From: Methanothrix thermoacetophila PT
GTDB lineage: Archaea; Halobacteriota; Methanosarcinia; Methanotrichales; Methanotrichaceae
Length of the DNA: 64,000 nucleotides
Direction: 5' to 3'
Assembly: GCF_000014945.1 (NCBI RefSeq)
Contig: NC_008553.1
Coordinates: forward strand, 1,240,001-1,304,000
Both the position numbers and the translations under genes were made by a program. Below, in pieces: positions 1-64,000 of this stretch; the first letter of the stretch is position 1, and every line of letters starts with the position of its first letter. The notes beneath the pieces are model-generated. The model did no database searches. It was given only the letters and a program-made list of their open reading frames with translations, and had not been told where the DNA came from.

Positions 1-455
1 CATCCTCCGGGAGAGAGAAGGAGGCTGCAGAGGTCCTAAGTGGGTACAGATCCCCCCAGCTGGCTGGCGTTTTGGGGGAGATCGCCGCTTCTCTTGAGAG
101 CAACATACTCCGCGTCAGGCTCGAGAAGATACTTCAGGATGCTGAGCTGGATATGGCCAGGAGGCTCGAGCCTCTGCGCATTGGCATGAGGGTGGGGCCG
201 ATACTGGGCCTGATGGGCACACTGATACCAATGGGCCCTGCGCTGGTGAGCCTCTCAAGGGGAGATGTGCAGTCGATGGCGGCGAGCCTTATAATAGCGT
301 TTGCAACGACTGTTATAGGATTGGTTGTTGGTGGAATATGCTACTGCTCCCTTCTTATCAGAAACAGGTGGTACCATCAGGACCTGAGCGATTTGGAATA
401 TTCCGCGGCTATTCTCAGGAGGGCTCTGGATGAGAGGCCGGATGGGCATTCTTGA
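1..455 (+). CDS. MotA/TolQ/ExbB-family proton channel protein, 5' end missing
   Basis: The reading frame is open from the window edge to the stop at 455, so the N-terminus lies outside; a TTG at 72 is an internal codon, not a convincing start. The visible part has the ExbB/TolQ/MotA signature: a hydrophobic segment with GPILGLMGTLIPMGPAL followed by a second long membrane segment (ASLIIAFATTVIGLVVGG). ExbB-type proteins form the inner-membrane proton channel that powers a partner protein. The DUF2149 gene downstream overlaps it by 26 bp and probably encodes the small single-span partner, comparable in position and topology to ExbD. In methanogens such pairs are often found beside CobN-like chelatase genes; that neighbour is not visible here. 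Confidence 0.85.
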   Translation, partial: SSGREKEAAEVLSGYRSPQLAGVLGEIAASLESNILRVRLEKILQDAELDMARRLEPLRIGMRVGPILGLMGTLIPMGPALVSLSRGDVQSMAASLIIAFATTVIGLVVGGICYCSLLIRNRWYHQDLSDLEYSAAILRRALDERPDGHS

Positions 456-777
456 TGAGATCGATGGGGACCCGATGGAGGGTGTCGCCAACCTCTTCGA
501 TATCGCGATGGTCTTCGCTGTGGCGCTTCTCCTCGCGCTTGTCACTGCTTACAACATCTCAGAGCTTCTGGATCCAACGTCCAGCGTCACCGTTGTGAAG
601 AATCCCGGCGATCCAGATATGCAGATAATAATAAAGAATATGAGCAGCATCCAGGTCCTTAACATGACGGAGCAGGTCGGAGGAGGTCAGGGGACCAGGA
701 TAGGCACAGCCTACCGGCTCAAGAGCGGCCAGGTGATATACGTCCCAGAGGATGAGAGATCATCCTCTCCTGCATGA
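430..777 (+). CDS. DUF2149 family small membrane protein
   Basis: This 115-residue protein has one strong transmembrane helix near residues 27-42 after a short acidic N-terminus, then a soluble C-terminal domain. The pattern (DPMEGVANLFDIAMVFAVAL) is that of DUF2149, found mainly in methanogenic archaea next to ExbB-like channels. An AGGAGGG ribosome-binding site lies 6 bases before the ATG at 430, inside the preceding gene, so the two are translationally coupled. By topology and position it may be the ExbD-like force-transducing partner; that role is inferred, as no function is established for the family. Confidence 0.8.
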   Translation: MRGRMGILDEIDGDPMEGVANLFDIAMVFAVALLLALVTAYNISELLDPTSSVTVVKNPGDPDMQIIIKNMSSIQVLNMTEQVGGGQGTRIGTAYRLKSGQVIYVPEDERSSSPA

Positions 778-940
778 GCATCGAGAGCGCATGCGGATCT
801 TTGATATATAGTAGCGGTGCAAACTCCGATATCCAGGAGGAAGTCACTGACCCACAAGCTGCATGGTGGAGAAGACCAACATATGCCAGCACAATCCGGT
901 GGAGATTTCAGTGATGTGTGTAGGGGCGAGAGGTGAGCGA

Positions 941-1681
941 ATGAACGTCATTCTTCTCGGCACAGGGGTGGGGATACCGCAGGCAGATCGTGCGCAGTCA
1001 TCTCTGCTCATTCGTGATGAGGATGTGCTGCTCATCGACTGCGGGGCGGGCGCTATTCTCAGGCTTGGTGAGATCGGCATGAGCCCGCTTGAGATCGACA
1101 CTGTGCTTCTCACGCACCTCCATCTGGATCATGTTGCAGATCTCCTGCCACTCGCAAAGGCGAGGTACTTACTTGGAGAGCCCTGGCTCAATATCTGGGG
1201 GCCTGTCGGCACAGAGGAGCTGATGAGATCGCTGCAGTCCTTGTACCCTTATCTGCGTTCGATAAAGCTGGACGTCACAGAGATCAGCGCGGGATGCAGA
1301 TTTGAGATATGCGGATTTGGGGTGTCCAGTGCATCCGCGATCCACAGCGTTCCGGCGCTGTGCTACAGGATCGAGGGCTCCCGCACAGTCACATGCTCCG
1401 GGGACACCGAGCCGGCTGCAAGCGTCTCTGAGCTCGCATCAGGCTCCGACCTGCTCGTCCATGAGTGCTCGTTCCCGGATGGATTTGAGGTGACGAATCA
1501 CACAACTCCAGCAGCACTCGGCCGGATTGTGAGTGATGTCGGGGAGATCATACTCACACACTTCTATCCCCAGTGCAGAGGTCTGGAGGAGGACATGGCG
1601 CGCACGGTGGAGCAGCTCTCTGGAATCAGGACCAGAGCGGGAATGGACCTGATGAGCATTTATGCGAGTGCTGGAAAATAG
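941..1681 (+). CDS. Metallo-beta-lactamase fold hydrolase, RNase Z-like
   Basis: The 246-residue protein begins with the RNase Z-type strand MNVILLGTGVGIP and carries the metal-binding motif HLHLDH at residues 59-64, then later histidine/aspartate positions in SGDTEPA, HECS and ILTHFYP. The layout matches stand-alone beta-lactamase-fold hydrolases related to tRNase Z, but the exosite arm of true tRNase Z is not obvious, so the substrate is unknown. The start at 941 is preferred over in-frame codons from 863 because GAGGTGA precedes it and the fold begins there. It converges on scpA, with a 100 bp gap holding a dispersed 32 bp repeat. Confidence 0.85.
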   Translation: MNVILLGTGVGIPQADRAQSSLLIRDEDVLLIDCGAGAILRLGEIGMSPLEIDTVLLTHLHLDHVADLLPLAKARYLLGEPWLNIWGPVGTEELMRSLQSLYPYLRSIKLDVTEISAGCRFEICGFGVSSASAIHSVPALCYRIEGSRTVTCSGDTEPAASVSELASGSDLLVHECSFPDGFEVTNHTTPAALGRIVSDVGEIILTHFYPQCRGLEEDMARTVEQLSGIRTRAGMDLMSIYASAGK

Positions 1682-1688
1682 AGAGCAT

Positions 1689-1720
1689 CAGGGCGCAAAC
1701 TCCAAAGGAGAGGAGGTCAC
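1689..1720 (+). repeat. 32 bp dispersed repeat, copy 1
   Basis: A 32 bp sequence starting CAGGGCGCAAACTCC and ending GAGGAGGTCAC is present here and, without mismatch, on the opposite strand at 19490-19521. The flanks differ at both sites. It lies in the gap between the beta-lactamase-fold gene and scpA. Confidence 0.8.
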
Positions 1721-1781
1721 AGAGAATCAGAATCTATCAGACCCAGAGACGCCGGTTTACAGAGCTGTTGTCCAGCGGCGC

Positions 1782-2447
1782 TCACATTCCCCCTCCGGGG
1801 CGGGTGATGAAGAGATCCCCAAAGAACTGCTCCTGCTCGAGCCATATCTGCTTCCTCTGAGCCATGAAGAGGAGCGCGAGGTAGTTCATTATCCGGTCGC
1901 CCTCGATCTCCTTGATCTCGACCATCTCTTTCATGCTCAGCATATCCTCTATCACAGGAGAGAGCATCTTTATCCTCTCCTCGACGTTCTCCTCATGGGA
2001 GAGGTCCAGTATCTCCTCCTCTGGCTCCGCAAGGCGCTGGCGTATCGCTCTCTTTCTCCCAATCATCTCGGCCTTTTTGAGCTCAGCTATCAGCTCGTCA
2101 AGCGTGACAGGTCGTCTGGTCCGGCGGCGGACTGGCGGCTGAGGCAGGGTGTACGCCACATCCTCATGTGTCTCGACAGGTGCCTCCTCGATCTCCTCCT
2201 CTTCCTCCTGCTCCTCCATTGCATCTGACTTCATTCTGAGGAGGATCGCGGCGTACAGAAGAGTCCTGGCAGGTATCCGCAGATCCCTTCGCTCCAGCGA
2301 CTCGACGTACTCCAGGAACCTCTCGGTGGTTCTAACTATATCCACATCCCAGGGGTCGAGCTCCCCCCGCCTGGCGAGCTCAACCAGCACCTCAGCCGGG
2401 TCGCTCATCTCAAGACCTGCGTATGGATCAGGTTTCAGCTCAGACAT
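1782..2447 (-). CDS. scpA: Segregation and condensation protein A
   Basis: ScpA is the kleisin subunit of the prokaryotic condensin, bridging the heads of the SMC dimer in chromosome compaction and segregation. The 221-residue protein has the N-terminal helical kleisin region (ARRGELDPWDVDIV, then RIPARTLLYAAILLRMKS), an acidic linker near residues 78-92, and the C-terminal winged-helix region (NYLALLFMAQRKQIWLEQEQFF). It is the downstream gene of an smc-scpA operon: its ATG at 2447 overlaps the last 13 bases of smc. No scpB is seen nearby. Confidence 0.93.
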   Translation of the reverse strand: MSELKPDPYAGLEMSDPAEVLVELARRGELDPWDVDIVRTTERFLEYVESLERRDLRIPARTLLYAAILLRMKSDAMEEQEEEEEIEEAPVETHEDVAYTLPQPPVRRRTRRPVTLDELIAELKKAEMIGRKRAIRQRLAEPEEEILDLSHEENVEERIKMLSPVIEDMLSMKEMVEIKEIEGDRIMNYLALLFMAQRKQIWLEQEQFFGDLFITRPGGGM

Positions 2448-5400
2448 ATTCCGGTCACGCTGCTGATGTTCTTTTCCTGCATCGAGACACCGATTGTGTA
2501 GCTGGCCTGCTGTATCATGGGGCGCCTCAGCGATACCACTATGAACTGCGCATCCCTGGAGATCCTGCGAATCATCTTAGCCACCCGCTCCACGTTCGCC
2601 CCGTCGAGGAACATGTCGATCTCATCCATCGCGTAGAATGGAGCAGGCCTGAACCGCTGGATCGCGAATATCAATGAGAGCGCGGTGAGACTCTTCTCCC
2701 CACCTGACATCGCCTCAAGCCTGTGGAAGACCTTGCCAGCTGGCCTCGCTCTTATCGTCATACCCCCGCTCAGCGGATCGTCAGGGCATTCGAGCACAAG
2801 CTCACCATCTCCTCCGGAAAGCTCGTGAAATATCTCCCTGAAGTTCTGGTTCACAGCAGCAAAACAGCTCATGAAGGCATCTTTCTTGAGCTGATCGTAT
2901 CGCTCCAGCTTCTCTATGATGCCCTCCCTCTCCCTGTGAAGAACCTCTCTGCGATCGCTCAGGTTGCGGAATCTTTTATCAACGCGCTCGTACTCGTCGA
3001 TGGCGAGCATATTGACAGGCTCGAGCGATGCCATCTCCTCCTCCAGCGCTCTGATCTTCGCAGCTATCGTCTCGCTCTTGGGGGGAGCCTCAGAGGGATC
3101 GATGCCCGCGCTCTCAATCTCGGATCTGAGAGACTGCATGCTTATGGAGATCTCCTCTCTTGCCCCTGAGACCGCCGTAAGCCTTGCATCGAGACGCTCG
3201 ATGCTTCTCTCCATCCCGCCTATCTCGCGCTCCTTGCCGATTATGCTCTCCATGAGAGACCCCCTCTCCCCTTTCAGGCCGTGCAGCTCCCTGTCGAGAT
3301 CCTTTTCTTTTCTGCTCAGCTCATCCAGTGCGGCCCTGAGATCCTCCATGCTCGAGAGCGCTGAGCTGCGCCTTTGGATCGCATCATTCTTCTTGAGCTC
3401 CAGGAGCTCTTTCGTACGCGCAAGCTCATCCAGCCTGTTCCTCAGGTTCTCCTCCTTAAGTCTGCAGCGCATGATCTCGGAGTCCAGATCCATGATCCTG
3501 GACTCGAGCCTCCTGATCTCGCCTTCGAGCTGCTCCGCCCGCTCCATCATCTCAGGGATCCTGGAGCCCTGCATATCCCGCTCCAGCTTCTCCCTGAGAT
3601 CTCCCTTCTCAGAGAGCGCGGACTCGAGCTCCTGCATCTCCTGCTCCAGCACTGTGAGCCTGCTCCTCCACTCCTCGCTCTCCCTCTCCATCTCCGAGAG
3701 CCTGGACTTGCGTTCCTCGATGTACCGCTCCATTCTGCCTCTCAGCGCTCGCTTCTCCTCCAGCAGGAATGTCCTCCTCGAGATCTCCTTGTCTAGGGAC
3801 TCGAGCTTTCTGCTGATGGATGATATCTCCTCCTCGACGGAATCGAGCTTCTCGAGCAGCTCGCCTCTCCTCGCCTCTGTGGCTGATATGCGTTCTGATA
3901 TCCCCACAAGCCTCCTGCTCTCCTCTGCTGCGAACTTCAGGCGGGATGTGTAGTGTCCACCTGTCATCGCGCCGCTCCGCTCGATCAGATCTCCATCAAG
4001 TGTCACCATTCTGTATCGCCCGATCATCCTCCTGGCGGTATCGAGATCCTCAACGACGAGCGTGTCTCTGAAGACGTACCAGAAGGCAGGGTAGAAACGA
4101 TCATCAAATCTTATCAGGTTCAGGGCGAAGTCGATGACCCCTGGCACCCTTGGAACCTCAGGCAGCGATCCTACCTCCATTTTGTTGAGTGGTAGAAATG
4201 TCGCTCTGCCTATCTGGGATCTCTTGAGGTAATCTATCGCAACTGCTGCATCCTCATCGCTCTCCGCGATCACGCTCTGGAGCCTTGCACCAGCTGCGAC
4301 CTCAAGCGCCGCAGCATACCGCCTGTCAACCTCTCCGAGATCCGCGATCGTGCCGCAGAGGCCCTGGAGTATGCCACGCTTCATCGCAGACCTCACTGCC
4401 TCTACTGCTCTGCTGTAGCCGGACCTCTCCTCGGCTGCCCTGACCTGGGCCTCGACCCTCGCGTACTCGCTCTGCAGCCTCTGGAGACTCCTGTCGAGCT
4501 CTGCCAGCTCCCTGCGGAGGCTGAGCCTCCTCGACTCCAGCTCCTCTCTTCTCTTATCGAGATCCATTGCCTCTGAGGCGATGGACTCAACCTCCCTCTC
4601 GAGCCTCTCAGACTCTGTGGATGCAGCAGAGATGCTGCTCAGCGCCTCTGTGATCTCTGTGGCGATCTCCTCCTTCTCCATCGAAGCTCTGCGGATTGCA
4701 TCGAGAAGCCGATCCCTCTCTCTGAGTCTCTCTCCGATCTGGGAGCGGGTATCCTCAATCTCTTTAATCAGCTGAGCCAGCTCTTCCCTGTATTTGGCGA
4801 ACCTGCTATCAGCATCGGAGATGTTTGCTCGGAGCGATGAGAGCTGGGATCTCTGGTCGTCCAGCTCCCCCTGAATGCCAGCCCGTCTCATGGCTTTATC
4901 ACTGAGCTGCTCGGAGATGGCAGCGATCTCAGCTCTCACCCTGTCCATCTCGATGAAGCACTGGCTAAGGGATCTGTCCGCCTCCTCTATATCTGCATCA
5001 GCGGCCTCGATCCTCGTCTCCTCCCTCGCGATCTTTCCCCTGATCTCTTCTATCTCGCGCCTCACCCTGAGCTGCTCGTCCTCCCCCTTGTGGCTGATCT
5101 CGCCCTCCACGGCCTTCAGCCGCTCCTCAAGCCTCCTCAGCTCCTCTCTTCCAGCCTCAAGGCTCTGTAGAAGCTGAGACTTCTCGGAGGTGATGGATGT
5201 GATCTCATCGTCAAGCGCGCTGATCTCGGCCTCCGCCTCTTTGAATCTTGCAAGCAGAAGATAGGCTTCCTGCTTCTTCCTCTCCTCACGACATGCCCTG
5301 TATCTCAAAGCCCTGTCGCGCTCGGCTTGGAGCCGCCTGAGCTGCTGGCCGACCTCCTCGAGTATGACATCCACGCGGGCGATCCTCTCCCTGACGACAT

Positions 5401-5950
5401 CGAGCTCAGCCATTGCGCGCTGTTTCTTCTCCTCGAACTCGGAGACTCCGGCGATCTCATCGATTATCCTTCTCCTCTCCGTGGGGCCCATCTCGATTAT
5501 TCTCGTGACGTCCCCCTGCATCACCACATTGTAGCCTTCAGGGGTTATTCCTGCTCTCGCCAGATGCTCCTGGAGCTCGGCCTGGGTGCATGCCCTTCCA
5601 TTCAGGTAGTGCTGCGCATGGTACCTCTCGCCGTTGACCTTTATGCGTCTCGTGATGACAACCTCATCGCTGTCCACAGGCATGGTTCTGGTGCTGTTAT
5701 CGAGCCTCACAGTAACCTCTGCGAAGTCCGGGGCTCTTCCGTCATCGCCGCGGTAAATCAGATCCGGCAGCCTCTCAGCGCGCATCGCCCTGGAGCTCGT
5801 GAGGCAGAGCGAGAAGAGGAGGGCATCTATGATGTTGGATTTTCCGCTTCCATTGGGCCCTGTGACGACTATGAAGTCCTTTTTAAGCTGTACGAGAGCC
5901 CTTCTGCCGAACGATTTGAAGTTCCTGAGCTCGATCTCCTTGATATGCAA
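2435..5950 (-). CDS. smc: Chromosome segregation SMC protein
   Basis: This 1171-residue protein is a full-length SMC ATPase, the DNA-entrapping core of archaeal condensin. Walker A (GPNGSGKS) is at residues 31-38. Long charged coiled coils flank a central hinge of roughly 150 residues, and the C-terminal head carries the ABC signature LEAMSGGEKSLTAL and the Walker B stretch FYAMDEIDMFLDGAN. Translation begins at TTG (5950), supported by GGAGG six bases upstream on the minus strand and by the usual N-terminus MHIKEIELRNFKSFG. It overlaps scpA by 13 bp, consistent with coupled synthesis of complex partners. Confidence 0.97.
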   Translation of the reverse strand: MHIKEIELRNFKSFGRRALVQLKKDFIVVTGPNGSGKSNIIDALLFSLCLTSSRAMRAERLPDLIYRGDDGRAPDFAEVTVRLDNSTRTMPVDSDEVVITRRIKVNGERYHAQHYLNGRACTQAELQEHLARAGITPEGYNVVMQGDVTRIIEMGPTERRRIIDEIAGVSEFEEKKQRAMAELDVVRERIARVDVILEEVGQQLRRLQAERDRALRYRACREERKKQEAYLLLARFKEAEAEISALDDEITSITSEKSQLLQSLEAGREELRRLEERLKAVEGEISHKGEDEQLRVRREIEEIRGKIAREETRIEAADADIEEADRSLSQCFIEMDRVRAEIAAISEQLSDKAMRRAGIQGELDDQRSQLSSLRANISDADSRFAKYREELAQLIKEIEDTRSQIGERLRERDRLLDAIRRASMEKEEIATEITEALSSISAASTESERLEREVESIASEAMDLDKRREELESRRLSLRRELAELDRSLQRLQSEYARVEAQVRAAEERSGYSRAVEAVRSAMKRGILQGLCGTIADLGEVDRRYAAALEVAAGARLQSVIAESDEDAAVAIDYLKRSQIGRATFLPLNKMEVGSLPEVPRVPGVIDFALNLIRFDDRFYPAFWYVFRDTLVVEDLDTARRMIGRYRMVTLDGDLIERSGAMTGGHYTSRLKFAAEESRRLVGISERISATEARRGELLEKLDSVEEEISSISRKLESLDKEISRRTFLLEEKRALRGRMERYIEERKSRLSEMERESEEWRSRLTVLEQEMQELESALSEKGDLREKLERDMQGSRIPEMMERAEQLEGEIRRLESRIMDLDSEIMRCRLKEENLRNRLDELARTKELLELKKNDAIQRRSSALSSMEDLRAALDELSRKEKDLDRELHGLKGERGSLMESIIGKEREIGGMERSIERLDARLTAVSGAREEISISMQSLRSEIESAGIDPSEAPPKSETIAAKIRALEEEMASLEPVNMLAIDEYERVDKRFRNLSDRREVLHREREGIIEKLERYDQLKKDAFMSCFAAVNQNFREIFHELSGGDGELVLECPDDPLSGGMTIRARPAGKVFHRLEAMSGGEKSLTALSLIFAIQRFRPAPFYAMDEIDMFLDGANVERVAKMIRRISRDAQFIVVSLRRPMIQQASYTIGVSMQEKNISSVTGICLS

Positions 5951-6069
5951 ATGCTGCCTCCAGGCATCGGATCAGAGACGACCGCTCCTCTCAGTGTGAG
6001 CTTCGGATATGGGCGTGCCAGAGCTGTTGAGTCAGCTCATTCATGCCTCGGTTCCTGGATTTCACTGTA

Positions 6070-6540
6070 TCAGATCAGCGGGTAGTAGTAATCCGTTGGT
6101 GTCCTCACTATCGTGCCGAGCTGCTGCGCTCTGACCCATGGATCGTCTGAGAGGTACAGCGGCGACAGCGGGAGACCTTCCTTCAGGGTGGCATACCTGC
6201 TCCCGTTCAGGTTAACTATTGTTCCGAGCGGCATCTCACCAAGCCAGTCTGAGGTTATGTTCGTGTAGTTCACAGTCATATCCGGAACGAGCTTGCCTCC
6301 GACGATCCTCTTCCCCTTGGGAGCCCCACCCCAGCTCCAGAGGTCGTTCACCTGATCCGTCTCCACAGGCGGCTCATTGTACCTGAGAAAATTCTGGAGC
6401 CATGCCCTTCCGAACTCTCCACCCACCTGCTGGCCGGATACCGGAACAAATGCCTCATTAGAGGTCTGTGCTGCAACAACCCCGGCAACCAGAGCAATCG
6501 TGAGTAAAGGAATAAGCATTCTGATGGACATCCTGATCAT
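6070..6540 (-). CDS. Secreted protein of unknown function
   Basis: The 156-residue product opens with a clear signal peptide (hydrophobic MLIPLLTIALVAGVVAAQ), then a soluble, aromatic-rich domain ending in a short tyrosine-rich tail (TDYYYPLI). I recognise no family. It lies 119 bp upstream of smc on the same strand, but the gap argues against a shared function. Two alternative ATG codons (residues 4 and 8) would still leave an intact signal peptide. Confidence 0.7.
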   Translation of the reverse strand: MIRMSIRMLIPLLTIALVAGVVAAQTSNEAFVPVSGQQVGGEFGRAWLQNFLRYNEPPVETDQVNDLWSWGGAPKGKRIVGGKLVPDMTVNYTNITSDWLGEMPLGTIVNLNGSRYATLKEGLPLSPLYLSDDPWVRAQQLGTIVRTPTDYYYPLI

Positions 6541-10327
<3,787 letters not shown>

Positions 10328-10375
10328 GTAACCTCCTGGGGTGTGGGATCGCGGAAACACCGGCCTGAATGCTGA

Positions 10376-10483
10376 GCAATTGACGCGGATCATCCAGATG
10401 ATTATCGACGTTGCGTGCTCTTGCTCATGACCGGCGCGGCCTTTGCGGGGCAATTGACGCGGATCATCCAGATGATTATCGAC
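10376..10483. repeat. 34 bp perfect direct repeat upstream of aglB
   Basis: A 34 bp sequence beginning GCAATTGACGCGGATCATCC occurs at 10376-10409 and again at 10450-10483, with a 40 bp spacer. It contains the short partial palindrome ATCATCCAGATGAT. It lies about 50 bp upstream of the aglB start on the promoter side. Confidence 0.75.
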
Positions 10484-10764
10484 TCCCGCTGTATCCTGCC
10501 AGGATATTGATAATCTTTTAGGTGCGGGCTTCCGGATCCTGTACAGAGATATTCATGCAGAATGGCAGCCTGCAACGGACGTGTCCGAATAAGGATTAGG
10601 TGTTTATGATGTGCAGAAGAGGGGAATATCAGATTTCTGGCCACAGCTCTTATCCGGACAGGTCCCTGGCAAGAATCGCAAAAAGTATTGGCGCATCCCT
10701 TGATGACGGTTTGGTAATTCGCGCCTCTCCGGCGGTTCTATGATTTCGCTGCTTATCATAGCCA
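10484..10764. other. Intergenic region between aglB and the DUF63 gene
   Basis: Together with the direct repeat this makes a 437 bp gap between two minus-strand genes. I see no convincing coding sequence; short open frames here have no start context or recognisable motif. It should hold the end of the DUF63 transcript and the aglB promoter. Confidence 0.4.
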
Positions 10765-11586
10765 TCATATCCCGAGCATCATTCGCAGCGTGTTCCTTGT
10801 GGCGGGTGCAAGCCCCAGGACCAGCAGCGTCAGCACAAGAATGCCCATAATATCCCTATCATTCCTGAGGGATTCATCCAGTATGACAAGCAGCGGCAGA
10901 AGTACGATCAGCTTTAGGGGGTACATCACTGCCGCGCTTCCAGCAGTGTGTATGAGCAGTGTGGGGACGACATGCTTCTCCTCATAGCCCAGCCAGTCGA
11001 CCCCGATGTAGGTCGAGCTCGCATCGAGCATATGTGAGAGGATGACGGAGAGCGCGCATCTCCTCATCGAAAGACTGTGTGGCAGGATTTGTAATAGAAT
11101 GTACACACAGCCGGTGATCGATGATCCCAGAGCTACGACAGCCAGTGGCACCCATGCATGCTGCACGCCCTCTCTGATGAGCAGAAGCAGATTCAGGGCG
11201 CTCCATGAGATGCCAACAGCAGAGTACAGCCTGTAGCCGCCTGTGAGCCTTCTGGATATGAAGAGCGCGAGAAGAGTCACAGATGCCACAAGAATGTAGA
11301 TGAGAGGCGTTATCAGGAGGTAGCTGAGCGGCGGATCGATCAGCTCCGCGTCCTCAATGACGCGTAGCGAGGAGCCTGCGATTATGTAGGGAGCAGTTGC
11401 GAGTATAAATCTGCTGTTGACCTCGATACCATATCTCCTGAACGCCCTCTGTATCAGAACTATGAAAACGCCCAGTACGATCGCCCATGTCACAGTGTTC
11501 ACCGGATTGTATCCGCTGTCGTTGATTATCGGCTCCACGTAGTATCTCTGTACGAAATGAACGATCTGACTACTCAAGGAGTTCAT
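10765..11586 (-). CDS. DUF63 family multi-span membrane protein
   Basis: The 273-residue protein has about seven to eight hydrophobic segments and the archaeal DUF63 pattern: an N-terminal YYVEPIINDSGYNPVNTVTW segment, an APYIIAGSSLRVIEDA motif, and LSHMLDASSTYIGVD in the second half. DUF63 proteins are archaeal integral membrane proteins of unknown activity. The conserved polar motifs inside membrane segments (SSLRVIED, HMLDASST) suggest an enzyme or carrier, but that is inference. It is a single gene with no obvious operon partner. Confidence 0.88.
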   Translation of the reverse strand: MNSLSSQIVHFVQRYYVEPIINDSGYNPVNTVTWAIVLGVFIVLIQRAFRRYGIEVNSRFILATAPYIIAGSSLRVIEDAELIDPPLSYLLITPLIYILVASVTLLALFISRRLTGGYRLYSAVGISWSALNLLLLIREGVQHAWVPLAVVALGSSITGCVYILLQILPHSLSMRRCALSVILSHMLDASSTYIGVDWLGYEEKHVVPTLLIHTAGSAAVMYPLKLIVLLPLLVILDESLRNDRDIMGILVLTLLVLGLAPATRNTLRMMLGI

Positions 11587-11683
11587 CCAGATACCTCACT
11601 ACAGCAGATCCCGGATCCCAGCGCGGCATTTGAGCGCGTCGATCCGCTACTCTGTCAGAGGGACCATCACATCAAAGGCGTTA

Positions 11684-12418
11684 TTATGCACCCGCACTTG
11701 GGGGGTGCCTGCCGGTCGCAGTCTTCGCAACAGCCTCAGGTATCTCCTCAGGGGACTCCAGGATCGTGTAGCCCCTCTCCCTGAGCATCTCGATGTTCCT
11801 CTGATCTATGCCTCTCCGTCTGACGTTCATCCTCACAGCATCTATTGCGCTGCTGCTGCATAAAGGCAGACAGGTCCCACAGCCATCGCAGCGCATCAGG
11901 TCTATGGAGCGAACGCCATCTCCAGATATCGCACCCTGTGGGCAGGCGGTCTGCGGAGGACAGATCTCACATGCATTGCACATCTCTCTGTTCACAGCAT
12001 ACGGCGCTCTCGTCACCGCTTCCCTCACATCAGTCGGCAGCACCAGCACCGGCACCTGCGCCTTCTCGGCGAGCGCAGCCGCATTCGTGACTATTGTATC
12101 CGAGATCCCGCATGCGATCTTCGCCACTGTATTCGATGTGGCAGGCGCGATGAGGAGCAGGTCATACCTTCCTATCATGAGCCTTCCAGTCATCGGAAAG
12201 CTCCTTCCAGACTCGCTCTCCAGGAAGATCTCCTCCAGGTAGCCGCCTCCAGAGATCTCACGGAGTTCCTCGAGCAGCCCGTACATCCGCAAAACCTCCT
12301 CACCTGCTTTCGAGACAAACGTGCATACCCTGTGTTGGGCTGCGACCTCTCGCATCGCCCTCACGCTCTCAGCCAGGTACTGGCCGCCGCCGGTTATACC
12401 CCATGCAACCCTTCTCAT
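11684..12418 (-). CDS. Archaeoflavoprotein, dihydromethanopterin reductase (acceptor)-like
   Basis: The 244-residue protein joins an N-terminal flavoprotein domain of the phosphopantothenoylcysteine decarboxylase-like type (WGITGGGQYLAESV; LLLIAPATSNTVAKIACGIS) to two ferredoxin-type clusters (CNACEICPPQTACPQGAI and CDGCGTCLPLCSSSAI). This arrangement is that of the AfpA/DmrX archaeoflavoproteins; DmrX of Methanosarcina reduces dihydromethanopterin to tetrahydromethanopterin, the C1 carrier of methanogenesis. The physiological role here is inferred from family, and an AfpA-like electron carrier is the alternative. It diverges from the Mut7-C gene, sharing an 83 bp promoter region. Confidence 0.8.
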   Translation of the reverse strand: MRRVAWGITGGGQYLAESVRAMREVAAQHRVCTFVSKAGEEVLRMYGLLEELREISGGGYLEEIFLESESGRSFPMTGRLMIGRYDLLLIAPATSNTVAKIACGISDTIVTNAAALAEKAQVPVLVLPTDVREAVTRAPYAVNREMCNACEICPPQTACPQGAISGDGVRSIDLMRCDGCGTCLPLCSSSAIDAVRMNVRRRGIDQRNIEMLRERGYTILESPEEIPEAVAKTATGRHPPSAGA

Positions 12419-12501
12419 CCGGATAACGGTTGATCCAGAGGATATATATCTGGTGCAGGTTGTTATAGTGAGCTTGCGGAGGCCTCCATACGGCTGAGTT
12501 T

Positions 12502-12894
12502 GTGGTGGATCACATGCTGATGCGCCTGGGAAGATGGCTCAGGCTTGCAGGGCATGATGTGGAGAATCCCAGATCGATGAGCGATGTCGACCTCATCGCG
12601 CAGGCAGGGGATAGGAGAACACTGCTCACGCGCGACAGGTCTCTGGCAGAGCTGTGCGAGAGGGAAGGGGTGAGATGCATCCTCATCAGATCATCACATA
12701 TCGATGAACAGCTGAGAGAGGTGCGGGGGAGGGGCATCGACCTCAGCCTAAATCCGGAGAGATGCACAATCTGCAATGGCGAACTTCTCGATATGGGGAA
12801 TGGAAGATGGATGTGCTCCGAGTGCGGGAAGATCTACTGGCGGGGATCTCACTGGCGTGGGATCGAGGCGCGGCTCAGATCTCTGGGCTCCTAG
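12502..12894 (+). CDS. Mut7-C RNase domain protein with zinc ribbon
   Basis: The 130-residue protein matches Mut7-C: a PIN-like N-terminus with a conserved aspartate (VDHMLMRLGRWLRLAGHD), a second acidic block (LLTRDRSLAELC), and a C-terminal zinc ribbon (CTIC ... CSEC). The family is predicted to be ribonucleases. The frame is closed by a TGA 33 bases upstream. GTG at 12502 is the first possible start and keeps the catalytic aspartate, although the usual family N-terminus has two or three more residues. A TATA-like GATATATATC about 55 bases upstream suggests a short leader. It overlaps the convergent transglutaminase-like gene by 20 bp. Confidence 0.8.
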   Translation: MVDHMLMRLGRWLRLAGHDVENPRSMSDVDLIAQAGDRRTLLTRDRSLAELCEREGVRCILIRSSHIDEQLREVRGRGIDLSLNPERCTICNGELLDMGNGRWMCSECGKIYWRGSHWRGIEARLRSLGS

Positions 12895-13558
12895 GGCGGT
12901 ACCCGCCGGGGATCTCCCTGGAGCTGATGTATTCTGAGAGGCGTATCTCACTGGGCGCTATCGACCACATGTGGTTGCGGTTGAAGCAGAGCTGGGGCTC
13001 ATATCGATCCCCGCTTCCTTGCTCTGTGAACGGATCTGCAGGAGGCAGCCTCTGCGGAATCGAATTTAATGTGCTCTCCAGCAGGCACCAGGTACCGCTC
13101 TCGTTCTGGTAGACAACCCAGCAGTGACCGTATGCTGTGTTTCTCGTGAAGACCCTCCCAATCACAACCCTGACGCAGTGTTCGCTTATCCCACTGGCGA
13201 TCATAAGCGTGGCGAGCAGAAACGACGAATCCTCACAGTCACCCCTGCGCAGGGTGAGGGTCTCTGCAGGAAACAGCCAGAAGTCGGGCATGCCAAATGC
13301 CTTTTTATCTGAGACGTACTCGATATTCTCAGCCACATACTTCCAGACCTTCCATGCCCTTTCGTCAAAAGTCCCCGCTGCCCTCGATGCCGGAAGATTC
13401 ATCTCCTTCAGGGCGAGCTTGATGACCTCGCTGTCCGGATACGATATCCACTCCCTCACATCTGTGGGGATGAATACATTCTCGTTCCCCAGAACAGCCC
13501 TCTTGCTCCAGACTATTGTATCCCTGACGATCGTATCGCCAGCCCAGTTGTATCTCAG
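12875..13558 (-). CDS. Transglutaminase-like domain protein, probable CTG start
   Basis: The core shows a transglutaminase/protease triad: RRGDCEDSSFLLATL (cysteine), YGHCWVVY (histidine) and a following acidic stretch. Substrate is unknown. The first ordinary in-frame start is GTG at 13459, but convincing coding sequence continues upstream to about 13558 (residues such as RYNWAGDTIVRDTIVWSKR and LGNENVFIPTDVREW). No ATG, GTG or TTG occurs in that stretch. A CTG at 13558 has GGAGG eight bases upstream, and an archaeal TATA box at about 13592-13605 would start transcription just before that site. I therefore place the start at CTG; an undetected frameshift is the alternative. No signal peptide is seen. 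Confidence 0.65.
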   Translation of the reverse strand: MRYNWAGDTIVRDTIVWSKRAVLGNENVFIPTDVREWISYPDSEVIKLALKEMNLPASRAAGTFDERAWKVWKYVAENIEYVSDKKAFGMPDFWLFPAETLTLRRGDCEDSSFLLATLMIASGISEHCVRVVIGRVFTRNTAYGHCWVVYQNESGTWCLLESTLNSIPQRLPPADPFTEQGSGDRYEPQLCFNRNHMWSIAPSEIRLSEYISSREIPGGYRPRSPEI

Positions 13559-13591
13559 AGCTACCCCCTCCAGAGAAACTAGATCTTTGAT

Positions 13592-13605
13592 TATATTTAA
13601 ATTTA
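13592..13605 (-). promoter_or_regulatory. TATA box for the transglutaminase-like gene
   Basis: On the minus strand this reads ATTTAAATATAATC, an AT-rich box in a GC-rich background. It lies about 40 bases before the proposed CTG start, with GGAGG in between, the spacing expected for an archaeal promoter with a short leader. Confidence 0.45.
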
Positions 13606-13790
13606 TCTACTGTAATGATCTTTGCTGCACAGGGAAATTGCCAAGGGAATAACAGATTTATAGTAATCCTCGATAATACCCAGCGCTGTCCAGCGCCGTT
13701 ACACACCAATCTCGTCTCCAAAACTGCACATACAATGCGACAGTCGCATCTGCCAGTACCCGCTATTGTGGTGGCTGGCTGCTCTGTGTA

Positions 13791-14039
13791 ATGCAGTCCT
13801 GGATATCAGAAAAATATCGGAGCGTGGTTGAGATATCAGAGCAATCCCTTGAGAGCGCTTTGAATGAGCTGGAGGAGATCGTCAGGGAGCTTGAATCCGG
13901 CAGGCTCTCACTTGACGAGAGCCTGGAGCTCTTCGAGCGGGGCGTCCGGCTCGTGAGGATCTGCAGCTCTAAAATAGAGGGCGCAGAGCGCAGAATAGAA
14001 TCGCTTACAGGCGCAATACCCGAGGACCTGCTCGAATGA
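13791..14039 (+). CDS. xseB: Exodeoxyribonuclease VII small subunit
   Basis: The 82-residue protein matches XseB along its length: SLESALNELEEIVRELESGRL, then LSLDESLELFERGVRLVRIC and a C-terminal helix. XseB forms the small-subunit sheath of exonuclease VII, which degrades single-stranded DNA together with XseA. No xseA is adjacent; the large-subunit gene must be elsewhere if the enzyme is functional. The start is uncertain: ATG at 13791 is the longest, but GTG at 13824, just after a GGAG, also fits because family similarity begins near there. Confidence 0.85.
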   Translation: MQSWISEKYRSVVEISEQSLESALNELEEIVRELESGRLSLDESLELFERGVRLVRICSSKIEGAERRIESLTGAIPEDLLE

Positions 14040-14199
14040 ATTATCGGCGAAGAAATGCGTCCGGGCGGCGGTTGCGCTTACCACATGAGCATCACATGGT
14101 TAAGACCGGACGCATCGCACGGGACAATCTCACGACGGCGAAGGCTAGCGAAAATATGATGGACTGCGGAAAATCCCGACCATCCACCGTCATCATCGA

Positions 14200-14652
14200 T
14201 CACTTCTTCTGGCCAATGACCCCCATTGCCATCAGCGATGCCTTTGCCTGGATTCTCACGACCATATTCTCATCGTCCATCGCCTTCTGAAGCGGCTCTA
14301 TCGCCCTGGGGTCCTTCAGCTCACCGAGCACCCATGCAGCCCCGGCCCGTATCTCTTCATCAGGGTCGTTCAGCGCCTCCAGAACTCTGTCGAGGACCGC
14401 TGTGCCCCTCTCGGAGAGCCTGACCATCGCGTTGCTTCTCACAACATAATCCTCATCCTTCATCGCCTGGATGAGGGCCTCGACGACTTCCGGTCCCTCT
14501 CTGGCGGACAGAATGCTCACAGCGTTCGACCTGACGAGCATGTTCTTGTCTCTGGTCGCCTCTATGAGACGGTCTGTGGGCCACGATTCATCGGGCAGGA
14601 CCTCGGGGATCTCTGGCTCATCCACTTGGTTTTTATCGGGGTTCATCTCCAT
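14200..14652 (-). CDS. HEAT-repeat protein
   Basis: After an acidic, probably flexible N-terminus of about 25 residues, the 150-residue protein consists of three to four HEAT/PBS-lyase-type repeats of about 31 residues, visible as recurring NMLVRSNAVSIL, DYVVRSNAMVRL, DEEIRAGAAWVL and NMVVRIQAKASL units. Such solenoids are protein-interaction scaffolds; no catalytic residues are seen. It is 14 bp from the 3' end of iorB on the same strand and may be the distal gene of that transcript, but a functional connection is not evident. Confidence 0.85.
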   Translation of the reverse strand: MEMNPDKNQVDEPEIPEVLPDESWPTDRLIEATRDKNMLVRSNAVSILSAREGPEVVEALIQAMKDEDYVVRSNAMVRLSERGTAVLDRVLEALNDPDEEIRAGAAWVLGELKDPRAIEPLQKAMDDENMVVRIQAKASLMAMGVIGQKK

Positions 14653-14666
14653 GCTCAGACATCCAG

Positions 14667-15254
14667 TTATCCGGATACTTCAGCCTTTCCCAGCTCGAAC
14701 GCCTTCAGGTTGACATCTAGATACTTCGCTGGAACAGAGTCCCTGAGCGCATCCAGGATCAGAGCCTCCTCGATCGGCATGAATCTGGACATGGCTCCGA
14801 GCATCACGATGTTTGCTGTCTGCGAATTTCCCGCCCTTTCAGCGATCTCTGTCGCATTCATGGATATCACCCGTCCGACGCCTCTCAGCGGAGCGAGTAT
14901 CTCCTCGATATCCGGGTATCTGAAGTGGCCCGTAGTGACCGTCGTAGGAAGCACGGGCTTTGTATTCACAAGCGCAACGCCACCGCTTGAAAGATATCTC
15001 CCATACCTGAGAGCCTCAGCAGGCTCGAGAGCGACGAGAAGATCTGCGCCGCCCTCAGGGACCATCGGGCCGTAGATGCATCCGAGGCGTGTGTGGTTTA
15101 TGACGCTCCCGCCCCGCTGTGCCATGCCGTGTGTCTCCGCAGCCCTCACGGGGAGCCCTGCCTTCAATGCCGCCCTGCCTATGATCTCGGAGATGAGAAT
15201 CACGCCCTGTCCGCCGACCCCCACAATCACTATGTCGCACTTCGATGTTCTCAT
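14667..15254 (-). CDS. iorB: Indolepyruvate:ferredoxin oxidoreductase, beta subunit
   Basis: The 195-residue protein has the gamma-type domain of 2-oxoacid:ferredoxin oxidoreductases (IVIVGVGGQGVILISEIIG; AAETHGMAQRGGSVINHTRL). With IorA it oxidatively decarboxylates aryl pyruvates from aromatic amino acids to aryl acetyl-CoA, reducing ferredoxin. The ATG at 15254 overlaps the iorA stop in an ATGA arrangement, indicating translational coupling; the longer frame starting at 15305 would read through iorA. Confidence 0.93.
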   Translation of the reverse strand: MRTSKCDIVIVGVGGQGVILISEIIGRAALKAGLPVRAAETHGMAQRGGSVINHTRLGCIYGPMVPEGGADLLVALEPAEALRYGRYLSSGGVALVNTKPVLPTTVTTGHFRYPDIEEILAPLRGVGRVISMNATEIAERAGNSQTANIVMLGAMSRFMPIEEALILDALRDSVPAKYLDVNLKAFELGKAEVSG

Positions 15255-17035
15255 TTCACCACCTCTATCGCGCCCTTCGGGCAGATCTGCGCGCACACGC
15301 CGCACCCGGTGCAGAGCTGATTGATGGACGCCTTCTCATCGAACTCTATGGCTGGGCAGTCGAATTCGAGACACTGCCTGCAACCCACACACTCATCGGT
15401 GACCCTGTAGCGCCTGAACCTCTCACCCTTTCTTCTGAGCAGTATCCTGCACGGTGCTCTCGATATCACCACAGAGAGCCCTGCGAAATCCCTCGCACGC
15501 GCGAATGCGTTGATGCTCTCCTCCAGGCTGTACGGATCGATGCATTCGACATGCCCAGCGCCGAGTGCTTTCGCTATCCCCTCGAGCGAGATGCGCACAC
15601 TCTCCTCTCCTGTCGCTGTCTTCCCTGTGCCAGGATGTGGCTGATGGCCGGTCATCGCGGTCGTCGAGTTGTCGAGTATCGCTATGGTCATTCTTGATTT
15701 GTTGTACGCTGCGTTCAGCAATCCCGTCATGCCAGCATGCAGGAATGTCGAGTCACCTATGCAGCAGCATATCGGCCGCTCGTCGCCGCCGAACCTGATG
15801 CCCGAGCCGATTGTGATGCTGGCGCCCATGCACAGGCACGTGTCCACAGTGCCCATCGAGATCCCGATGGTGTAGCATCCGATGTCGTTGGTGTATATCG
15901 CGTCCTTTCCGAACGCCTTTCGCATGGCGTAGTACGCAGCTCTGTGCCCACATCCCGGGCAGAGCGATGGCGGCCTAGGCGGTACGATCTCGGTGCCGGG
16001 GAGATCCTTCGGCACGATAGCGCTCATGCCAAGCATCCTCGCGATCGCATTTCTCACTGTGAGGAGATCCAGCTCGCCAGCTCTGGGGACATCCCCGCTT
16101 TTCTTTCCGAGGATCTGAAGCTCAGGATTACAGCGTCTCGCCACAATCTCGACCTGCTCCTCAACTACAGGCTCCATCTCCTCGATTACCATAACTTTAG
16201 AGGTATGCTTCACGATCTCCTCGATCTGGCGCGACGGAACTGGATACGTGCCTATGCGGAGAAGGGATAGATCTGCACCAAGATTTGCCAGAGCCTCCTC
16301 TGCGTAGAGCCCTCCTATGCCGGAGGATATCACACCAACATCTCCTTTCAGCGCAAGCCTGTTCCAGGGAGCGGATTCGATCTCTCTCTCCATGTCTTTC
16401 TGCTTATCGATCAGCTCCCTGTGGAGCCTCCTCGCATTTACTGGCAGGGAGACGCGTCGGGCAGGATCCTTTCTGAATCCCCGACCCCTTCTCCTGCCCT
16501 CAGGAATCTCGCCCGTCTCAACATCAGACCTCGCGTGCGAGACCCGCGTTGTGGGGCGGAGGAGCACCGGCACGCCGAAACGCTCTGAGAGCTCGAAGGC
16601 GTAGATCGTCATGTCCTTCGCCTCCTGGGGATCTGCGGGATCGAGGCATGGAACAGATGCGAACTGCGCGTACCGCCTTGTGTCCTGCTCGTTCTGAGAG
16701 GAGTGGCAGTACGGATCATCAGCGGAGACTATGACGAGCCCCGCGTCGACCCCGAGATACGCCAGCGTCATGAAAGGGTCAGCCGCTACATTCAGGCCGA
16801 CGTGCTTCATCGTCGCGACGGATCTCGTTCCAGCCCAGGACCCGCCTATTGCGACCTCAAGAGCTGCCTTCTCATTGACAGACCATTCGACGTGAATGTC
16901 ATACCTGGATGCGATACCTGAAAGGGTATCTATGATCTCAGATGAGGGGGTCCCTGGATAGCCGGCTGCAAGTCCAGCACCTGCCTCCAGGATTCCTCTT
17001 GCGATTGCCACATTGCCCAGAAGATATTCTCGCAT
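15251..17035 (-). CDS. iorA: Indolepyruvate:ferredoxin oxidoreductase, alpha subunit
   Basis: The 594-residue subunit carries the pyrimidine-binding domain (GYPGTPSSEIIDTL), a thiamine diphosphate domain with LCPGCGHRAAYYAM and GDSTFLHAGMTGLLNAAYN, and a C-terminal pair of ferredoxin clusters (CVGCRQCLEFDCP and CTGCGVCAQICP). This is the standard IorA layout. It forms a two-gene operon with iorB. On the minus strand AGGAAGGG precedes the ATG by about six bases, and a TATA-like CTATAAATC lies near 17069-17078. Confidence 0.95.
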   Translation of the reverse strand: MREYLLGNVAIARGILEAGAGLAAGYPGTPSSEIIDTLSGIASRYDIHVEWSVNEKAALEVAIGGSWAGTRSVATMKHVGLNVAADPFMTLAYLGVDAGLVIVSADDPYCHSSQNEQDTRRYAQFASVPCLDPADPQEAKDMTIYAFELSERFGVPVLLRPTTRVSHARSDVETGEIPEGRRRGRGFRKDPARRVSLPVNARRLHRELIDKQKDMEREIESAPWNRLALKGDVGVISSGIGGLYAEEALANLGADLSLLRIGTYPVPSRQIEEIVKHTSKVMVIEEMEPVVEEQVEIVARRCNPELQILGKKSGDVPRAGELDLLTVRNAIARMLGMSAIVPKDLPGTEIVPPRPPSLCPGCGHRAAYYAMRKAFGKDAIYTNDIGCYTIGISMGTVDTCLCMGASITIGSGIRFGGDERPICCCIGDSTFLHAGMTGLLNAAYNKSRMTIAILDNSTTAMTGHQPHPGTGKTATGEESVRISLEGIAKALGAGHVECIDPYSLEESINAFARARDFAGLSVVISRAPCRILLRRKGERFRRYRVTDECVGCRQCLEFDCPAIEFDEKASINQLCTGCGVCAQICPKGAIEVVK

Positions 17036-17207
17036 GGAAAGCCCTTCCTGGTGGTAGCCTGTGCTTATGATTTATAGATCCAGTGGCTGGATCGGGATAT
17101 CTGCATATCGTCCTGATAGTCTCTGTGATCATTGAAGATCCATGTGCTGAGAGCTGGGCTCATGCAGCAGGGGGCAGTCTCTCAGCAAACGCCAGGACGA
17201 CTGACAG

Positions 17208-18491
17208 CTACTTGCTCAGGTTGATGCTGCTCTTTATTATCTTCAGAGCGCAGTAATCGCCGCACATCGTGCAGACCCTGCTATCAGCAGGCTCTCTCTC
17301 AGCCCTGATCTGCCTGGCCCTCTGCGGGTCCAGTGCCAGGTGAAACTGCATATCCCAGAGCAGATCTCTTCTTGCCCTCCCCATCTCCAGATCCCTGTCT
17401 CTTCTGCCGAGCTTGATCATATCCCCGATATAAGCAGCGATTCTTGCAGCGATTACACCCTCCCTGACATCCTCCGGAGTGGGGAGCGCAAGGTGCTCCG
17501 CAGGTGTGACGTAGCAGATGAAGTCTGCACCGTATGCGCTGGACAGGCTCGCCCCAATAGCAGCCACGATATGATCGTAGCCGGGAGCTATATCTGTCAC
17601 CAGAGGACCCAGCATGTAAAACGGCCGCTCATCGGTCATGCGCTTCATGATCCTTATGTTCGCCTCTATCTCATCAACAGGTATGTGCCCCGGCCCCTCG
17701 ACGATCGTCTGGACGCCTGCCGCCTGCGCTCTGTCCGCGAGCTCCGCATTGATTACAAGCTCCTGTATCTGAGCTCTATCCGTCGAGTCGTGAATCGCGC
17801 CCGCACGCATGCCGTTCCCGAGGCTAAGAGTCACCTCATGCTCCTTCAGTATCTCAAGAAGGTAGTCGAATTCGCTATACAGAGGGTTCTCCTTTTCGTT
17901 ATGAAGCATCCAGGCTATCATGAACGCGCCCCCACGGCTGCAGAGCCCTCCGAACCTGCCGCCCTGCGCCTTCAGGCGCTCCAGGCAGATTCTGTTTATT
18001 CCTGTATGTATCGCCATGAAGTTGGTGCCCATCCGCGCCTGCTCATCCACAGCCCGGAACAGCTCGTCCTCTGTCATATCAACGCCTGCGCCGTGCTTCC
18101 TTATCGCCTCGATGAATGCCTGATAGAGCGGAACGCTGCCGACGCTGAGGCTCGTCACCTCTATCACCCTCCTCCGGATCTCGCGCAGGTCACCGCCTGT
18201 TGAGAGCTCCATCAGCGTGTCAGCCCCTGCGCTCTCCGCAACACGCGCCTTCTCGACCTCCATATCCACATCCACGATGTCAGAGCTCGTGCCTATGGAT
18301 GCGTTCACCTTGGTGCGCAGGCCCTTTCCTATACCCACCGGCCTGGTCTCTCTGTATGGAGAGATGGGTATCACTATTCTTCCGCTTGCAATGCCTCTGC
18401 GTATGAACTCAGGACTCTTTCCCTCAGCCTGTGCCACTAGTCTCATCTCGTCATTCAGCCTTCCAGCTGCGGCATCCTCAAGCATTCCCAT
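17208..18491 (-). CDS. thiC: Phosphomethylpyrimidine synthase ThiC
   Basis: ThiC is a radical SAM enzyme that converts aminoimidazole ribotide into the pyrimidine of thiamine. The 427-residue length and motifs ([82 protein letters not shown]) identify the family. The C-terminal cluster motif reads CTMCGDYC, a CX2CX3C spacing, whereas bacterial ThiC usually shows CX2CX4C. Archaea often carry ThiC paralogs, and a BzaF-like role in benzimidazole synthesis cannot be fully excluded. No thiamine riboswitch motif is seen upstream; a TATA box at 18523-18530 predicts a very short leader. Confidence 0.9.
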
Positions 18492-18879
18492 GCAATCACC
18501 AGCATACGAGACAACGGATTTTTATTTAAACTTTTTTAACAAAAAAAGTTTACAACCAGACAGATAATTTTGTGCGGTTCACGTGTGGCAGTTTGCCAAG
18601 CGGAGAGCAGCAAAACCTCGCATGTGATGGGATTGATGTGCCAAAAGGAAGGAAAGCGTTTTGAGATGCGGTCGGTCACGCCCAGAGACGATTTGGCACA
18701 GAATGTTAAACTCTCCATGCAGCGCTCTCATTTTAAACGCACGCGCTTATAAATGAAGTCGTCTCAAAATCCCCAGGCGTATTGATTTGTGTGGATTGTA
18801 TTTCAGCGCATGGATCGATGGAGATCCGCATCGTTGCTTAAATAGTTTCGAGACGAATTCAATGTCTGAATCGGGCAGA
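18492..18879. other. Intergenic region: thiC promoter and unexplained sequence
   Basis: About 390 bases without a convincing gene. The thiC-proximal end has a minus-strand TATA box (TTTAAATA at 18523-18530). Further on, TGTGCCAAA near 18637 and TTTGGCACA near 18688 form a 9 bp inverted repeat about 40 bases apart. I see no TPP-riboswitch core and no coding sequence with recognisable features. Confidence 0.4.
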
Positions 18880-19083
18880 TCAGCTGCCGGACGAGAGCAT
18901 ATCAAGCTCTTTGGAGACCCTCTCGATCCTCTCCCGAAACTTCTCCCTGACCGCCTCTATCGCAAGATCTGCAAATCCTGTATCCTTGACAGCAGTTTCG
19001 AAGTCGCTTATGGCCTCCTCATAGGACTTTATGTAAACATACATCATGGCAAGGTACATGCTGCTCGTTTTGTTTATATCCAT
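18880..19083 (-). CDS. Small hypothetical protein
   Basis: This is a short, charged, helix-prone protein of 67 residues if started at 19083 (MDINKTSSMYLAMMYVYIKS), or 86 if started at 19140. The helix pattern AMMYVYIKSYEEAISDFETAV resembles one tetratricopeptide-like hairpin. The shorter start is preferred because a GGTGGTG precedes it closely and a minus-strand TATA-like CTATAAG near 19160 places transcription start at about 19135. No family is recognised and no partner gene is evident. Confidence 0.5.
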   Translation of the reverse strand: MDINKTSSMYLAMMYVYIKSYEEAISDFETAVKDTGFADLAIEAVREKFRERIERVSKELDMLSSGS

Positions 19084-19436
19084 AACACCACCGGTTCCTG
19101 TATGCATGAGGCTCTGCAATTCAGAGAGTCGACTCAACATGTCGCAAATCCATGTACTTATAGACGATTCATCTAAATGCTATTGTATAGATAGCATGTT
19201 GAAACGTGGCAGCTGCCGGGAGATCGACATATCATCTGCGAGGTTGTCTCAGAATTGCATCGAAAATCTGCCCAGAGCTCGATTGTGCGGATCGGTGGTG
19301 CACAAGAGCTCTCGCACTCAAGCTGATGTACAATAGCGTTGGAGATTTTGATATGGCCTCTGCTCTTACAGTTACATACTCATGTGGCTGAGCATCCAGA
19401 ATGAACAGCCGGAGGAGCCAAAGCAATCGACTTCAT

Positions 19437-19484
19437 CCCCCACAGCACCGGTGCGCAGATCAGGGGGCACCGGTGCTGTGGGGG
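19437..19484. terminator. Strong 18 bp hairpin
   Basis: CCCCCACAGCACCGGTGC and its exact reverse complement are separated by a 12-base loop, giving a GC-rich 18 bp stem. It lies downstream of the secreted-protein gene that ends at 19592, so it could act in termination or RNA stability for that minus-strand transcript. Archaeal terminators are usually T-tracts without hairpins, so the terminator label is only the nearest fit. Confidence 0.5.
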
Positions 19485-19489
19485 TACGC

Positions 19490-19521
19490 GTGACCTCCTC
19501 TCCTTTGGAGTTTGCGCCCTG
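19490..19521 (-). repeat. 32 bp dispersed repeat, copy 2 (inverted)
   Basis: The minus strand here is identical over 32 bases to 1689-1720. It abuts the 18 bp hairpin at 19437-19484. The region 19084-19591 otherwise holds no gene that I can support. Confidence 0.8.
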
Positions 19522-19591
19522 TTATTCCAGGTGAGAGATGATACTGGTCTCCGGCTGCGGCACGTTCCTCTCGATTGGATCACATGCTGGA

Positions 19592-20395
19592 TCATATTCT
19601 CAGCGTATACGACCTCCCTGCGACGAAGTATCTCGTCTGAATATAACGATATCCACCCTTGGATACCGCGATCTTGTGGTTCATATTGCCAAGAACCGTA
19701 AAGCTGATGGTCCCATCGATCGAGCCGTCATCGACATCTCTGTATCGATATGTGTCATCCACAACCACATCAAACCCTCTGAGCATGCCTGATGTCACGG
19801 TGATCAGGGCAAGCCCGCCGGAGCTCGGAGGAATGTACCCTCCACCGCCAACGTCAATGATCACAGCATTGCTCGGCAGGTTATCCTTTACAAAGAGGAG
19901 TATGTGTCGGCCAGGTGTATCTCCGTAGAAGCTCAGATAGCTGTATGTGTTGAACCAGTACCTCTTGGTATCCGTGCTTCCCCTTGGGTATATCTCGATG
20001 AGTTCTCCTGGCCCCGCATACGGCGTCGTTGCCACCAGCGAGACGCTGCCGCCCAGCGGGCATGTGGTGTACTGCCTCCAGACACCACCGTCTGCTACCC
20101 AGAGCGTGTTCGCCCCCGATATCATTGTTCTGTACGAGGTGAAGCTCATCTCTTCAGTGCCGAAGTAGACTGTCTGAGGCTGGTTATGCTCCAGGTCATA
20201 ACTCATGAGCGCCTCCGGGGCAGAGTCGCTGGCAGGCCCTTCCTCGCTTACATATGCATAAGAGATCTCCCCGGAGACCGCAGCCTCTCCCTCGATCGGC
20301 CCCTCAGTCCACTCCTCCTCAGTCCACTCCTCAGCCGCCCCGGCTGAGAGCAAAAGTACCAGAATGAGTGGAAAAAGCATCTTCCATGGCGACAT
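19592..20395 (-). CDS. Secreted protein of unknown function
   Basis: The 267-residue protein has a signal peptide (MLFPLILVLLLSAGAA) followed by an acidic tract (EEWTEEEWTEGP) and a beta-rich domain. The last 80 residues (VTSGMLRGFDVVVDDTYRYR ... ISFTVLGNMNHKIAVSKGGY) resemble a PEGA-type surface-layer beta-sandwich, and the middle has a WRQYTTCPLGGSVSL segment. Probably an extracellular or envelope protein; function unknown. An AT-rich TATTTTTT-like box lies directly upstream near 20410. Confidence 0.7.
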   Translation of the reverse strand: MSPWKMLFPLILVLLLSAGAAEEWTEEEWTEGPIEGEAAVSGEISYAYVSEEGPASDSAPEALMSYDLEHNQPQTVYFGTEEMSFTSYRTMISGANTLWVADGGVWRQYTTCPLGGSVSLVATTPYAGPGELIEIYPRGSTDTKRYWFNTYSYLSFYGDTPGRHILLFVKDNLPSNAVIIDVGGGGYIPPSSGGLALITVTSGMLRGFDVVVDDTYRYRDVDDGSIDGTISFTVLGNMNHKIAVSKGGYRYIQTRYFVAGRSYTLRI

Positions 20396-20706
20396 GGTAC
20401 ATAGTTATAATTTTATGTTATAAAAAATTTTGTGACCTGCCCGCCAGCTTGCATCTCTCGAGATCAGAACAGCCACCAACTCGGATTGAAAGAATGGTGT
20501 ATCTGACATCTGGGTCGTGTACCCGTGCATCGTGTTCTGCATCCGACCTAGTTATCCTGCCGGAGAACACCGATCTCTGAGAGCTTCTTCGGTTCAGGTC
20601 CACGGCCGGAATTGGGCATCTTCTTCGCAGACCACATGCTGTAGCATGGCCATCGAAAGGTTTACTTACTGGGGGGCCATCCTCCCATCCGTATCGGGTG
20701 ATACTA
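20396..20706. other. Divergent intergenic region upstream of thrS
   Basis: These 311 bases separate a minus-strand secreted-protein gene from thrS. The left end is AT-rich and carries the minus-strand promoter. TTTACTTACT at about 20660-20669 is a possible TATA element for thrS. No gene is supported. Confidence 0.35.
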
Positions 20707-22566
20707 TTGCAATTACTTCTGATACATTCAGACTTCATAGAGTTCGAGGCGAAGAAGCCAACAAAGTTCGCAGAGGAGGTGCCTGAGGAGGCGAGATCAG
20801 GCAGGCTTGACGAGGCACTCTGCGCATTCATTGCTGTGGAGAAGTTCGATGAGGATGATCCGGACGCTGTTGTGGCTCAGGCTGCCGGAGAGATCGAGGA
20901 GGTGGCAAAGAGGGTCAAAGCAGAGCGGATAATGCTCTATCCCTATGCACACCTGAGCTCCGCCCTTTCCTCACCAGAGACCGCTGTGCGCGTTCTCAGG
21001 GATCTTGAATCAACGCTGAAGAGCAGCTTCGAGGTCGCACGCGCACCCTTCGGATGGTACAAGTCCTTCACGATAAGATGCAAGGGCCATCCACTCTCAG
21101 AACTCTCAAGATCGATAAGAATCGGCGAGGGAGAGGTCGTATCCCAGGCTCTCAAATCCGAGGCCAAGGCTGTATCGCACTGGAGGATCATGAAGAAGGG
21201 CGGTGAGATGGTACCTCCGGAGGAGTTCGACTTCAGGGGGCACGAGCGGCTCGAGAAGTTCGTGAGATATGAGATAGAGAAGAGCCGTGCGGTCGACAGG
21301 ATCCCGCCACATGTAGAGCTCATGCGACGTCTGGAGCTAGTCGACTATGAGCCCGGCTCCGATCCGGGCAACATGAGGTACTACCCGAAGGGCAGGCTCG
21401 TGAAGTCACTCCTGGAGAGCTACGTCACCGACAGGGCGCTCGAGATGGGCGCGATGGAGGTCGAGACTCCGGTGATGTACGACATGGACCATCCGACGCT
21501 GAAGAAGTACCTGGACAGGTTCCCGGCGAGGCAGTACGCGATAGAGGCTGATAAGAAACACCTCTTTCTCAGATTTGCCGCGTGCTTCGGCCAGTTCCTG
21601 ATGGGGCATGATATGACATTTTCATACAGATCGCTCCCGCTCAGGATGTTCGAGCTCACCCGTTACAGCTTCAGAAGGGAGCAGCGCGGCGAGCTTGTCG
21701 GGCTCCGCAGGCTGAGGGCCTTCACAATGCCTGACATGCATACATTCTGTGGCGACATGAGCTCGGCCATGGAGGAGTTCCGGAAGCAGTACGAGGCCAG
21801 CATATCAGTGCTCAGGGACGCAGGTTTGGACCTGAAAGATTATGAGGTCGCAATAAGGTTCACGAAGGATTTCTACGAGAACAATAAAACGTTCATAGAG
21901 GGGCTTGTTGATATCGTGGATAAGCCTGTGCTCATAGAGATGTGGGATGAGCGCTTCTTCTACTTCGTGCTCAAGTTCGAGTTCAACTTCGTGGATGCGC
22001 TCGACAAGGCAAGCGCTCTATCTACGGTACAGATAGATGTCGAGAACGCGGAGAGGTACGATATCGGCTACGTGGACGCTGAGGGGAACAGGCAGAGGCC
22101 GATAATCCTTCACTGCTCGCCATCAGGCGCGATAGAGCGTCTGATGTACGCGCTTCTCGAGAAGCAGGCGATGATCGCTGCAAACGGCGGTCTCCCCATG
22201 CTTCCGACCTGGCTCTCGCCAACGCAGGTCAGGATCATACCGGTCGCGGAGCGCCACCATGCCAGGGCGATGGAGGTCGCGGAGCAGCTGAACTTCCGGG
22301 TGGATGTGGACGACAGGGATGAGACCGTGGGGAAGAAGATCAGAGATGCGGGAAGGGAGTGGGTGCCCTATGTCGCTGTCGTAGGGGACGAGGAGCTCTC
22401 CACAGGGCTTCTGACTGTGACTGTGAGGTCTGAATCAACATCCAACCAGAAAATCAAGATGAGCGTGGAGGAGCTCCGCGCCAGGCTCCAGAGCGAGACC
22501 GCGGGCAGGCCCTGGAGGAGGCTGCCCCTGCCGGTGAGGCTCTCCGAGAGGCCTAAGTTCGTCTGA
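20707..22566 (+). CDS. thrS: Threonyl-tRNA synthetase, archaeal type
   Basis: ThrRS charges tRNA-Thr. The 619-residue protein has the archaeal N-terminal editing domain, related to D-aminoacyl-tRNA deacylase ([20 protein letters not shown]), instead of the bacterial TGS and SAD domains. The class II core follows (motif 2 region [23 protein letters not shown]; metal-site histidines and cysteine in the core) and then an anticodon-binding domain. TTG at 20707 is preferred over GTG at 20698, since GGTGA lies six bases before it and archaeal homologs begin at this point. The 3' end overlaps the convergent S-layer gene by 14 bp. Confidence 0.94.
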
Positions 22567-25177
22567 GGCCTTTGCGCATTCTTTTTATGGCGATTCCCAT
22601 CATGGCGGATGTGGTTATCGCCACAATCGAGGCGACAGCTCCAGGAGCTGGGATCTTGCTCCCCTCCGCAGTTTTCCGCCCGGTCGGCATATCGCCGTTC
22701 ATGCTGTTATTCGCAGAACTTCCATTCTCATGAGTTTGGGATAAGAGGGGAAGGGTGCTGTAAATCGGGGAGGTGAGGTTGAATTTGGCACTTGCCACCG
22801 CCTCCCCCATTATGTTCTGCACCCTGAGCTGGAGCGTGTATCTGCCTGGAGCTGCTGGAACACGCTCGATATGCGGCTCCAGCGCGTTTATGTCGCCCAC
22901 CAGCGTCTGGTTCTTTTGACCAACGACCGTGCTGTTGTTCCACAAGAAGAACGCGAGTCTGCTCCCTGAAGCAAACGACATGATCTGGCCCCTGGAGTAG
23001 TAGACTCTCCCATCGTTTCCAATTATCCTCTCAATCCTGCCCGCCTGGTCGAAGAAGACGCCCACGCTCGCAGAATAGGAATCGTTGATGTAAAGAATGG
23101 CACTCGTCGGGGTGATATCTGCATCTGGCACTACCATATCATTCATCACAGGCACAGTGCCGTTCCAGGTCCAATCAAACCTCCATGTGTCGCCCAATCC
23201 TCTGCCGGTGGAGATCTCCTTCAGCGACACAGTCCTTCCGGGAGGATCCATAACCTCCACGAGAGCACCCCTCATCTCGCCAGCCTTGACTGTGGCATTG
23301 AATGCGACAGGTGGTGCAGCATCAGACGGGACTCCCAGCTGGAGTATCCTCGGCATTGGAACGACGTATGCCACTGTGTATGGGAAGTACCTGAGGGTAT
23401 CGTTGTCCGCGACCGCAAGATAGAGGCCCTTCGTCACGCCCGGATACTCCGGCCAGATCTCTACAGATGACCCCTTCCCCAGCGACTTCGACTCGTCATT
23501 CACCATGTAAATGCCCTTTGGAGTAGTGAATATCACCATATCTCCTATCTTGGAGCCGCCCTCTATCGGGAGGTAGATCTGATCTGAGATCTGGAAGACG
23601 CCATCTATGACCGCAATCTGTCTCTCTTTGTCCCTGAAGATCTCTCCTACATGAACTGCAAGTATCGGGAGATCCTTGATATCGAAGACGTCTTTCTTGT
23701 AGACATATGTCGAATTGGAGCTGATGGTGCTGTTGTCCACGATCCTGTTATCCTTGAGGAGACTCACGAAGATCCTGTCTTTGCCGACGTCTCTTATTAG
23801 AAGCGAGTATCCGTCCCTGAAGAAGTAGATGTTCCCAGATGTCGCTATGTCCTGAGCGTCTGTGTCTATCAGAACCCTCCCGAGGCGCTCGTAGTCGAAC
23901 ATGCTCTTCTCTCCGATCTCGGAGCTCGTGTTTCTGCCATATCCTGCAAACCAGAGCTCTCCGAACAGGCTCAGAACGTAATACTCTCCCCACGAATCGC
24001 GCTCGAAGCGTTTCGGCTGGATGTAAGTGTAGTACAGCAATCCCCTCATCGAGCCGACCACTGAGCCGTTCATCTCCACAGGCACAATCGGCCCGAACCT
24101 CGGGACGACACGTCTGGAGCTGCCGTTCAGGACGAACGTCTCGCTTCCGATCATATCCTCATCGTCAAAGTAGAAGCCGGCGTAGTTCCTGTAATCCCAG
24201 ACGGTGCTGACATAAGCAGGTATGTCCTCGATGATCTTCTGGACATGCAGATCGCCCTCGTGGAAGACAGGCCCCCGTATTATGTACCTCCCGTACTCGG
24301 TGTATAATCCCACAGGGTAGTATCTGAGAGTGGGACTGTCCGTAACCCTGAGAGCGAGACCTCCGGCGATGTGAACCATGCTGTCGGGGCTCAGGGCTAT
24401 ATCATCGCTGTTCCTGAGCTCGATCCGATCCCCTGATATGTCGTTCACCTTCAGGAGTCCTATCGTTGCACCATCTGTGAGGACCACGGCTGGATGGGTG
24501 CTGACCTGGAAGATACCATCGACGTCCACCCTGTCCTCATCCCTGCCATGCATTCCGGAGCGGACGTGGATAAGTATCAGAGGAATATCGGTCTCTGGAT
24601 GCTTCCAGACATACGTGCTGCCCTCCTCGACGACCGCGCGATCAACCGTTGAACCATCCATGAGCAGCTCTATGAACGCCTTTCTCCCGTCATCTGAGAC
24701 GCTCTCAAGCGCCACAGTGTATCCATCACCGAGAATCAGAGGTCTCTCCGATGATATGGTGTAACGATCATCAGAATCTATCAGTACCTCCCGGAGCTCG
24801 CCCTTTTCGAGGGAGCTGATCTCCTCTGTAATCGGCCCCTCCGGATACCCTGCGAGGTACCTCTTCCCCAGGAACCCTATCCAGAGGTACCGTCCCCAGC
24901 TTTCGTACTCGAAGCGCTTCGCCACAGCTCTGCACGAGTATATCAAATTCCCTTCCTCGATCGTTCTCTCTGTGGGAATTATGGAAAGAGACTCGCTCCC
25001 CATGCCCTCCTTCAGGTCGTAGACGAACCATCCGAAGTCCTCTGCGTTCCACACCCCCTCCGCGGTTGCCATGTGGCCCCTGATCTCAGCTATCTCAGAT
25101 GGCATCTGGCCTGCAGATACTCCTACCGTGATGAGCATGATGCTGAGAACAAGGCCAATCTGTCTCGGTGATCCCAT
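22553..25177 (-). CDS. S-layer protein with duplicated S-layer domains
   Basis: The 874-residue protein has a signal peptide, two tandem copies of the methanogen S-layer duplication domain, a linker and a C-terminal membrane anchor ([19 protein letters not shown]) followed by basic residues. The duplication is visible as paired blocks: [18 protein letters not shown] with [18 protein letters not shown], and [10 protein letters not shown] with [10 protein letters not shown]. Such proteins form the outer protein lattice. Many Asn-X-Ser/Thr sequons make it a likely AglB substrate. Its start lies 39 bp from an ATG on the other strand, leaving a very compact divergent promoter shared with cfbC. Confidence 0.9.
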
Positions 25178-25237
25178 TTGCCAGCCCTCTAGATAACTCC
25201 TTATATCTACTTCTCCATGAGCTACGCGGAGTCTGTC

Positions 25238-26032
25238 ATGTCACCTATTAAGCATGTTGCCATCTACGGCAAGGGAGGTATTGGAAAGTCCTGCATAGCA
25301 TCAAATGTGGCGGCTGCATGCGCCGAACGCGGGGTCAGGGTCCTGGTCGTCGGATGCGACCCGAAGAGCGACTCCTCGATAAATCTCATAGGACGAAGGA
25401 TTCCCACGATGATGGACATGATCCGGGAGGGGAAGGAGATCCGTGAGGAGGATGTCGTCTTCACAGGATACAGAGGAGTGAGGTGCATAGAGGTCGGCGG
25501 CCCGGAGCCGGGAGTCGGATGCGCTGGCAGGGGAATAATAGTGGCAATAGATTTCCTTAGAAAGGTCTCCAGGATAATGGATGATGTAGACCTCGTGCTA
25601 TATGACGTTCCCGGGGATATCGTGTGTGGTGGATTCTCAGCCCCGATAAGAAAGGGTCTCGTCACGGAGGCGTACATAATAACATCTGGGGAGTACATGC
25701 CTGTTTACGCTGCCAACAACATATGCAGGGGCCTGAAGCGGCTTGGGGCAAGGCTCGCCGGGGTCGTTTGCAACTCCAGGGATGTTGAGGGGGAGAGGGA
25801 GATCGTCGATGATTTCGCCAGGGCGATAGGTAGCAGGATGGTCGTGTTCATACCAAAAGATCCCGTTGTACAGAGGTGCGAGAGGAGAGCTGTAACGGTG
25901 ATCGAGGGTGAGCCTGAAAGCAGCATCGCAGGGGTTTATCGCGCCCTCGCAGAGCATGTTCTGAGCTGTACGGATGCATCGGTGCCGGAGCCGCTCGACG
26001 ACGAGAGTCTGCGTGAGATAACAAGGATGTGA
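25238..26032 (+). CDS. cfbC: Ni-sirohydrochlorin a,c-diamide reductive cyclase, reductase subunit
   Basis: CfbC is the NifH-like ATP-dependent reductase that delivers electrons to CfbD for F430 synthesis, the nickel cofactor of methyl-coenzyme M reductase. The 264-residue protein has the P-loop YGKGGIGKS, the switch region GCDPKSDSS, and the two cysteines that ligate the bridging cluster ([12 protein letters not shown] and [11 protein letters not shown]). ATG at 25238 is chosen: GGAG precedes it by six bases, homologs begin near IAIYGKGG, and a TATA-like CTTATATCT at 25199-25207 puts transcription start downstream of the ATG at 25217. cfbB follows after 53 bp. Confidence 0.92.
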
Positions 26033-26085
26033 ACCGCCCTTTGGGAGGAGCTAATACCCTTCCGATCTTTCGTGGAGGTAAGAGC

Positions 26086-27480
26086 ATGCACATTCCGAGG
26101 ATCGTAATTGCCGGGGACAGAAGCTCCAGCGGCAAGACCACGATAGTGGCAGGGCTGCTTTCAGCACTTGTTCGGATGAACTTGAATGTCCAGGCCTTCA
26201 AGGTAGCCATGGACTACATAGATCCGAGCTACCACACATGGATCACGGGGAGGTTCTGCAGGAACCTCGACGGTTACCTGATGAGCGAGAGCAGGGTGCT
26301 AGAGATATTCAACCATGCATCCAGAGATGCTGATATCGCCGTGATCGAGGGGGTTCGCGGCCTCTACGAAGGATACGAGGGGGATGCTGGTTCAACAGCG
26401 CAGATCGCGAAGATGCTCCGCGCGCCTGTGATACTGGTCGTGGATGCGAGATCGATAACGAGAAGTGCAGCCGCGCTTGTGAGGGGATACATGGATTACG
26501 ACAGGGATGTTCAGATCAGAGGAGTCATACTCAACAAGCTCGGCGGGGAGAGGCATGCAGACAAAGCGACGAGGGAGATCGAGCGTTATGCCGGGGTTCC
26601 TGTCGTGGGTGCGATACAGAGGAACGATGAGATGCACCTCGCGATGCGCCATCTCGGCCTGGTCCCTGTGACAGAGGGAAGGCTGAGACATCATGGATTT
26701 GCTGAGAGAGTCTCCAGGATACGAGAGATCGTCGAGCTGAGTCTTGACATAAATAGATTGATTGAGATAGCAAAAGAGGCTGAGGATCTCAGGGAAGTTG
26801 AGCCAGATCTGTACATGAGAAACGATCGCGGTCTCGGCCTCAGGGTGGGCGTTGCGCAGGATGAGGCGTTCAACTTTTATTACAGAGACAACCTCGAGCT
26901 GATCGAGCTTGCGGGCGCTGAGGTCGTGCCCTTCAGCCCGATCCACGACTCCAGGATCCCGGAGGTGGACGGCCTGTACGTAGGCGGCGGATACCCGGAG
27001 CTGTATGCAGAGGATCTCTCTAGGAACAGCTCGATGATGAGCTCCATCCGCGATGCCCAAACGGATGGCATGCCTCTGTACGCGGAGTGCGGAGGCCTTA
27101 TGTACATGTGCCGGGAGCTGGAGTGGCCTCACGATGGCGAGGAATCGCGGTATCAGATGGTGGGGGTGGTGCCGGCGCTCGCACGACGGGGCCGGAGGAG
27201 GATCGTGAGCTACGTGAACGGCGCCTTCGTCACCGACACATCCATCGGGAGGAGCGGTGATGGGTTCATGGGTCATGAGTTTCATCACTCCGAGCTCGTG
27301 GTCGATGGCGATGTGAGGTACGCCATAAAGCTAAACCGCGGCACCGGAATATCCAACGGCCTGGACGGAATAGTAGACGGGAGGATGATCGCAAGCTACT
27401 CGCATCTCCATTCCGCATCATACAGGGGCTTCCCGGACGTGTTCTTGGATGCGTGCCGTGAGTACAGATACGAGACCTGA
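26086..27480 (+). CDS. cfbB: Ni-sirohydrochlorin a,c-diamide synthase
   Basis: CfbB amidates the a and c side chains of Ni-sirohydrochlorin using glutamine and ATP, in F430 synthesis. The 464-residue protein shows the CobB/CbiA architecture: P-loop IAGDRSSSGKTTIVAGLL, an ATPase domain with DYIDPSYHTWITGR and IEGVRGLYEG, and a class I glutamine amidotransferase domain (LYVGGGYPELYAEDL; nucleophile in PLYAECGGLMYM; catalytic histidine region YSHLHSAS). GGAGGT sits six bases before the ATG at 26086. Cobyrinate diamide synthase would be the main alternative, but linkage to cfbC favours CfbB. Confidence 0.92.
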   Translation: MHIPRIVIAGDRSSSGKTTIVAGLLSALVRMNLNVQAFKVAMDYIDPSYHTWITGRFCRNLDGYLMSESRVLEIFNHASRDADIAVIEGVRGLYEGYEGDAGSTAQIAKMLRAPVILVVDARSITRSAAALVRGYMDYDRDVQIRGVILNKLGGERHADKATREIERYAGVPVVGAIQRNDEMHLAMRHLGLVPVTEGRLRHHGFAERVSRIREIVELSLDINRLIEIAKEAEDLREVEPDLYMRNDRGLGLRVGVAQDEAFNFYYRDNLELIELAGAEVVPFSPIHDSRIPEVDGLYVGGGYPELYAEDLSRNSSMMSSIRDAQTDGMPLYAECGGLMYMCRELEWPHDGEESRYQMVGVVPALARRGRRRIVSYVNGAFVTDTSIGRSGDGFMGHEFHHSELVVDGDVRYAIKLNRGTGISNGLDGIVDGRMIASYSHLHSASYRGFPDVFLDACREYRYET

Positions 27481-27546
27481 AGCTCCTAGGTGGCCCCTGC
27501 CATCTCTCCGTGCCCTCCTCTAGTTCCATCTCGAGGGGGAGACAAC

Positions 27547-27555
27547 CTTTAAAAA
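27547..27555 (+). promoter_or_regulatory. TATA box for deoxyhypusine synthase, leaderless spacing
   Basis: CTTTAAAAA is centred about 29 bases before the ATG at 27580, which would put the transcription start at or next to the start codon. No Shine-Dalgarno sequence precedes the ATG, consistent with a leaderless mRNA. Confidence 0.5.
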
Positions 27556-27579
27556 CGTTAAGCTACCTCCCCTTGTTCC

Positions 27580-28599
27580 ATGAGCTATCCCGAGTCAGAA
27601 ATGCGGCAGAGAACGACGATTCCTATGGTCGACAGAAGCATAGGAGAGCTCGTCTCTGATATGGCCCGGATGGGGTTTCAGGCAGGGCAGCTTGGCCAGT
27701 CCCTGCGCGTCTGGGAGAACATGCTGAGCAGGGATGTGACGGTATTTCTGGGACTGGCAGGCGCCATGGTCCCCGCGGGGCTCCAGGAGATGATCGCGTA
27801 TCTGATATCCAGAAGATACGTGGACTGTCTGGTGAGCACAGGCGCGAACCTCTTCCACGATCTATGTGAAGGACTCGGCATAATGCACTACAGGGGGAGT
27901 TCGTGCGCAGATGATGCTCACCTGAACGAATGCAAGATCGACAGGATCTTCGATGTATTCGTATCTGAGGTCGAGCTGCACAGGGCGGACAAGTACATCT
28001 CAGATCTTGTAATGAGCCTCAGGACCGACATCATGTATTCGTCCAGAGAGATAATGGAGCTCCTCGGAAGAGAGCTGCCGGAGACCACGATCCTGGGAGC
28101 TGCGTACCGTGCTGGAGTGCCGATATTTGTGCCGGCGCTGTCTGACAGCTCCATAGGGATAGGGATGGTCATCGCCTGGCGCAACGGTCACAGGGTTATC
28201 GTGGACCAGATCAGGGATGTGGATGAGATAACGCAGATATCGGAGAAGTCGGCGGAGACCGGAGTGGTGTTCATCGGCGGCGGCGTGCCGAAGAACTTCA
28301 TACAGCAGACGAAGGTCATATCTGAGCTCATGGGAACATACCGGGGAGGTCACTCGTATGCTATACAGTACACCACGGACACGCCGCATTTTGGGGGGCT
28401 CTCGGGATGCACATTCAGCGAGGCCGTATCGTGGGGGAAGGTTGATAAAGAGGCGAGGATGGCACAGGTGTTCTCGGATGCCACGATCACCGTGCCACTT
28501 GTGGTCCATGCGCTGAGGGAGCGCGTGAAGAAAAGATACTCTGTGCCCAGGTTCACCTGGAATGGATCCGAACTCGAGCTCGTCTATGAGCAGGTCTAG
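27580..28599 (+). CDS. dys: Deoxyhypusine synthase
   Basis: Deoxyhypusine synthase transfers the aminobutyl group of spermidine to a lysine of aIF5A, using NAD. The 339-residue protein has the family blocks FLGLAGAMVPAGLQEMI, VSTGANLFHDLCE, IFVPALSDSSIG, FIGGGVPKNFIQQ, SYAIQYTTDTPHFGGLSG and the active-site lysine in SEAVSWGKVDKE (Lys287). A second paralog lies at 55388-56320; this one is closer in length and features to the canonical enzyme, so I assign the hypusine role here. Confidence 0.93.
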   Translation: MSYPESEMRQRTTIPMVDRSIGELVSDMARMGFQAGQLGQSLRVWENMLSRDVTVFLGLAGAMVPAGLQEMIAYLISRRYVDCLVSTGANLFHDLCEGLGIMHYRGSSCADDAHLNECKIDRIFDVFVSEVELHRADKYISDLVMSLRTDIMYSSREIMELLGRELPETTILGAAYRAGVPIFVPALSDSSIGIGMVIAWRNGHRVIVDQIRDVDEITQISEKSAETGVVFIGGGVPKNFIQQTKVISELMGTYRGGHSYAIQYTTDTPHFGGLSGCTFSEAVSWGKVDKEARMAQVFSDATITVPLVVHALRERVKKRYSVPRFTWNGSELELVYEQV

Positions 28600-28952
28600 T
28601 TGAGAGCGCATCGAACCTCTCCTCGGCGATCCACCTCACAGAACCACCTGGGTGCAGTGGCGTTCTTCATGGAGGGGGAGCGGGCCTCCACCCAGTAAGA
28701 CTTATATTTTGTCAGTAATATTTTCTCTTCATAACACTCAGACCCGACAAGACGCAACGCTACGGAGAAACGGTTTGCTATGGAATATTATTAATATTGA
28801 GGAGATGAGAGCTGCTGGTGATCAGAGCGATAAAGAGATGCCCTAGAGTCTATGAGGAGAACGTGCAGTGAGCATCAGATGATCAAGAGGAGAGCAGATG
28901 GGGGTGTTGAAGGAGCTCGTCCTCAGCTGATCCTGTGGATGGAGAGAGGAGG
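28600..28952. other. Intergenic region upstream of the nucleotidyltransferase
   Basis: About 350 bases with no supported gene. ACTTATATTTTG near 28709-28720 is a possible TATA box, which would give the downstream gene an unusually long leader of about 210 bases. Several GAGGAG runs occur but no open frame with recognisable features. Confidence 0.35.
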
Positions 28953-29693
28953 ATGGTGAAACTTGGAGTCATACCTGCGGCAGGCTCCGGCACGCGCCTC
29001 GGGCCGTTCACGAATGCGATACCGAAGGAGCTTCTGCCGGTGGGAGAAAAGGCTGTCATAGAGCATGTCGTTGAAGCGATGAGGCTTTCTGGAATAGAGG
29101 ATATAGCGATAGTATGCAGCCCGCACAAGCACGGGCTCTGCGATTACCTGGGATCAGGCAGGCGGTTCGGCGTGAATCTCGTCTATGTCATGCAGGACGA
29201 GCGAAGGGGGTTAGGGGACGCGGTTCTCGCTGCTGAGAACGTCATCGACGAGAGCTTTGCGGTCGTGCTCGGCGATAACTTCTTCCACCCGAAATCGTTT
29301 CTGAGCGAGCTGATCTCATATCATCTTGAGAGAAGGGCGGATGCAACTCTGGGCGTCGCGGAGGTCGAGGACGTCACGAGACACGGCATCATCAAGCCTG
29401 AGGGCGACAGTATCGTCGACATCGTGGAGAAGCCATCGCCCGAGATGGCGTTCAGCAATCTCGGAGCCATCGGGATGTACGTATTCTCCCCCGATATCTT
29501 CGATGCGATACGGGAGACGGAGCCGGGGTACAGGGGTGAGATCCAGCTCACGGACGCCGTGAAGGTCATGATCGATCGTGGGAGGAGTATCTTATACAGA
29601 AAGATCGATGGGATCCACATCGATGTCGGAACTCCAAAAGATCTGATGAGGGCGAACGAGTGGTATCTGAGAAACGTCATGGATCGCTGCTGA
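28953..29693 (+). CDS. Sugar-1-phosphate nucleotidyltransferase
   Basis: The 246-residue protein is a RmlA/GlmU-type nucleotidyltransferase: VIPAAGSGTRLGPFTNAIPKELLPV holds the nucleotide-binding loop and catalytic lysine, VVLGDNFFHPKSF the metal-binding aspartate, and HGIIKPEGDSIVDIVEKP and GYRGEIQLTDAVKVMI the sugar-binding region. It makes an activated NDP-sugar for glycan synthesis; glucose-1-phosphate thymidylyl- or uridylyltransferase is most likely. There is no C-terminal beta-helix, so no acetyltransferase function. GGAGAGAGGAGG directly precedes the ATG at 28953. A glycosyltransferase stub downstream suggests a former glycan cluster. Confidence 0.85.
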   Translation: MVKLGVIPAAGSGTRLGPFTNAIPKELLPVGEKAVIEHVVEAMRLSGIEDIAIVCSPHKHGLCDYLGSGRRFGVNLVYVMQDERRGLGDAVLAAENVIDESFAVVLGDNFFHPKSFLSELISYHLERRADATLGVAEVEDVTRHGIIKPEGDSIVDIVEKPSPEMAFSNLGAIGMYVFSPDIFDAIRETEPGYRGEIQLTDAVKVMIDRGRSILYRKIDGIHIDVGTPKDLMRANEWYLRNVMDRC

Positions 29694-29698
29694 TTCGT

Positions 29699-29950
29699 TC
29701 ATCCGAGACCCATCGCCTCCATCATTCTTTTGTTTATGATCCGCACATCGAACCGCTCCTCAGCGATTCGACGGCTCGCCGCGCCCATTCGCCCGATCAG
29801 CTCAGGCTCAAGAACGAAACGCTCCATCGTCTCAGCGAGCGCTCCGACGTCCCGCGGCGGCACCAGGAATCCATTTTCCCCGTCGATCACGGTCTCGCGG
29901 CAGCCAGGAGCGTCTGTCGTGATCACCGGCCGGGCCATCAATGAATGATC
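29699..29950 (-). pseudogene. C-terminal stub of a GT4-family glycosyltransferase
   Basis: On the minus strand the last 80 codons of this frame match the C-terminal end of GT-B glycosyltransferases: ARPVITTDAPGCRETVIDGE, GFLVPPRDVGALAETMERF and the final helix. Everything upstream, including the acceptor domain and the first part of the nucleotide-binding domain, is missing. Upstream codons to 30031 are open but show no similarity. It is best read as a truncated remnant. Confidence 0.7.
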
Positions 29951-30187
29951 TCCGTGCCCGAGAAACCGCTGAGAGGATGTGTTTGGGCACGTGTTGTTTT
30001 CAAGGTTTTCAGCTGAAAAAGTACCGTACATTCCGAATTTATCATAGTTCAGAGAAAGGTGAAAAACCCGGATACCGCGTGCCTATTTGAGATACTGATC
30101 AAAAGTTCTAAATACAAATATGATGCAAATTATTGATCAAGTTTCTGTGTCATAGATCCGGACAACACAAGTACGGAGGCGCTACCC

Positions 30188-32185
30188 ATGTCCGATGGTT
30201 TGGGAAAAATAAGGCTCCTGCTCCTGACTCTCACAGGGGCATTGCTGATTTTGTTAATGATCTCCTCATCGATGGCGATCCAGGTGAGCTACAGCTCCAG
30301 TGGAGGAAGCGGCTTCGCCTCAGCCTCTAGCTCATACGATCTGGACTCCTCCACCAGCCTCCAGGAGTCGGTAACAATGGGCGGTGGCATCTCGAAGACC
30401 ATGACGTCCGCGGGAGCAGGGAGGAACCGGATGGAGCAGACGATAAGCGGCTCCGGTGAGACCGGCAGCTTCTCAGCTGAGAGCAGAGTTGAGAGCGTCG
30501 GCGCCATGAGCATCGGCTCCTCGTCTCTCTCATCAGGCGGTTCAGGGGCACTTTCCCAGTCAGTATCATGTCTCGGAGATGCTCAGGTTCAGGTCCAGGC
30601 CCAGCAGGGGAGTTCAGAATCGCTTGAGCGGGCTGTTGTGAGCGCTGGATACCTCTCTGCATCACAGAGCGTGGCTGCAGCTGATGAGATCACATCAGGC
30701 CAGGCTGTTGCGGGCATGGGAAACTATGTTGGCGCAGTGTCAGAGGGGCAGACAGGTAGCGCAGGATCTGTCCAGATGGCATCTGTTCTGTACGGATCTA
30801 TGAGTGCAGAGCTTGGCACAACAACCGCCGGCTGTGGGGTGAGCAGCTCGCAGAGCACACTGATCGAGGGGGCGGCTGGCAGCATCTCCTCCAGCTCGAT
30901 GTCTGATAGCACGCACATGACCGTCGCAGGTGACTTCCTGGGCACCGGCAGCATCGAGGCAGATCTCTCCACAGGATCGGATGCTGCGGTCAGAGGTTCC
31001 ATCTCCGTGGACGGCGCTGAGTGGATGAGCGGATCGGATATGGAACGCGTCCACCAGGAGGGCGGCGGGCTTGCGGTGCATGGTCTGCGCGCACTGGATG
31101 ATGGTGTGGGCACATTCGGCGTGGCTGCGGAGAGCGGCTCTCTCGGCGAGAATGTGGCAACCCTCATGCAGGGCGGATCTGACTCGTCCTACGCTCTCAT
31201 CGGCTGGCGGTGGAACACGCGGGATCCGAGGATCCAGCTCTACCTCAAGAACGACGACCAGCTCGCTGGCGAGGGTCTCACAGCCGCGCAGGCGCAGGCA
31301 GCCATCGCTGCTGCTGCGAACACGTGGGATGATGCGGTCGGCCAGAACCTCTTCGCTGACGGGACGCCGGTGATCATCTCCAGCTCCGTCAACACCGACA
31401 ACCCATGGGACGGGGTGAATGTGCACGCCTGGAAGTACCTCAAAGATGCGCCATCTGCCCTCGCATACTCCAGGACGAGGTATGGCAATCCGGTGGTGGA
31501 CGGGTACTACAGCGTGCTGGAGTCAGATGTGAGCTACAACACAAGGTACAGCTGGTCCACGGATGGTGTGAATCACATCGATGTGCAGACTGTGGCCCTG
31601 CACGAACTCGGGCACACGATCGGCCTTGGCGACCTGTACACGCTCCCAGAGAGCGACCCGAGACGCTACGACTACGACCAGGTGATGAACGCCTATAACG
31701 ACATCCAGAGGACGCTCGGGAACGGTGACCGGGCGGGGGCGGTGCAGTTGTATGGCGCTCCAATACCTGTTGCTGCATATGGGGGCCTGTATCGCATGTA
31801 CGGATATGGTGATCACTTCTACACAACCAGCTACCCAGAGGTCCAGTTCGCAAACTCAATCGGATACAGGTACGAGGGCATAGCAGGATATATTTATCCA
31901 TCCAACCAGGATGGAACCATACCCCTGTATCGCATGTACGGATATGGTGATCACTTCTACACAACCAGCTACCCAGAGGTCCAGTTCGCAAACTCAATCG
32001 GATACAGGTACGAGGGCATAGCAGGATATATTTATCCATCCAACCAGGATGGAACCATACCCCTGTATCGCATGTACGGATATGGTGATCACTTCTACAC
32101 AACCAACTACCCAGAGGTCCAGTTCGCAAACTCAATCGGATACAGGTACGAGGGCATAGCAGGATATATTTTGCCAGTTGGCTGA
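30188..32185 (+). CDS. Secreted matrixin-like zinc metalloprotease with C-terminal DUF5648-type repeats
   Basis: The 665-residue protein has a signal peptide (LLLLTLTGALLILLMISSSMA), a serine/glycine/alanine-rich region to about residue 330, and a metzincin-like protease domain with the zinc motif HELGHTIGLGDLY near residue 475. Three near-identical 46-residue units (LYRMYGYGDHFYTT ... GIAGYIYPS) follow and resemble DUF5648 beta-trefoil-like repeats, presumably for binding. GGAGG lies eight bases before the ATG. It is the most repetitive protein of the window and sits at the edge of the IS-rich segment. The natural substrate is unknown. Confidence 0.85.
   Translation: MSDGLGKIRLLLLTLTGALLILLMISSSMAIQVSYSSSGGSGFASASSSYDLDSSTSLQESVTMGGGISKTMTSAGAGRNRMEQTISGSGETGSFSAESRVESVGAMSIGSSSLSSGGSGALSQSVSCLGDAQVQVQAQQGSSESLERAVVSAGYLSASQSVAAADEITSGQAVAGMGNYVGAVSEGQTGSAGSVQMASVLYGSMSAELGTTTAGCGVSSSQSTLIEGAAGSISSSSMSDSTHMTVAGDFLGTGSIEADLSTGSDAAVRGSISVDGAEWMSGSDMERVHQEGGGLAVHGLRALDDGVGTFGVAAESGSLGENVATLMQGGSDSSYALIGWRWNTRDPRIQLYLKNDDQLAGEGLTAAQAQAAIAAAANTWDDAVGQNLFADGTPVIISSSVNTDNPWDGVNVHAWKYLKDAPSALAYSRTRYGNPVVDGYYSVLESDVSYNTRYSWSTDGVNHIDVQTVALHELGHTIGLGDLYTLPESDPRRYDYDQVMNAYNDIQRTLGNGDRAGAVQLYGAPIPVAAYGGLYRMYGYGDHFYTTSYPEVQFANSIGYRYEGIAGYIYPSNQDGTIPLYRMYGYGDHFYTTSYPEVQFANSIGYRYEGIAGYIYPSNQDGTIPLYRMYGYGDHFYTTNYPEVQFANSIGYRYEGIAGYILPVG
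31786..32170 (+). repeat. Three 138 bp tandem coding repeats
   Basis: Units begin at 31786, 31924 and 32062, each with CCTGTATCGCATGTACGGAT. The first two units are essentially identical and the third, which is truncated at the gene end, differs by about one base (serine to asparagine codon). Near-identity at synonymous positions points to very recent duplication or ongoing homogenisation. Confidence 0.9.
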
Positions 32186-32222
32186 GATCTCCCATCACCT
32201 CCTGGGTGCTGAAATTCGCTCT

Positions 32223-32346
32223 CGCTCATATGTGCGTGGCAACTTGTAGGGCATGCGATCTGGTTGGTGATAGCACTCATTCATTCGACACGAACGCATG
32301 CCGGGGCCATTGTCTTTCCAGGAAAGTCATTATATGGATAAGAGCG
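32223..32346 (+). repeat. Structured dispersed repeat, copy A
   Basis: This 124 bp copy begins CGCTCATATG and ends ATGGATAAGAGCG. It is the most diverged member of the four-copy family (also 36925-37049, 37056-37175 and, inverted, 37891-38010). It lies 7 bp past the 3' end of the methyltransferase stub. Confidence 0.65.
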
Positions 32347-32353
32347 CTGAAAT

Positions 32354-32608
32354 TTACTTTCTATTTACTTTTCGCAGAACCATCCCAAAGGTCTCTGCAG
32401 CCTGTTCTTTTGCTATAATATGAAATACAAGCATATATATTCTCCAAAGAATATAACAAGGGAATAAGAATGAGAAATATGAGCTGATGTAGTAATATTT
32501 TTCCTTAACTACTTCAAAACCTAATGACAAACAGATGTGTTTGATCTCTTTTGGCGTACACCTATCATAGTAAGCAGGAAATCCTTGACGATTTTTTGCA
32601 TTTGGAAA
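32354..32608 (-). pseudogene. C-terminal stub of a SAM-dependent methyltransferase
   Basis: Read on the minus strand from 32608, 84 codons stay open to a TAA at 32354-32356. They show the C-terminal pattern of class I methyltransferases that modify lipids or sugars: FPNAKNRQGFPAYYDRCTPK, then LGFEVVKEKYYY and a final TFGMVLRK strand. There is no start codon. The frame begins exactly at the first base outside the IS5-type element (inverted repeat from 32609). The N-terminal half is not found on the other side of the IS. Confidence 0.7.
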
Positions 32609-33596
32609 TGCTGTGTTGGATAACTATTTAAACTAGGAAAATATATAATATATTTCATGGCCTATGAGGATAACCGCAATTGGCGCGAATACAATGAGAA
32701 ATTGGTTAGGCGAGGATGGTTTTACCTTAGCACTGACTTTGTGAATAATTGGGATGAAGAGCTACTGAAGATGAATAAGAACAAGAATGGCAGACCCTAT
32801 CGCTATCCTGAGACATTTATTCAATTTTGTGGTTTAGCATACGCCTTTCTTCATTTACCATACAGGCAGCTCGAAGGATTTATTCAGGCGCTAAGCGGAT
32901 TTGTTCCTGGGCTGTTGGCTGCCGATTATTCGACATTATGGCAGAGGATTACGAATTTGGAGTTGAATATTCCAATACCTGATAACGATTTAGTGGTCGC
33001 AGTTGACTCAACAGGAATGAAGGTTACGAATAGAGGCGACTGGATGAGAGAAAGTCATGGTGTTGAACGCAGAGGCTGGATAAAAGTGCATATCGCCGTA
33101 GATGTTGAAACAAGGAAGCCCGTAACCTTCGAGATAACCGATGAGACCGTCACTGATCATGAGATGGTAAAACCGCTGCTGGAAGATGTTAAGCTTGAAG
33201 ATTCACTGATGGATGGAGCTTATGATAAGGAGGGGGTATTCGATTTCATGAAAGAGAAGGGCGTAGATATGCCTGGAATCAAGATCAGGAAGAATGCTAT
33301 CGTCAAAGCAGGCTCGTCCAGAGCCGAACCAGTTCTTGAGTTTATGAAGTATGGATACCACAGTTGGAAAATTGTGCATGGATATGGAAGAAGGTGGGCG
33401 GCTGAAAGTGTATTCTCAGCAATTAAGAGGATATTTGGCGAGACTGTGAGGGCCACTTCGAAGGAAGGCATGATTCGCGAAGTACGCAGGATGTTCACAT
33501 TTTATACTATAATTTTAAGCGTATAACATTATGACGAAGATTCTTGAAAGAATAAGAGAGAATATATGAATATAAAGCTACTTATCCAACACAGCA
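32609..33596 (+). mobile_element. IS5-family insertion sequence
   Basis: The 988 bp element is bounded by 15 bp perfect inverted repeats: TGCTGTGTTGGATAA at 32609-32623 and its reverse complement at 33582-33596. It contains one transposase gene. Both flanks have AAA at the junction, so a 3 bp target duplication is possible but not provable in A-rich sequence. It separates a methyltransferase stub from the BtuF-like gene, whose start is only about 15-25 bp beyond the right end. Confidence 0.88.
32657..33526 (+). CDS. IS5-family transposase
   Basis: The 289-residue DDE transposase appears intact: first aspartate in VVAVDSTGMKVTNRGDW, second in LMDGAYDKEGVFDF, and glutamate in RRWAAESVFSAIKRIFGE. 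The N-terminal NGRPYRYPETFIQFCGLAYA block is typical of the family. The AT-rich codon use differs from core genes. Intact ends and frame suggest a potentially active copy. Confidence 0.9.
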   Translation: MAYEDNRNWREYNEKLVRRGWFYLSTDFVNNWDEELLKMNKNKNGRPYRYPETFIQFCGLAYAFLHLPYRQLEGFIQALSGFVPGLLAADYSTLWQRITNLELNIPIPDNDLVVAVDSTGMKVTNRGDWMRESHGVERRGWIKVHIAVDVETRKPVTFEITDETVTDHEMVKPLLEDVKLEDSLMDGAYDKEGVFDFMKEKGVDMPGIKIRKNAIVKAGSSRAEPVLEFMKYGYHSWKIVHGYGRRWAAESVFSAIKRIFGETVRATSKEGMIREVRRMFTFYTIILSV

Positions 33597-33611
33597 AAAA
33601 AGTTTGAAGAG

Positions 33612-34685
33612 GTGTACAAGTTGCTCATCGGATTGAAACAGATAGTCCCCATTTTTTTGACCGCAGTTGTTTTGATCGCACTGGGGACAGGAGCACCTGC
33701 GTCGAGTAATGACGAGGTCATAACTGTAGTGGATTCCGCTGGAAGAGAGGTGGTGGTTCCATATCCCGTGAAGTCTGTAGTGGTTCTTTGGAGCAATCCA
33801 GCTAAAGAGATGCGAGCTCTGGGGGCGGTGGACAGGATCGTGGGCATGGATCAGTCCACCAAAGATGAGGTGGACAAGGGAACACTTCCCGAGCTTACAA
33901 ACGTTCCCGTGGTGGGAACTCAGGAGGAGCCGAACTATGAGAAGATCGCTGAGCTGAAACCCGATGTTGTTATATGCCTGTCGGCCGGGTACCCACCAGA
34001 GCCTGACGAGGTGCAGAAGAAGCTGGAGCCATTCGGGATAAAGGTTGTGGGGCTGGATTTCTACAGGACTGAGGTATGGTTCGATGAGATAAGTACACTC
34101 GGCAGGATGCTTGGAAAGGAGTCTGAGGCCGAGGAGTACATGTCCTTCTTCAGGAGTTATTACGACCTTATCAACCAGACAGTCGCGACGATACCTGACT
34201 CAGATCGTAAAACCGTTTATTTCGAGGGCGCCAAGAAATACTTAACCTATGGGGGTGCTGGTTACGGCAGTGGAATACCCAACATGATCCGCGCTGCTGG
34301 TGGTAAGGATCTTTATCCGGAAAGGTCTGAGCTGGCATTCGAGGTCGACCCCGAGGATGTTGCCAGAAGGAACCCTGATGTGATATTCAAGGGTACCACC
34401 TTGGGCTGGAACGCAGAGAGTGATGAGCAGTTCAAATCCATCCGCGATGAGATAATGAGCCGACCTGAGCTTGCAAACACAAAGGCTGTTAAGAACGGCC
34501 AAGTCTATGTTATAAGCTTTGACGTAACAGGAGGTGCTGGCAAGAAGTTCGGGCCAGTCTTCCTGGCGAAGGTGCTCTATCCTGAGAAGTTCCAGGATCT
34601 GGATCCGATAGAGTTCTACAGAGAGTATCTGAATAGGTTCCAGGGATTGGAGTACAGAGGTGTGTACCTCTACCCTACCCCCTGA
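33612..34685 (+). CDS. ABC transporter substrate-binding protein, BtuF/FepB type
   Basis: The 357-residue protein has a signal peptide and a periplasmic-binding domain of the metal-chelate type (ITVVDSAGREVVVPYPVKSV; GAVDRIVGMDQSTKDE; IAELKPDVVICLS). This class binds cobalamin, ferric siderophores or related chelates; the ligand cannot be told. The start is either GTG 33612 or TTG 33621; the latter has better spacing from AGAGGTG. The start lies immediately after the IS5-type element, so the native promoter was probably displaced. A FecCD permease gene follows after about 100 bp. Confidence 0.85.
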   Translation: MYKLLIGLKQIVPIFLTAVVLIALGTGAPASSNDEVITVVDSAGREVVVPYPVKSVVVLWSNPAKEMRALGAVDRIVGMDQSTKDEVDKGTLPELTNVPVVGTQEEPNYEKIAELKPDVVICLSAGYPPEPDEVQKKLEPFGIKVVGLDFYRTEVWFDEISTLGRMLGKESEAEEYMSFFRSYYDLINQTVATIPDSDRKTVYFEGAKKYLTYGGAGYGSGIPNMIRAAGGKDLYPERSELAFEVDPEDVARRNPDVIFKGTTLGWNAESDEQFKSIRDEIMSRPELANTKAVKNGQVYVISFDVTGGAGKKFGPVFLAKVLYPEKFQDLDPIEFYREYLNRFQGLEYRGVYLYPTP

Positions 34686-34784
34686 TTTTTGGAGATTGTC
34701 TTGCAGCTATTCCTCCACTGTTGTAATGTGCCCCAGATGCGACCAGCTGCGAGATTGACACCATGATGGGAGCTGATAAATCGT

Positions 34785-35894
34785 ATGAAACCTCCAGACA
34801 GAATCAGGAGTACATCTTTAGCGATAACATCGAAGGCTGACAGAGTTAATGCCAGACAAGCCTACTCAGAGTTTGTTGCAAGGAAGATTCTGTTTATTGC
34901 TGTGAGTTTTGCCATTCTGCTGCTTCTTGCGATTTTGTCGGCCTGCACGGGGGGTGCCAAAGAAAGCTGGACCGAGGTTTTTCATTCGATACTATCGAGA
35001 TGCATCCCTTCCATAGATAGCGACCCCTTCGTGGAATCGATAGTCTGGCATCTCCGGCTTCCCCGTATTCTTATGGGTATAGTGGCAGGATCTGGACTGG
35101 GGGTAGCAGGGGCTGTGATGCAGGCGGTGACAAGAAATCCTCTTGTTAGTCCGTTCACAGTGGGGATATCATCTGCTGCAGCCTTCGGTGCCTCGATGGC
35201 AATAATGTTTGGGATAGGATATGTGGGCGTCGGAACCTATATTATAATCCTGAGTGCTTTTATATCTGCTCTTGGATGTGGTTTACTGGTATTTTTTATA
35301 AGCCGCCTGAAGAGATCTTCCCCAGAGGTCATGGTCCTTGCCGGTATAGCGCTGACGTACTTCTTTGGATCGTTGACAGCGATTCTTCAGTTCTTCGCAA
35401 ATGAGCAGCAGCTCAATGCCATGGTCAACTGGACATTTGGGACTCTCTCTGGTGCTGACTGGCACAAACTGACAATAATCACTGGAGCGTTTCTCCTGTC
35501 GATGCCGGTTTTCATCCGGTTCTCATGGGATCTGAATATAATGTTCTCTGGGGGCGATGAGGCTGCTAAGAGTCTGGGAATAAATGTGGCTCAGGTGAGA
35601 AACGTGGCCCTCCTATTATCTTCATTTATCACCGCCGCGATAGTCTGCTTCACGGGGATAATCGGTTTTGTGGGGTTGGTCGCACCACATGTTGGCAGGA
35701 TGGTTCTGGGGAGTGACCACAGGTTTCTCCTTCCGGCATCATGTGTTGTTGGCTCTATCCTTGTGATCGGGGCTGATATAGTTGGAAGAACGATCCTGGC
35801 GCCGGTGATCATACCCATCGGGATTGTCATCTCATTTGTAGGGGTTCCCATGTTTCTCTATCTGATGGTGACAAGAGATAGTGGTTGGGATTAG
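34785..35894 (+). CDS. FecCD/BtuC-family ABC permease
   Basis: The 369-residue protein has an extended, basic 30-residue N-terminus followed by about ten membrane helices with the family motifs RLPRILMGIVAGSGLGVAGA, TRNPLVSPFTVGISSAAAFG, and GFVGLVAPHVGRMVLG, the last being the coupling region for the ATPase. It would form the membrane pore for the upstream binding protein. No ABC ATPase gene is present nearby: the next gene is an alpha/beta hydrolase, so the importer must borrow an ATPase or is incomplete. Confidence 0.9.
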   Translation: MKPPDRIRSTSLAITSKADRVNARQAYSEFVARKILFIAVSFAILLLLAILSACTGGAKESWTEVFHSILSRCIPSIDSDPFVESIVWHLRLPRILMGIVAGSGLGVAGAVMQAVTRNPLVSPFTVGISSAAAFGASMAIMFGIGYVGVGTYIIILSAFISALGCGLLVFFISRLKRSSPEVMVLAGIALTYFFGSLTAILQFFANEQQLNAMVNWTFGTLSGADWHKLTIITGAFLLSMPVFIRFSWDLNIMFSGGDEAAKSLGINVAQVRNVALLLSSFITAAIVCFTGIIGFVGLVAPHVGRMVLGSDHRFLLPASCVVGSILVIGADIVGRTILAPVIIPIGIVISFVGVPMFLYLMVTRDSGWD

Positions 35895-35895
35895 C

Positions 35896-36897
35896 ATGTC
35901 CGGAGAAAAAGTGATGGCTGAAAAGCCTGTTACCTTTCACAGCAGCTGTCTTAGGCTTGCTGGAGTTCTAAGATACCCAGCTGGGATTAAAGATCCTGCA
36001 CCTGCGGTCCTCATGATCCATGGATCACTTGAGCAGGACAGGGACGGGAATCTCCTAAACAGACCTGACGGAAGGCCAGTATTTAAGAAGAATTTCTTTC
36101 TGGAAATATCAAAGAGGCTAGCACGTGAGGGATTTGCAACCTTCTCATGGGACAGAAGGGGTATTGGAGAGAGCGAGCCTCCTGTCTTTGATGGGGGATA
36201 TCTTCAGGATGCTGAAGATGCGATGGCTGCCTATCGGGCACTTTCCTCCCTCGATCTTGTGGACCCTGAAAGAATCGCGGTTATGGGTCAGAGCGCAGGG
36301 GTCTACACAGCAGGTCTACTGGCTAAAAAGGAGAACAGGCCGAAAGCATACATTCTCCAGGGAGGTCTTTACAGAGATTATGCAAAGATGATGATCTTCA
36401 ACTACCAAAGAGTGGTAGAATACGCTACAAAGAGCCCGGAAAACCTCCGATGGGTTGAGGAGAACGACATACTGGGTCTGGTGATTGGACTGAACCTTCA
36501 GTCGCTTATGGAGAGGGCGATGATGGGTGAAGTCGAACACCTCTTCAACTACAAGGGGAAAACGTGGAGGATCCGGCACGACCCGATCTGCTATTTACCT
36601 GAATATTCGCCAAAAAACCAGTTTAAATACATACAGAAGCCGGTGCTTGTAATTCATGGAGCTTGCGATCTGAACGTTCCAGTTGAGGATGCCTTCATGA
36701 TAGAGCAGGATTTAAAGGAGCATGGCAACAAGAACGTGGAACTGGTAATAATCCCTGATGCAGATCACAGCTTCCAGCAGATCGCAGAACCAGCTGAGTT
36801 GAGACTCAAAGAGCGAATCTCTCTTGAAAGTTTTCGACGTCCCTATCGTGAGGAGTACTTTCTCGCAGTTGTATCCTTTCTCAAGAGATGGCTTTAA
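35896..36897 (+). CDS. Alpha/beta hydrolase
   Basis: The 333-residue protein has an alpha/beta hydrolase fold: oxyanion-strand VLMIHGSLEQDRDGN, WDRRGIGESEPP, nucleophile elbow VMGQSAGVY, acid in GACDLNVPVED and histidine in PDADHSFQQ. It resembles esterases or dienelactone hydrolase-like enzymes acting on small substrates. The start may be ATG 35896 or ATG 35914; the second has GGAG eight bases upstream. It is 1 bp from the permease stop, so it is probably co-transcribed. One idea is hydrolysis of an imported siderophore ester, but this is untested inference. Confidence 0.82.
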   Translation: MSGEKVMAEKPVTFHSSCLRLAGVLRYPAGIKDPAPAVLMIHGSLEQDRDGNLLNRPDGRPVFKKNFFLEISKRLAREGFATFSWDRRGIGESEPPVFDGGYLQDAEDAMAAYRALSSLDLVDPERIAVMGQSAGVYTAGLLAKKENRPKAYILQGGLYRDYAKMMIFNYQRVVEYATKSPENLRWVEENDILGLVIGLNLQSLMERAMMGEVEHLFNYKGKTWRIRHDPICYLPEYSPKNQFKYIQKPVLVIHGACDLNVPVEDAFMIEQDLKEHGNKNVELVIIPDADHSFQQIAEPAELRLKERISLESFRRPYREEYFLAVVSFLKRWL

Positions 36898-36924
36898 GGC
36901 ATGCTCCTCGCACCAATTTGCTCT

Positions 36925-37049
36925 CGCTCTTATGTCTTTGGCAACTTGCGGGTCGTGCAATATGGCTGCTGAACGCACTTATTCATTTACCTGGAATGCA
37001 TAGCAAGCCCAGTGCTTCTATTAGGCAAGTTAACATATGGATAAGAGCG
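36925..37049 (+). repeat. Structured dispersed repeat, copy B
   Basis: This 125 bp copy starts CGCTCTTATG and ends GGATAAGAGCG; the outer CGCTCTTAT and ATAAGAGCG are perfect 9 bp inverted ends. It shares the core GGCAACTTG and AGGCAAGTTA with its relatives and lies 6 bp from copy C. Confidence 0.75.
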
Positions 37050-37055
37050 TGCAAA

Positions 37056-37175
37056 CGCTCTTATGTATTCAGCAACTTGATATGCAGGCCGGTTGCTGAA
37101 TGCACTCATTCGCTCGTCACGAGCGCATAGCGTGACTGGTGCTTCTTCGGGCAAGTTATCAGATGGATAAGAGCG
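37056..37175 (+). repeat. Structured dispersed repeat, copy C
   Basis: This 120 bp copy has perfect 9 bp inverted ends (CGCTCTTAT and ATAAGAGCG). Inside are two potential hairpins: ATTCAGCAAC with GTTGCTGAAT (10 bp stem) and CGCTCG with CGAGCG (6 bp stem). Its first 47 bases match copy D exactly. Confidence 0.8.
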
Positions 37176-37217
37176 AAAGCAAAAACTTTTTATGTTTAAT
37201 TAGCATAGTTATTTATT

Positions 37218-37718
37218 ATGAAATGTAGAACAGTTTTAATGGGTTTGGTTATTTGTCTTTTGTTTGTATCGTCTGCGTATAGCGCAAGCCTTGCCTTCAA
37301 GAATATACCACTTAGTTCAGAGATTCTTGCTGTTGGCAACGATGCTGGAAGGGTTAATTATTATACCTCACCGTTCGACCTTCCAAACAGGGTACCTAAC
37401 ACAGATGTTCTCCTTGTGTTAATGGCTTACGAGGTTAATGATGAATATAACTTCTTTACTCTCAATGTACCTAATAGTGAAAGACGTGTAATTAACGATG
37501 CCCATTACAGCGTCGCGAGGGGTTCGACATATTATGCAGGAAAGCTTCTTCCTTCTGGAGGTTCTTGGGCAACGCAGATAGTCCCTCTTAGGCAGAGTTT
37601 GCTGAGAACCCAGGGCAATATTCTTGGGATACACACGAGGACAGATAGCGGTAGTGCTAGTGGGAATACAGACGACATAAAGGTTACCAGAATTTACCTG
37701 ATTTATTACGTGACCTGA
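37218..37718 (+). CDS. Secreted protein of unknown function
   Basis: The 166-residue protein has a signal peptide (VLMGLVICLLFVSSAYSA) and a small beta-rich domain with few charged clusters. I recognise no family. Codon use is more AT-rich than in core genes, and it sits between copies C and D of the structured repeat, inside the IS-rich segment, so acquisition by transfer is plausible. Confidence 0.65.
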   Translation: MKCRTVLMGLVICLLFVSSAYSASLAFKNIPLSSEILAVGNDAGRVNYYTSPFDLPNRVPNTDVLLVLMAYEVNDEYNFFTLNVPNSERRVINDAHYSVARGSTYYAGKLLPSGGSWATQIVPLRQSLLRTQGNILGIHTRTDSGSASGNTDDIKVTRIYLIYYVT

Positions 37719-37890
37719 GATACCAAGTATGGACTGGGATGGATAATATCTGCTATTTTTTTATTTTGCCATACTTTTTGGTGGCCTACTCCTTGCGTGT
37801 CATTGGAGCCAATAGATGATTCCTATTTACACGTATCTTCAGCTTAGCACCTGGCTTTGATTGTTTATCTGGCATATTTGGAGCCAAATT

Positions 37891-38010
37891 CGCTCATGCC
37901 CATGTGATAACTTACCTTTAGAGGCAGCAGTCATGCTATGCGCTCCTTGCGAGCGAATGAGCGCATTCAGCAACCGGCCTGCATATCAAGTTGCTGAATA
38001 CATAAGAGCG
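37891..38010 (-). repeat. Structured dispersed repeat, copy D (inverted)
   Basis: Read on the minus strand this 120 bp copy starts CGCTCTTATGTATTCAGCAA. The first 47 bases match copy C. The second hairpin differs in loop sequence (CGCTC-GCAAG-GAGCG) but keeps its stem. It ends five to six bases from the left end of the IS1634-type element. Confidence 0.8.
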
Positions 38011-38016
38011 TTCGCT

Positions 38017-39749
38017 TTTATCCCACATTCCGCATTAACGCTCCAGTCCGTAGTATTTTTCGCATTCTGGTCCAAACAGTTTTATTATTTTCAAAGTATT
38101 CTCGTTGAGGTTAGCGATTTTCTGGTGTTTCTCGCCGCACAGCCATATGTTGACTTCGGTGACACCGAGGAACATGAACGCGATCCATTTGAGAGTTGGT
38201 TTTTGTGTGGGTTTCTTCAGCTGATTTGGTATGGATTGATTTGATTCTTGCAACCTTTTTCTGATCAGCCACTCTGCCACGGAATAGATCATGAGTGAGA
38301 GGACCATGATCATGGCGAGAGCTTCGATGCGTTCTTCTTTTTTGAGGTAGACCTCTGCGACTCTGAAGCTTTTGTCTTTGAGGAACCTGAATCCGCGTTC
38401 TACCTCTTGCTGTCCTTTATAGTAGCTGAGTAGTGTATCAGGGTCGATATTGAGGTCGTTAGTTGCGATTATAAACCTTCCGAGCCTGGATTTCGTTTTT
38501 TCGACTTTTTCCTGGTCGAGTTCGATATCCGCGTCTATAAAATATATTTCGATGAGTTTTTCGCCGTTTTTAGGTCGTCCTCGTTTTTTATCTGCTCGTT
38601 TGCAGACCTTTTTGAGAGAGATATGGCTGAACCTGTAGAGCGGATGGTCTCTGGCCCACAGTTCAGTTTCTTTCAGTGCGTCTGCTTCGCATGCGAACTC
38701 ACGCCGTTTCAGTTTTGCCAGAGACCGTCTTGCTTTTGTCCCGTCCTTTTCAAGATGATTCTCGAACCTCTCTGCCTTGAGATCTCGCATCGGTTCTGAC
38801 TGGTAAAGGACCCACTTCTGCTGTACTCCGCCGTAATCAGAGGTCGTCGAGAAGCATCTGTACCTGGCGTCGCGACACTCAACCATCTCAACATCGCTGT
38901 CAAGAAGCATCTCACACTCCTTTATCGTGGCCGGGACACGTGTTATCCATTTCATCTCCCTGCCGAGCATCCTGATGTTGGGCTCGGTGTAGACTGCACT
39001 GTCTGCTATGTAATACGCGCAGTCTTCAAGGTTGAGTCCGGATTTGATCTTTAAAAACGACTCTATGATCGTGTTCCTGTCGGATGCGTTACCTGAATGC
39101 GCTTTTGCAAAAAGCGGTATACCGTCCTGGTTCGTCACAAGACTGAGAACAAACTGTTTCAGATCCATCCGGCTGTCCTTCGAATGGCCCAACGTTATCT
39201 CAATCGATCTACCGCCATTGAAACCCTCATAGCTGCCATGAACGCTGAAGCTTGTGGTGTCTGCGTGCAACCTCTGGACTCCAAGCTCGAGCTCTCCCAT
39301 CACCTTCAACGCTATCTCGTTGAAAAGATCCGTAGCACCTTGCTCATAAATCGCATCCAGCGTCCTGCCTATCGCATCATCGTTCAAATCAGATGCGTTA
39401 ACTCCATCCCCAAGAAGCCTCTCAACAGGCAGCCTCTCGTAGAACTCCGGAAACAGGTACAACCTCTGACCCACAAAACCAAGACCGTTCAGAACCATCG
39501 CCTTAACAATCACCGAATGTTCCAGCTTGTGCTGCCTCAACTTCGGCATACGCGAATCTATAACATCCGCTATGCCAAGCCGGTCGAAAACCGCCGCAAC
39601 TATCCCCAAATGATCCAGCGATCGCGTGTCTGTCTCCATCTAAGCTGCTCCTCAGAACAAAACCCTTGGTGCAGCTTAAAACGTTTGCCACACGCCCCAT
39701 CCCAGGAAATTGTTTGGAAAATCAACGTTAATGCGAAATGCAGGATAAA
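38017..39749 (-). mobile_element. IS1634-family insertion sequence
   Basis: The element of about 1733 bp carries one large transposase gene and has imperfect inverted ends of about 24 bp: TTTATCCCACATTCCGCATT at the left and, on the minus strand, TTTATCCTGCATTTCGCATT at the right. The transposase stop codon lies at the edge of the left end. No matching target duplication is seen, probably because the right flank is itself a repeat related to this IS family (39745-39980). Confidence 0.82.
38035..39639 (-). CDS. IS1634-family transposase
   Basis: The 534-residue DDE transposase shows catalytic aspartates in RLHADTTSFSVHGSYEG and CAYYIADSAVYTEPN and the glutamate in YYKGQQEVERGFRFLKDKSF, with a long insertion between the second aspartate and the glutamate as expected for IS4/IS1634-type enzymes. 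The N-terminus SLDHLGIVAAVFDRLGIAD is typical. The frame is intact, so it could be functional. Confidence 0.9.
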   Translation of the reverse strand: METDTRSLDHLGIVAAVFDRLGIADVIDSRMPKLRQHKLEHSVIVKAMVLNGLGFVGQRLYLFPEFYERLPVERLLGDGVNASDLNDDAIGRTLDAIYEQGATDLFNEIALKVMGELELGVQRLHADTTSFSVHGSYEGFNGGRSIEITLGHSKDSRMDLKQFVLSLVTNQDGIPLFAKAHSGNASDRNTIIESFLKIKSGLNLEDCAYYIADSAVYTEPNIRMLGREMKWITRVPATIKECEMLLDSDVEMVECRDARYRCFSTTSDYGGVQQKWVLYQSEPMRDLKAERFENHLEKDGTKARRSLAKLKRREFACEADALKETELWARDHPLYRFSHISLKKVCKRADKKRGRPKNGEKLIEIYFIDADIELDQEKVEKTKSRLGRFIIATNDLNIDPDTLLSYYKGQQEVERGFRFLKDKSFRVAEVYLKKEERIEALAMIMVLSLMIYSVAEWLIRKRLQESNQSIPNQLKKPTQKPTLKWIAFMFLGVTEVNIWLCGEKHQKIANLNENTLKIIKLFGPECEKYYGLER

Positions 39750-39980
39750 TGCAAATCGGCAAGCTTTGTTAAAAATCTTACAGACAATGCAAAATTTTTT
39801 ATTTATAATTTTATAATTTAGAAAATTGCACAATTAATAATTTTATTTTATTACATATGTTTCTTATTAAAAGAATATGCGAAATTTGATGCACATTATG
39901 TGATTTTGTTATCCTAGAATTTGAGTATTTTGTAACCAAAAAAATTTTCAATTTTGCATAGCCTTACTGCGAAATGTGGG
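39745..39980 (+). repeat. 236 bp AT-rich repeat, copy 1
   Basis: Nearly identical (about one substitution and one indel in a poly-A run) to the reverse complement of 43552-43786. Its right end, CTGCGAAATGTGGG, resembles the terminal repeat of the adjacent IS1634-type element. Its left end runs into the right terminus of that element. It is best seen as a partial copy of the MITE-like element at 43552-43850. Confidence 0.85.
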
Positions 39981-40373
39981 ATACAAGCAATAACCAGGAA
40001 AAATGAAACGATATTCCCTGTAGAAACGAGGATAAAATCGGAACTAACAGTGCCTGAGGGATCAGGCTATTTATTTGGTGACGGTGAATATGATTCCAGG
40101 AAATTTTTGAATGATGTTGTAGATAAAGGTTACATGCCTGTTATTAAACCGAGAAAAATAAGTGCCGGTGGTTTTGGATCCAGAATCAGAGATCGGATCT
40201 TTAATAGAGAAATATACAAACACAGATCAGTTTGTGAAGGATTCTTTGGTGCTTTGACCAATTGGTTTGGAGATAGAATACCATGTTTCCTCGAAGAGAC
40301 AACTATTACAAGGATACTTCTGAGAGTACTGGCTTATGCATTGAGAATTCTATCAAGATTTAGTATAAAATAA
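39981..40373 (+). pseudogene. C-terminal fragment of an IS5/ISH-type transposase
   Basis: The frame, open from inside the preceding repeat, encodes the second aspartate block (LFGDGEYDSRKFLNDVVDK), a basic KPRKISAGGFGSRIRDRIF stretch and the glutamate block (YKHRSVCEGFFGALTNWFGD) of a DDE transposase. The first aspartate and N-terminus are absent, so it is a truncated relic. An ATG at 39954 lies in the repeat and is not a true start. Confidence 0.75.
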
Positions 40374-40396
40374 ATTTGAATGATAGACACACCCTC

Positions 40397-40513
40397 AACG
40401 CCGGAAGGGTTCTTGTTACCACGGTCAAAAGAGTCCACGTAAAGATGGTCGTTACTGCATTCGCTTATAATCTGTACCAGCTGTGCACGCTGAAAAATGC
40501 CGGCATAATTTGA
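40397..40513 (+). pseudogene. 38-codon transposase C-terminal relic
   Basis: Without a start codon, the frame reads GRVLVTTVKRVHVKMVVTAF then AYNLYQLCTLKNAGII before a TGA. This resembles the C-terminal end of an IS5-group transposase from a different element than its neighbour at 39981-40373. The following 178 bases to the next gene hold nothing I can assign. Confidence 0.5.
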
Positions 40514-40691
40514 ACCTAGCGGAGGCTATCTAAGAATGACGGAAAAAAGAGTGAAATCAAGGTAAAATCAAGCGATTTGAGCAAATTTTGAGCGAAATAG
40601 TAATCAAAAATAAGAGCTTAAGCTAAACGTGCATGTAAATAGGAATCCATATATCCTATGAAATTAAAAATATCCAGCCAAGGTGGCGAGA

Positions 40692-42089
40692 ATGAGACGG
40701 TCTAAAGGAAGAGCCATTCCACGGTGCTTCATATGTTTGGGCAAGGTCCTTCCCGTGGCAATCCTGACAGGATGCCTGTTTGCTGGTATCCAGGGCTGCG
40801 CTGGGCAGGGAGAGGGGATGAGGCTTGAGGTAGAACCACAACAGGTGCTGGTAGGCGATCCCGTCAGCATAAGGGCGAGCGGGCTTGATGCGGGGCAGAT
40901 TGCCACGCTGCGTGTTTCTGGCCAGGATGTCTTAGGAAACACCTGGTATTCGGAGGCGTCTTTCCGGGCGGACGATGCGGGAACGATAGACACCTCACGT
41001 GACGCGCCGGTGGAGGGCTCGTACCACGGGATCGATCAGGCTGGGCTTTTCTGGTCCATGAGTGTCAATCAGACAGGAGAATTTGTTTCTGCGTTCCCGG
41101 TGATACACAACCTCACTGTGGGGTTGTATGTTGACGGCCGGGAGGTGGACAGCAGGGTGGTCCAGCGGATCGCCCAGATCGATCTTGAGAGGGAGAATGT
41201 GACAGATCCCATCGTGGGTGTTTTCCTGATACCAAAAGAGATCACGGAGCCCACGCCGGCGATCATAGTGCTGGGCGGCTCCGAGGGCGGTTACAAGGAG
41301 GGCTGGGCGAGCGTGATCGCCTCCAAGACGCGCATGCCCACGCTGGCGCTCGCCTACTTCGGCGCGCCGGGATTGCCGCAGACCCTTGAGAACATCCCTG
41401 TGGAGACAGTGGGAAAGGCCATCGAATGGCTGAATCAGCAGCCTCTGGTTGCCAGAGACCACATCGGAATCGTCGGGGCATCGCGTGGTGGTGAGCTGGC
41501 CCTTCTCGCAGCCTCGATATATCCAGAGATCAAAGCTGTGGTGGGGTACACACCGAGCGGAGTCATCTGGTCTGGCATCGGAGAGAACCCGGATGCACCG
41601 GCATGGACCTACCAGGGCAGGGCGTTTCCGTATCTGAAGGCGATGATGAGTGAGGAGCAGGGGAGGCAGTTTCTGGAGGCTCAGAAGAACGGCACACCCT
41701 ATCTGGATGCGCCATCCTTCCTCTACAGCCTTGAGATGCAGCGGTCCCGTATCGATGAGGCCACAATTCCTGTTGAGAACTCCAAAGCAGCCTTTCTGCT
41801 CATAGGCAATCCCGGGGACGGGGTCTGGCCCTCTGATATGCTATCCCAGATTTCCATCGATCGACTGAGGGCCCACGATCATCCCCGCCAATACCAGCTC
41901 CTCTCCTACGATCAGGGCGGGCACATGCTGATACCCTATCCCTATTATCCAACCACAATGCGCCAGTTCTATCTGCCCACTGTCGATGTATGGGAGGGGC
42001 TGGGCGGAACAGCTGAAGGAGCTGCAAGGGCTGCAGAGGACTCGTGGCCCAGGGTGGTGGAGTTCCTGAAGAGGGAGCTCGAGGGATAG
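40692..42089 (+). CDS. Secreted acyl-CoA thioesterase/BAAT-like hydrolase
   Basis: The 465-residue protein has an N-terminal export signal ending in a cysteine-containing stretch (LTGCLFAGIQGCAG, possibly a lipoprotein signal), an Ig-like domain of the thioesterase/BAAT N-terminal type (VEPQQVLVGDPVSIRASGL), and a BAAT C-terminal alpha/beta hydrolase domain with nucleophile GASRGGELAL and histidine in DQGGHMLIPYPYYP. BAAT-family enzymes cleave or transfer acyl groups; with an export signal the substrate is probably not acyl-CoA. AGGTGG six bases before ATG 40692 supports that start over GTG 40683. It lies between inverted IS-related repeats and may be acquired. Confidence 0.8.
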   Translation: MRRSKGRAIPRCFICLGKVLPVAILTGCLFAGIQGCAGQGEGMRLEVEPQQVLVGDPVSIRASGLDAGQIATLRVSGQDVLGNTWYSEASFRADDAGTIDTSRDAPVEGSYHGIDQAGLFWSMSVNQTGEFVSAFPVIHNLTVGLYVDGREVDSRVVQRIAQIDLERENVTDPIVGVFLIPKEITEPTPAIIVLGGSEGGYKEGWASVIASKTRMPTLALAYFGAPGLPQTLENIPVETVGKAIEWLNQQPLVARDHIGIVGASRGGELALLAASIYPEIKAVVGYTPSGVIWSGIGENPDAPAWTYQGRAFPYLKAMMSEEQGRQFLEAQKNGTPYLDAPSFLYSLEMQRSRIDEATIPVENSKAAFLLIGNPGDGVWPSDMLSQISIDRLRAHDHPRQYQLLSYDQGGHMLIPYPYYPTTMRQFYLPTVDVWEGLGGTAEGAARAAEDSWPRVVEFLKRELEG

Positions 42090-42219
42090 CAAGGCACTCC
42101 AACCCGGCCTGCCTCTCGCGCCCCATCGCTGTTGCTGAGTGACGATCATCCCCACGACTGGGGCGCAGGAGGATGCAAAGGCTTATCTACTCACTCCTGA
42201 ACATACGTCCAGTGATAGG

Positions 42220-42414
42220 ATGGCGGAGATAGCGCCTCACAGGCATTGCGTTGTATGCGGGAATGCTATAGGGTCGGAGGAGAGCTTCTGCGATGAGCTT
42301 TGTGAGTCCAGGTTCAGATCGGCTCAAAGGAAGCAGCAGATCCTGTTTGCAGCATTCATCATACTCATGGCGCTCATACTCTTCCTTCCATCGATCATCA
42401 AGATGAGCGGATGA
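42220..42414 (+). CDS. DUF2116-type zinc-ribbon membrane protein
   Basis: The 64-residue protein has an N-terminal zinc ribbon (PHRHCVVCGNAIGSEESFCD followed by ELCE) and one C-terminal transmembrane helix (LFAAFIILMALILFLPSII). This matches small archaeal DUF2116 proteins of unknown function. The ATG at 42220 is preferred; the longer frame from 42139 lacks family similarity. It is 3 bp upstream of the next gene. Confidence 0.75.
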   Translation: MAEIAPHRHCVVCGNAIGSEESFCDELCESRFRSAQRKQQILFAAFIILMALILFLPSIIKMSG

Positions 42415-42417
42415 TGG

Positions 42418-42852
42418 ATGAAGCGATACAGAGCCCTCATTCTTCTGTCAGCGGCGATTCTGCTGGCTGCCCACGGAGGCGGTGCCAGAGAGAACATCCA
42501 CGTCGAGGAGGTGACGATGCATCTGATGGATGGGAGCGCCACCTTCGAGCTCAACTACTCACTGGATGCCTTCACGAGGCTCTACGTCCTGGCCCTGGGC
42601 TGCAGGTCACTCGAGCCTGAGCTCGCCTCCATCCTCTGTGGATACAGGGACGTCAGGCTGATCAGGGCAGATCTGAATCGCGCTGCCCTGCTCGTCGGCG
42701 ATGCAGCAAGGTACAACGGCGGATAATATCTCTTTGAGTCCCGCCCCTTCGGATATGGGATCCCCAGGTTCACGGTTGTCTACCCAGATGGCCAGGCCAG
42801 GACGTACTACAATGTGACATCGACACAGGACGTCTTCTGCACTGAGCGCTGA
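42418..42852 (+). pseudogene. Secreted protein gene interrupted by an in-frame TAA
   Basis: The first 102 codons encode a signal peptide (ALILLSAAILLAAHGGGA) and a beta-rich domain (VTMHLMDGSATFELNYSL). A TAA at 42724-42726 ends the frame, but the same frame continues for 41 protein-like codons (YLFESRPFGYGIPRFTVVYP then DGQARTYYNVTSTQD) to a TGA at 42850. The continuation begins with no frame change, so a point mutation creating TAA is the simplest reading. The ATG at 42418 directly follows the DUF2116 gene. Confidence 0.65.
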
Positions 42853-42930
42853 TGCTCAGGATGCCGCTGGAGTCTGACCTCCTTCGGGGATTGCGCCTCA
42901 CTATCAGTCACCGTGTCTAAGTGGTCCTGG

Positions 42931-43521
42931 TCATGAGGACCGACTGGCTCCATACTCCCCCAGTCCCTGGCTACTGCTTTCGGCCTCCATCTCCCTGGCA
43001 AGATCCCTCAGGCCGGGGTGTACCACTGCTCCAGAGAGATAGGCGAGCCAGAGCATGAACCTCTCAGCCCTATCCTCCAGAAGCCTGGTCCGGTTGTAAT
43101 GCACCATGGCCTCCTCCATATAGCCCCTGGCAAGCCTGGAGCTCTCCTCAGATAGGAGTGCAGAATCCCTGCACCTCTCCTCCAGGTCCTCCATATCATC
43201 GATGAGTGCAAGGCTCCTGTTATAGAGAGGTGCCGTCTGCTCGTACAGGGCTCTGGACTCAGCGAGCAGCCTCTCCGACTCCTCAACCATCATCGCAGAG
43301 GAGAGGGCCTTTGGCTGGGGGGTCGTCGGAGGAGCAAACCCCCCTGGTCCGATGTGGGGCGCGGAGGCCGAGGCCCTCGCCCCGGTCTGGAGGTTTAAGA
43401 CATCATCGATCCTGCCATGTCCGAGAGCCTGAGGCTCCATTGCAGTTGCCACCTGCATGGTGGCAAAAATGAGCAATAATACGATCCACATCGAGGTAAA
43501 TCGCCTCCTGGCACCATTCAA
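42931..43521 (-). CDS. Secreted helical protein of unknown function
   Basis: The 196-residue protein has a signal peptide (MWIVLLLIFATMQVATA), a low-complexity Ala/Pro/Gly segment (APPTTPQPKA) and a long amphipathic helical region (EESERLLAESRALYEQTAPL, and DDMEDLEERCRDSALLSEES) likely to form a coiled coil. No family recognised. Its start lies only about 30 bp from the MITE-like element on the upstream side, which may affect its promoter. Confidence 0.65.
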   Translation of the reverse strand: MNGARRRFTSMWIVLLLIFATMQVATAMEPQALGHGRIDDVLNLQTGARASASAPHIGPGGFAPPTTPQPKALSSAMMVEESERLLAESRALYEQTAPLYNRSLALIDDMEDLEERCRDSALLSEESSRLARGYMEEAMVHYNRTRLLEDRAERFMLWLAYLSGAVVHPGLRDLAREMEAESSSQGLGEYGASRSS

Positions 43522-43551
43522 ATGAGGATTCCTAAAAACCTTGCTTTAAAA

Positions 43552-43850
43552 CCCACATTTCGCAGTAAGGCTATGCAAAATTGAAAATTTTTTGGTTACA
43601 AAATACTCAAATTCTAGGATAACAAAATCACATAATGTGCATCAAATTTCGCATATTCTTTTAATAAGAAACATATGTAATAAAATAAAATTATTAATTG
43701 TGTAATTTTCTAAATTATAAAATTATAAATAAAAAATTTTGCATTGTCTGTAAGATTTTTAACAAAGCTTGCCGATTTGCATTTATGTTCTCCTATTACT
43801 ATTATCAACTGTGACTGAAAGTTATTCCGTTAATGCGGAATGTGGGATAA
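43552..43850 (-). mobile_element. MITE-like element with IS1634-type ends; contains repeat copy 2
   Basis: The left end (CCCACATTTCGCAGTAA) and right end (TTAATGCGGAATGTGGG) are inverted and agree at about 15 of 17 positions. The right-end region 43828-43850 is identical, in reverse complement, to the left end of the IS1634-type element at 38017. The 299 bp interior is AT-rich and non-coding, and 43552-43786 is the inverted partner of 39745-39980. This is the pattern of a non-autonomous derivative mobilised by the full IS. Confidence 0.65.
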
Positions 43851-43985
43851 CCACTGTGTATAACCTATTGCTCCGAGGAACCGTTGTATCCATGATCTGG
43901 CGTAGCTCATGGAGTGCGCGAATCTGGACCAACCCTATGAGATGACTCTTTTTGCGTCTTCCAGGTTTTTGGTAGTCTGCCATTA

Positions 43986-44126
43986 TCAAAGGCAACTGCA
44001 GAGATCCGCGTGAAGGTCAAACGCATACTCCGGAGGCATGGATATCCGGTGGACAGACAGGATGAAGCTGTGCTCACCGTCCTGGAGCAGGCAGAGGCGG
44101 TGGCCGCGGAGTGGGCGGCTGCGTGA
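43986..44126 (+). pseudogene. C-terminal relic of a type I restriction HsdR subunit
   Basis: A 46-codon frame without start encodes [20 protein letters not shown] and [17 protein letters not shown], the terminal helical segment of HsdR proteins (DUF3387 region). Nothing of the ATPase or nuclease domains remains and no hsdS or hsdM is nearby. Confidence 0.6.
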
Positions 44127-44456
44127 CTCCAATGGCAAAGCAGAAGTACAGCGCTGCATAAAGCCCAGTATCATTCCTCCTCATCGTGATTTTGGATTTC
44201 ATTCGTCTTTATTTACCAGTAAAAACGTGCGAAAATCCCTTCCCCTGCATTATGAATAATATCTCTGACCTTAGCTTTATGAGTGAGCTTAGCTTTATGA
44301 GTGAGCAGAGATGCTGGAGCAGGTGTCTTCGGTCCGCATCGTTCTCTTAGGTTCTCCGAGGAAGCTGTAAGCTTCACTGATAACTGCAGGAAAATCGTCA
44401 ATCGTTAAAGCAACACCTGTCGCTGAAAAATGTAAAAATGGATAAAAATTCCGCGC
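44127..44456. other. Intergenic region downstream of acs1
   Basis: About 330 bases between the HsdR relic and the stop of acs1, which points towards it. The only structure I see is a tandem duplication of an 18 bp unit at 44270-44305. No gene is supported. Confidence 0.4.
44270..44305. repeat. 18 bp unit duplicated in tandem
   Basis: CTTAGCTTTATGAGTGAG occurs twice in direct succession with no mismatch. Confidence 0.85.
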
Positions 44457-46436
44457 TCAGACTATGAGCGGGATGTTCTCGACGGACTCGGGATTCGCGA
44501 GTGCTGAGATATCGCCGACCGGCTTGCCCAGGGCCTTGGCCTTTATGACCCTGCGCATGATCTTTCCGGATCTTGTCTTCGGGACGTCCTTGACGAAGTA
44601 GACGATCTCCGGATATGCGACAGGCCCGAGCACACTCCTGACGTGCTTCGCGATGTCCTTCTTCAGGTCCTCGCTCTCCTGCACGCCCTCCTTGAGTATT
44701 ATGAAGGCCACGATGACCTCGCCCTTGACCTCGTCGGGCTTGCCGATGACTGCTGCCTCAGCGACCGCCGGATGCGAGACCGCAGCTGACTCGACCTCGG
44801 CGTTGCTGATCCTGTGGCCCGCTACCTTCAACACATCATCAATCCTGCCCTGGATCCACCAGTAGCCGTCCTTGTCCCTCGTCGCCTTATCGCCTGCCAG
44901 GTATGTGCCGGGCTTGATATCCCAGTACATCTGCCAGTACTCCTTCATGTACCTCTCGGGGTCCCTGAAGAAGGCGCGGAGCATCGACGGCCAGGGTGTC
45001 TTCTGGACTATATTACCGCCGTAGCCGAGTGGCACGGAGTTGCCATCCTCGTCGTAGATGTCTGTATTGAATCCAGGCAGCGGGAACGCCACGGAGCCAG
45101 GCTTCTCAGGTGTCATCGGGAGCGGAGCGATCACGTGGCATCCTGTCTCTGTCTGCCACCATGTATCGATGATCGGTGCCTGCCCTCCTCCGATGTTGTT
45201 CCTGAACCAGACGTACGCCTCGGGGTTGAGTGGCTCGCCGACGGAAGCCAGGATCCTGATGGACTTGAGGTTGTACTTCTTCGGCCACTGATCGCCGGCC
45301 TTCATGAACATCCTAATCGCAGTGGGAGCTGTGTAGAACACAGAGACGCCATACTCCTCTATGATGGACCACCATCTGCCGATGTCCGGATAGTCAGGGG
45401 CGCCCTCGTAGAGGATGCTCGTCGCGCCAAGGCAGAGCGGGCCGTATACGACATATGAGTGGCCTGTGATCCAGCCGCAGTCCGCTGTACACCAGTAGAC
45501 GTCCTCCTCATGGACGTCCAGAGCCCATGCGGTTGTGTATGCAGGACCGACACAGAATCCACCATGTGCATGCTCGATGCCCTTCGGCTTTCCGGTTGTG
45601 CCCGATGTGTACAGAATGAACAGCCTGTCCTCTGGATCAAGCTCCTCCGTGTAGCACTCGGCTGGCTGATCTTTTACAAGATCATGGTACCAGATGTCGC
45701 GGCCCTCTTTCATCGGGACGTCAAGCCCTACCCTCTTGACCACGACGACCTTCTCAACGCTCGGGGCGTTCTGGACTGCCTCATCGACGTTCGGCTTGAG
45801 CGGGAGCGGCTTGCCACGCCTGTAGAAGCCATCAGATGTCACGACGACCTTAGCCTCTGCATCCGTGACCCTGCTCTGCAGGCCTCCAGCGCTGAATCCC
45901 GAGAAGACAACACTGTGGATCGCGCCGATCTTCGCACATGCGAGCATCGTGATCGGGAGCTCGGGTATCATGGGCAGATATATGCTGACCCTGTCGCCCT
46001 TCTTGACGCCCAGACTCTTGAGACCATTTGCCATCTTGTTGACGGCCTGGTAGAGCTGGTAGTATGTGATCGTCTTTGTGTCGCCAACAGGCTCGCCGAC
46101 GAAGTAGTACGCGACCTTGTTCCTGCGCCAGGACTTCGCATGCCTGTCAACTGCATTGTGTGCGACGTTGCACTTACCTCCGAGGAACCACTTCGCATAT
46201 GGCGGGTTCCACTCGAGGATCTGGGTGTACGGCTTGAACCAGTCCGCGTATGTCTGGGCCATCTCATCCCAGAAATCGAGGTAGTTCTGGGCACACCACT
46301 CGCGCATCTCCTTCTCTGTCTTGAAGCCCTTCTTCTTCATCCACTGGTAGGAGTTCGAGTACTCGATGATCCACTGGGGGGTGTTGAATATCCTGGTCTC
46401 CTCCTGCAGAACAGCAGTCTTTGCAGTCTCAGCCAT
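44457..46436 (-). CDS. acs: Acetyl-CoA synthetase (AMP-forming), paralog 1
   Basis: This enzyme activates acetate to acetyl-CoA with ATP and is the entry step of aceticlastic methanogenesis in Methanothrix, replacing the acetate kinase route of Methanosarcina. The 659-residue protein has the ANL-superfamily motifs [18 protein letters not shown] (phosphate loop), [31 protein letters not shown] and the catalytic lysine [17 protein letters not shown] lies seven bases before the ATG at 46436. It is the last of three tandem paralogs on this strand. A 377 bp gap and its own TATA box upstream suggest separate transcription. Confidence 0.96.
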
Positions 46437-46813
46437 TTACATACCTCCATTCATCTAGATAATGTGCTTCCGTCCCACGATGCCGCTGGCATGAGCTCCA
46501 CCCGAGAACTCCTCCTGAGAAGAAGCGGGTCAAGAAGTCCTCCTGCCAAACCATAACTGCCATGCCGCGATCACCTATGAGCATTGGGAGACTCCGGAAA
46601 CACGATAATTCCATACGTATTCCGTATTTATAAAGCTGTCGATATAGAAATGTCACCAAAAATTTGTAATAATTATTTTTCGTGATAAAAGTGTTAAAGA
46701 TTATATGTAAATTAACGATATCGATATCCAGCAGAAGGGACCATGATAAGAAAACACACGAAGTCAGGCCAAAACAGAGTATCACATAAAATCAAATAAA
46801 ATAGGTTGACCGC
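46437..46813 (-). promoter_or_regulatory. acs1 upstream region, TATA box near 46625-46634
   Basis: Non-coding, 377 bases. On the minus strand TTTATAAATA at 46625-46634 is a strong archaeal TATA box, predicting a transcript start near 46600 and a leader of about 165 bases, long for an archaeal mRNA. The remainder towards acs2 is AT-rich. Confidence 0.5.
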
Positions 46814-48802
46814 TCACTTGATGAGCGGTATGGCGTCCACAGCCTCCGGGTTCGCAAGCGCAGAGATGTCTCCAACTGGATTGCCCAGGGCCTTGGCCTT
46901 TATGACCCGGCGCATGATCTTTCCGGATCTTGTCTTCGGGACGTCCTTGACGAAGTAGACGATCTCCGGATATGCGACAGGCCCGAGCACGCTCCTGACG
47001 TGCTTTGCCAGTTCCTTCTTGAGATCCTCGCTCTCCTTCACACCCTCTCTGAGTATGACGAAGGCCACGATGACCTCGCCCTTGACCTCGTCGGGCTTGC
47101 CGATGACTGCTGCCTCAGCGACCGCCGGATGTGACACGAGCGCCGACTCAACCTCAGCGTTGCTGATCCTGTGGCCCGCTACCTTCAACACATCATCAAT
47201 CCTGCCCTGGATGAAGAAGTAGCCGTCCTTGTCCCTCGTCGCCTTATCGCCCGCCAGGTAGACTCCAGGCCTGATATCCCAGTACATCTGCCAATACTCC
47301 TTCATGTACCTCTCTGGATCCTTGTAGAAGGCGCGGAGCATCGACGGCCATGGCGTCGGGTTGACTATGTTGCCGCCCTGTCCTGGAGGCACTGGGTTTG
47401 CGTCCTCATCGTAGATGTCTGTGTTGAACCCGGGCAGCGGGAATGTGGGCGAGCCGGGCTTGAGCGGTGTGATCGGCAATGGAGAGACCACGAAGCATCC
47501 AGTCTCCGTCTGCCACCATGTATCCATGATCGGGCACCTGTCGCTTCCGAAGTACTTTCTGTACCATATCCAGGCCTCGGGGTTGATCGGCTCACCGACA
47601 GAGCCGAGCAGTCTCAGGCTGGAGAGATCGTACTTCTGCGGCCACTGCTCGCCGGCCTTCATGAACATTCTTATGGCTGTTGGCGCTGTGTAGAAGACAG
47701 AGACCTTGTGCTCCTGGATTATGCTGAACCATCTCCCGAAGTCTGGATAGTCAGGGGCGCCCTCGTAGAGGATGCTCGTCGCGCCCAGACAGAGTGGGCC
47801 GTAAACGACGTAGGAGTGGCCCGTGATCCATCCGACATCGGCTGTGCACCACCAGACATCGTCGTCCTTGAGATCGAATACCCAGTGAGTTGTTTGTGCC
47901 GGAGTCACGCAGTAGCCGCCATGGACGTGCTCGATGCCTTTTGGCTTTCCTGTCGTGCCTGATGTGTAGAGGATGAACAGTCTATCCTCAGAGTCCATCT
48001 TCTCTGTCTCGCACTCGTCAGGCTGATTGGCCACGAGCTCGTGATACCAGATATCACGGCCCTCCTTCATCGGGACGTCAAGCCCTGCCCTCTTGACCAC
48101 GACGACCTTCTCAACGCTCGGGGCGTTCTGGACTGCCTCATCGACGTTCGGCTTGAGCGGGAGCGGCTTGCCGCGCCTGTAGAATCCATCGGTTGTGACG
48201 ACAACCTTCGCCTCTGCATCGAGAACCCTGCTCTGGAGGCCTCCAGCGCTGAATCCGGAGAATACCACGCTGTGGATCGCGCCGATCTTCGCACATGCGA
48301 GCATCGCTATCGGCGTCTCCGGGATCATGGGCATGTATATGCTGACCCTGTCGCCCTTCTTCACACCAAGACTCTTCAGGCCGTTTGCGAATTTGTTAAC
48401 AGCCTTGTACAGATCCAGGTAGGTTATCTTCCTCACCTGCTGATCTGTCGGCTCGGGCACGAAGATATAGGCGACCTTGTCCTTCTTTGCGCCCTTTGCA
48501 TGTCTGTCCACAGCGTTGTACGCGACGTTGCACTTCCCACCAACGAACCATCTCGCATACGGCGGCTTCCACTCGAGGATCTGCGCGTATGGCTCGAACC
48601 AGTCCGCGTAGGTCTTGGCCATCTCGTCCCAGAACTCTATGTAGTGCTGGCCGGTCCAGGCGCGCATCTCCCGCTCGCTTGTGAATCCCTTCTTCTTCAT
48701 CCACTGCATGACATTTGAGTTCTCAGCAAGCTCCTTAGGGGGATGGAACACTCTTGTTTCCTCAAGAAGAACCGCAGTTGTAGCAGCTTTTTCCTCAGCC
48801 AT
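46814..48802 (-). CDS. acs: Acetyl-CoA synthetase (AMP-forming), paralog 2
   Basis: The 662-residue protein has the same motifs as its neighbours ([48 protein letters not shown]). ATG 48802 is chosen because the paralogs all start MAE and GGAG lies nine bases upstream; in-frame starts at 48826 (also with GGAGG) and 48904 are possible. Long stretches are almost identical in DNA to paralog 1, such as the segments coding for residues around [19 protein letters not shown] and for the C-terminal 100 residues, suggesting gene conversion. Confidence 0.96.
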
Positions 48803-49151
48803 TTTGTGACACTCCTCAACAGTCATTCTGCCTCCAGCCCATCCCGATCTGTTGCGAATCTGCCCTCCCAGCAGACAAATCAGGATGTGGAGACTCAGAG
48901 GCATTATTACGATTGATAATTATCTCTTTCGTTTATAAAGTTAACGTTTGAATGAAATTAATGTTTAATAATGATATTGAAAAATCATTGAAGTAACCTC
49001 GAAGCAAACAATTCATTTTACAATATTACATCTTGTTGGATCGTCGTCTATATCGAATAGCTCCAAAACTATATAAAATTATTTAAGAAACTCTCGGCTG
49101 CAGACAAATCCGCAGCATAGAAATTTAATAAAAATAAAAATTGCGGACGTT
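48803..49151 (-). promoter_or_regulatory. acs2 upstream region, TATA box near 48931-48940
   Basis: Non-coding, about 350 bases and AT-rich towards acs3. On the minus strand CTTTATAAAC at 48931-48940 is a typical TATA box, predicting transcription from about 48907 and a leader of roughly 105 bases. Confidence 0.5.
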
Positions 49152-51134
49152 CTACACAATCTTCGGTATAGCGTCCACTGCTTCTGGATTTGCAAGTGTG
49201 GATATGTCTCCGACAGGCTGCCCCATCGCCTTCGCCCTTATGACCCTGCGCATGATCTTTCCGGATCTCGTCTTCGGGACGTCCTTGACGAAGTATACCG
49301 CCTCAGGCATTGCAACAGGCCCGAGTGTCTCTCTGATATGCTTTGCGATGTCCTTCTTGAGCTCCTCGCTCTCCTGCACCCCCTCTCTGAGTATGGCGAA
49401 TACTATTATGACCTCGCCCTTGACCGGATCCGGCTTGCCGATGACAGCTGCCTCTGCGACCTTCGGATGTGAAACTGCAGCCGACTCAACCTCCGAGTTC
49501 CCGATCCTGTGGCCTGCGACCTTGATGACATCATCGATCCTGCCCTGTATCCAGAAGTAGCCGTCCTCATCCCTTCTGCCCTTGTCGCCTGCCAGGTACG
49601 TTCCGGCCCTGACGTTCCAATAGGTCTCCCAGTACGTCCTGAAATACCTATCGGGGTCTTTGTAGAAGTCTCTCAGCATCGATGGATACGGCTCAAGTAT
49701 GACGATGTTTCCGCCCTCTCCTGGAGGCACAGGCTTTCCAGCCTCGTCCCATACATCCATGCTGTATCCCGGCAGAGCGAACGTGCAGCTTCCTGGCTTG
49801 AGCGGCGTGATCGGAAGCGGAGAGCCTATGAACGTGCCGGTCTCGGTCTGCCACCAGGTGTCCATGATCTGGAGCTCATCCCTTCCGATGTTCTTCCTGT
49901 ACCAGACCCAGGCCTCCGGGTTGATCGGCTCGCCCACGGTGCCCAACAGTCGCAAACACTTCATGTTGTACTTGGCAGGCCACTGCTCACCGGCCCTCAT
50001 GAACATCCTGATCGCGGTTGGCGCTGTGTAGAGCACGTTCACGCCGAACTCTTCGATTATAGACCACCATCTTCCGAAGTCCGGGTAATCAGGAGATCCC
50101 TCGTATATTATGCTGGTCGCGCCGAGCGAGAGCGGGCCGTATACGATGTAGGAATGTCCTGTGATCCATCCGATGTCTGCTGTACACCACCAGACGTCAT
50201 CCTCTTTGAGATCGAAGACCCAGTGGAGAGTCTGCGGAACGCCAACACAGTATCCGCCGTGCGCGTGCTCTATGCCCTTCGGCTTTCCTGTCGTGCCTGA
50301 TGTGTACAGAATGAACAGCCTATGCTCTGGGTCAAGCTGCTCGGTCTCGCACTCAGCAGGCTGATCCTTTACGAGATCATGCCACCAGATATCCCTGTCC
50401 TTGTTCCATGGGATATCCTGGCCGGTTCTCTTGTAAACGATCTGATGCTTTACTGTTGGAGCATCCTGAATCGCCTCGTCAGCCTGCTTTTTGAGCTCCA
50501 CAATCTTTCCGCGCCTCCAGAATCCATCAACGGTGATCGATATCTTCGACTCCGCATCGATAACCCTGTCAGCATACGCCTTCGAGCTGAATCCTGAGAA
50601 GACAACGCTGTGGATCGCACCGATCTTTGCGCATGCAAGCATCGCTATCGGGAGCTCAGGAATCATTGGCATGTATATGCTGACTCTATCGCCCTTCTCG
50701 ACGCCCAGACTCTTCAGGCCATTTGCGAACTTGTTAACCTCTCTGTAGAGGTCACCATAGGTGAACTTCCTCACGTCGCCCAGCGGCTCACCCACACCGA
50801 TGTACGCCACCTTATTTCTCCTCCAGGACTTCGCATGCCTGTCCACCGCGTTATAGGCCATGTTGACCTTGCCGCCAACGAACCACTTGGCATACGGAGG
50901 CTTCCAGTCGAGGACCTGCTTGTAGGGCTCGAACCAATCTGCATACGTCTTGGCCATCTCGTCCCAGAACTCAACATAGTTCTTTGAGCACCATTCCCGC
51001 ATCTCTTTCTCTGTCTTGAAGCCCTTCTTCTTCATCCACTGCATCACATTTGAGTTCTCAACCAGCTCCTTCGGGGGATGGAACAACCTCCTCTCCTCGA
51101 GAAGGACCGCAGTTTTTGCGGTTTCCTCGGCCAT
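49152..51134 (-). CDS. acs: Acetyl-CoA synthetase (AMP-forming), paralog 3
   Basis: This 660-residue paralog retains all ANL motifs ([68 protein letters not shown]) but differs most from the other two, for example [19 protein letters not shown] in place of the shared [26 protein letters not shown] precedes the ATG closely. It is the first gene of the tandem array and could have distinct kinetics or regulation; that cannot be judged from sequence alone. Confidence 0.96.
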
Positions 51135-51559
51135 TTTTATAAACCTCCTTCCATATCCATCCGCCGCGTGGTCTGAGGGCTATAGGGCGGCAGATGTTAA
51201 TGGTAGATTATGTTCATTATTAATAAATCTATTGGTTCGTGCTATCATTTGCCCACCATTCCCAAGATAATATAATAAATAATAATTATAGATTCTCGAA
51301 CAACATCTCTTTCGGGTTGGATGAGTATACCAGATAAATATCCAGAGCATATGGTATGAAAATAGTTCTCGCAAAGGTCCATTTTCATCCACATTGGTGA
51401 CCTTGGGTCAAGGGTGTTTTTGTGTTTTTTTATAATGCAGATGAAAATCAATACCGTCCACCCAAGCACCCCGTTCAGATTGTGCAGATCCCGGATCACA
51501 CCTTTTGCCCCGGCCGTGCAGGAAAGCCTTTAAGCCCATCAGATGCCTCAGAGACCATC
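51135..51559. promoter_or_regulatory. Divergent promoter region between acs3 and the MoxR-type gene
   Basis: About 425 bases without a supported gene. The acs3 side is very AT-rich (51200-51300, several TAATAAT/TTTATTA boxes). On the plus strand CTTTAAG at 51528-51533 lies 27-32 bases before the ATG at 51560 and no Shine-Dalgarno is visible, consistent with a leaderless transcript for the MoxR-type gene. Confidence 0.45.
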
Positions 51560-52831
51560 ATGAAATCCTCTGAGGAGCTGCTCTCGAAGATCAAATCGCT
51601 CATTGATGCCCTGGAGGAGCTGCGCCTTCACATCGGAGTTAAAGATATCTCCATCGGATCCAAGAGGTTCAACGCGCAGCTCGTCTTCTGCCTGGCCAAC
51701 GCATGCCTCAGAAACAGGGCAGTTTTGCTCTACGGCGGCATGGGCGCTAACAAAACAACGCTTGTGAACATTCTTGGTGGTGTGTTCATGAACATGAGCT
51801 TCGATGACGTGGAGAACCTCATGGTCACAGGACACCCAGAGCAGACAGAGGAGAAGATCATTGGCTTCATAGATCCAAGACAGTGGATGCAGCCCACCAG
51901 CTCAGAAATCAGAGTTCTCTGGACGCCGTGGGCGAGATCCAGGTGGAAGCTCATCAACGAGATCAACAGGTTTCCTGCTGGAAAGCAGAACCTCTTCCTG
52001 GAGATCATCAAGAAGAGAAAGATAACCTATGCGGGCCAGGTGCTGGAGCCGGGGGACACATGCTACTTTGCCACGATGAACCCGGAGTTCAGCTCCACCT
52101 ACCCTGTTGATGAGGCCCTGATGGACAGAATATCCGCATGCATCCCAGCGGTACAGCCCGACCTTCTCGCCGGCCTGAACCTCGCGGAGCGCACAGAGGA
52201 GATACGAGATCTGGCGGAGCAGCTCCCGAAGTTCTCAGCAGACGAATTTGATGCACTGCCTCACGCGGTTGAGGGCATACCGCTGGATTTCCTCACAGAA
52301 CTCTGCATAGTCTCACTGATCCGCGACTTCACGCTATGCGAGCGCGCGCCGTGTTTTGATAAAACACAGCTCTCAGGCAGGAATCCAAGTCATGGTCTCT
52401 GCTCTGGATGCCATTACTACAACAACCCTGAGGTCTGCTGCTGGCAGATCGATGAGGGCCTTTCTGACAGGGTTCGACAGGATCTGAGGGCATTCACAAA
52501 GGCTGTCTCGTTTGTCTGTGGTATCAGTAACGGATCCAGAATCGAGGTGTTGAGGGCGGTTGCACCCTATATCATATGGCATAGGGTGACACCGAACCGC
52601 TCAATGCTCGAGAGGCCTCCATACTATGGAGCAAAGCGCCTGGAGTACATCTCAGATCTGGTTCAGAAGAGCATAGACAGGACTGTGAATGAGCGCGGGG
52701 AGATGAACATGATATTCTCAAGGGCGGTCGATGGGGAGCTCACGGTTGAGAGAGCGATAAAAGAGCTCTCAGAGCACGACGACCCGATCGCGAGGCTGGA
52801 TTACATCCCGATGCTCGAGAGGCTGAGGTAG
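51560..52831 (+). CDS. MoxR-type AAA ATPase with cysteine-rich insert
   Basis: The 423-residue protein is an AAA ATPase of the MoxR/dynein-related class: Walker A in LLYGGMGANKTTLVNILGG, Walker B and following helix in RWKLINEINRFPAGKQNLFL, sensor 1 in CYFATMNPEFSSTYPVDEAL with the arginine finger region after it. In the C-terminal half an unusual segment contains eight cysteines (ERAPCFDKT, GLCSGCHYYNNPEVCCWQ), a likely zinc or iron-sulfur site. MoxR ATPases act with VWA-domain partners as chaperones that insert metals or remodel enzymes. Here the VWA gene follows, with a GXGXG protein between them. Confidence 0.82.
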   Translation: MKSSEELLSKIKSLIDALEELRLHIGVKDISIGSKRFNAQLVFCLANACLRNRAVLLYGGMGANKTTLVNILGGVFMNMSFDDVENLMVTGHPEQTEEKIIGFIDPRQWMQPTSSEIRVLWTPWARSRWKLINEINRFPAGKQNLFLEIIKKRKITYAGQVLEPGDTCYFATMNPEFSSTYPVDEALMDRISACIPAVQPDLLAGLNLAERTEEIRDLAEQLPKFSADEFDALPHAVEGIPLDFLTELCIVSLIRDFTLCERAPCFDKTQLSGRNPSHGLCSGCHYYNNPEVCCWQIDEGLSDRVRQDLRAFTKAVSFVCGISNGSRIEVLRAVAPYIIWHRVTPNRSMLERPPYYGAKRLEYISDLVQKSIDRTVNERGEMNMIFSRAVDGELTVERAIKELSEHDDPIARLDYIPMLERLR

Positions 52832-52920
52832 TTTACAGTAGATCCACCGAATCTGGCGGCATGTGAATCCAGATGTGTTGTGATGTGGGCGCGAATCGCT
52901 GAGAAATCAATGGGATTCAT

Positions 52921-53739
52921 GTGATAACCTACCGGTTATTTGATCTCGATTTCGAGGGTGATGACAAACAGTTCGATCTGTATTCCCGTACCGGGGCTGG
53001 GATGATGGGCCTGAAGGATATGATGGAGAACGCATACGGCGGAAGGATCCGGCACAGGAGGCTCGAATCCGGCAGAGGTGATGGGGTCATAAGCCTGGAG
53101 GACCTCGCCGACAGGCTCCCGGATCATCCGGAAAAGAGGGAGATCGCGGAGCTTGTCAGCGATGATGTAATTCCAAGGCTATTATCGAGCAGACCTCATG
53201 GAAAGAGGGAATCCGTGATTTTGGGGTATATCACAAGCATCGCAGCAGAGAGATCAAAACAACCGGTCACGGTGCACCCAATGGACTTCGCGGGGCTTGA
53301 GCTCTCCCGTGGGACTCTCATCCTGAGCAGTAATGGAAAGAGCAGACCATCACATGTGGGCGAGAGGATGAGCTCCGGCATAATCAAGATGTGCGATGCC
53401 GGAGATTACCTCGGCCAGGGTATGACCGGAGGAGGGATAGTCGCCTCCTCATGCGGAACATATGCGTTCAGAAACATGAGCGGCGGATGGGGCGTGATCC
53501 TCGGAGATGCGGGCAGCTTCATCGGAGTCAACAACTCAGGAGGAAAAATACTCGTGAAGGGCAATGCAGGCGAGAGAGTGGGCTGGCTGATGCGCTCTGG
53601 GCGTATAACCGTGTTGGGCGATGTCGGGGATTACGCAGGCATTCTCGCGAAAGGCGGCCTGATAAGGATCCGCGGCGGTGCTGGAGAGAACGCCGGCTGG
53701 AGGGCTGGCGGTGTCAGGATCGAGATCGGTAGAAGATGA
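52921..53739 (+). CDS. GXGXG beta-helix protein, FwdC/GltB C-terminal-like
   Basis: The 272-residue protein has an N-terminal region of about 110 residues of unclear fold and then the GXGXG repeat solenoid seen in formylmethanofuran dehydrogenase subunit C and the glutamate synthase large subunit: repeated units such as GDYLGQGMTGGGIVASSCG, GDAGSFIGVNNSGGKILVKG, GNAGERVGWLMRSGRITVLG, GDVGDYAGILAKGGLIRIRG. It is not an ordinary FwdC, lacking the rest of the operon. The GTG start at 52921 lacks a strong Shine-Dalgarno. It is 1 nt from the VWA gene, so the two are translated together. Confidence 0.78.
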   Translation: MITYRLFDLDFEGDDKQFDLYSRTGAGMMGLKDMMENAYGGRIRHRRLESGRGDGVISLEDLADRLPDHPEKREIAELVSDDVIPRLLSSRPHGKRESVILGYITSIAAERSKQPVTVHPMDFAGLELSRGTLILSSNGKSRPSHVGERMSSGIIKMCDAGDYLGQGMTGGGIVASSCGTYAFRNMSGGWGVILGDAGSFIGVNNSGGKILVKGNAGERVGWLMRSGRITVLGDVGDYAGILAKGGLIRIRGGAGENAGWRAGGVRIEIGRR

Positions 53740-53740
53740 G

Positions 53741-55198
53741 ATGCTCAGGATATGGGAGACGGCACGGAGCGAGTGGCACCATCCACAGCTCCCGCGTCCT
53801 GTCATATCCACTGATGGCTCAGGCATCTTCCCATTCGATAACTACAGGATATCTGTCAGGGAGGAGGATCTGAGGGACCCGTTGTATCTGGAGAGCCTCT
53901 TCGAACACCTTATCCTCCATTACATCCTCTGCCCCAGGTCGCTTGAGGTGGCTGGAGAGCTCGCCCTCTCAGCTCTGAAGGGCATCAAGAGGAACGACAC
54001 GAACTTCGCGAGGACGATCGTGAACATATTCAGCGATATAGTGATTGACTCTTTCAGGCTTGAGAGGAGTGAGTATGACGAGCAGAAGGTAATCCTCCTC
54101 TGGAGGCGCATCGCGGAGTCTGCAGAATCCGATCTTGATATGGCAGTTCTGTCTTTCATCGAGAAGTACTGGTCAGCCGATATCTGCGGTGCAGCCGAGA
54201 CAGAGGAGACGAGAATTCTGCTCCAGATCTTCGCCCCCGGCGTTCGGGAGAAGTCTCTGTGGAGGAGACAGTGCCAGCAGATGGCAATGGTTCTCTCACC
54301 ACTCGCCCCCGGCTCTCTAGGAAAAGAGGAGGTCAGATCCCTGGAGATCCTTCGCGGGAATGCGAGATCCGCGCCTCTCGCGGGTCTTGCATCTGAGCTC
54401 GAGCCAGAGGAGTACATCAGGTGTCTGGACGTGCTGGGCATCAGGGGAGACCTGAAGCGGTGGTACCGCGATCAGGGGTACAGGATAGAGATCGTGGCGA
54501 GCAGGTCGAGCAGGAGTGATACATATCCCACAGGCACATCGAGATGGCGCTTCGACGATCCACCGAGCGAGCTGGATGTGAACTACTCACTCAGTATGAG
54601 CCCCAGGCTTGTCCCCGGGGTGACCACGTACAGGAGAGATCGCGAATCATGCGGCATGACTCCGGGCAGATCCGATGTTCCTGATCTTCTTGTGGTTCTC
54701 GACAGCAGCAGGTCGATGGATGGTCACAGGAGAGGATCCAGGACATTCTACGCGACGCTGGCCGCGTTCAAGGCCGCGCAGTTCGCCTACGAGCAGGGTG
54801 CTGAGATAGCCGCGATAAACTTCAGTGAGAGGTTTCTGGTACAGCCATGGTGCAGGGACCTAGACGCTGTGGAGGATGTCCTGATCGAGTACCTTTGTGG
54901 AAGAACGAACATACCCGGAAGCAGGATTCTGGAGCTCGTAAAGGAGAGGAAGGGCTGTCTGATTCTCTGCATAACAGACACAGGAATACAGAACCTCTAC
55001 ACACAGTGGGATTACCTGAAAGAGGCATCCTCGCTTGGCAGGTTTGTGCTCTTCTGCATAGATGAGAAGGGCAGGGACAGATACGTCCTAGAAGCGCTCG
55101 GCTCTCTCGGCAGGGTTTATTACATAAACACTCCGGAGGATCTTATATCTCTCGTCGTTGAGACCACAGAGGATGCGTACGGGGATGCGCCTGTTTAG
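53741..55198 (+). CDS. VWA-domain protein, partner of the MoxR-type ATPase
   Basis: The 485-residue protein has an N-terminal helical region of about 290 residues and a C-terminal von Willebrand A domain with an intact metal-ion site: DXSXS in LLVVLDSSRSMDGH, a threonine in LCGRTNIPGS and the aspartate in LILCITDTGIQN. The layout resembles CoxE, NorD and CbbO-type partners of MoxR ATPases. The ATG follows the GXGXG stop by one base, with AGATGAG as a weak ribosome site. I infer a client-binding role in enzyme maturation. Confidence 0.82.
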   Translation: MLRIWETARSEWHHPQLPRPVISTDGSGIFPFDNYRISVREEDLRDPLYLESLFEHLILHYILCPRSLEVAGELALSALKGIKRNDTNFARTIVNIFSDIVIDSFRLERSEYDEQKVILLWRRIAESAESDLDMAVLSFIEKYWSADICGAAETEETRILLQIFAPGVREKSLWRRQCQQMAMVLSPLAPGSLGKEEVRSLEILRGNARSAPLAGLASELEPEEYIRCLDVLGIRGDLKRWYRDQGYRIEIVASRSSRSDTYPTGTSRWRFDDPPSELDVNYSLSMSPRLVPGVTTYRRDRESCGMTPGRSDVPDLLVVLDSSRSMDGHRRGSRTFYATLAAFKAAQFAYEQGAEIAAINFSERFLVQPWCRDLDAVEDVLIEYLCGRTNIPGSRILELVKERKGCLILCITDTGIQNLYTQWDYLKEASSLGRFVLFCIDEKGRDRYVLEALGSLGRVYYINTPEDLISLVVETTEDAYGDAPV

Positions 55199-55387
55199 CA
55201 TCCAGGTGGCTCTGATTCAGGCGGTCCGATCGTGTGCTCATGTTCTGGCTCCAAATACCTCACAGGAGTTCTGTCAGGATCCCTGAAGGCACTCTCCAGC
55301 ACTCCAGGCCACGACCGGCAACCCCGAACGCCCGGATGGCCGAGAGAATGAAGGCACTCAAAGCATAATAAGGAGACCTATGGAGCG

Positions 55388-56320
55388 ATGTTGATGGACC
55401 GTGTTCGGCAGCTTTCTGTAAAACCTGGGATGAGCGTGGATGAGCTGGTGAGGGGCATGGAGGGCTGCGGCTTCGGCGCACGCAGGCTCGCGCATGCCGC
55501 TGAGATCTACCAGGAGATGGTGGAGGAGGATTACAGGAAGTTCTTCACCCTCGCAGGCGCGATGGTGCCCGCAGGCATGAGGAATCTGATCTCAGATCTC
55601 ATAAGAAGGGGGATGATAGATGTGCTCGTCACGACCGGAGCGAATCTGGTGCACGATATCGTGGAATCTTTCAGCCATCACCGTCTGGGGTATCTCGAGG
55701 CGGACGACTCTGAGCTGAGGAGATCTGGAATATCAAGGATATATGATGTATACATAACAGACGATGACTTCGTCAGGTTCGAGGAGCTGGTCCAGAACCT
55801 GCTTCCAGATAGAGAAGCTCCGATCTCTGGAAGGGATCTACTGGCAGAGATAGGATCGGGGATAGACGACAGGAGATCGATACTCAGAAGCGCCAGCGAT
55901 TGTGGTGTTCCAGTCTTCTGTCCTGCAATAACAGATTCGATGATAGGGCTCCAGGCATGGCTCCACAGGCAGACGAAAAAGCTGAACATAGATGTTCTTG
56001 AGGATGTGCGTGAGATAGTCGATATATGCTACGAATCAGAGAGGGCTGGAATACTCATGGTCGGTGGGGGGGTTCCAAAGAACTTCGCACTGCAGTCGAT
56101 GCTTGTGACCCCGAACAGCTTCAGGCTCGCGATCCAGCTCACAACAGATCATCCAGAGGCAGGGGGACTCTCAGGCGCGACGCTCTCAGAGGCGATATCC
56201 TGGGGAAAGATAGATCCAGAGGGGAAGCACGTCACAGTCTACGGGGACGCGACCATAACGCTTCCGCTGCTTGTCGCATCTGTAATCACCAGGATAGAGG
56301 AGAGGTGTGAGCGTAATTAG
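55388..56320 (+). CDS. Deoxyhypusine synthase-like paralog
   Basis: The 310-residue protein shares the deoxyhypusine synthase fold and motifs: FFTLAGAMVPAGMRNLIS, VTTGANLVHDIVE, FCPAITDSMIG, LMVGGGVPKNFALQ, AIQLTTDHPEAGGLSG and the active-site lysine in SEAISWGKIDPE (Lys274). It is about 30 residues shorter and clearly diverged from the copy at 27580. Since one enzyme suffices for aIF5A, this copy may use another amine acceptor, as homospermidine synthase-like members do. It follows the VWA gene by 189 bp on the same strand and may be part of that cluster. Confidence 0.85.
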   Translation: MLMDRVRQLSVKPGMSVDELVRGMEGCGFGARRLAHAAEIYQEMVEEDYRKFFTLAGAMVPAGMRNLISDLIRRGMIDVLVTTGANLVHDIVESFSHHRLGYLEADDSELRRSGISRIYDVYITDDDFVRFEELVQNLLPDREAPISGRDLLAEIGSGIDDRRSILRSASDCGVPVFCPAITDSMIGLQAWLHRQTKKLNIDVLEDVREIVDICYESERAGILMVGGGVPKNFALQSMLVTPNSFRLAIQLTTDHPEAGGLSGATLSEAISWGKIDPEGKHVTVYGDATITLPLLVASVITRIEERCERN

Positions 56321-56424
56321 CAAGGTTTTTTCGGTGGAGAGCGCACCATTCCTGCTGAGGTCGTGCAGGAGGGTGCCATGATCAGCGTGCAAGGATGGCG
56401 AAAAACTTCTTCGAGCCAGATAGA

Positions 56425-56865
56425 TCACATTGATCTGGATGCACGGCTCCCACCCGTCTCCTCGACATAGATCTCCCCGTCCTCTGTGACGTAGATATCA
56501 AAGCTCCTCTCAATGAGTCGCCTTCTGGTGAGATGCGGGGCGATCTCCTTCAATCCCGCCAGGATATCTATTGAGTTCACCGGCAGCTTCAATCCCCTCG
56601 TGTCGGCCTCTCTGAATATGATCCCGGGAAGGGCGAAGAGGTCTGTGCCCTCAGGGATACTGACGGCAACAGGCGCGTGGATCATCTTCCACTGCTTCAA
56701 TGTCTCAAGTGCGCGGTCTATGTTCTGCATCGCCCTCTTCTCCAGGATGCTGACATTCGCTCTGGTCGTGCCAAGGAGAGCAGCCACCTCCTCCTGCGAC
56801 ATCCCACTCCTTCTGAGGCGCAGGACCTGGATCTGCCTCTCAGTGAGAAACCCGCGCGAATTCAT
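56425..56865 (-). CDS. tfx: Tfx-family DNA-binding protein
   Basis: The 146-residue protein has the Tfx helix-turn-helix (FLTERQIQVLRLRRSGMSQE, then EVAALLGTTRANVSILEKRA) and the C-terminal Tfx domain. Tfx was first described in Methanothermobacter as a protein binding near the promoter of the fmdECB operon for molybdenum formylmethanofuran dehydrogenase. Here it is the last gene of the tup operon, its ATG overlapping the tupC 3' end by 26 bp, which strongly suggests a role in the response to tungstate or molybdate. Confidence 0.88.
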   Translation of the reverse strand: MNSRGFLTERQIQVLRLRRSGMSQEEVAALLGTTRANVSILEKRAMQNIDRALETLKQWKMIHAPVAVSIPEGTDLFALPGIIFREADTRGLKLPVNSIDILAGLKEIAPHLTRRRLIERSFDIYVTEDGEIYVEETGGSRASRSM

Positions 56866-57607
56866 GAATGAACCTCCAGTCCACAGGCCTCAGCATTCCT
56901 GCATGCAGGAACGCCCTCACATCATCAGAATCAGAGTTCAGGAGTAGATCCGCGGATCCGGATGAGACCACCCTGCCATCCATGATGATCACAATCCTGT
57001 CAGCCAGACGCACCGCCTGGGGCAGGTCATGGGTAGATACCACTGTGGTCATTCCTCTCATCTTCGCACGGGATATCAGCTCTTCTATGACATAAGATGT
57101 TCTGGGATCGAGATTGGCGGTCGGCTCATCGAGAAGCAGAAGTTCAGGGGATATCGCGAGAGCTCTTGCGAGAGCCACCCTCTGCATCTCCCCTCCTGAG
57201 AGGACCTTTGCGGGCCTTCTCTCGTATCCTTTGAGACCGACATCAGAGAGAGCAGCTTCAACCCTCTCATCGATCTCATCCTTCGATAAACGACGTATCC
57301 TGAGACCATAAGCCACGTTATCGTAAACAGTGCCCCGGAGCATGACAGGCCGCTGGAAGACCACGCCGATCCGGCGCCTGGCTGCCAGCCTCTCGCCCTC
57401 GTTCTTCGGAGCTTCGCCTTTAAAAAGCACGCGACCTTTTGACGGAAGATCGATGAGATCCATCACTCTCAGCAGCGTCGTCTTTCCAGCGCCTGTTGGG
57501 CCGATTATGCCCAGCGTCTCGCCTGTCCTGACCTCAATGTTGATATCGGTAAGTATCTGTCTGCCGTTCTTCTCGATGGAGACGCCTTCAAGCTGTATCG
57601 TCCTCAC
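56840..57607 (-). CDS. tupC: Tungstate ABC transporter, ATP-binding protein
   Basis: The 255-residue ABC ATPase has Walker A GPTGAGKTTLLRVMD, the Q-loop VVFQRPVMLRGTVYDNV, signature LSGGEMQRVALARAL and Walker B LLLLDEPTANLD. Its length fits a TupC-type ATPase without the C-terminal regulatory domain of ModC. The GTG start at 57607 overlaps the TGA of tupB (GTGA). The longer frame to 57856 only reads through tupB and is not real coding sequence. Confidence 0.9.
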   Translation of the reverse strand: MRTIQLEGVSIEKNGRQILTDINIEVRTGETLGIIGPTGAGKTTLLRVMDLIDLPSKGRVLFKGEAPKNEGERLAARRRIGVVFQRPVMLRGTVYDNVAYGLRIRRLSKDEIDERVEAALSDVGLKGYERRPAKVLSGGEMQRVALARALAISPELLLLDEPTANLDPRTSYVIEELISRAKMRGMTTVVSTHDLPQAVRLADRIVIIMDGRVVSSGSADLLLNSDSDDVRAFLHAGMLRPVDWRFIHEFARVSH

Positions 57608-58290
57608 CACCCCTGGAGTCTGCCGACCACTGTGTTCACCACCAAAGCTATCGAGATCAGAATCAGGCCGAGAGCTATTGATATCTCCAGGTTCCCCATG
57701 GATGTCTCGAGAGCGATCGCTGTTGTGAGAACTCTTGTGTATCCTCTTATGTTCCCACCAATCATCATCGCGACGCCCACCTCCGAGAGGGCTCTTCCAA
57801 AGCCGAGGAGGACTGCTGCAAGCACAGGTCCCCGCGCCTCCACTATCACCGTCCACATCGTCTGAAATCTGTCGGCGCCGAGCGAGACGGCCGTATCTCT
57901 AATATCTTCACTTACACTGCTCAGAGCCGATATCGTGAGCCCGAGGATTACGGGCGTTATCAAAACAGTCTGACCGATGATCATCCCGTAAGGAGTGTAT
58001 AGAAGCCCGTAGCCCCCCAGTGGACCCTCCCTTGAGATAAGCAGGAAGACGAAGAGTCCGACGGTCACTGTGGGTATACTGTAAAGGGTCTGGATGAGAT
58101 TTATCAGACCACTCCTCCCCGGGAAGTGATGAAAATGTATCAGGCTTCCAAGAGGCACATTGATCAGAGATGCGATGGTGACCGAGGTGAGTGCGATTAA
58201 AAATGAGCGGAGCGTGACCTCGATCACCTCCGGATTCAGTTCGATTATCAGCTCAACAGCCCTGATGAAACCTCTTGCAATCTCATCCAA
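57604..58290 (-). CDS. tupB: Tungstate ABC transporter, permease protein
   Basis: The 228-residue protein has five to six membrane segments and the permease signature region around GADRFQTMWTVIVEARGPVL and GFGRALSEVGVAMMIGGNI, typical of TupB. It overlaps tupA by 8 bp and tupC by 4 bp, so the importer is one transcript. Confidence 0.92.
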   Translation of the reverse strand: MDEIARGFIRAVELIIELNPEVIEVTLRSFLIALTSVTIASLINVPLGSLIHFHHFPGRSGLINLIQTLYSIPTVTVGLFVFLLISREGPLGGYGLLYTPYGMIIGQTVLITPVILGLTISALSSVSEDIRDTAVSLGADRFQTMWTVIVEARGPVLAAVLLGFGRALSEVGVAMMIGGNIRGYTRVLTTAIALETSMGNLEISIALGLILISIALVVNTVVGRLQGW

Positions 58291-59164
58291 ATGCGCTCAC
58301 CATCTCTCCTGGACATTCTGTGGCATTGCATCCGATCTCCGTGCAGTGACCTGCGGCTGGATAGAACAGCGCTCTCCCGTAGATATCCTTTCCGTAGCCG
58401 GCTATGATCTCCTGTCCCTCTTGGGAGAGAAGAAACTCCACGAACCTCTCCGCATCATCCAGATGCTCGGAGGCTGATACAGGTATTGCAGCATATACAT
58501 TGAGAAGTTCCTCGCTCTCCGTCACCAGCGGCACGAGGCTCAGGTTGCCCGCAAAGGCCATGTACGTCGACATATCTGTGAGCGTGTACGCCCTCTTCTC
58601 ATCTACCATGATCAGCGTCGCACCCATCCCCTGACCCGACTCCAGGTACCAGCTTCCGGACGGCTCGATGCCGGCGCTCTTCCAGAGCAGCTTCTCGCGT
58701 GCATGCGTCCCAGAGTTGTCGCCGCGGGAGACGAACCGCACGTTTGAATTCTTCTCTCCAGCATCTGCTATCATCCTGAACGCCTCAGATGCGTTCGTGC
58801 CCTTTATCCCCGCAGGATCATCGGCAGGGCCGACGATGTAGAAGTAGTTATACGCGAAGCATCTCCTTTCAGTGCCGTAGCCCTCAGCTATGAACTCATA
58901 CTCTCTCGCCTTATCATGGACCAGGAGGAGATCCACATCCCCGCGCCTTCCCTGCTCAAGCGCGAATCCTGTCCCACCAGAGATCACATCAACCTCTATT
59001 CCGTACTTCTCCTCAAACCGGCTCTCGAGAGTATCTAGAAGCTTTGTGTCGTAAAGGCTCGTTGTCGTCGCGATTCTCAGCCTCTCATCTGTCTCTCCTG
59101 CGGAGACCATGCAGAGCAGCAGTGCCACAAAAAGCAGCTGTGCACAACATCTAATCGAAATCAT
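58283..59164 (-). CDS. tupA: Tungstate-binding protein of ABC transporter
   Basis: The 293-residue protein has a signal peptide (AQLLFVALLLCMVSAGE) and the TupA motifs: RIATTTSLYDTKLLD holds the TTTS oxyanion-binding sequence, GGTGFALEQGRRGDVDLLLV and FYIVGPADDPAGI follow. TupA binds tungstate with very high affinity and discriminates against molybdate. The ATG at 59164 has GGAGGG five bases upstream. Tungsten is needed for tungsten formylmethanofuran dehydrogenase and related pterin enzymes. Confidence 0.92.
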   Translation of the reverse strand: MISIRCCAQLLFVALLLCMVSAGETDERLRIATTTSLYDTKLLDTLESRFEEKYGIEVDVISGGTGFALEQGRRGDVDLLLVHDKAREYEFIAEGYGTERRCFAYNYFYIVGPADDPAGIKGTNASEAFRMIADAGEKNSNVRFVSRGDNSGTHAREKLLWKSAGIEPSGSWYLESGQGMGATLIMVDEKRAYTLTDMSTYMAFAGNLSLVPLVTESEELLNVYAAIPVSASEHLDDAERFVEFLLSQEGQEIIAGYGKDIYGRALFYPAAGHCTEIGCNATECPGEMVSAFG

Positions 59165-59627
59165 ACTTTCCCTCCTGTAAGCACTATTACTAACAATATT
59201 ACTTATATGTAAGCGTTTTGGATGTCCGAGCACATGTGTGCTGAGCGGTACCGTAAGATTGACAGTCTTCATAGGGGATGGATCTCTGCAGCGATTTGCC
59301 ATAAAAGCACAAGGAGGGGAATAACCTCCTGTATCGACACGTTTTTGGGAAGCCGAGTATTTGCTCAATATCGTGAGCGTACATGAGTTACTGATCAAGC
59401 GAGCCGCTATCACCGGCGTGGTCTTTCATTCAGAAATCTGCCAGGAGGGCAATTTACCTCAACGCACTGTGCATGTACGAACCGACCATCACAGATGCTT
59501 TCATCCTTTTGGGACGCATCTTTATTGCATGTCGTATGATACATACACAACCTTGGCTTTTCATCAGCCGTCTCGAGTTGTCCAGCGCGACAGCTATAAA
59601 GCAGAGGTGTTCCTGGAGATCATTGAT
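59165..59627. promoter_or_regulatory. tupA promoter with repeated sites, then unassigned sequence
   Basis: On the minus strand, directly upstream of the tupA ribosome site, 59177-59215 reads GCTTACATATAAGTAATA then TTGTTAGTAATAGTGCTTAC: GCTTAC flanks both ends and AGTAATA occurs twice, around a TATA-like ACATATAAG. This is a plausible operator-promoter, perhaps for Tfx. The rest to 59627 holds no supported gene; a plus-strand TATAAAG near 59595 could serve the next gene. Confidence 0.4.
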
Positions 59628-60671
59628 ATGAGATCGTTGCTCGCGCTCCTCTCAGTTCTGATCTTCATCCAGGGGTCTGCTATCTCACAGCAGGTGGAGG
59701 ACATCTATTCGAATATCGATTCATGTGATGTGACTGTATCTGGCAATGTGTCTGGCTCTCATCTCCAGGCCGACCTCACGCGCTCCGGTGTTCCTTTGAG
59801 CAGTTACGTGCTTCCACTGGATGCTCCCGGCACTCTGATAATCAGCTGGAACCTGAGCGATCCGGATGTGGGGGCATACGAGGCCTGCGCCAGCGTGACC
59901 AGAAGTGGAGAGGTCCTGGCGAGGAGATGCTACAGCTTCTACCATGGAGGAGAGGTCCCCGTCAGATTTGATGTCAGAGATTTTCTGGCAGACTCTTCCG
60001 GCATACACATGCTCATATATGCAGCGGATCCTGCGATCGTTGATATATATTACATGCTCATATCCGGAAACAGGGCTGTATATGTTTACAGGGACAGATC
60101 GGTGAAGATCGCGGGCGGCAGAGGCGTGCCGACGTTCATAGAATGGAAGTGGCCAGTGCTGCTGAATGCTGGAGAGACGTACACGGGGAGAGCGAAGATA
60201 GTCGAGCTGCCCGACGGCCAGACGCGTGCCTTCATGAACAGATTCGTCGCTGTGGAGAACGCCAGGATCACCGAGACATATGAAGATGAGATGGGCGCAT
60301 CTGCGACGGTTCTCGGCACATCAAGGGTGCCGTTCCGGGGAAGCCTCAGGTTCGTTCTGAGCAATGGTACAGAACTGGAGGTTGTCGAGAAGAAAACCCC
60401 GGTACTGCTCGATGGTGATGATGAGAGCGTGGAGATATCCTGGAACAGAACACTAGATCCTGGAATCTACCATCTAAAAGTGGTGCTGCTGAACAGCAGC
60501 GGAGCTGTGGTGGATATCAGAGAGAGCGTTATAGAGGCAGAGCCAGTCATCCGGAGAGGGTCAAATGAGAGCAGTGAGAGCAAGAGCAGTGCCTCTGCTC
60601 CAGCTATGGCTGGCCTGATTGCCATGTTGACGATCAGACAGATCATCAGAAGAAGGGGCAGAGCAGGATAG
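59628..60671 (+). CDS. Secreted, C-terminally anchored protein of unknown function
   Basis: The 347-residue protein has a signal peptide (SLLALLSVLIFIQGSAIS), two or three beta-sandwich-like domains with sequons, and a C-terminal helix (APAMAGLIAMLTIRQIIR) followed by basic residues, a typical archaeal surface anchor. The ATG at 59628 is chosen because the signal peptide starts there; upstream codons back to 59361 are open but not protein-like. CTATAAAG about 30 bases before the ATG would give an almost leaderless transcript. Function unknown. Confidence 0.72.
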   Translation: MRSLLALLSVLIFIQGSAISQQVEDIYSNIDSCDVTVSGNVSGSHLQADLTRSGVPLSSYVLPLDAPGTLIISWNLSDPDVGAYEACASVTRSGEVLARRCYSFYHGGEVPVRFDVRDFLADSSGIHMLIYAADPAIVDIYYMLISGNRAVYVYRDRSVKIAGGRGVPTFIEWKWPVLLNAGETYTGRAKIVELPDGQTRAFMNRFVAVENARITETYEDEMGASATVLGTSRVPFRGSLRFVLSNGTELEVVEKKTPVLLDGDDESVEISWNRTLDPGIYHLKVVLLNSSGAVVDIRESVIEAEPVIRRGSNESSESKSSASAPAMAGLIAMLTIRQIIRRRGRAG

Positions 60672-60883
60672 GAGAGATATACTGGTAATACAAAAGTCCG
60701 CCCTCATCCACAGATAACTCGACTGTAAAAGTCGTCTCGAAATATCTGATGCTATCGGTACATCACCTTGAGTACCAAGAACTCTTGGGCATTCTGCTCA
60801 GTTCTGGCGTATATCCTATTCGGATAGACCCCTGTCTGGAACCGAAGGATTTATTTACCGATAGTGGATCAAGGTGAATACGT

Positions 60884-60957
60884 GGGCTCGTGGTCTAGCT
60901 GGTTATGACGTCGCCTTGACATGGCGGAGGTCATGCGTTCGAATCGCATCGAGCCCA
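60884..60957 (+). tRNA. tRNA-Val (anticodon GAC)
   Basis: A 74-base cloverleaf: acceptor GGGCTCG/CGAGCCC, anticodon stem TCGCC/GGCGG with loop TTGACAT, T arm ATGCG-TTCGAAT-CGCAT, discriminator A. No CCA is encoded and no intron is seen. A TATA-like ATTTATTTA near 60848 fits the spacing for its promoter. Confidence 0.95.
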
Positions 60958-60959
60958 TT

Positions 60960-61032
<73 letters not shown>

Positions 61033-61276
61033 TCGCGCACATGATTTTCAGCCTGTATTTCTGTCACGCGGAGAGTGGTGTCTGCTGGCAGTGTTGCCAT
61101 ATGGATTCGCACCCAACCTGCAGCTTCACACTGGCGAAGTTGTTCCACACGCATATCATCATCGAATAACTATTTACGATGTGAGCTGCATAAGGCAGAT
61201 GGCTGATTATCATGCTTTGTGTGTGCAGCCAAAGCGTATCAGACATTGATGGTATCATGAGAGGGTGTGATAGATC

Positions 61277-63313
61277 GTGATGAGGCTCGTTCTTTGTGCA
61301 ATCATGCTGATTCTCCTCATTCCGTCTGAGGGGCGCGTGATAAGGGTCGATGATGACGGCGGCGCTGATTTCTCCAGCATTCAGGATGCTCTTGCCCTGG
61401 CAGGGGATGGCGATATAATAGAGGTGATGAGCGGGGTTTATGCGGAGAGCGTGAACATAACAAAGTCAGTATGTGTGCGAGGGGTCGACTCAGGAGAGGG
61501 CCTTCCTGTCCTGGACGGAGGCGGCCTGGATGGTTTTGTTGCCTCATCAGATGGCGTTAACGTGAGCGAATTCATCATAACGAATGCGAGCGCGTGGGGC
61601 GCAGCGGGCATCAGGGTTCTCTCAGAGAACGCGCTCATATCAAGATGCAACGTGAGCGACTCGTTCGCTGGTGTTCTCCTGCTAGGCGGGAACGGATCTG
61701 TTGTTGATTGCAATGTAACCGAATGCCACTTCGCCGGAATTGTGGCTGCATCCTCTCGTAATACCGTGAAAATGAACAGGGCACATGAGAACAACAATGC
61801 CGGTATCCTCATTCTAAGATCAGATGAGAATCTCGTGGAAGGCAACGATGCGAGCTACAACCTCGGAAGCGGGATAAAGGTTTACAAATCAAACGATTGT
61901 GTTGTAAGAAACAACACTGCAGATACTAATGATTACGGGATAGTGCTCTCCGAGTCTCATAGATGCACTGTTGAGGGCAACATCCTCGAGAACAACGATT
62001 ACGGCATATACCCATACCTCTCCTCCACGAACACCATATCCAGAAACACCGCGAGGACGAACGATTATGCTGTATACCTTTACAGCTCCTGGAATAACAC
62101 CATCACAGAAAACGACCTCAGGATGAATGATGCATACGGAATTCTGATATACTATTCAGATAATAATACGATCTCATCGAATGATCTGAGATCAAACGAG
62201 ATCGGCGGGCTGAGCGTGAGGGGTTCCAGAGGCAACAGATTATGCGGAAACATGATGGGCGACAGCCCATATTCGCTCCACATTGAGGACGCGGAGTTCA
62301 ATATCGCAGAAGGAAACCGGATAAGCAATGGCGAGACTGGAATCATTCTTGAGAGGTCAATGAACAACACTCTCTCCGGCAACACAATCTCTGAGACGCT
62401 TACAGGGATATCGGTCTCATCTGGCCGAGGGAATATCATTGAAGGGAATAACCTCACGGGATGTAGACTCGGCATAGAGGCGAACGCATCCATCGGGAGC
62501 ATAATATCAGCGAACATCATCGAGAGATGCGATCTGTGCGTTCATCTCCTCCACTCTCCGGCCTCCAGGCTCGAGGGCAACATCATCAGGCAGGGCAGCT
62601 CAGGGGTGCTCGTCGAGGCGTCCGATGGTTTTGCAGCGGTCGATAACACGTTCGATGGTGTGCCCAGAGCAATTACCATCACTGCATCCCACGGCTCCCG
62701 GGTATCGAACAGCAGCATAACCGGAGCTGACACCGCGATTCTCGTGAACTCCTCTGAAGAGGTGGTGGTGGAGGGCAACAGCATGAGCAACTCCACTGAG
62801 GGCATCAGGCTCCTCGCATCATATGATACAGAGATCGCCGGGAACGTCATCACAGGCGCTAAGAACGGAATCATCCTGGACGAATCGAATGAAAACACAA
62901 TCGAGGAGAATAACATCTCGAGATGCAACAGCGGGATCACGCTCTCACGCTCCTGGAGGAACGTTCTGATGATGAATAACATCTCATACAACACCAACGG
63001 CCTGGTGCTGGATGAGGGCATGTATCCCATAGAGTCAAGCGAGAATCAGATCTACCTCAACAGCTTCGTTCAGAACAGAAACGATGTCGTCTCATACATA
63101 TCGAGCAATTTCTGGAGCTCTCCCACGAGCATTCGATACATCTATCGCGGCAGGAGCTTCGAGAGCCGGATGGGCAACTACTGGCACGGTTTGGAGGGGG
63201 AGGACAGGAACGGCGATGGGATACTGGACAGTGGCAGGAGCGTTGGCCTCGAGGACGACCCCTATCCGCTCGCAGAGCCTCCGGAGAGGTACAGGGTGCT
63301 CTCAGGCGTGTGA
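61277..63313 (+). CDS. Secreted NosD/CASH-type parallel beta-helix protein
   Basis: The 678-residue protein has a signal peptide (LVLCAIMLILLIPSEG), then IRVDDDGGADFSSIQDALAL, the usual beginning of NosD-like right-handed beta helices, and about 20 turns of 22-24 residues with Asn ladders (for example NDYGIVLSESHRCTVEGNIL and NNTISGNTI-like units). It ends in a segment GNYWHGLEGEDRNGDGI like the C-terminal cap of the family. It has many sequons. It is likely a surface carbohydrate-binding or carbohydrate-modifying protein; the name NosD refers only to the domain. The start may be GTG 61277 or ATG 61280. Confidence 0.88.
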   Translation: MMRLVLCAIMLILLIPSEGRVIRVDDDGGADFSSIQDALALAGDGDIIEVMSGVYAESVNITKSVCVRGVDSGEGLPVLDGGGLDGFVASSDGVNVSEFIITNASAWGAAGIRVLSENALISRCNVSDSFAGVLLLGGNGSVVDCNVTECHFAGIVAASSRNTVKMNRAHENNNAGILILRSDENLVEGNDASYNLGSGIKVYKSNDCVVRNNTADTNDYGIVLSESHRCTVEGNILENNDYGIYPYLSSTNTISRNTARTNDYAVYLYSSWNNTITENDLRMNDAYGILIYYSDNNTISSNDLRSNEIGGLSVRGSRGNRLCGNMMGDSPYSLHIEDAEFNIAEGNRISNGETGIILERSMNNTLSGNTISETLTGISVSSGRGNIIEGNNLTGCRLGIEANASIGSIISANIIERCDLCVHLLHSPASRLEGNIIRQGSSGVLVEASDGFAAVDNTFDGVPRAITITASHGSRVSNSSITGADTAILVNSSEEVVVEGNSMSNSTEGIRLLASYDTEIAGNVITGAKNGIILDESNENTIEENNISRCNSGITLSRSWRNVLMMNNISYNTNGLVLDEGMYPIESSENQIYLNSFVQNRNDVVSYISSNFWSSPTSIRYIYRGRSFESRMGNYWHGLEGEDRNGDGILDSGRSVGLEDDPYPLAEPPERYRVLSGV

Positions 63314-63434
63314 TGGACGGATGTAGACTCCTGTAACCTCAACGCAGATGTGCCATCTGATCACCGGGCGCGTTTAGAAACGAGCCTCATCGTCGCACGA
63401 CGGCCGGGTTAAGTCGTTGATGAAGCCGTACTGG

Positions 63435-63938
63435 CTACCCCGTGCTGCCAGCTTCGCTGTAAGTCAGATCGAATACCATATCGGTCAGCCAGCGACGGAA
63501 CGACTCATTGTCGCTGAATTGCTTGAACAGCTCCGTATCATCCTGGAGCAACGCGGTCATCACCCGAACGAGGGCCTTGTCGTGCTCGATGCGTGCGTTT
63601 TGTTTGTCGGAATGCTTGCGTGCATTCTGGTAGGCGGTGTCGGCCGCTACGCGTGCAGGAATCTCCTCGGTGATCAGTTTGCGCACCCGATCGGCGTCTG
63701 TCCAGGGAATGTTGCCGAACTGATCATTAAAAGCCTTGATGATGTTCGAGAGACGGTCGAGCTCTGGTTCGTGCTTGTGTCCACCGCCCACAGTGGGCAC
63801 CGGTTCGATCTCGGCATCCGCATCGGGAAGCGCGATCCTCCTGCTCGCCTGCTTTTCGACCCGGTAGCTCTCCATGTCGATCGCCTCAAGGATGCCCTTT
63901 GAGAGGTCCTCCTCTTTCGGCGCCGGCAGTTTTGGAGC
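63435..63938 (-). pseudogene. C-terminal remnant of a type I restriction HsdR subunit
   Basis: On the minus strand, codons from 63938 to the stop at 63435 encode the C-terminal region of EcoEI-type HsdR: KLPAPKEEDLSKGILEAIDM, SYRVEKQASRRIALPDADAE, LDRLSNIIKAFNDQFGNIPW, ITEEIPARVAADTAYQNARK and SDNESFRRWLTDMVFDLTY. A TGA lies in frame immediately upstream, and protein-like sequence continues in another frame to the window edge, so a frameshift or truncation has broken the gene. The nuclease and motor domains are outside the window. It belongs to a different HsdR subtype than the relic at 43986-44126. Confidence 0.7.
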
Positions 63939-64000
63939 ACGGCGCGGACCTCATCGAGATGCTCTCTGCTAACCAACAACAGGCCGATCAAGAGCCAGCG

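Follow-up and report, generated by a model that had tools for sequence, protein, structure and literature searches.

The window, a stretch of 64,000 nucleotides of the Methanothrix thermoacetophila PT genome, carries a small gene for a secreted protein whose reading frame contains a stop codon. An earlier note on this DNA had claimed that a TAA interrupts the frame at 42418-42852 after 102 codons. Translation bears this out, giving 102 codons, the TAA, 41 further codons and a terminal TGA. The upstream part of the gene has a signal-like N-terminus. The features of the locus are listed below, with similarities given to two relatives: G035, taken to be the metagenome-assembled genome (MAG) Methanosaeta sp. 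PtaB.Bin018 from another genus of the Methanotrichaceae (g2), and G003, which belongs to the same genus (g1) as the window genome.

40395-43552, no strand: segment of about 3.2 kb common to contig C50 of G035 (MVQH01000050.1, 9732 bases), aligned end to end
40683-42089, plus strand: BAAT-like hydrolase gene, a mosaic with ends near-identical to G035 and a middle like that of G003
42220-42414, plus strand: intact DUF2116 gene directly upstream of the interrupted gene (PF09889, E = 5.3e-25), listed as 42139-42414 from an upstream GTG
42418-42852, plus strand: interrupted small secreted-protein gene, defined by translation and by homologs over its whole length
42724-42726, plus strand: in-frame TAA, at a codon that specifies tyrosine in most homologs
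42931-43521, minus strand: open frame of 196 codons, without a Pfam or NCBIfam match, with two amino-acid differences from the G035 copy

The product of the DUF2116 gene is a treble-clef zinc protein with a hydrophobic C-terminal stretch. Such a gene precedes the secreted-protein family on the same strand at 31 of 32 loci, and at the sole locus lacking this neighbour the contig ends at the homolog. The DUF2116 and secreted-protein genes form a conserved, undescribed two-gene unit (42220-42852 in the window; L001-L030, L054 and L055), and a text search of the available papers found no mention of DUF2116. The secreted protein gave no Pfam match at E values up to 0.1 and no NCBIfam match above the cut-off (best E = 0.53), while a profile search of solved structures returned three matches at E = 0.26 or worse, none of them a credible relative. 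Prediction of the structure of the intact allele from the single sequence yielded a mean pLDDT of 44. Viral contigs were scanned for the stop region with any base allowed at the third codon position, and none was found to contain it. The available text of the literature on this genome and on readthrough yielded nothing on the interrupted gene.

Open sequence beyond a stop is common in this DNA: for 18 of the 55 long ORFs of the window (at least 200 codons), the frame stays open for 41 codons or more after the stop. The openness of the frame beyond the TAA was therefore dropped as evidence of coding, and only homology can decide whether the sense found there is real. The homolog search covered 60 genomes, namely the window's own and 59 relatives, and gave family matches in 57 of them (the window's own included) at 60 places. 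An internal stop is present only in the window's own copy, and the other 59 places are uninterrupted. The earlier note had called for a comparison with homologs, in which an end at the same position would mark the downstream similarity as accidental. The relatives are uninterrupted at codon 103, none of the examined homologs ends at the TAA, which rules out this possibility, and the matches listed reach at least query residue 138, with the exception of one contig-edge fragment of 45 residues. The homolog of G016 lies on two contig ends, C50 and C62 of that genome (query residues 6-50 and 50-141), which is probably a break in the assembly rather than in the gene.

A search with the 41-residue downstream peptide alone recovers the 32 family members without exception, with E values no higher than 3.6e-8, its own locus and the near-identical C50 copy of G035 being counted among the 32. 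The 41 codons past the TAA are thus genuine protein sequence, as had been proposed from the letters. At codon 103, 29 of 31 homologs have tyrosine (TAC or TAT), one has phenylalanine (TTC), one has arginine (CGC) and none has a stop. The mean entropy is 1.13 bits for residues 103-141 versus 1.35 bits for residues 25-102, so that the downstream part is slightly better conserved. Comparison with six relatives gives pN/pS ratios of 0.22-0.48 for the downstream part and similar ones of 0.30-0.48 for the upstream part; the former range shows that, as judged from its substitutions, the part beyond the TAA has been under purifying selection in the past. The TAA removes the last 42 of 144 residues, a well-conserved third of the protein. 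The nine-member alignment A1 has 21 invariant columns, 9 of them from residue 103 onwards, and the invariant positions lost with the truncation are Y103, Y104, L105, V120, Y122, P123, R128, T129 and T136.

The frame after the stop (42727-42849), inspected by eye, contains no ATG, no TTG and a single GTG at 42814, with 12 codons left. Translation that restarts past the TAA is therefore unlikely to yield a useful product, and the C-terminal part is not expected to be made as a useful protein of its own. The gene at 42418-42852 displays no further decay in the form of a frameshift or a second stop, which indicates that the inactivation, if real, is very recent.

The nearest copy, on contig C50 of G035, has 99% protein identity to the window copy (143 of 144 residues) and the same neighbouring genes. 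It differs in having an intact TAC (Tyr) for the TAA and in the middle of its hydrolase gene, which is of another type. Two of the 435 bases of the interrupted gene differ between the two, the stop and one synonymous change, and the part before the stop is identical over 306 of 306 bases. Across 42000-43552, four of 1553 positions differ from the MAG, all by single bases: the two just named and two that each change an amino acid of the minus-strand frame. The overall identity of 40395-43552 to C50 is 93%, lowered by one diverged block within the hydrolase gene.

The window copy is thus 99% identical to its counterpart in a g2 genome versus 42% to the native copy of its own genome, which is of the g1 type. 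In the protein tree, it pairs with the C50 copy inside a g2/g11 clade composed of g2 and G015 (support 99/96), and a clade restricted to the g2 rows and the window copy has modest support (81/78). The native copy groups with its own genus (100/99). Considering these placements, we read the interrupted copy as a recent xenolog, apparently acquired from another genus of the Methanotrichaceae. The earlier note was right about the interruption, while the foreign origin of the gene, which is not the genus' own copy, lay beyond what it could see. Positions 71-5038 of C50 are 90-93% identical to two other g2 genomes, and contig C50 therefore looks native to g2; that it is contaminating DNA from a strain of the same species as the window is unlikely on this ground. 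The middle of the C50 hydrolase gene, which is 78% identical to g2 versus 74-75% to g1, also opposes contamination. G035 possesses a second, different family copy on contig C95 (58%), which leaves room for a third, as yet unsampled g2 member as the actual donor. In principle, the G035 metagenome bin could be misassembled at an insertion sequence.

The hydrolase gene upstream of the pair has a composition of its own. In its middle (about 40883-41670), it shares 99.7% identity with G003, although the DNA flanking the gene in G003 is only ~88% identical to the window genome, and its ends are 98.5-99.75% identical to G035 of the other genus (the loci compared include L053, L070 and L071). The probable native site of the hydrolase in the window genome, around 449.8-450.3 kb, is without the gene. 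This mosaic pattern suggests gene conversion and repeated exchange.

Several features of mobile elements adjoin the acquired segment.

38035-39639, minus strand: DUF4277/DDE transposase gene, left of the segment
39745-39980, no strand: left arm of an AT-rich inverted repeat (~235 bp), adjoining the segment
40376-40513, plus strand: 3' remnant of a DDE transposase gene, complete in L053 (5695-6564)
43552-43786, no strand: right arm of the inverted repeat, with the similarity to G035 stopping exactly at 43552

The two arms are 98% complementary and resemble the ends of non-autonomous insertion sequences, and perfect inverted ends of 23 bp are present at 38018-38040 and 43828-43850. The end of the G035 similarity at 43552, together with the inverted repeats, the transposase gene and the 23-bp ends, suggests, but does not show, that the segment arrived by way of an insertion sequence. 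A clean empty site was not found in the relatives; the region is rearranged, and G005 and G001 have different DNA next to the acetyl-CoA synthetase gene. Tandem acetyl-CoA synthetase genes occupy 44457-51154 of the window, with further copies at about 46821-48804 and 49183-51154 (74-80% identity), and this array is also present in genomes of the same genus.

The genome (G000) has a second, native member of the family at 1594964-1595374 on the minus strand, ~0.31 Mb from the interrupted copy, whereas the other genomes of the genus (G001-G005) have one family match each. The native copy resembles the interrupted one in matching the same family and in having a DUF2116 gene upstream. It differs in being intact, in its identity of 42% given above and in clustering with its own genus. 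The presence of an intact native copy makes the interrupted copy dispensable.

The observations are best explained by a nonsense mutation that recently changed one base of a redundant copy gained by horizontal transfer, an explanation to which we assign a probability of roughly 0.84. The earlier note had offered a nonsense mutation, a sequence error or readthrough. Of the three, a nonsense mutation is strongly favoured: the relatives are uninterrupted, C50 has tyrosine at this codon and the native copy is intact. The DUF2116 and secreted-protein pair would have been acquired recently, with neighbouring DNA, from a member of another Methanotrichaceae genus by a genome in which an intact pair of its own was already present. 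Following the transfer, or in the donor strain, a single base change would have turned the conserved tyrosine codon of the redundant copy into TAA. Translation would then stop after 102 codons, with loss of the last 42 residues and, with them, many of the most conserved positions of the family, and the truncated copy may be tolerated as the native one remains. In this course of events we infer the direction and time of the transfer, its order relative to the mutation, that function is lost, and that the mutation persists because the copy is redundant. The stop stands against a sense codon in the homologs, homology continues past it and a conserved part is lost, as in nonsense pseudogenes in general, and the copy is far more similar to that of another genus than to that of its own, as is typical of recent xenologs. 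Like other members of this combined class, it has a single premature stop in an otherwise intact, redundant and acquired copy, with transposase genes and inverted repeats adjoining, and no distinctive difference from the class was found. On sequence grounds, the interrupted copy is most likely an ordinary young pseudogene.

The main rival is a base-calling error, in which case the TAA would stem from sequencing or assembly and the acquired copy would be intact and translated to 144 residues. We consider this unlikely. In its favour, the TAA is the sole inactivating change in what is otherwise the intact G035 copy bar one synonymous difference, and the species is represented by one assembly only, from which an error and a mutation look the same. 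Against an error stand the quality of the genome, a single contig of 1,879,471 bases with an estimated completeness of 99.95% and contamination of 0.09%, and the fact that the surrounding 1.55 kb departs from the MAG at three more single bases, beside which a further real difference is unremarkable. It is improbable that the stop is real and the 102-residue product is still exported and functional. The signal-like N-terminus and the rest of the upstream part are unchanged relative to G035, but the 42 missing residues include many invariant positions, and no homolog of such a length occurs among the matches, contig-edge fragments aside.

Even more improbable is readthrough of the TAA by ribosomes, with production of some full-length protein. 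Recoding by pyrrolysine or selenocysteine had already been set aside, rightly, the codon being TAA and not UAG or UGA. An archaeal recoding review names UAG and UGA as redefined codons (PMC8211752), at least in the part consulted, and a text search of its main text did not find the term UAA. The downstream frame is intact, yet a change so recent would by itself leave it so. For bacteria, it has at times been argued that conserved in-frame stops are read through (PMC7918605); the stop discussed here is similar to such prokaryotic cases in facing an amino acid in the alignment, with well-aligned sequence before and after it. As described in the portion of that study available, however, in-frame stops were counted only if present in two or more genomes, and the stop in the window, confined to one genome and absent at this position from all 31 homologs, falls outside that count. 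The variant in which the TAA is read through or suppressed, so that a 102-residue secreted form and a little full-length protein provide dose control on a newly acquired gene, is just as improbable. Readthrough of UAA in a methanogen, if true, would be surprising; nothing specific supports it here.

A recent nonsense mutation in an acquired copy is an ordinary finding and matters little as a pseudogene; the stop itself is of slightly less interest than the conserved DUF2116 pair and the mosaic hydrolase gene. The locus provides a clear case of a gene on its way from horizontal acquisition to loss, with the near-identical lineage of origin, the native counterpart and the one inactivating change all visible together.
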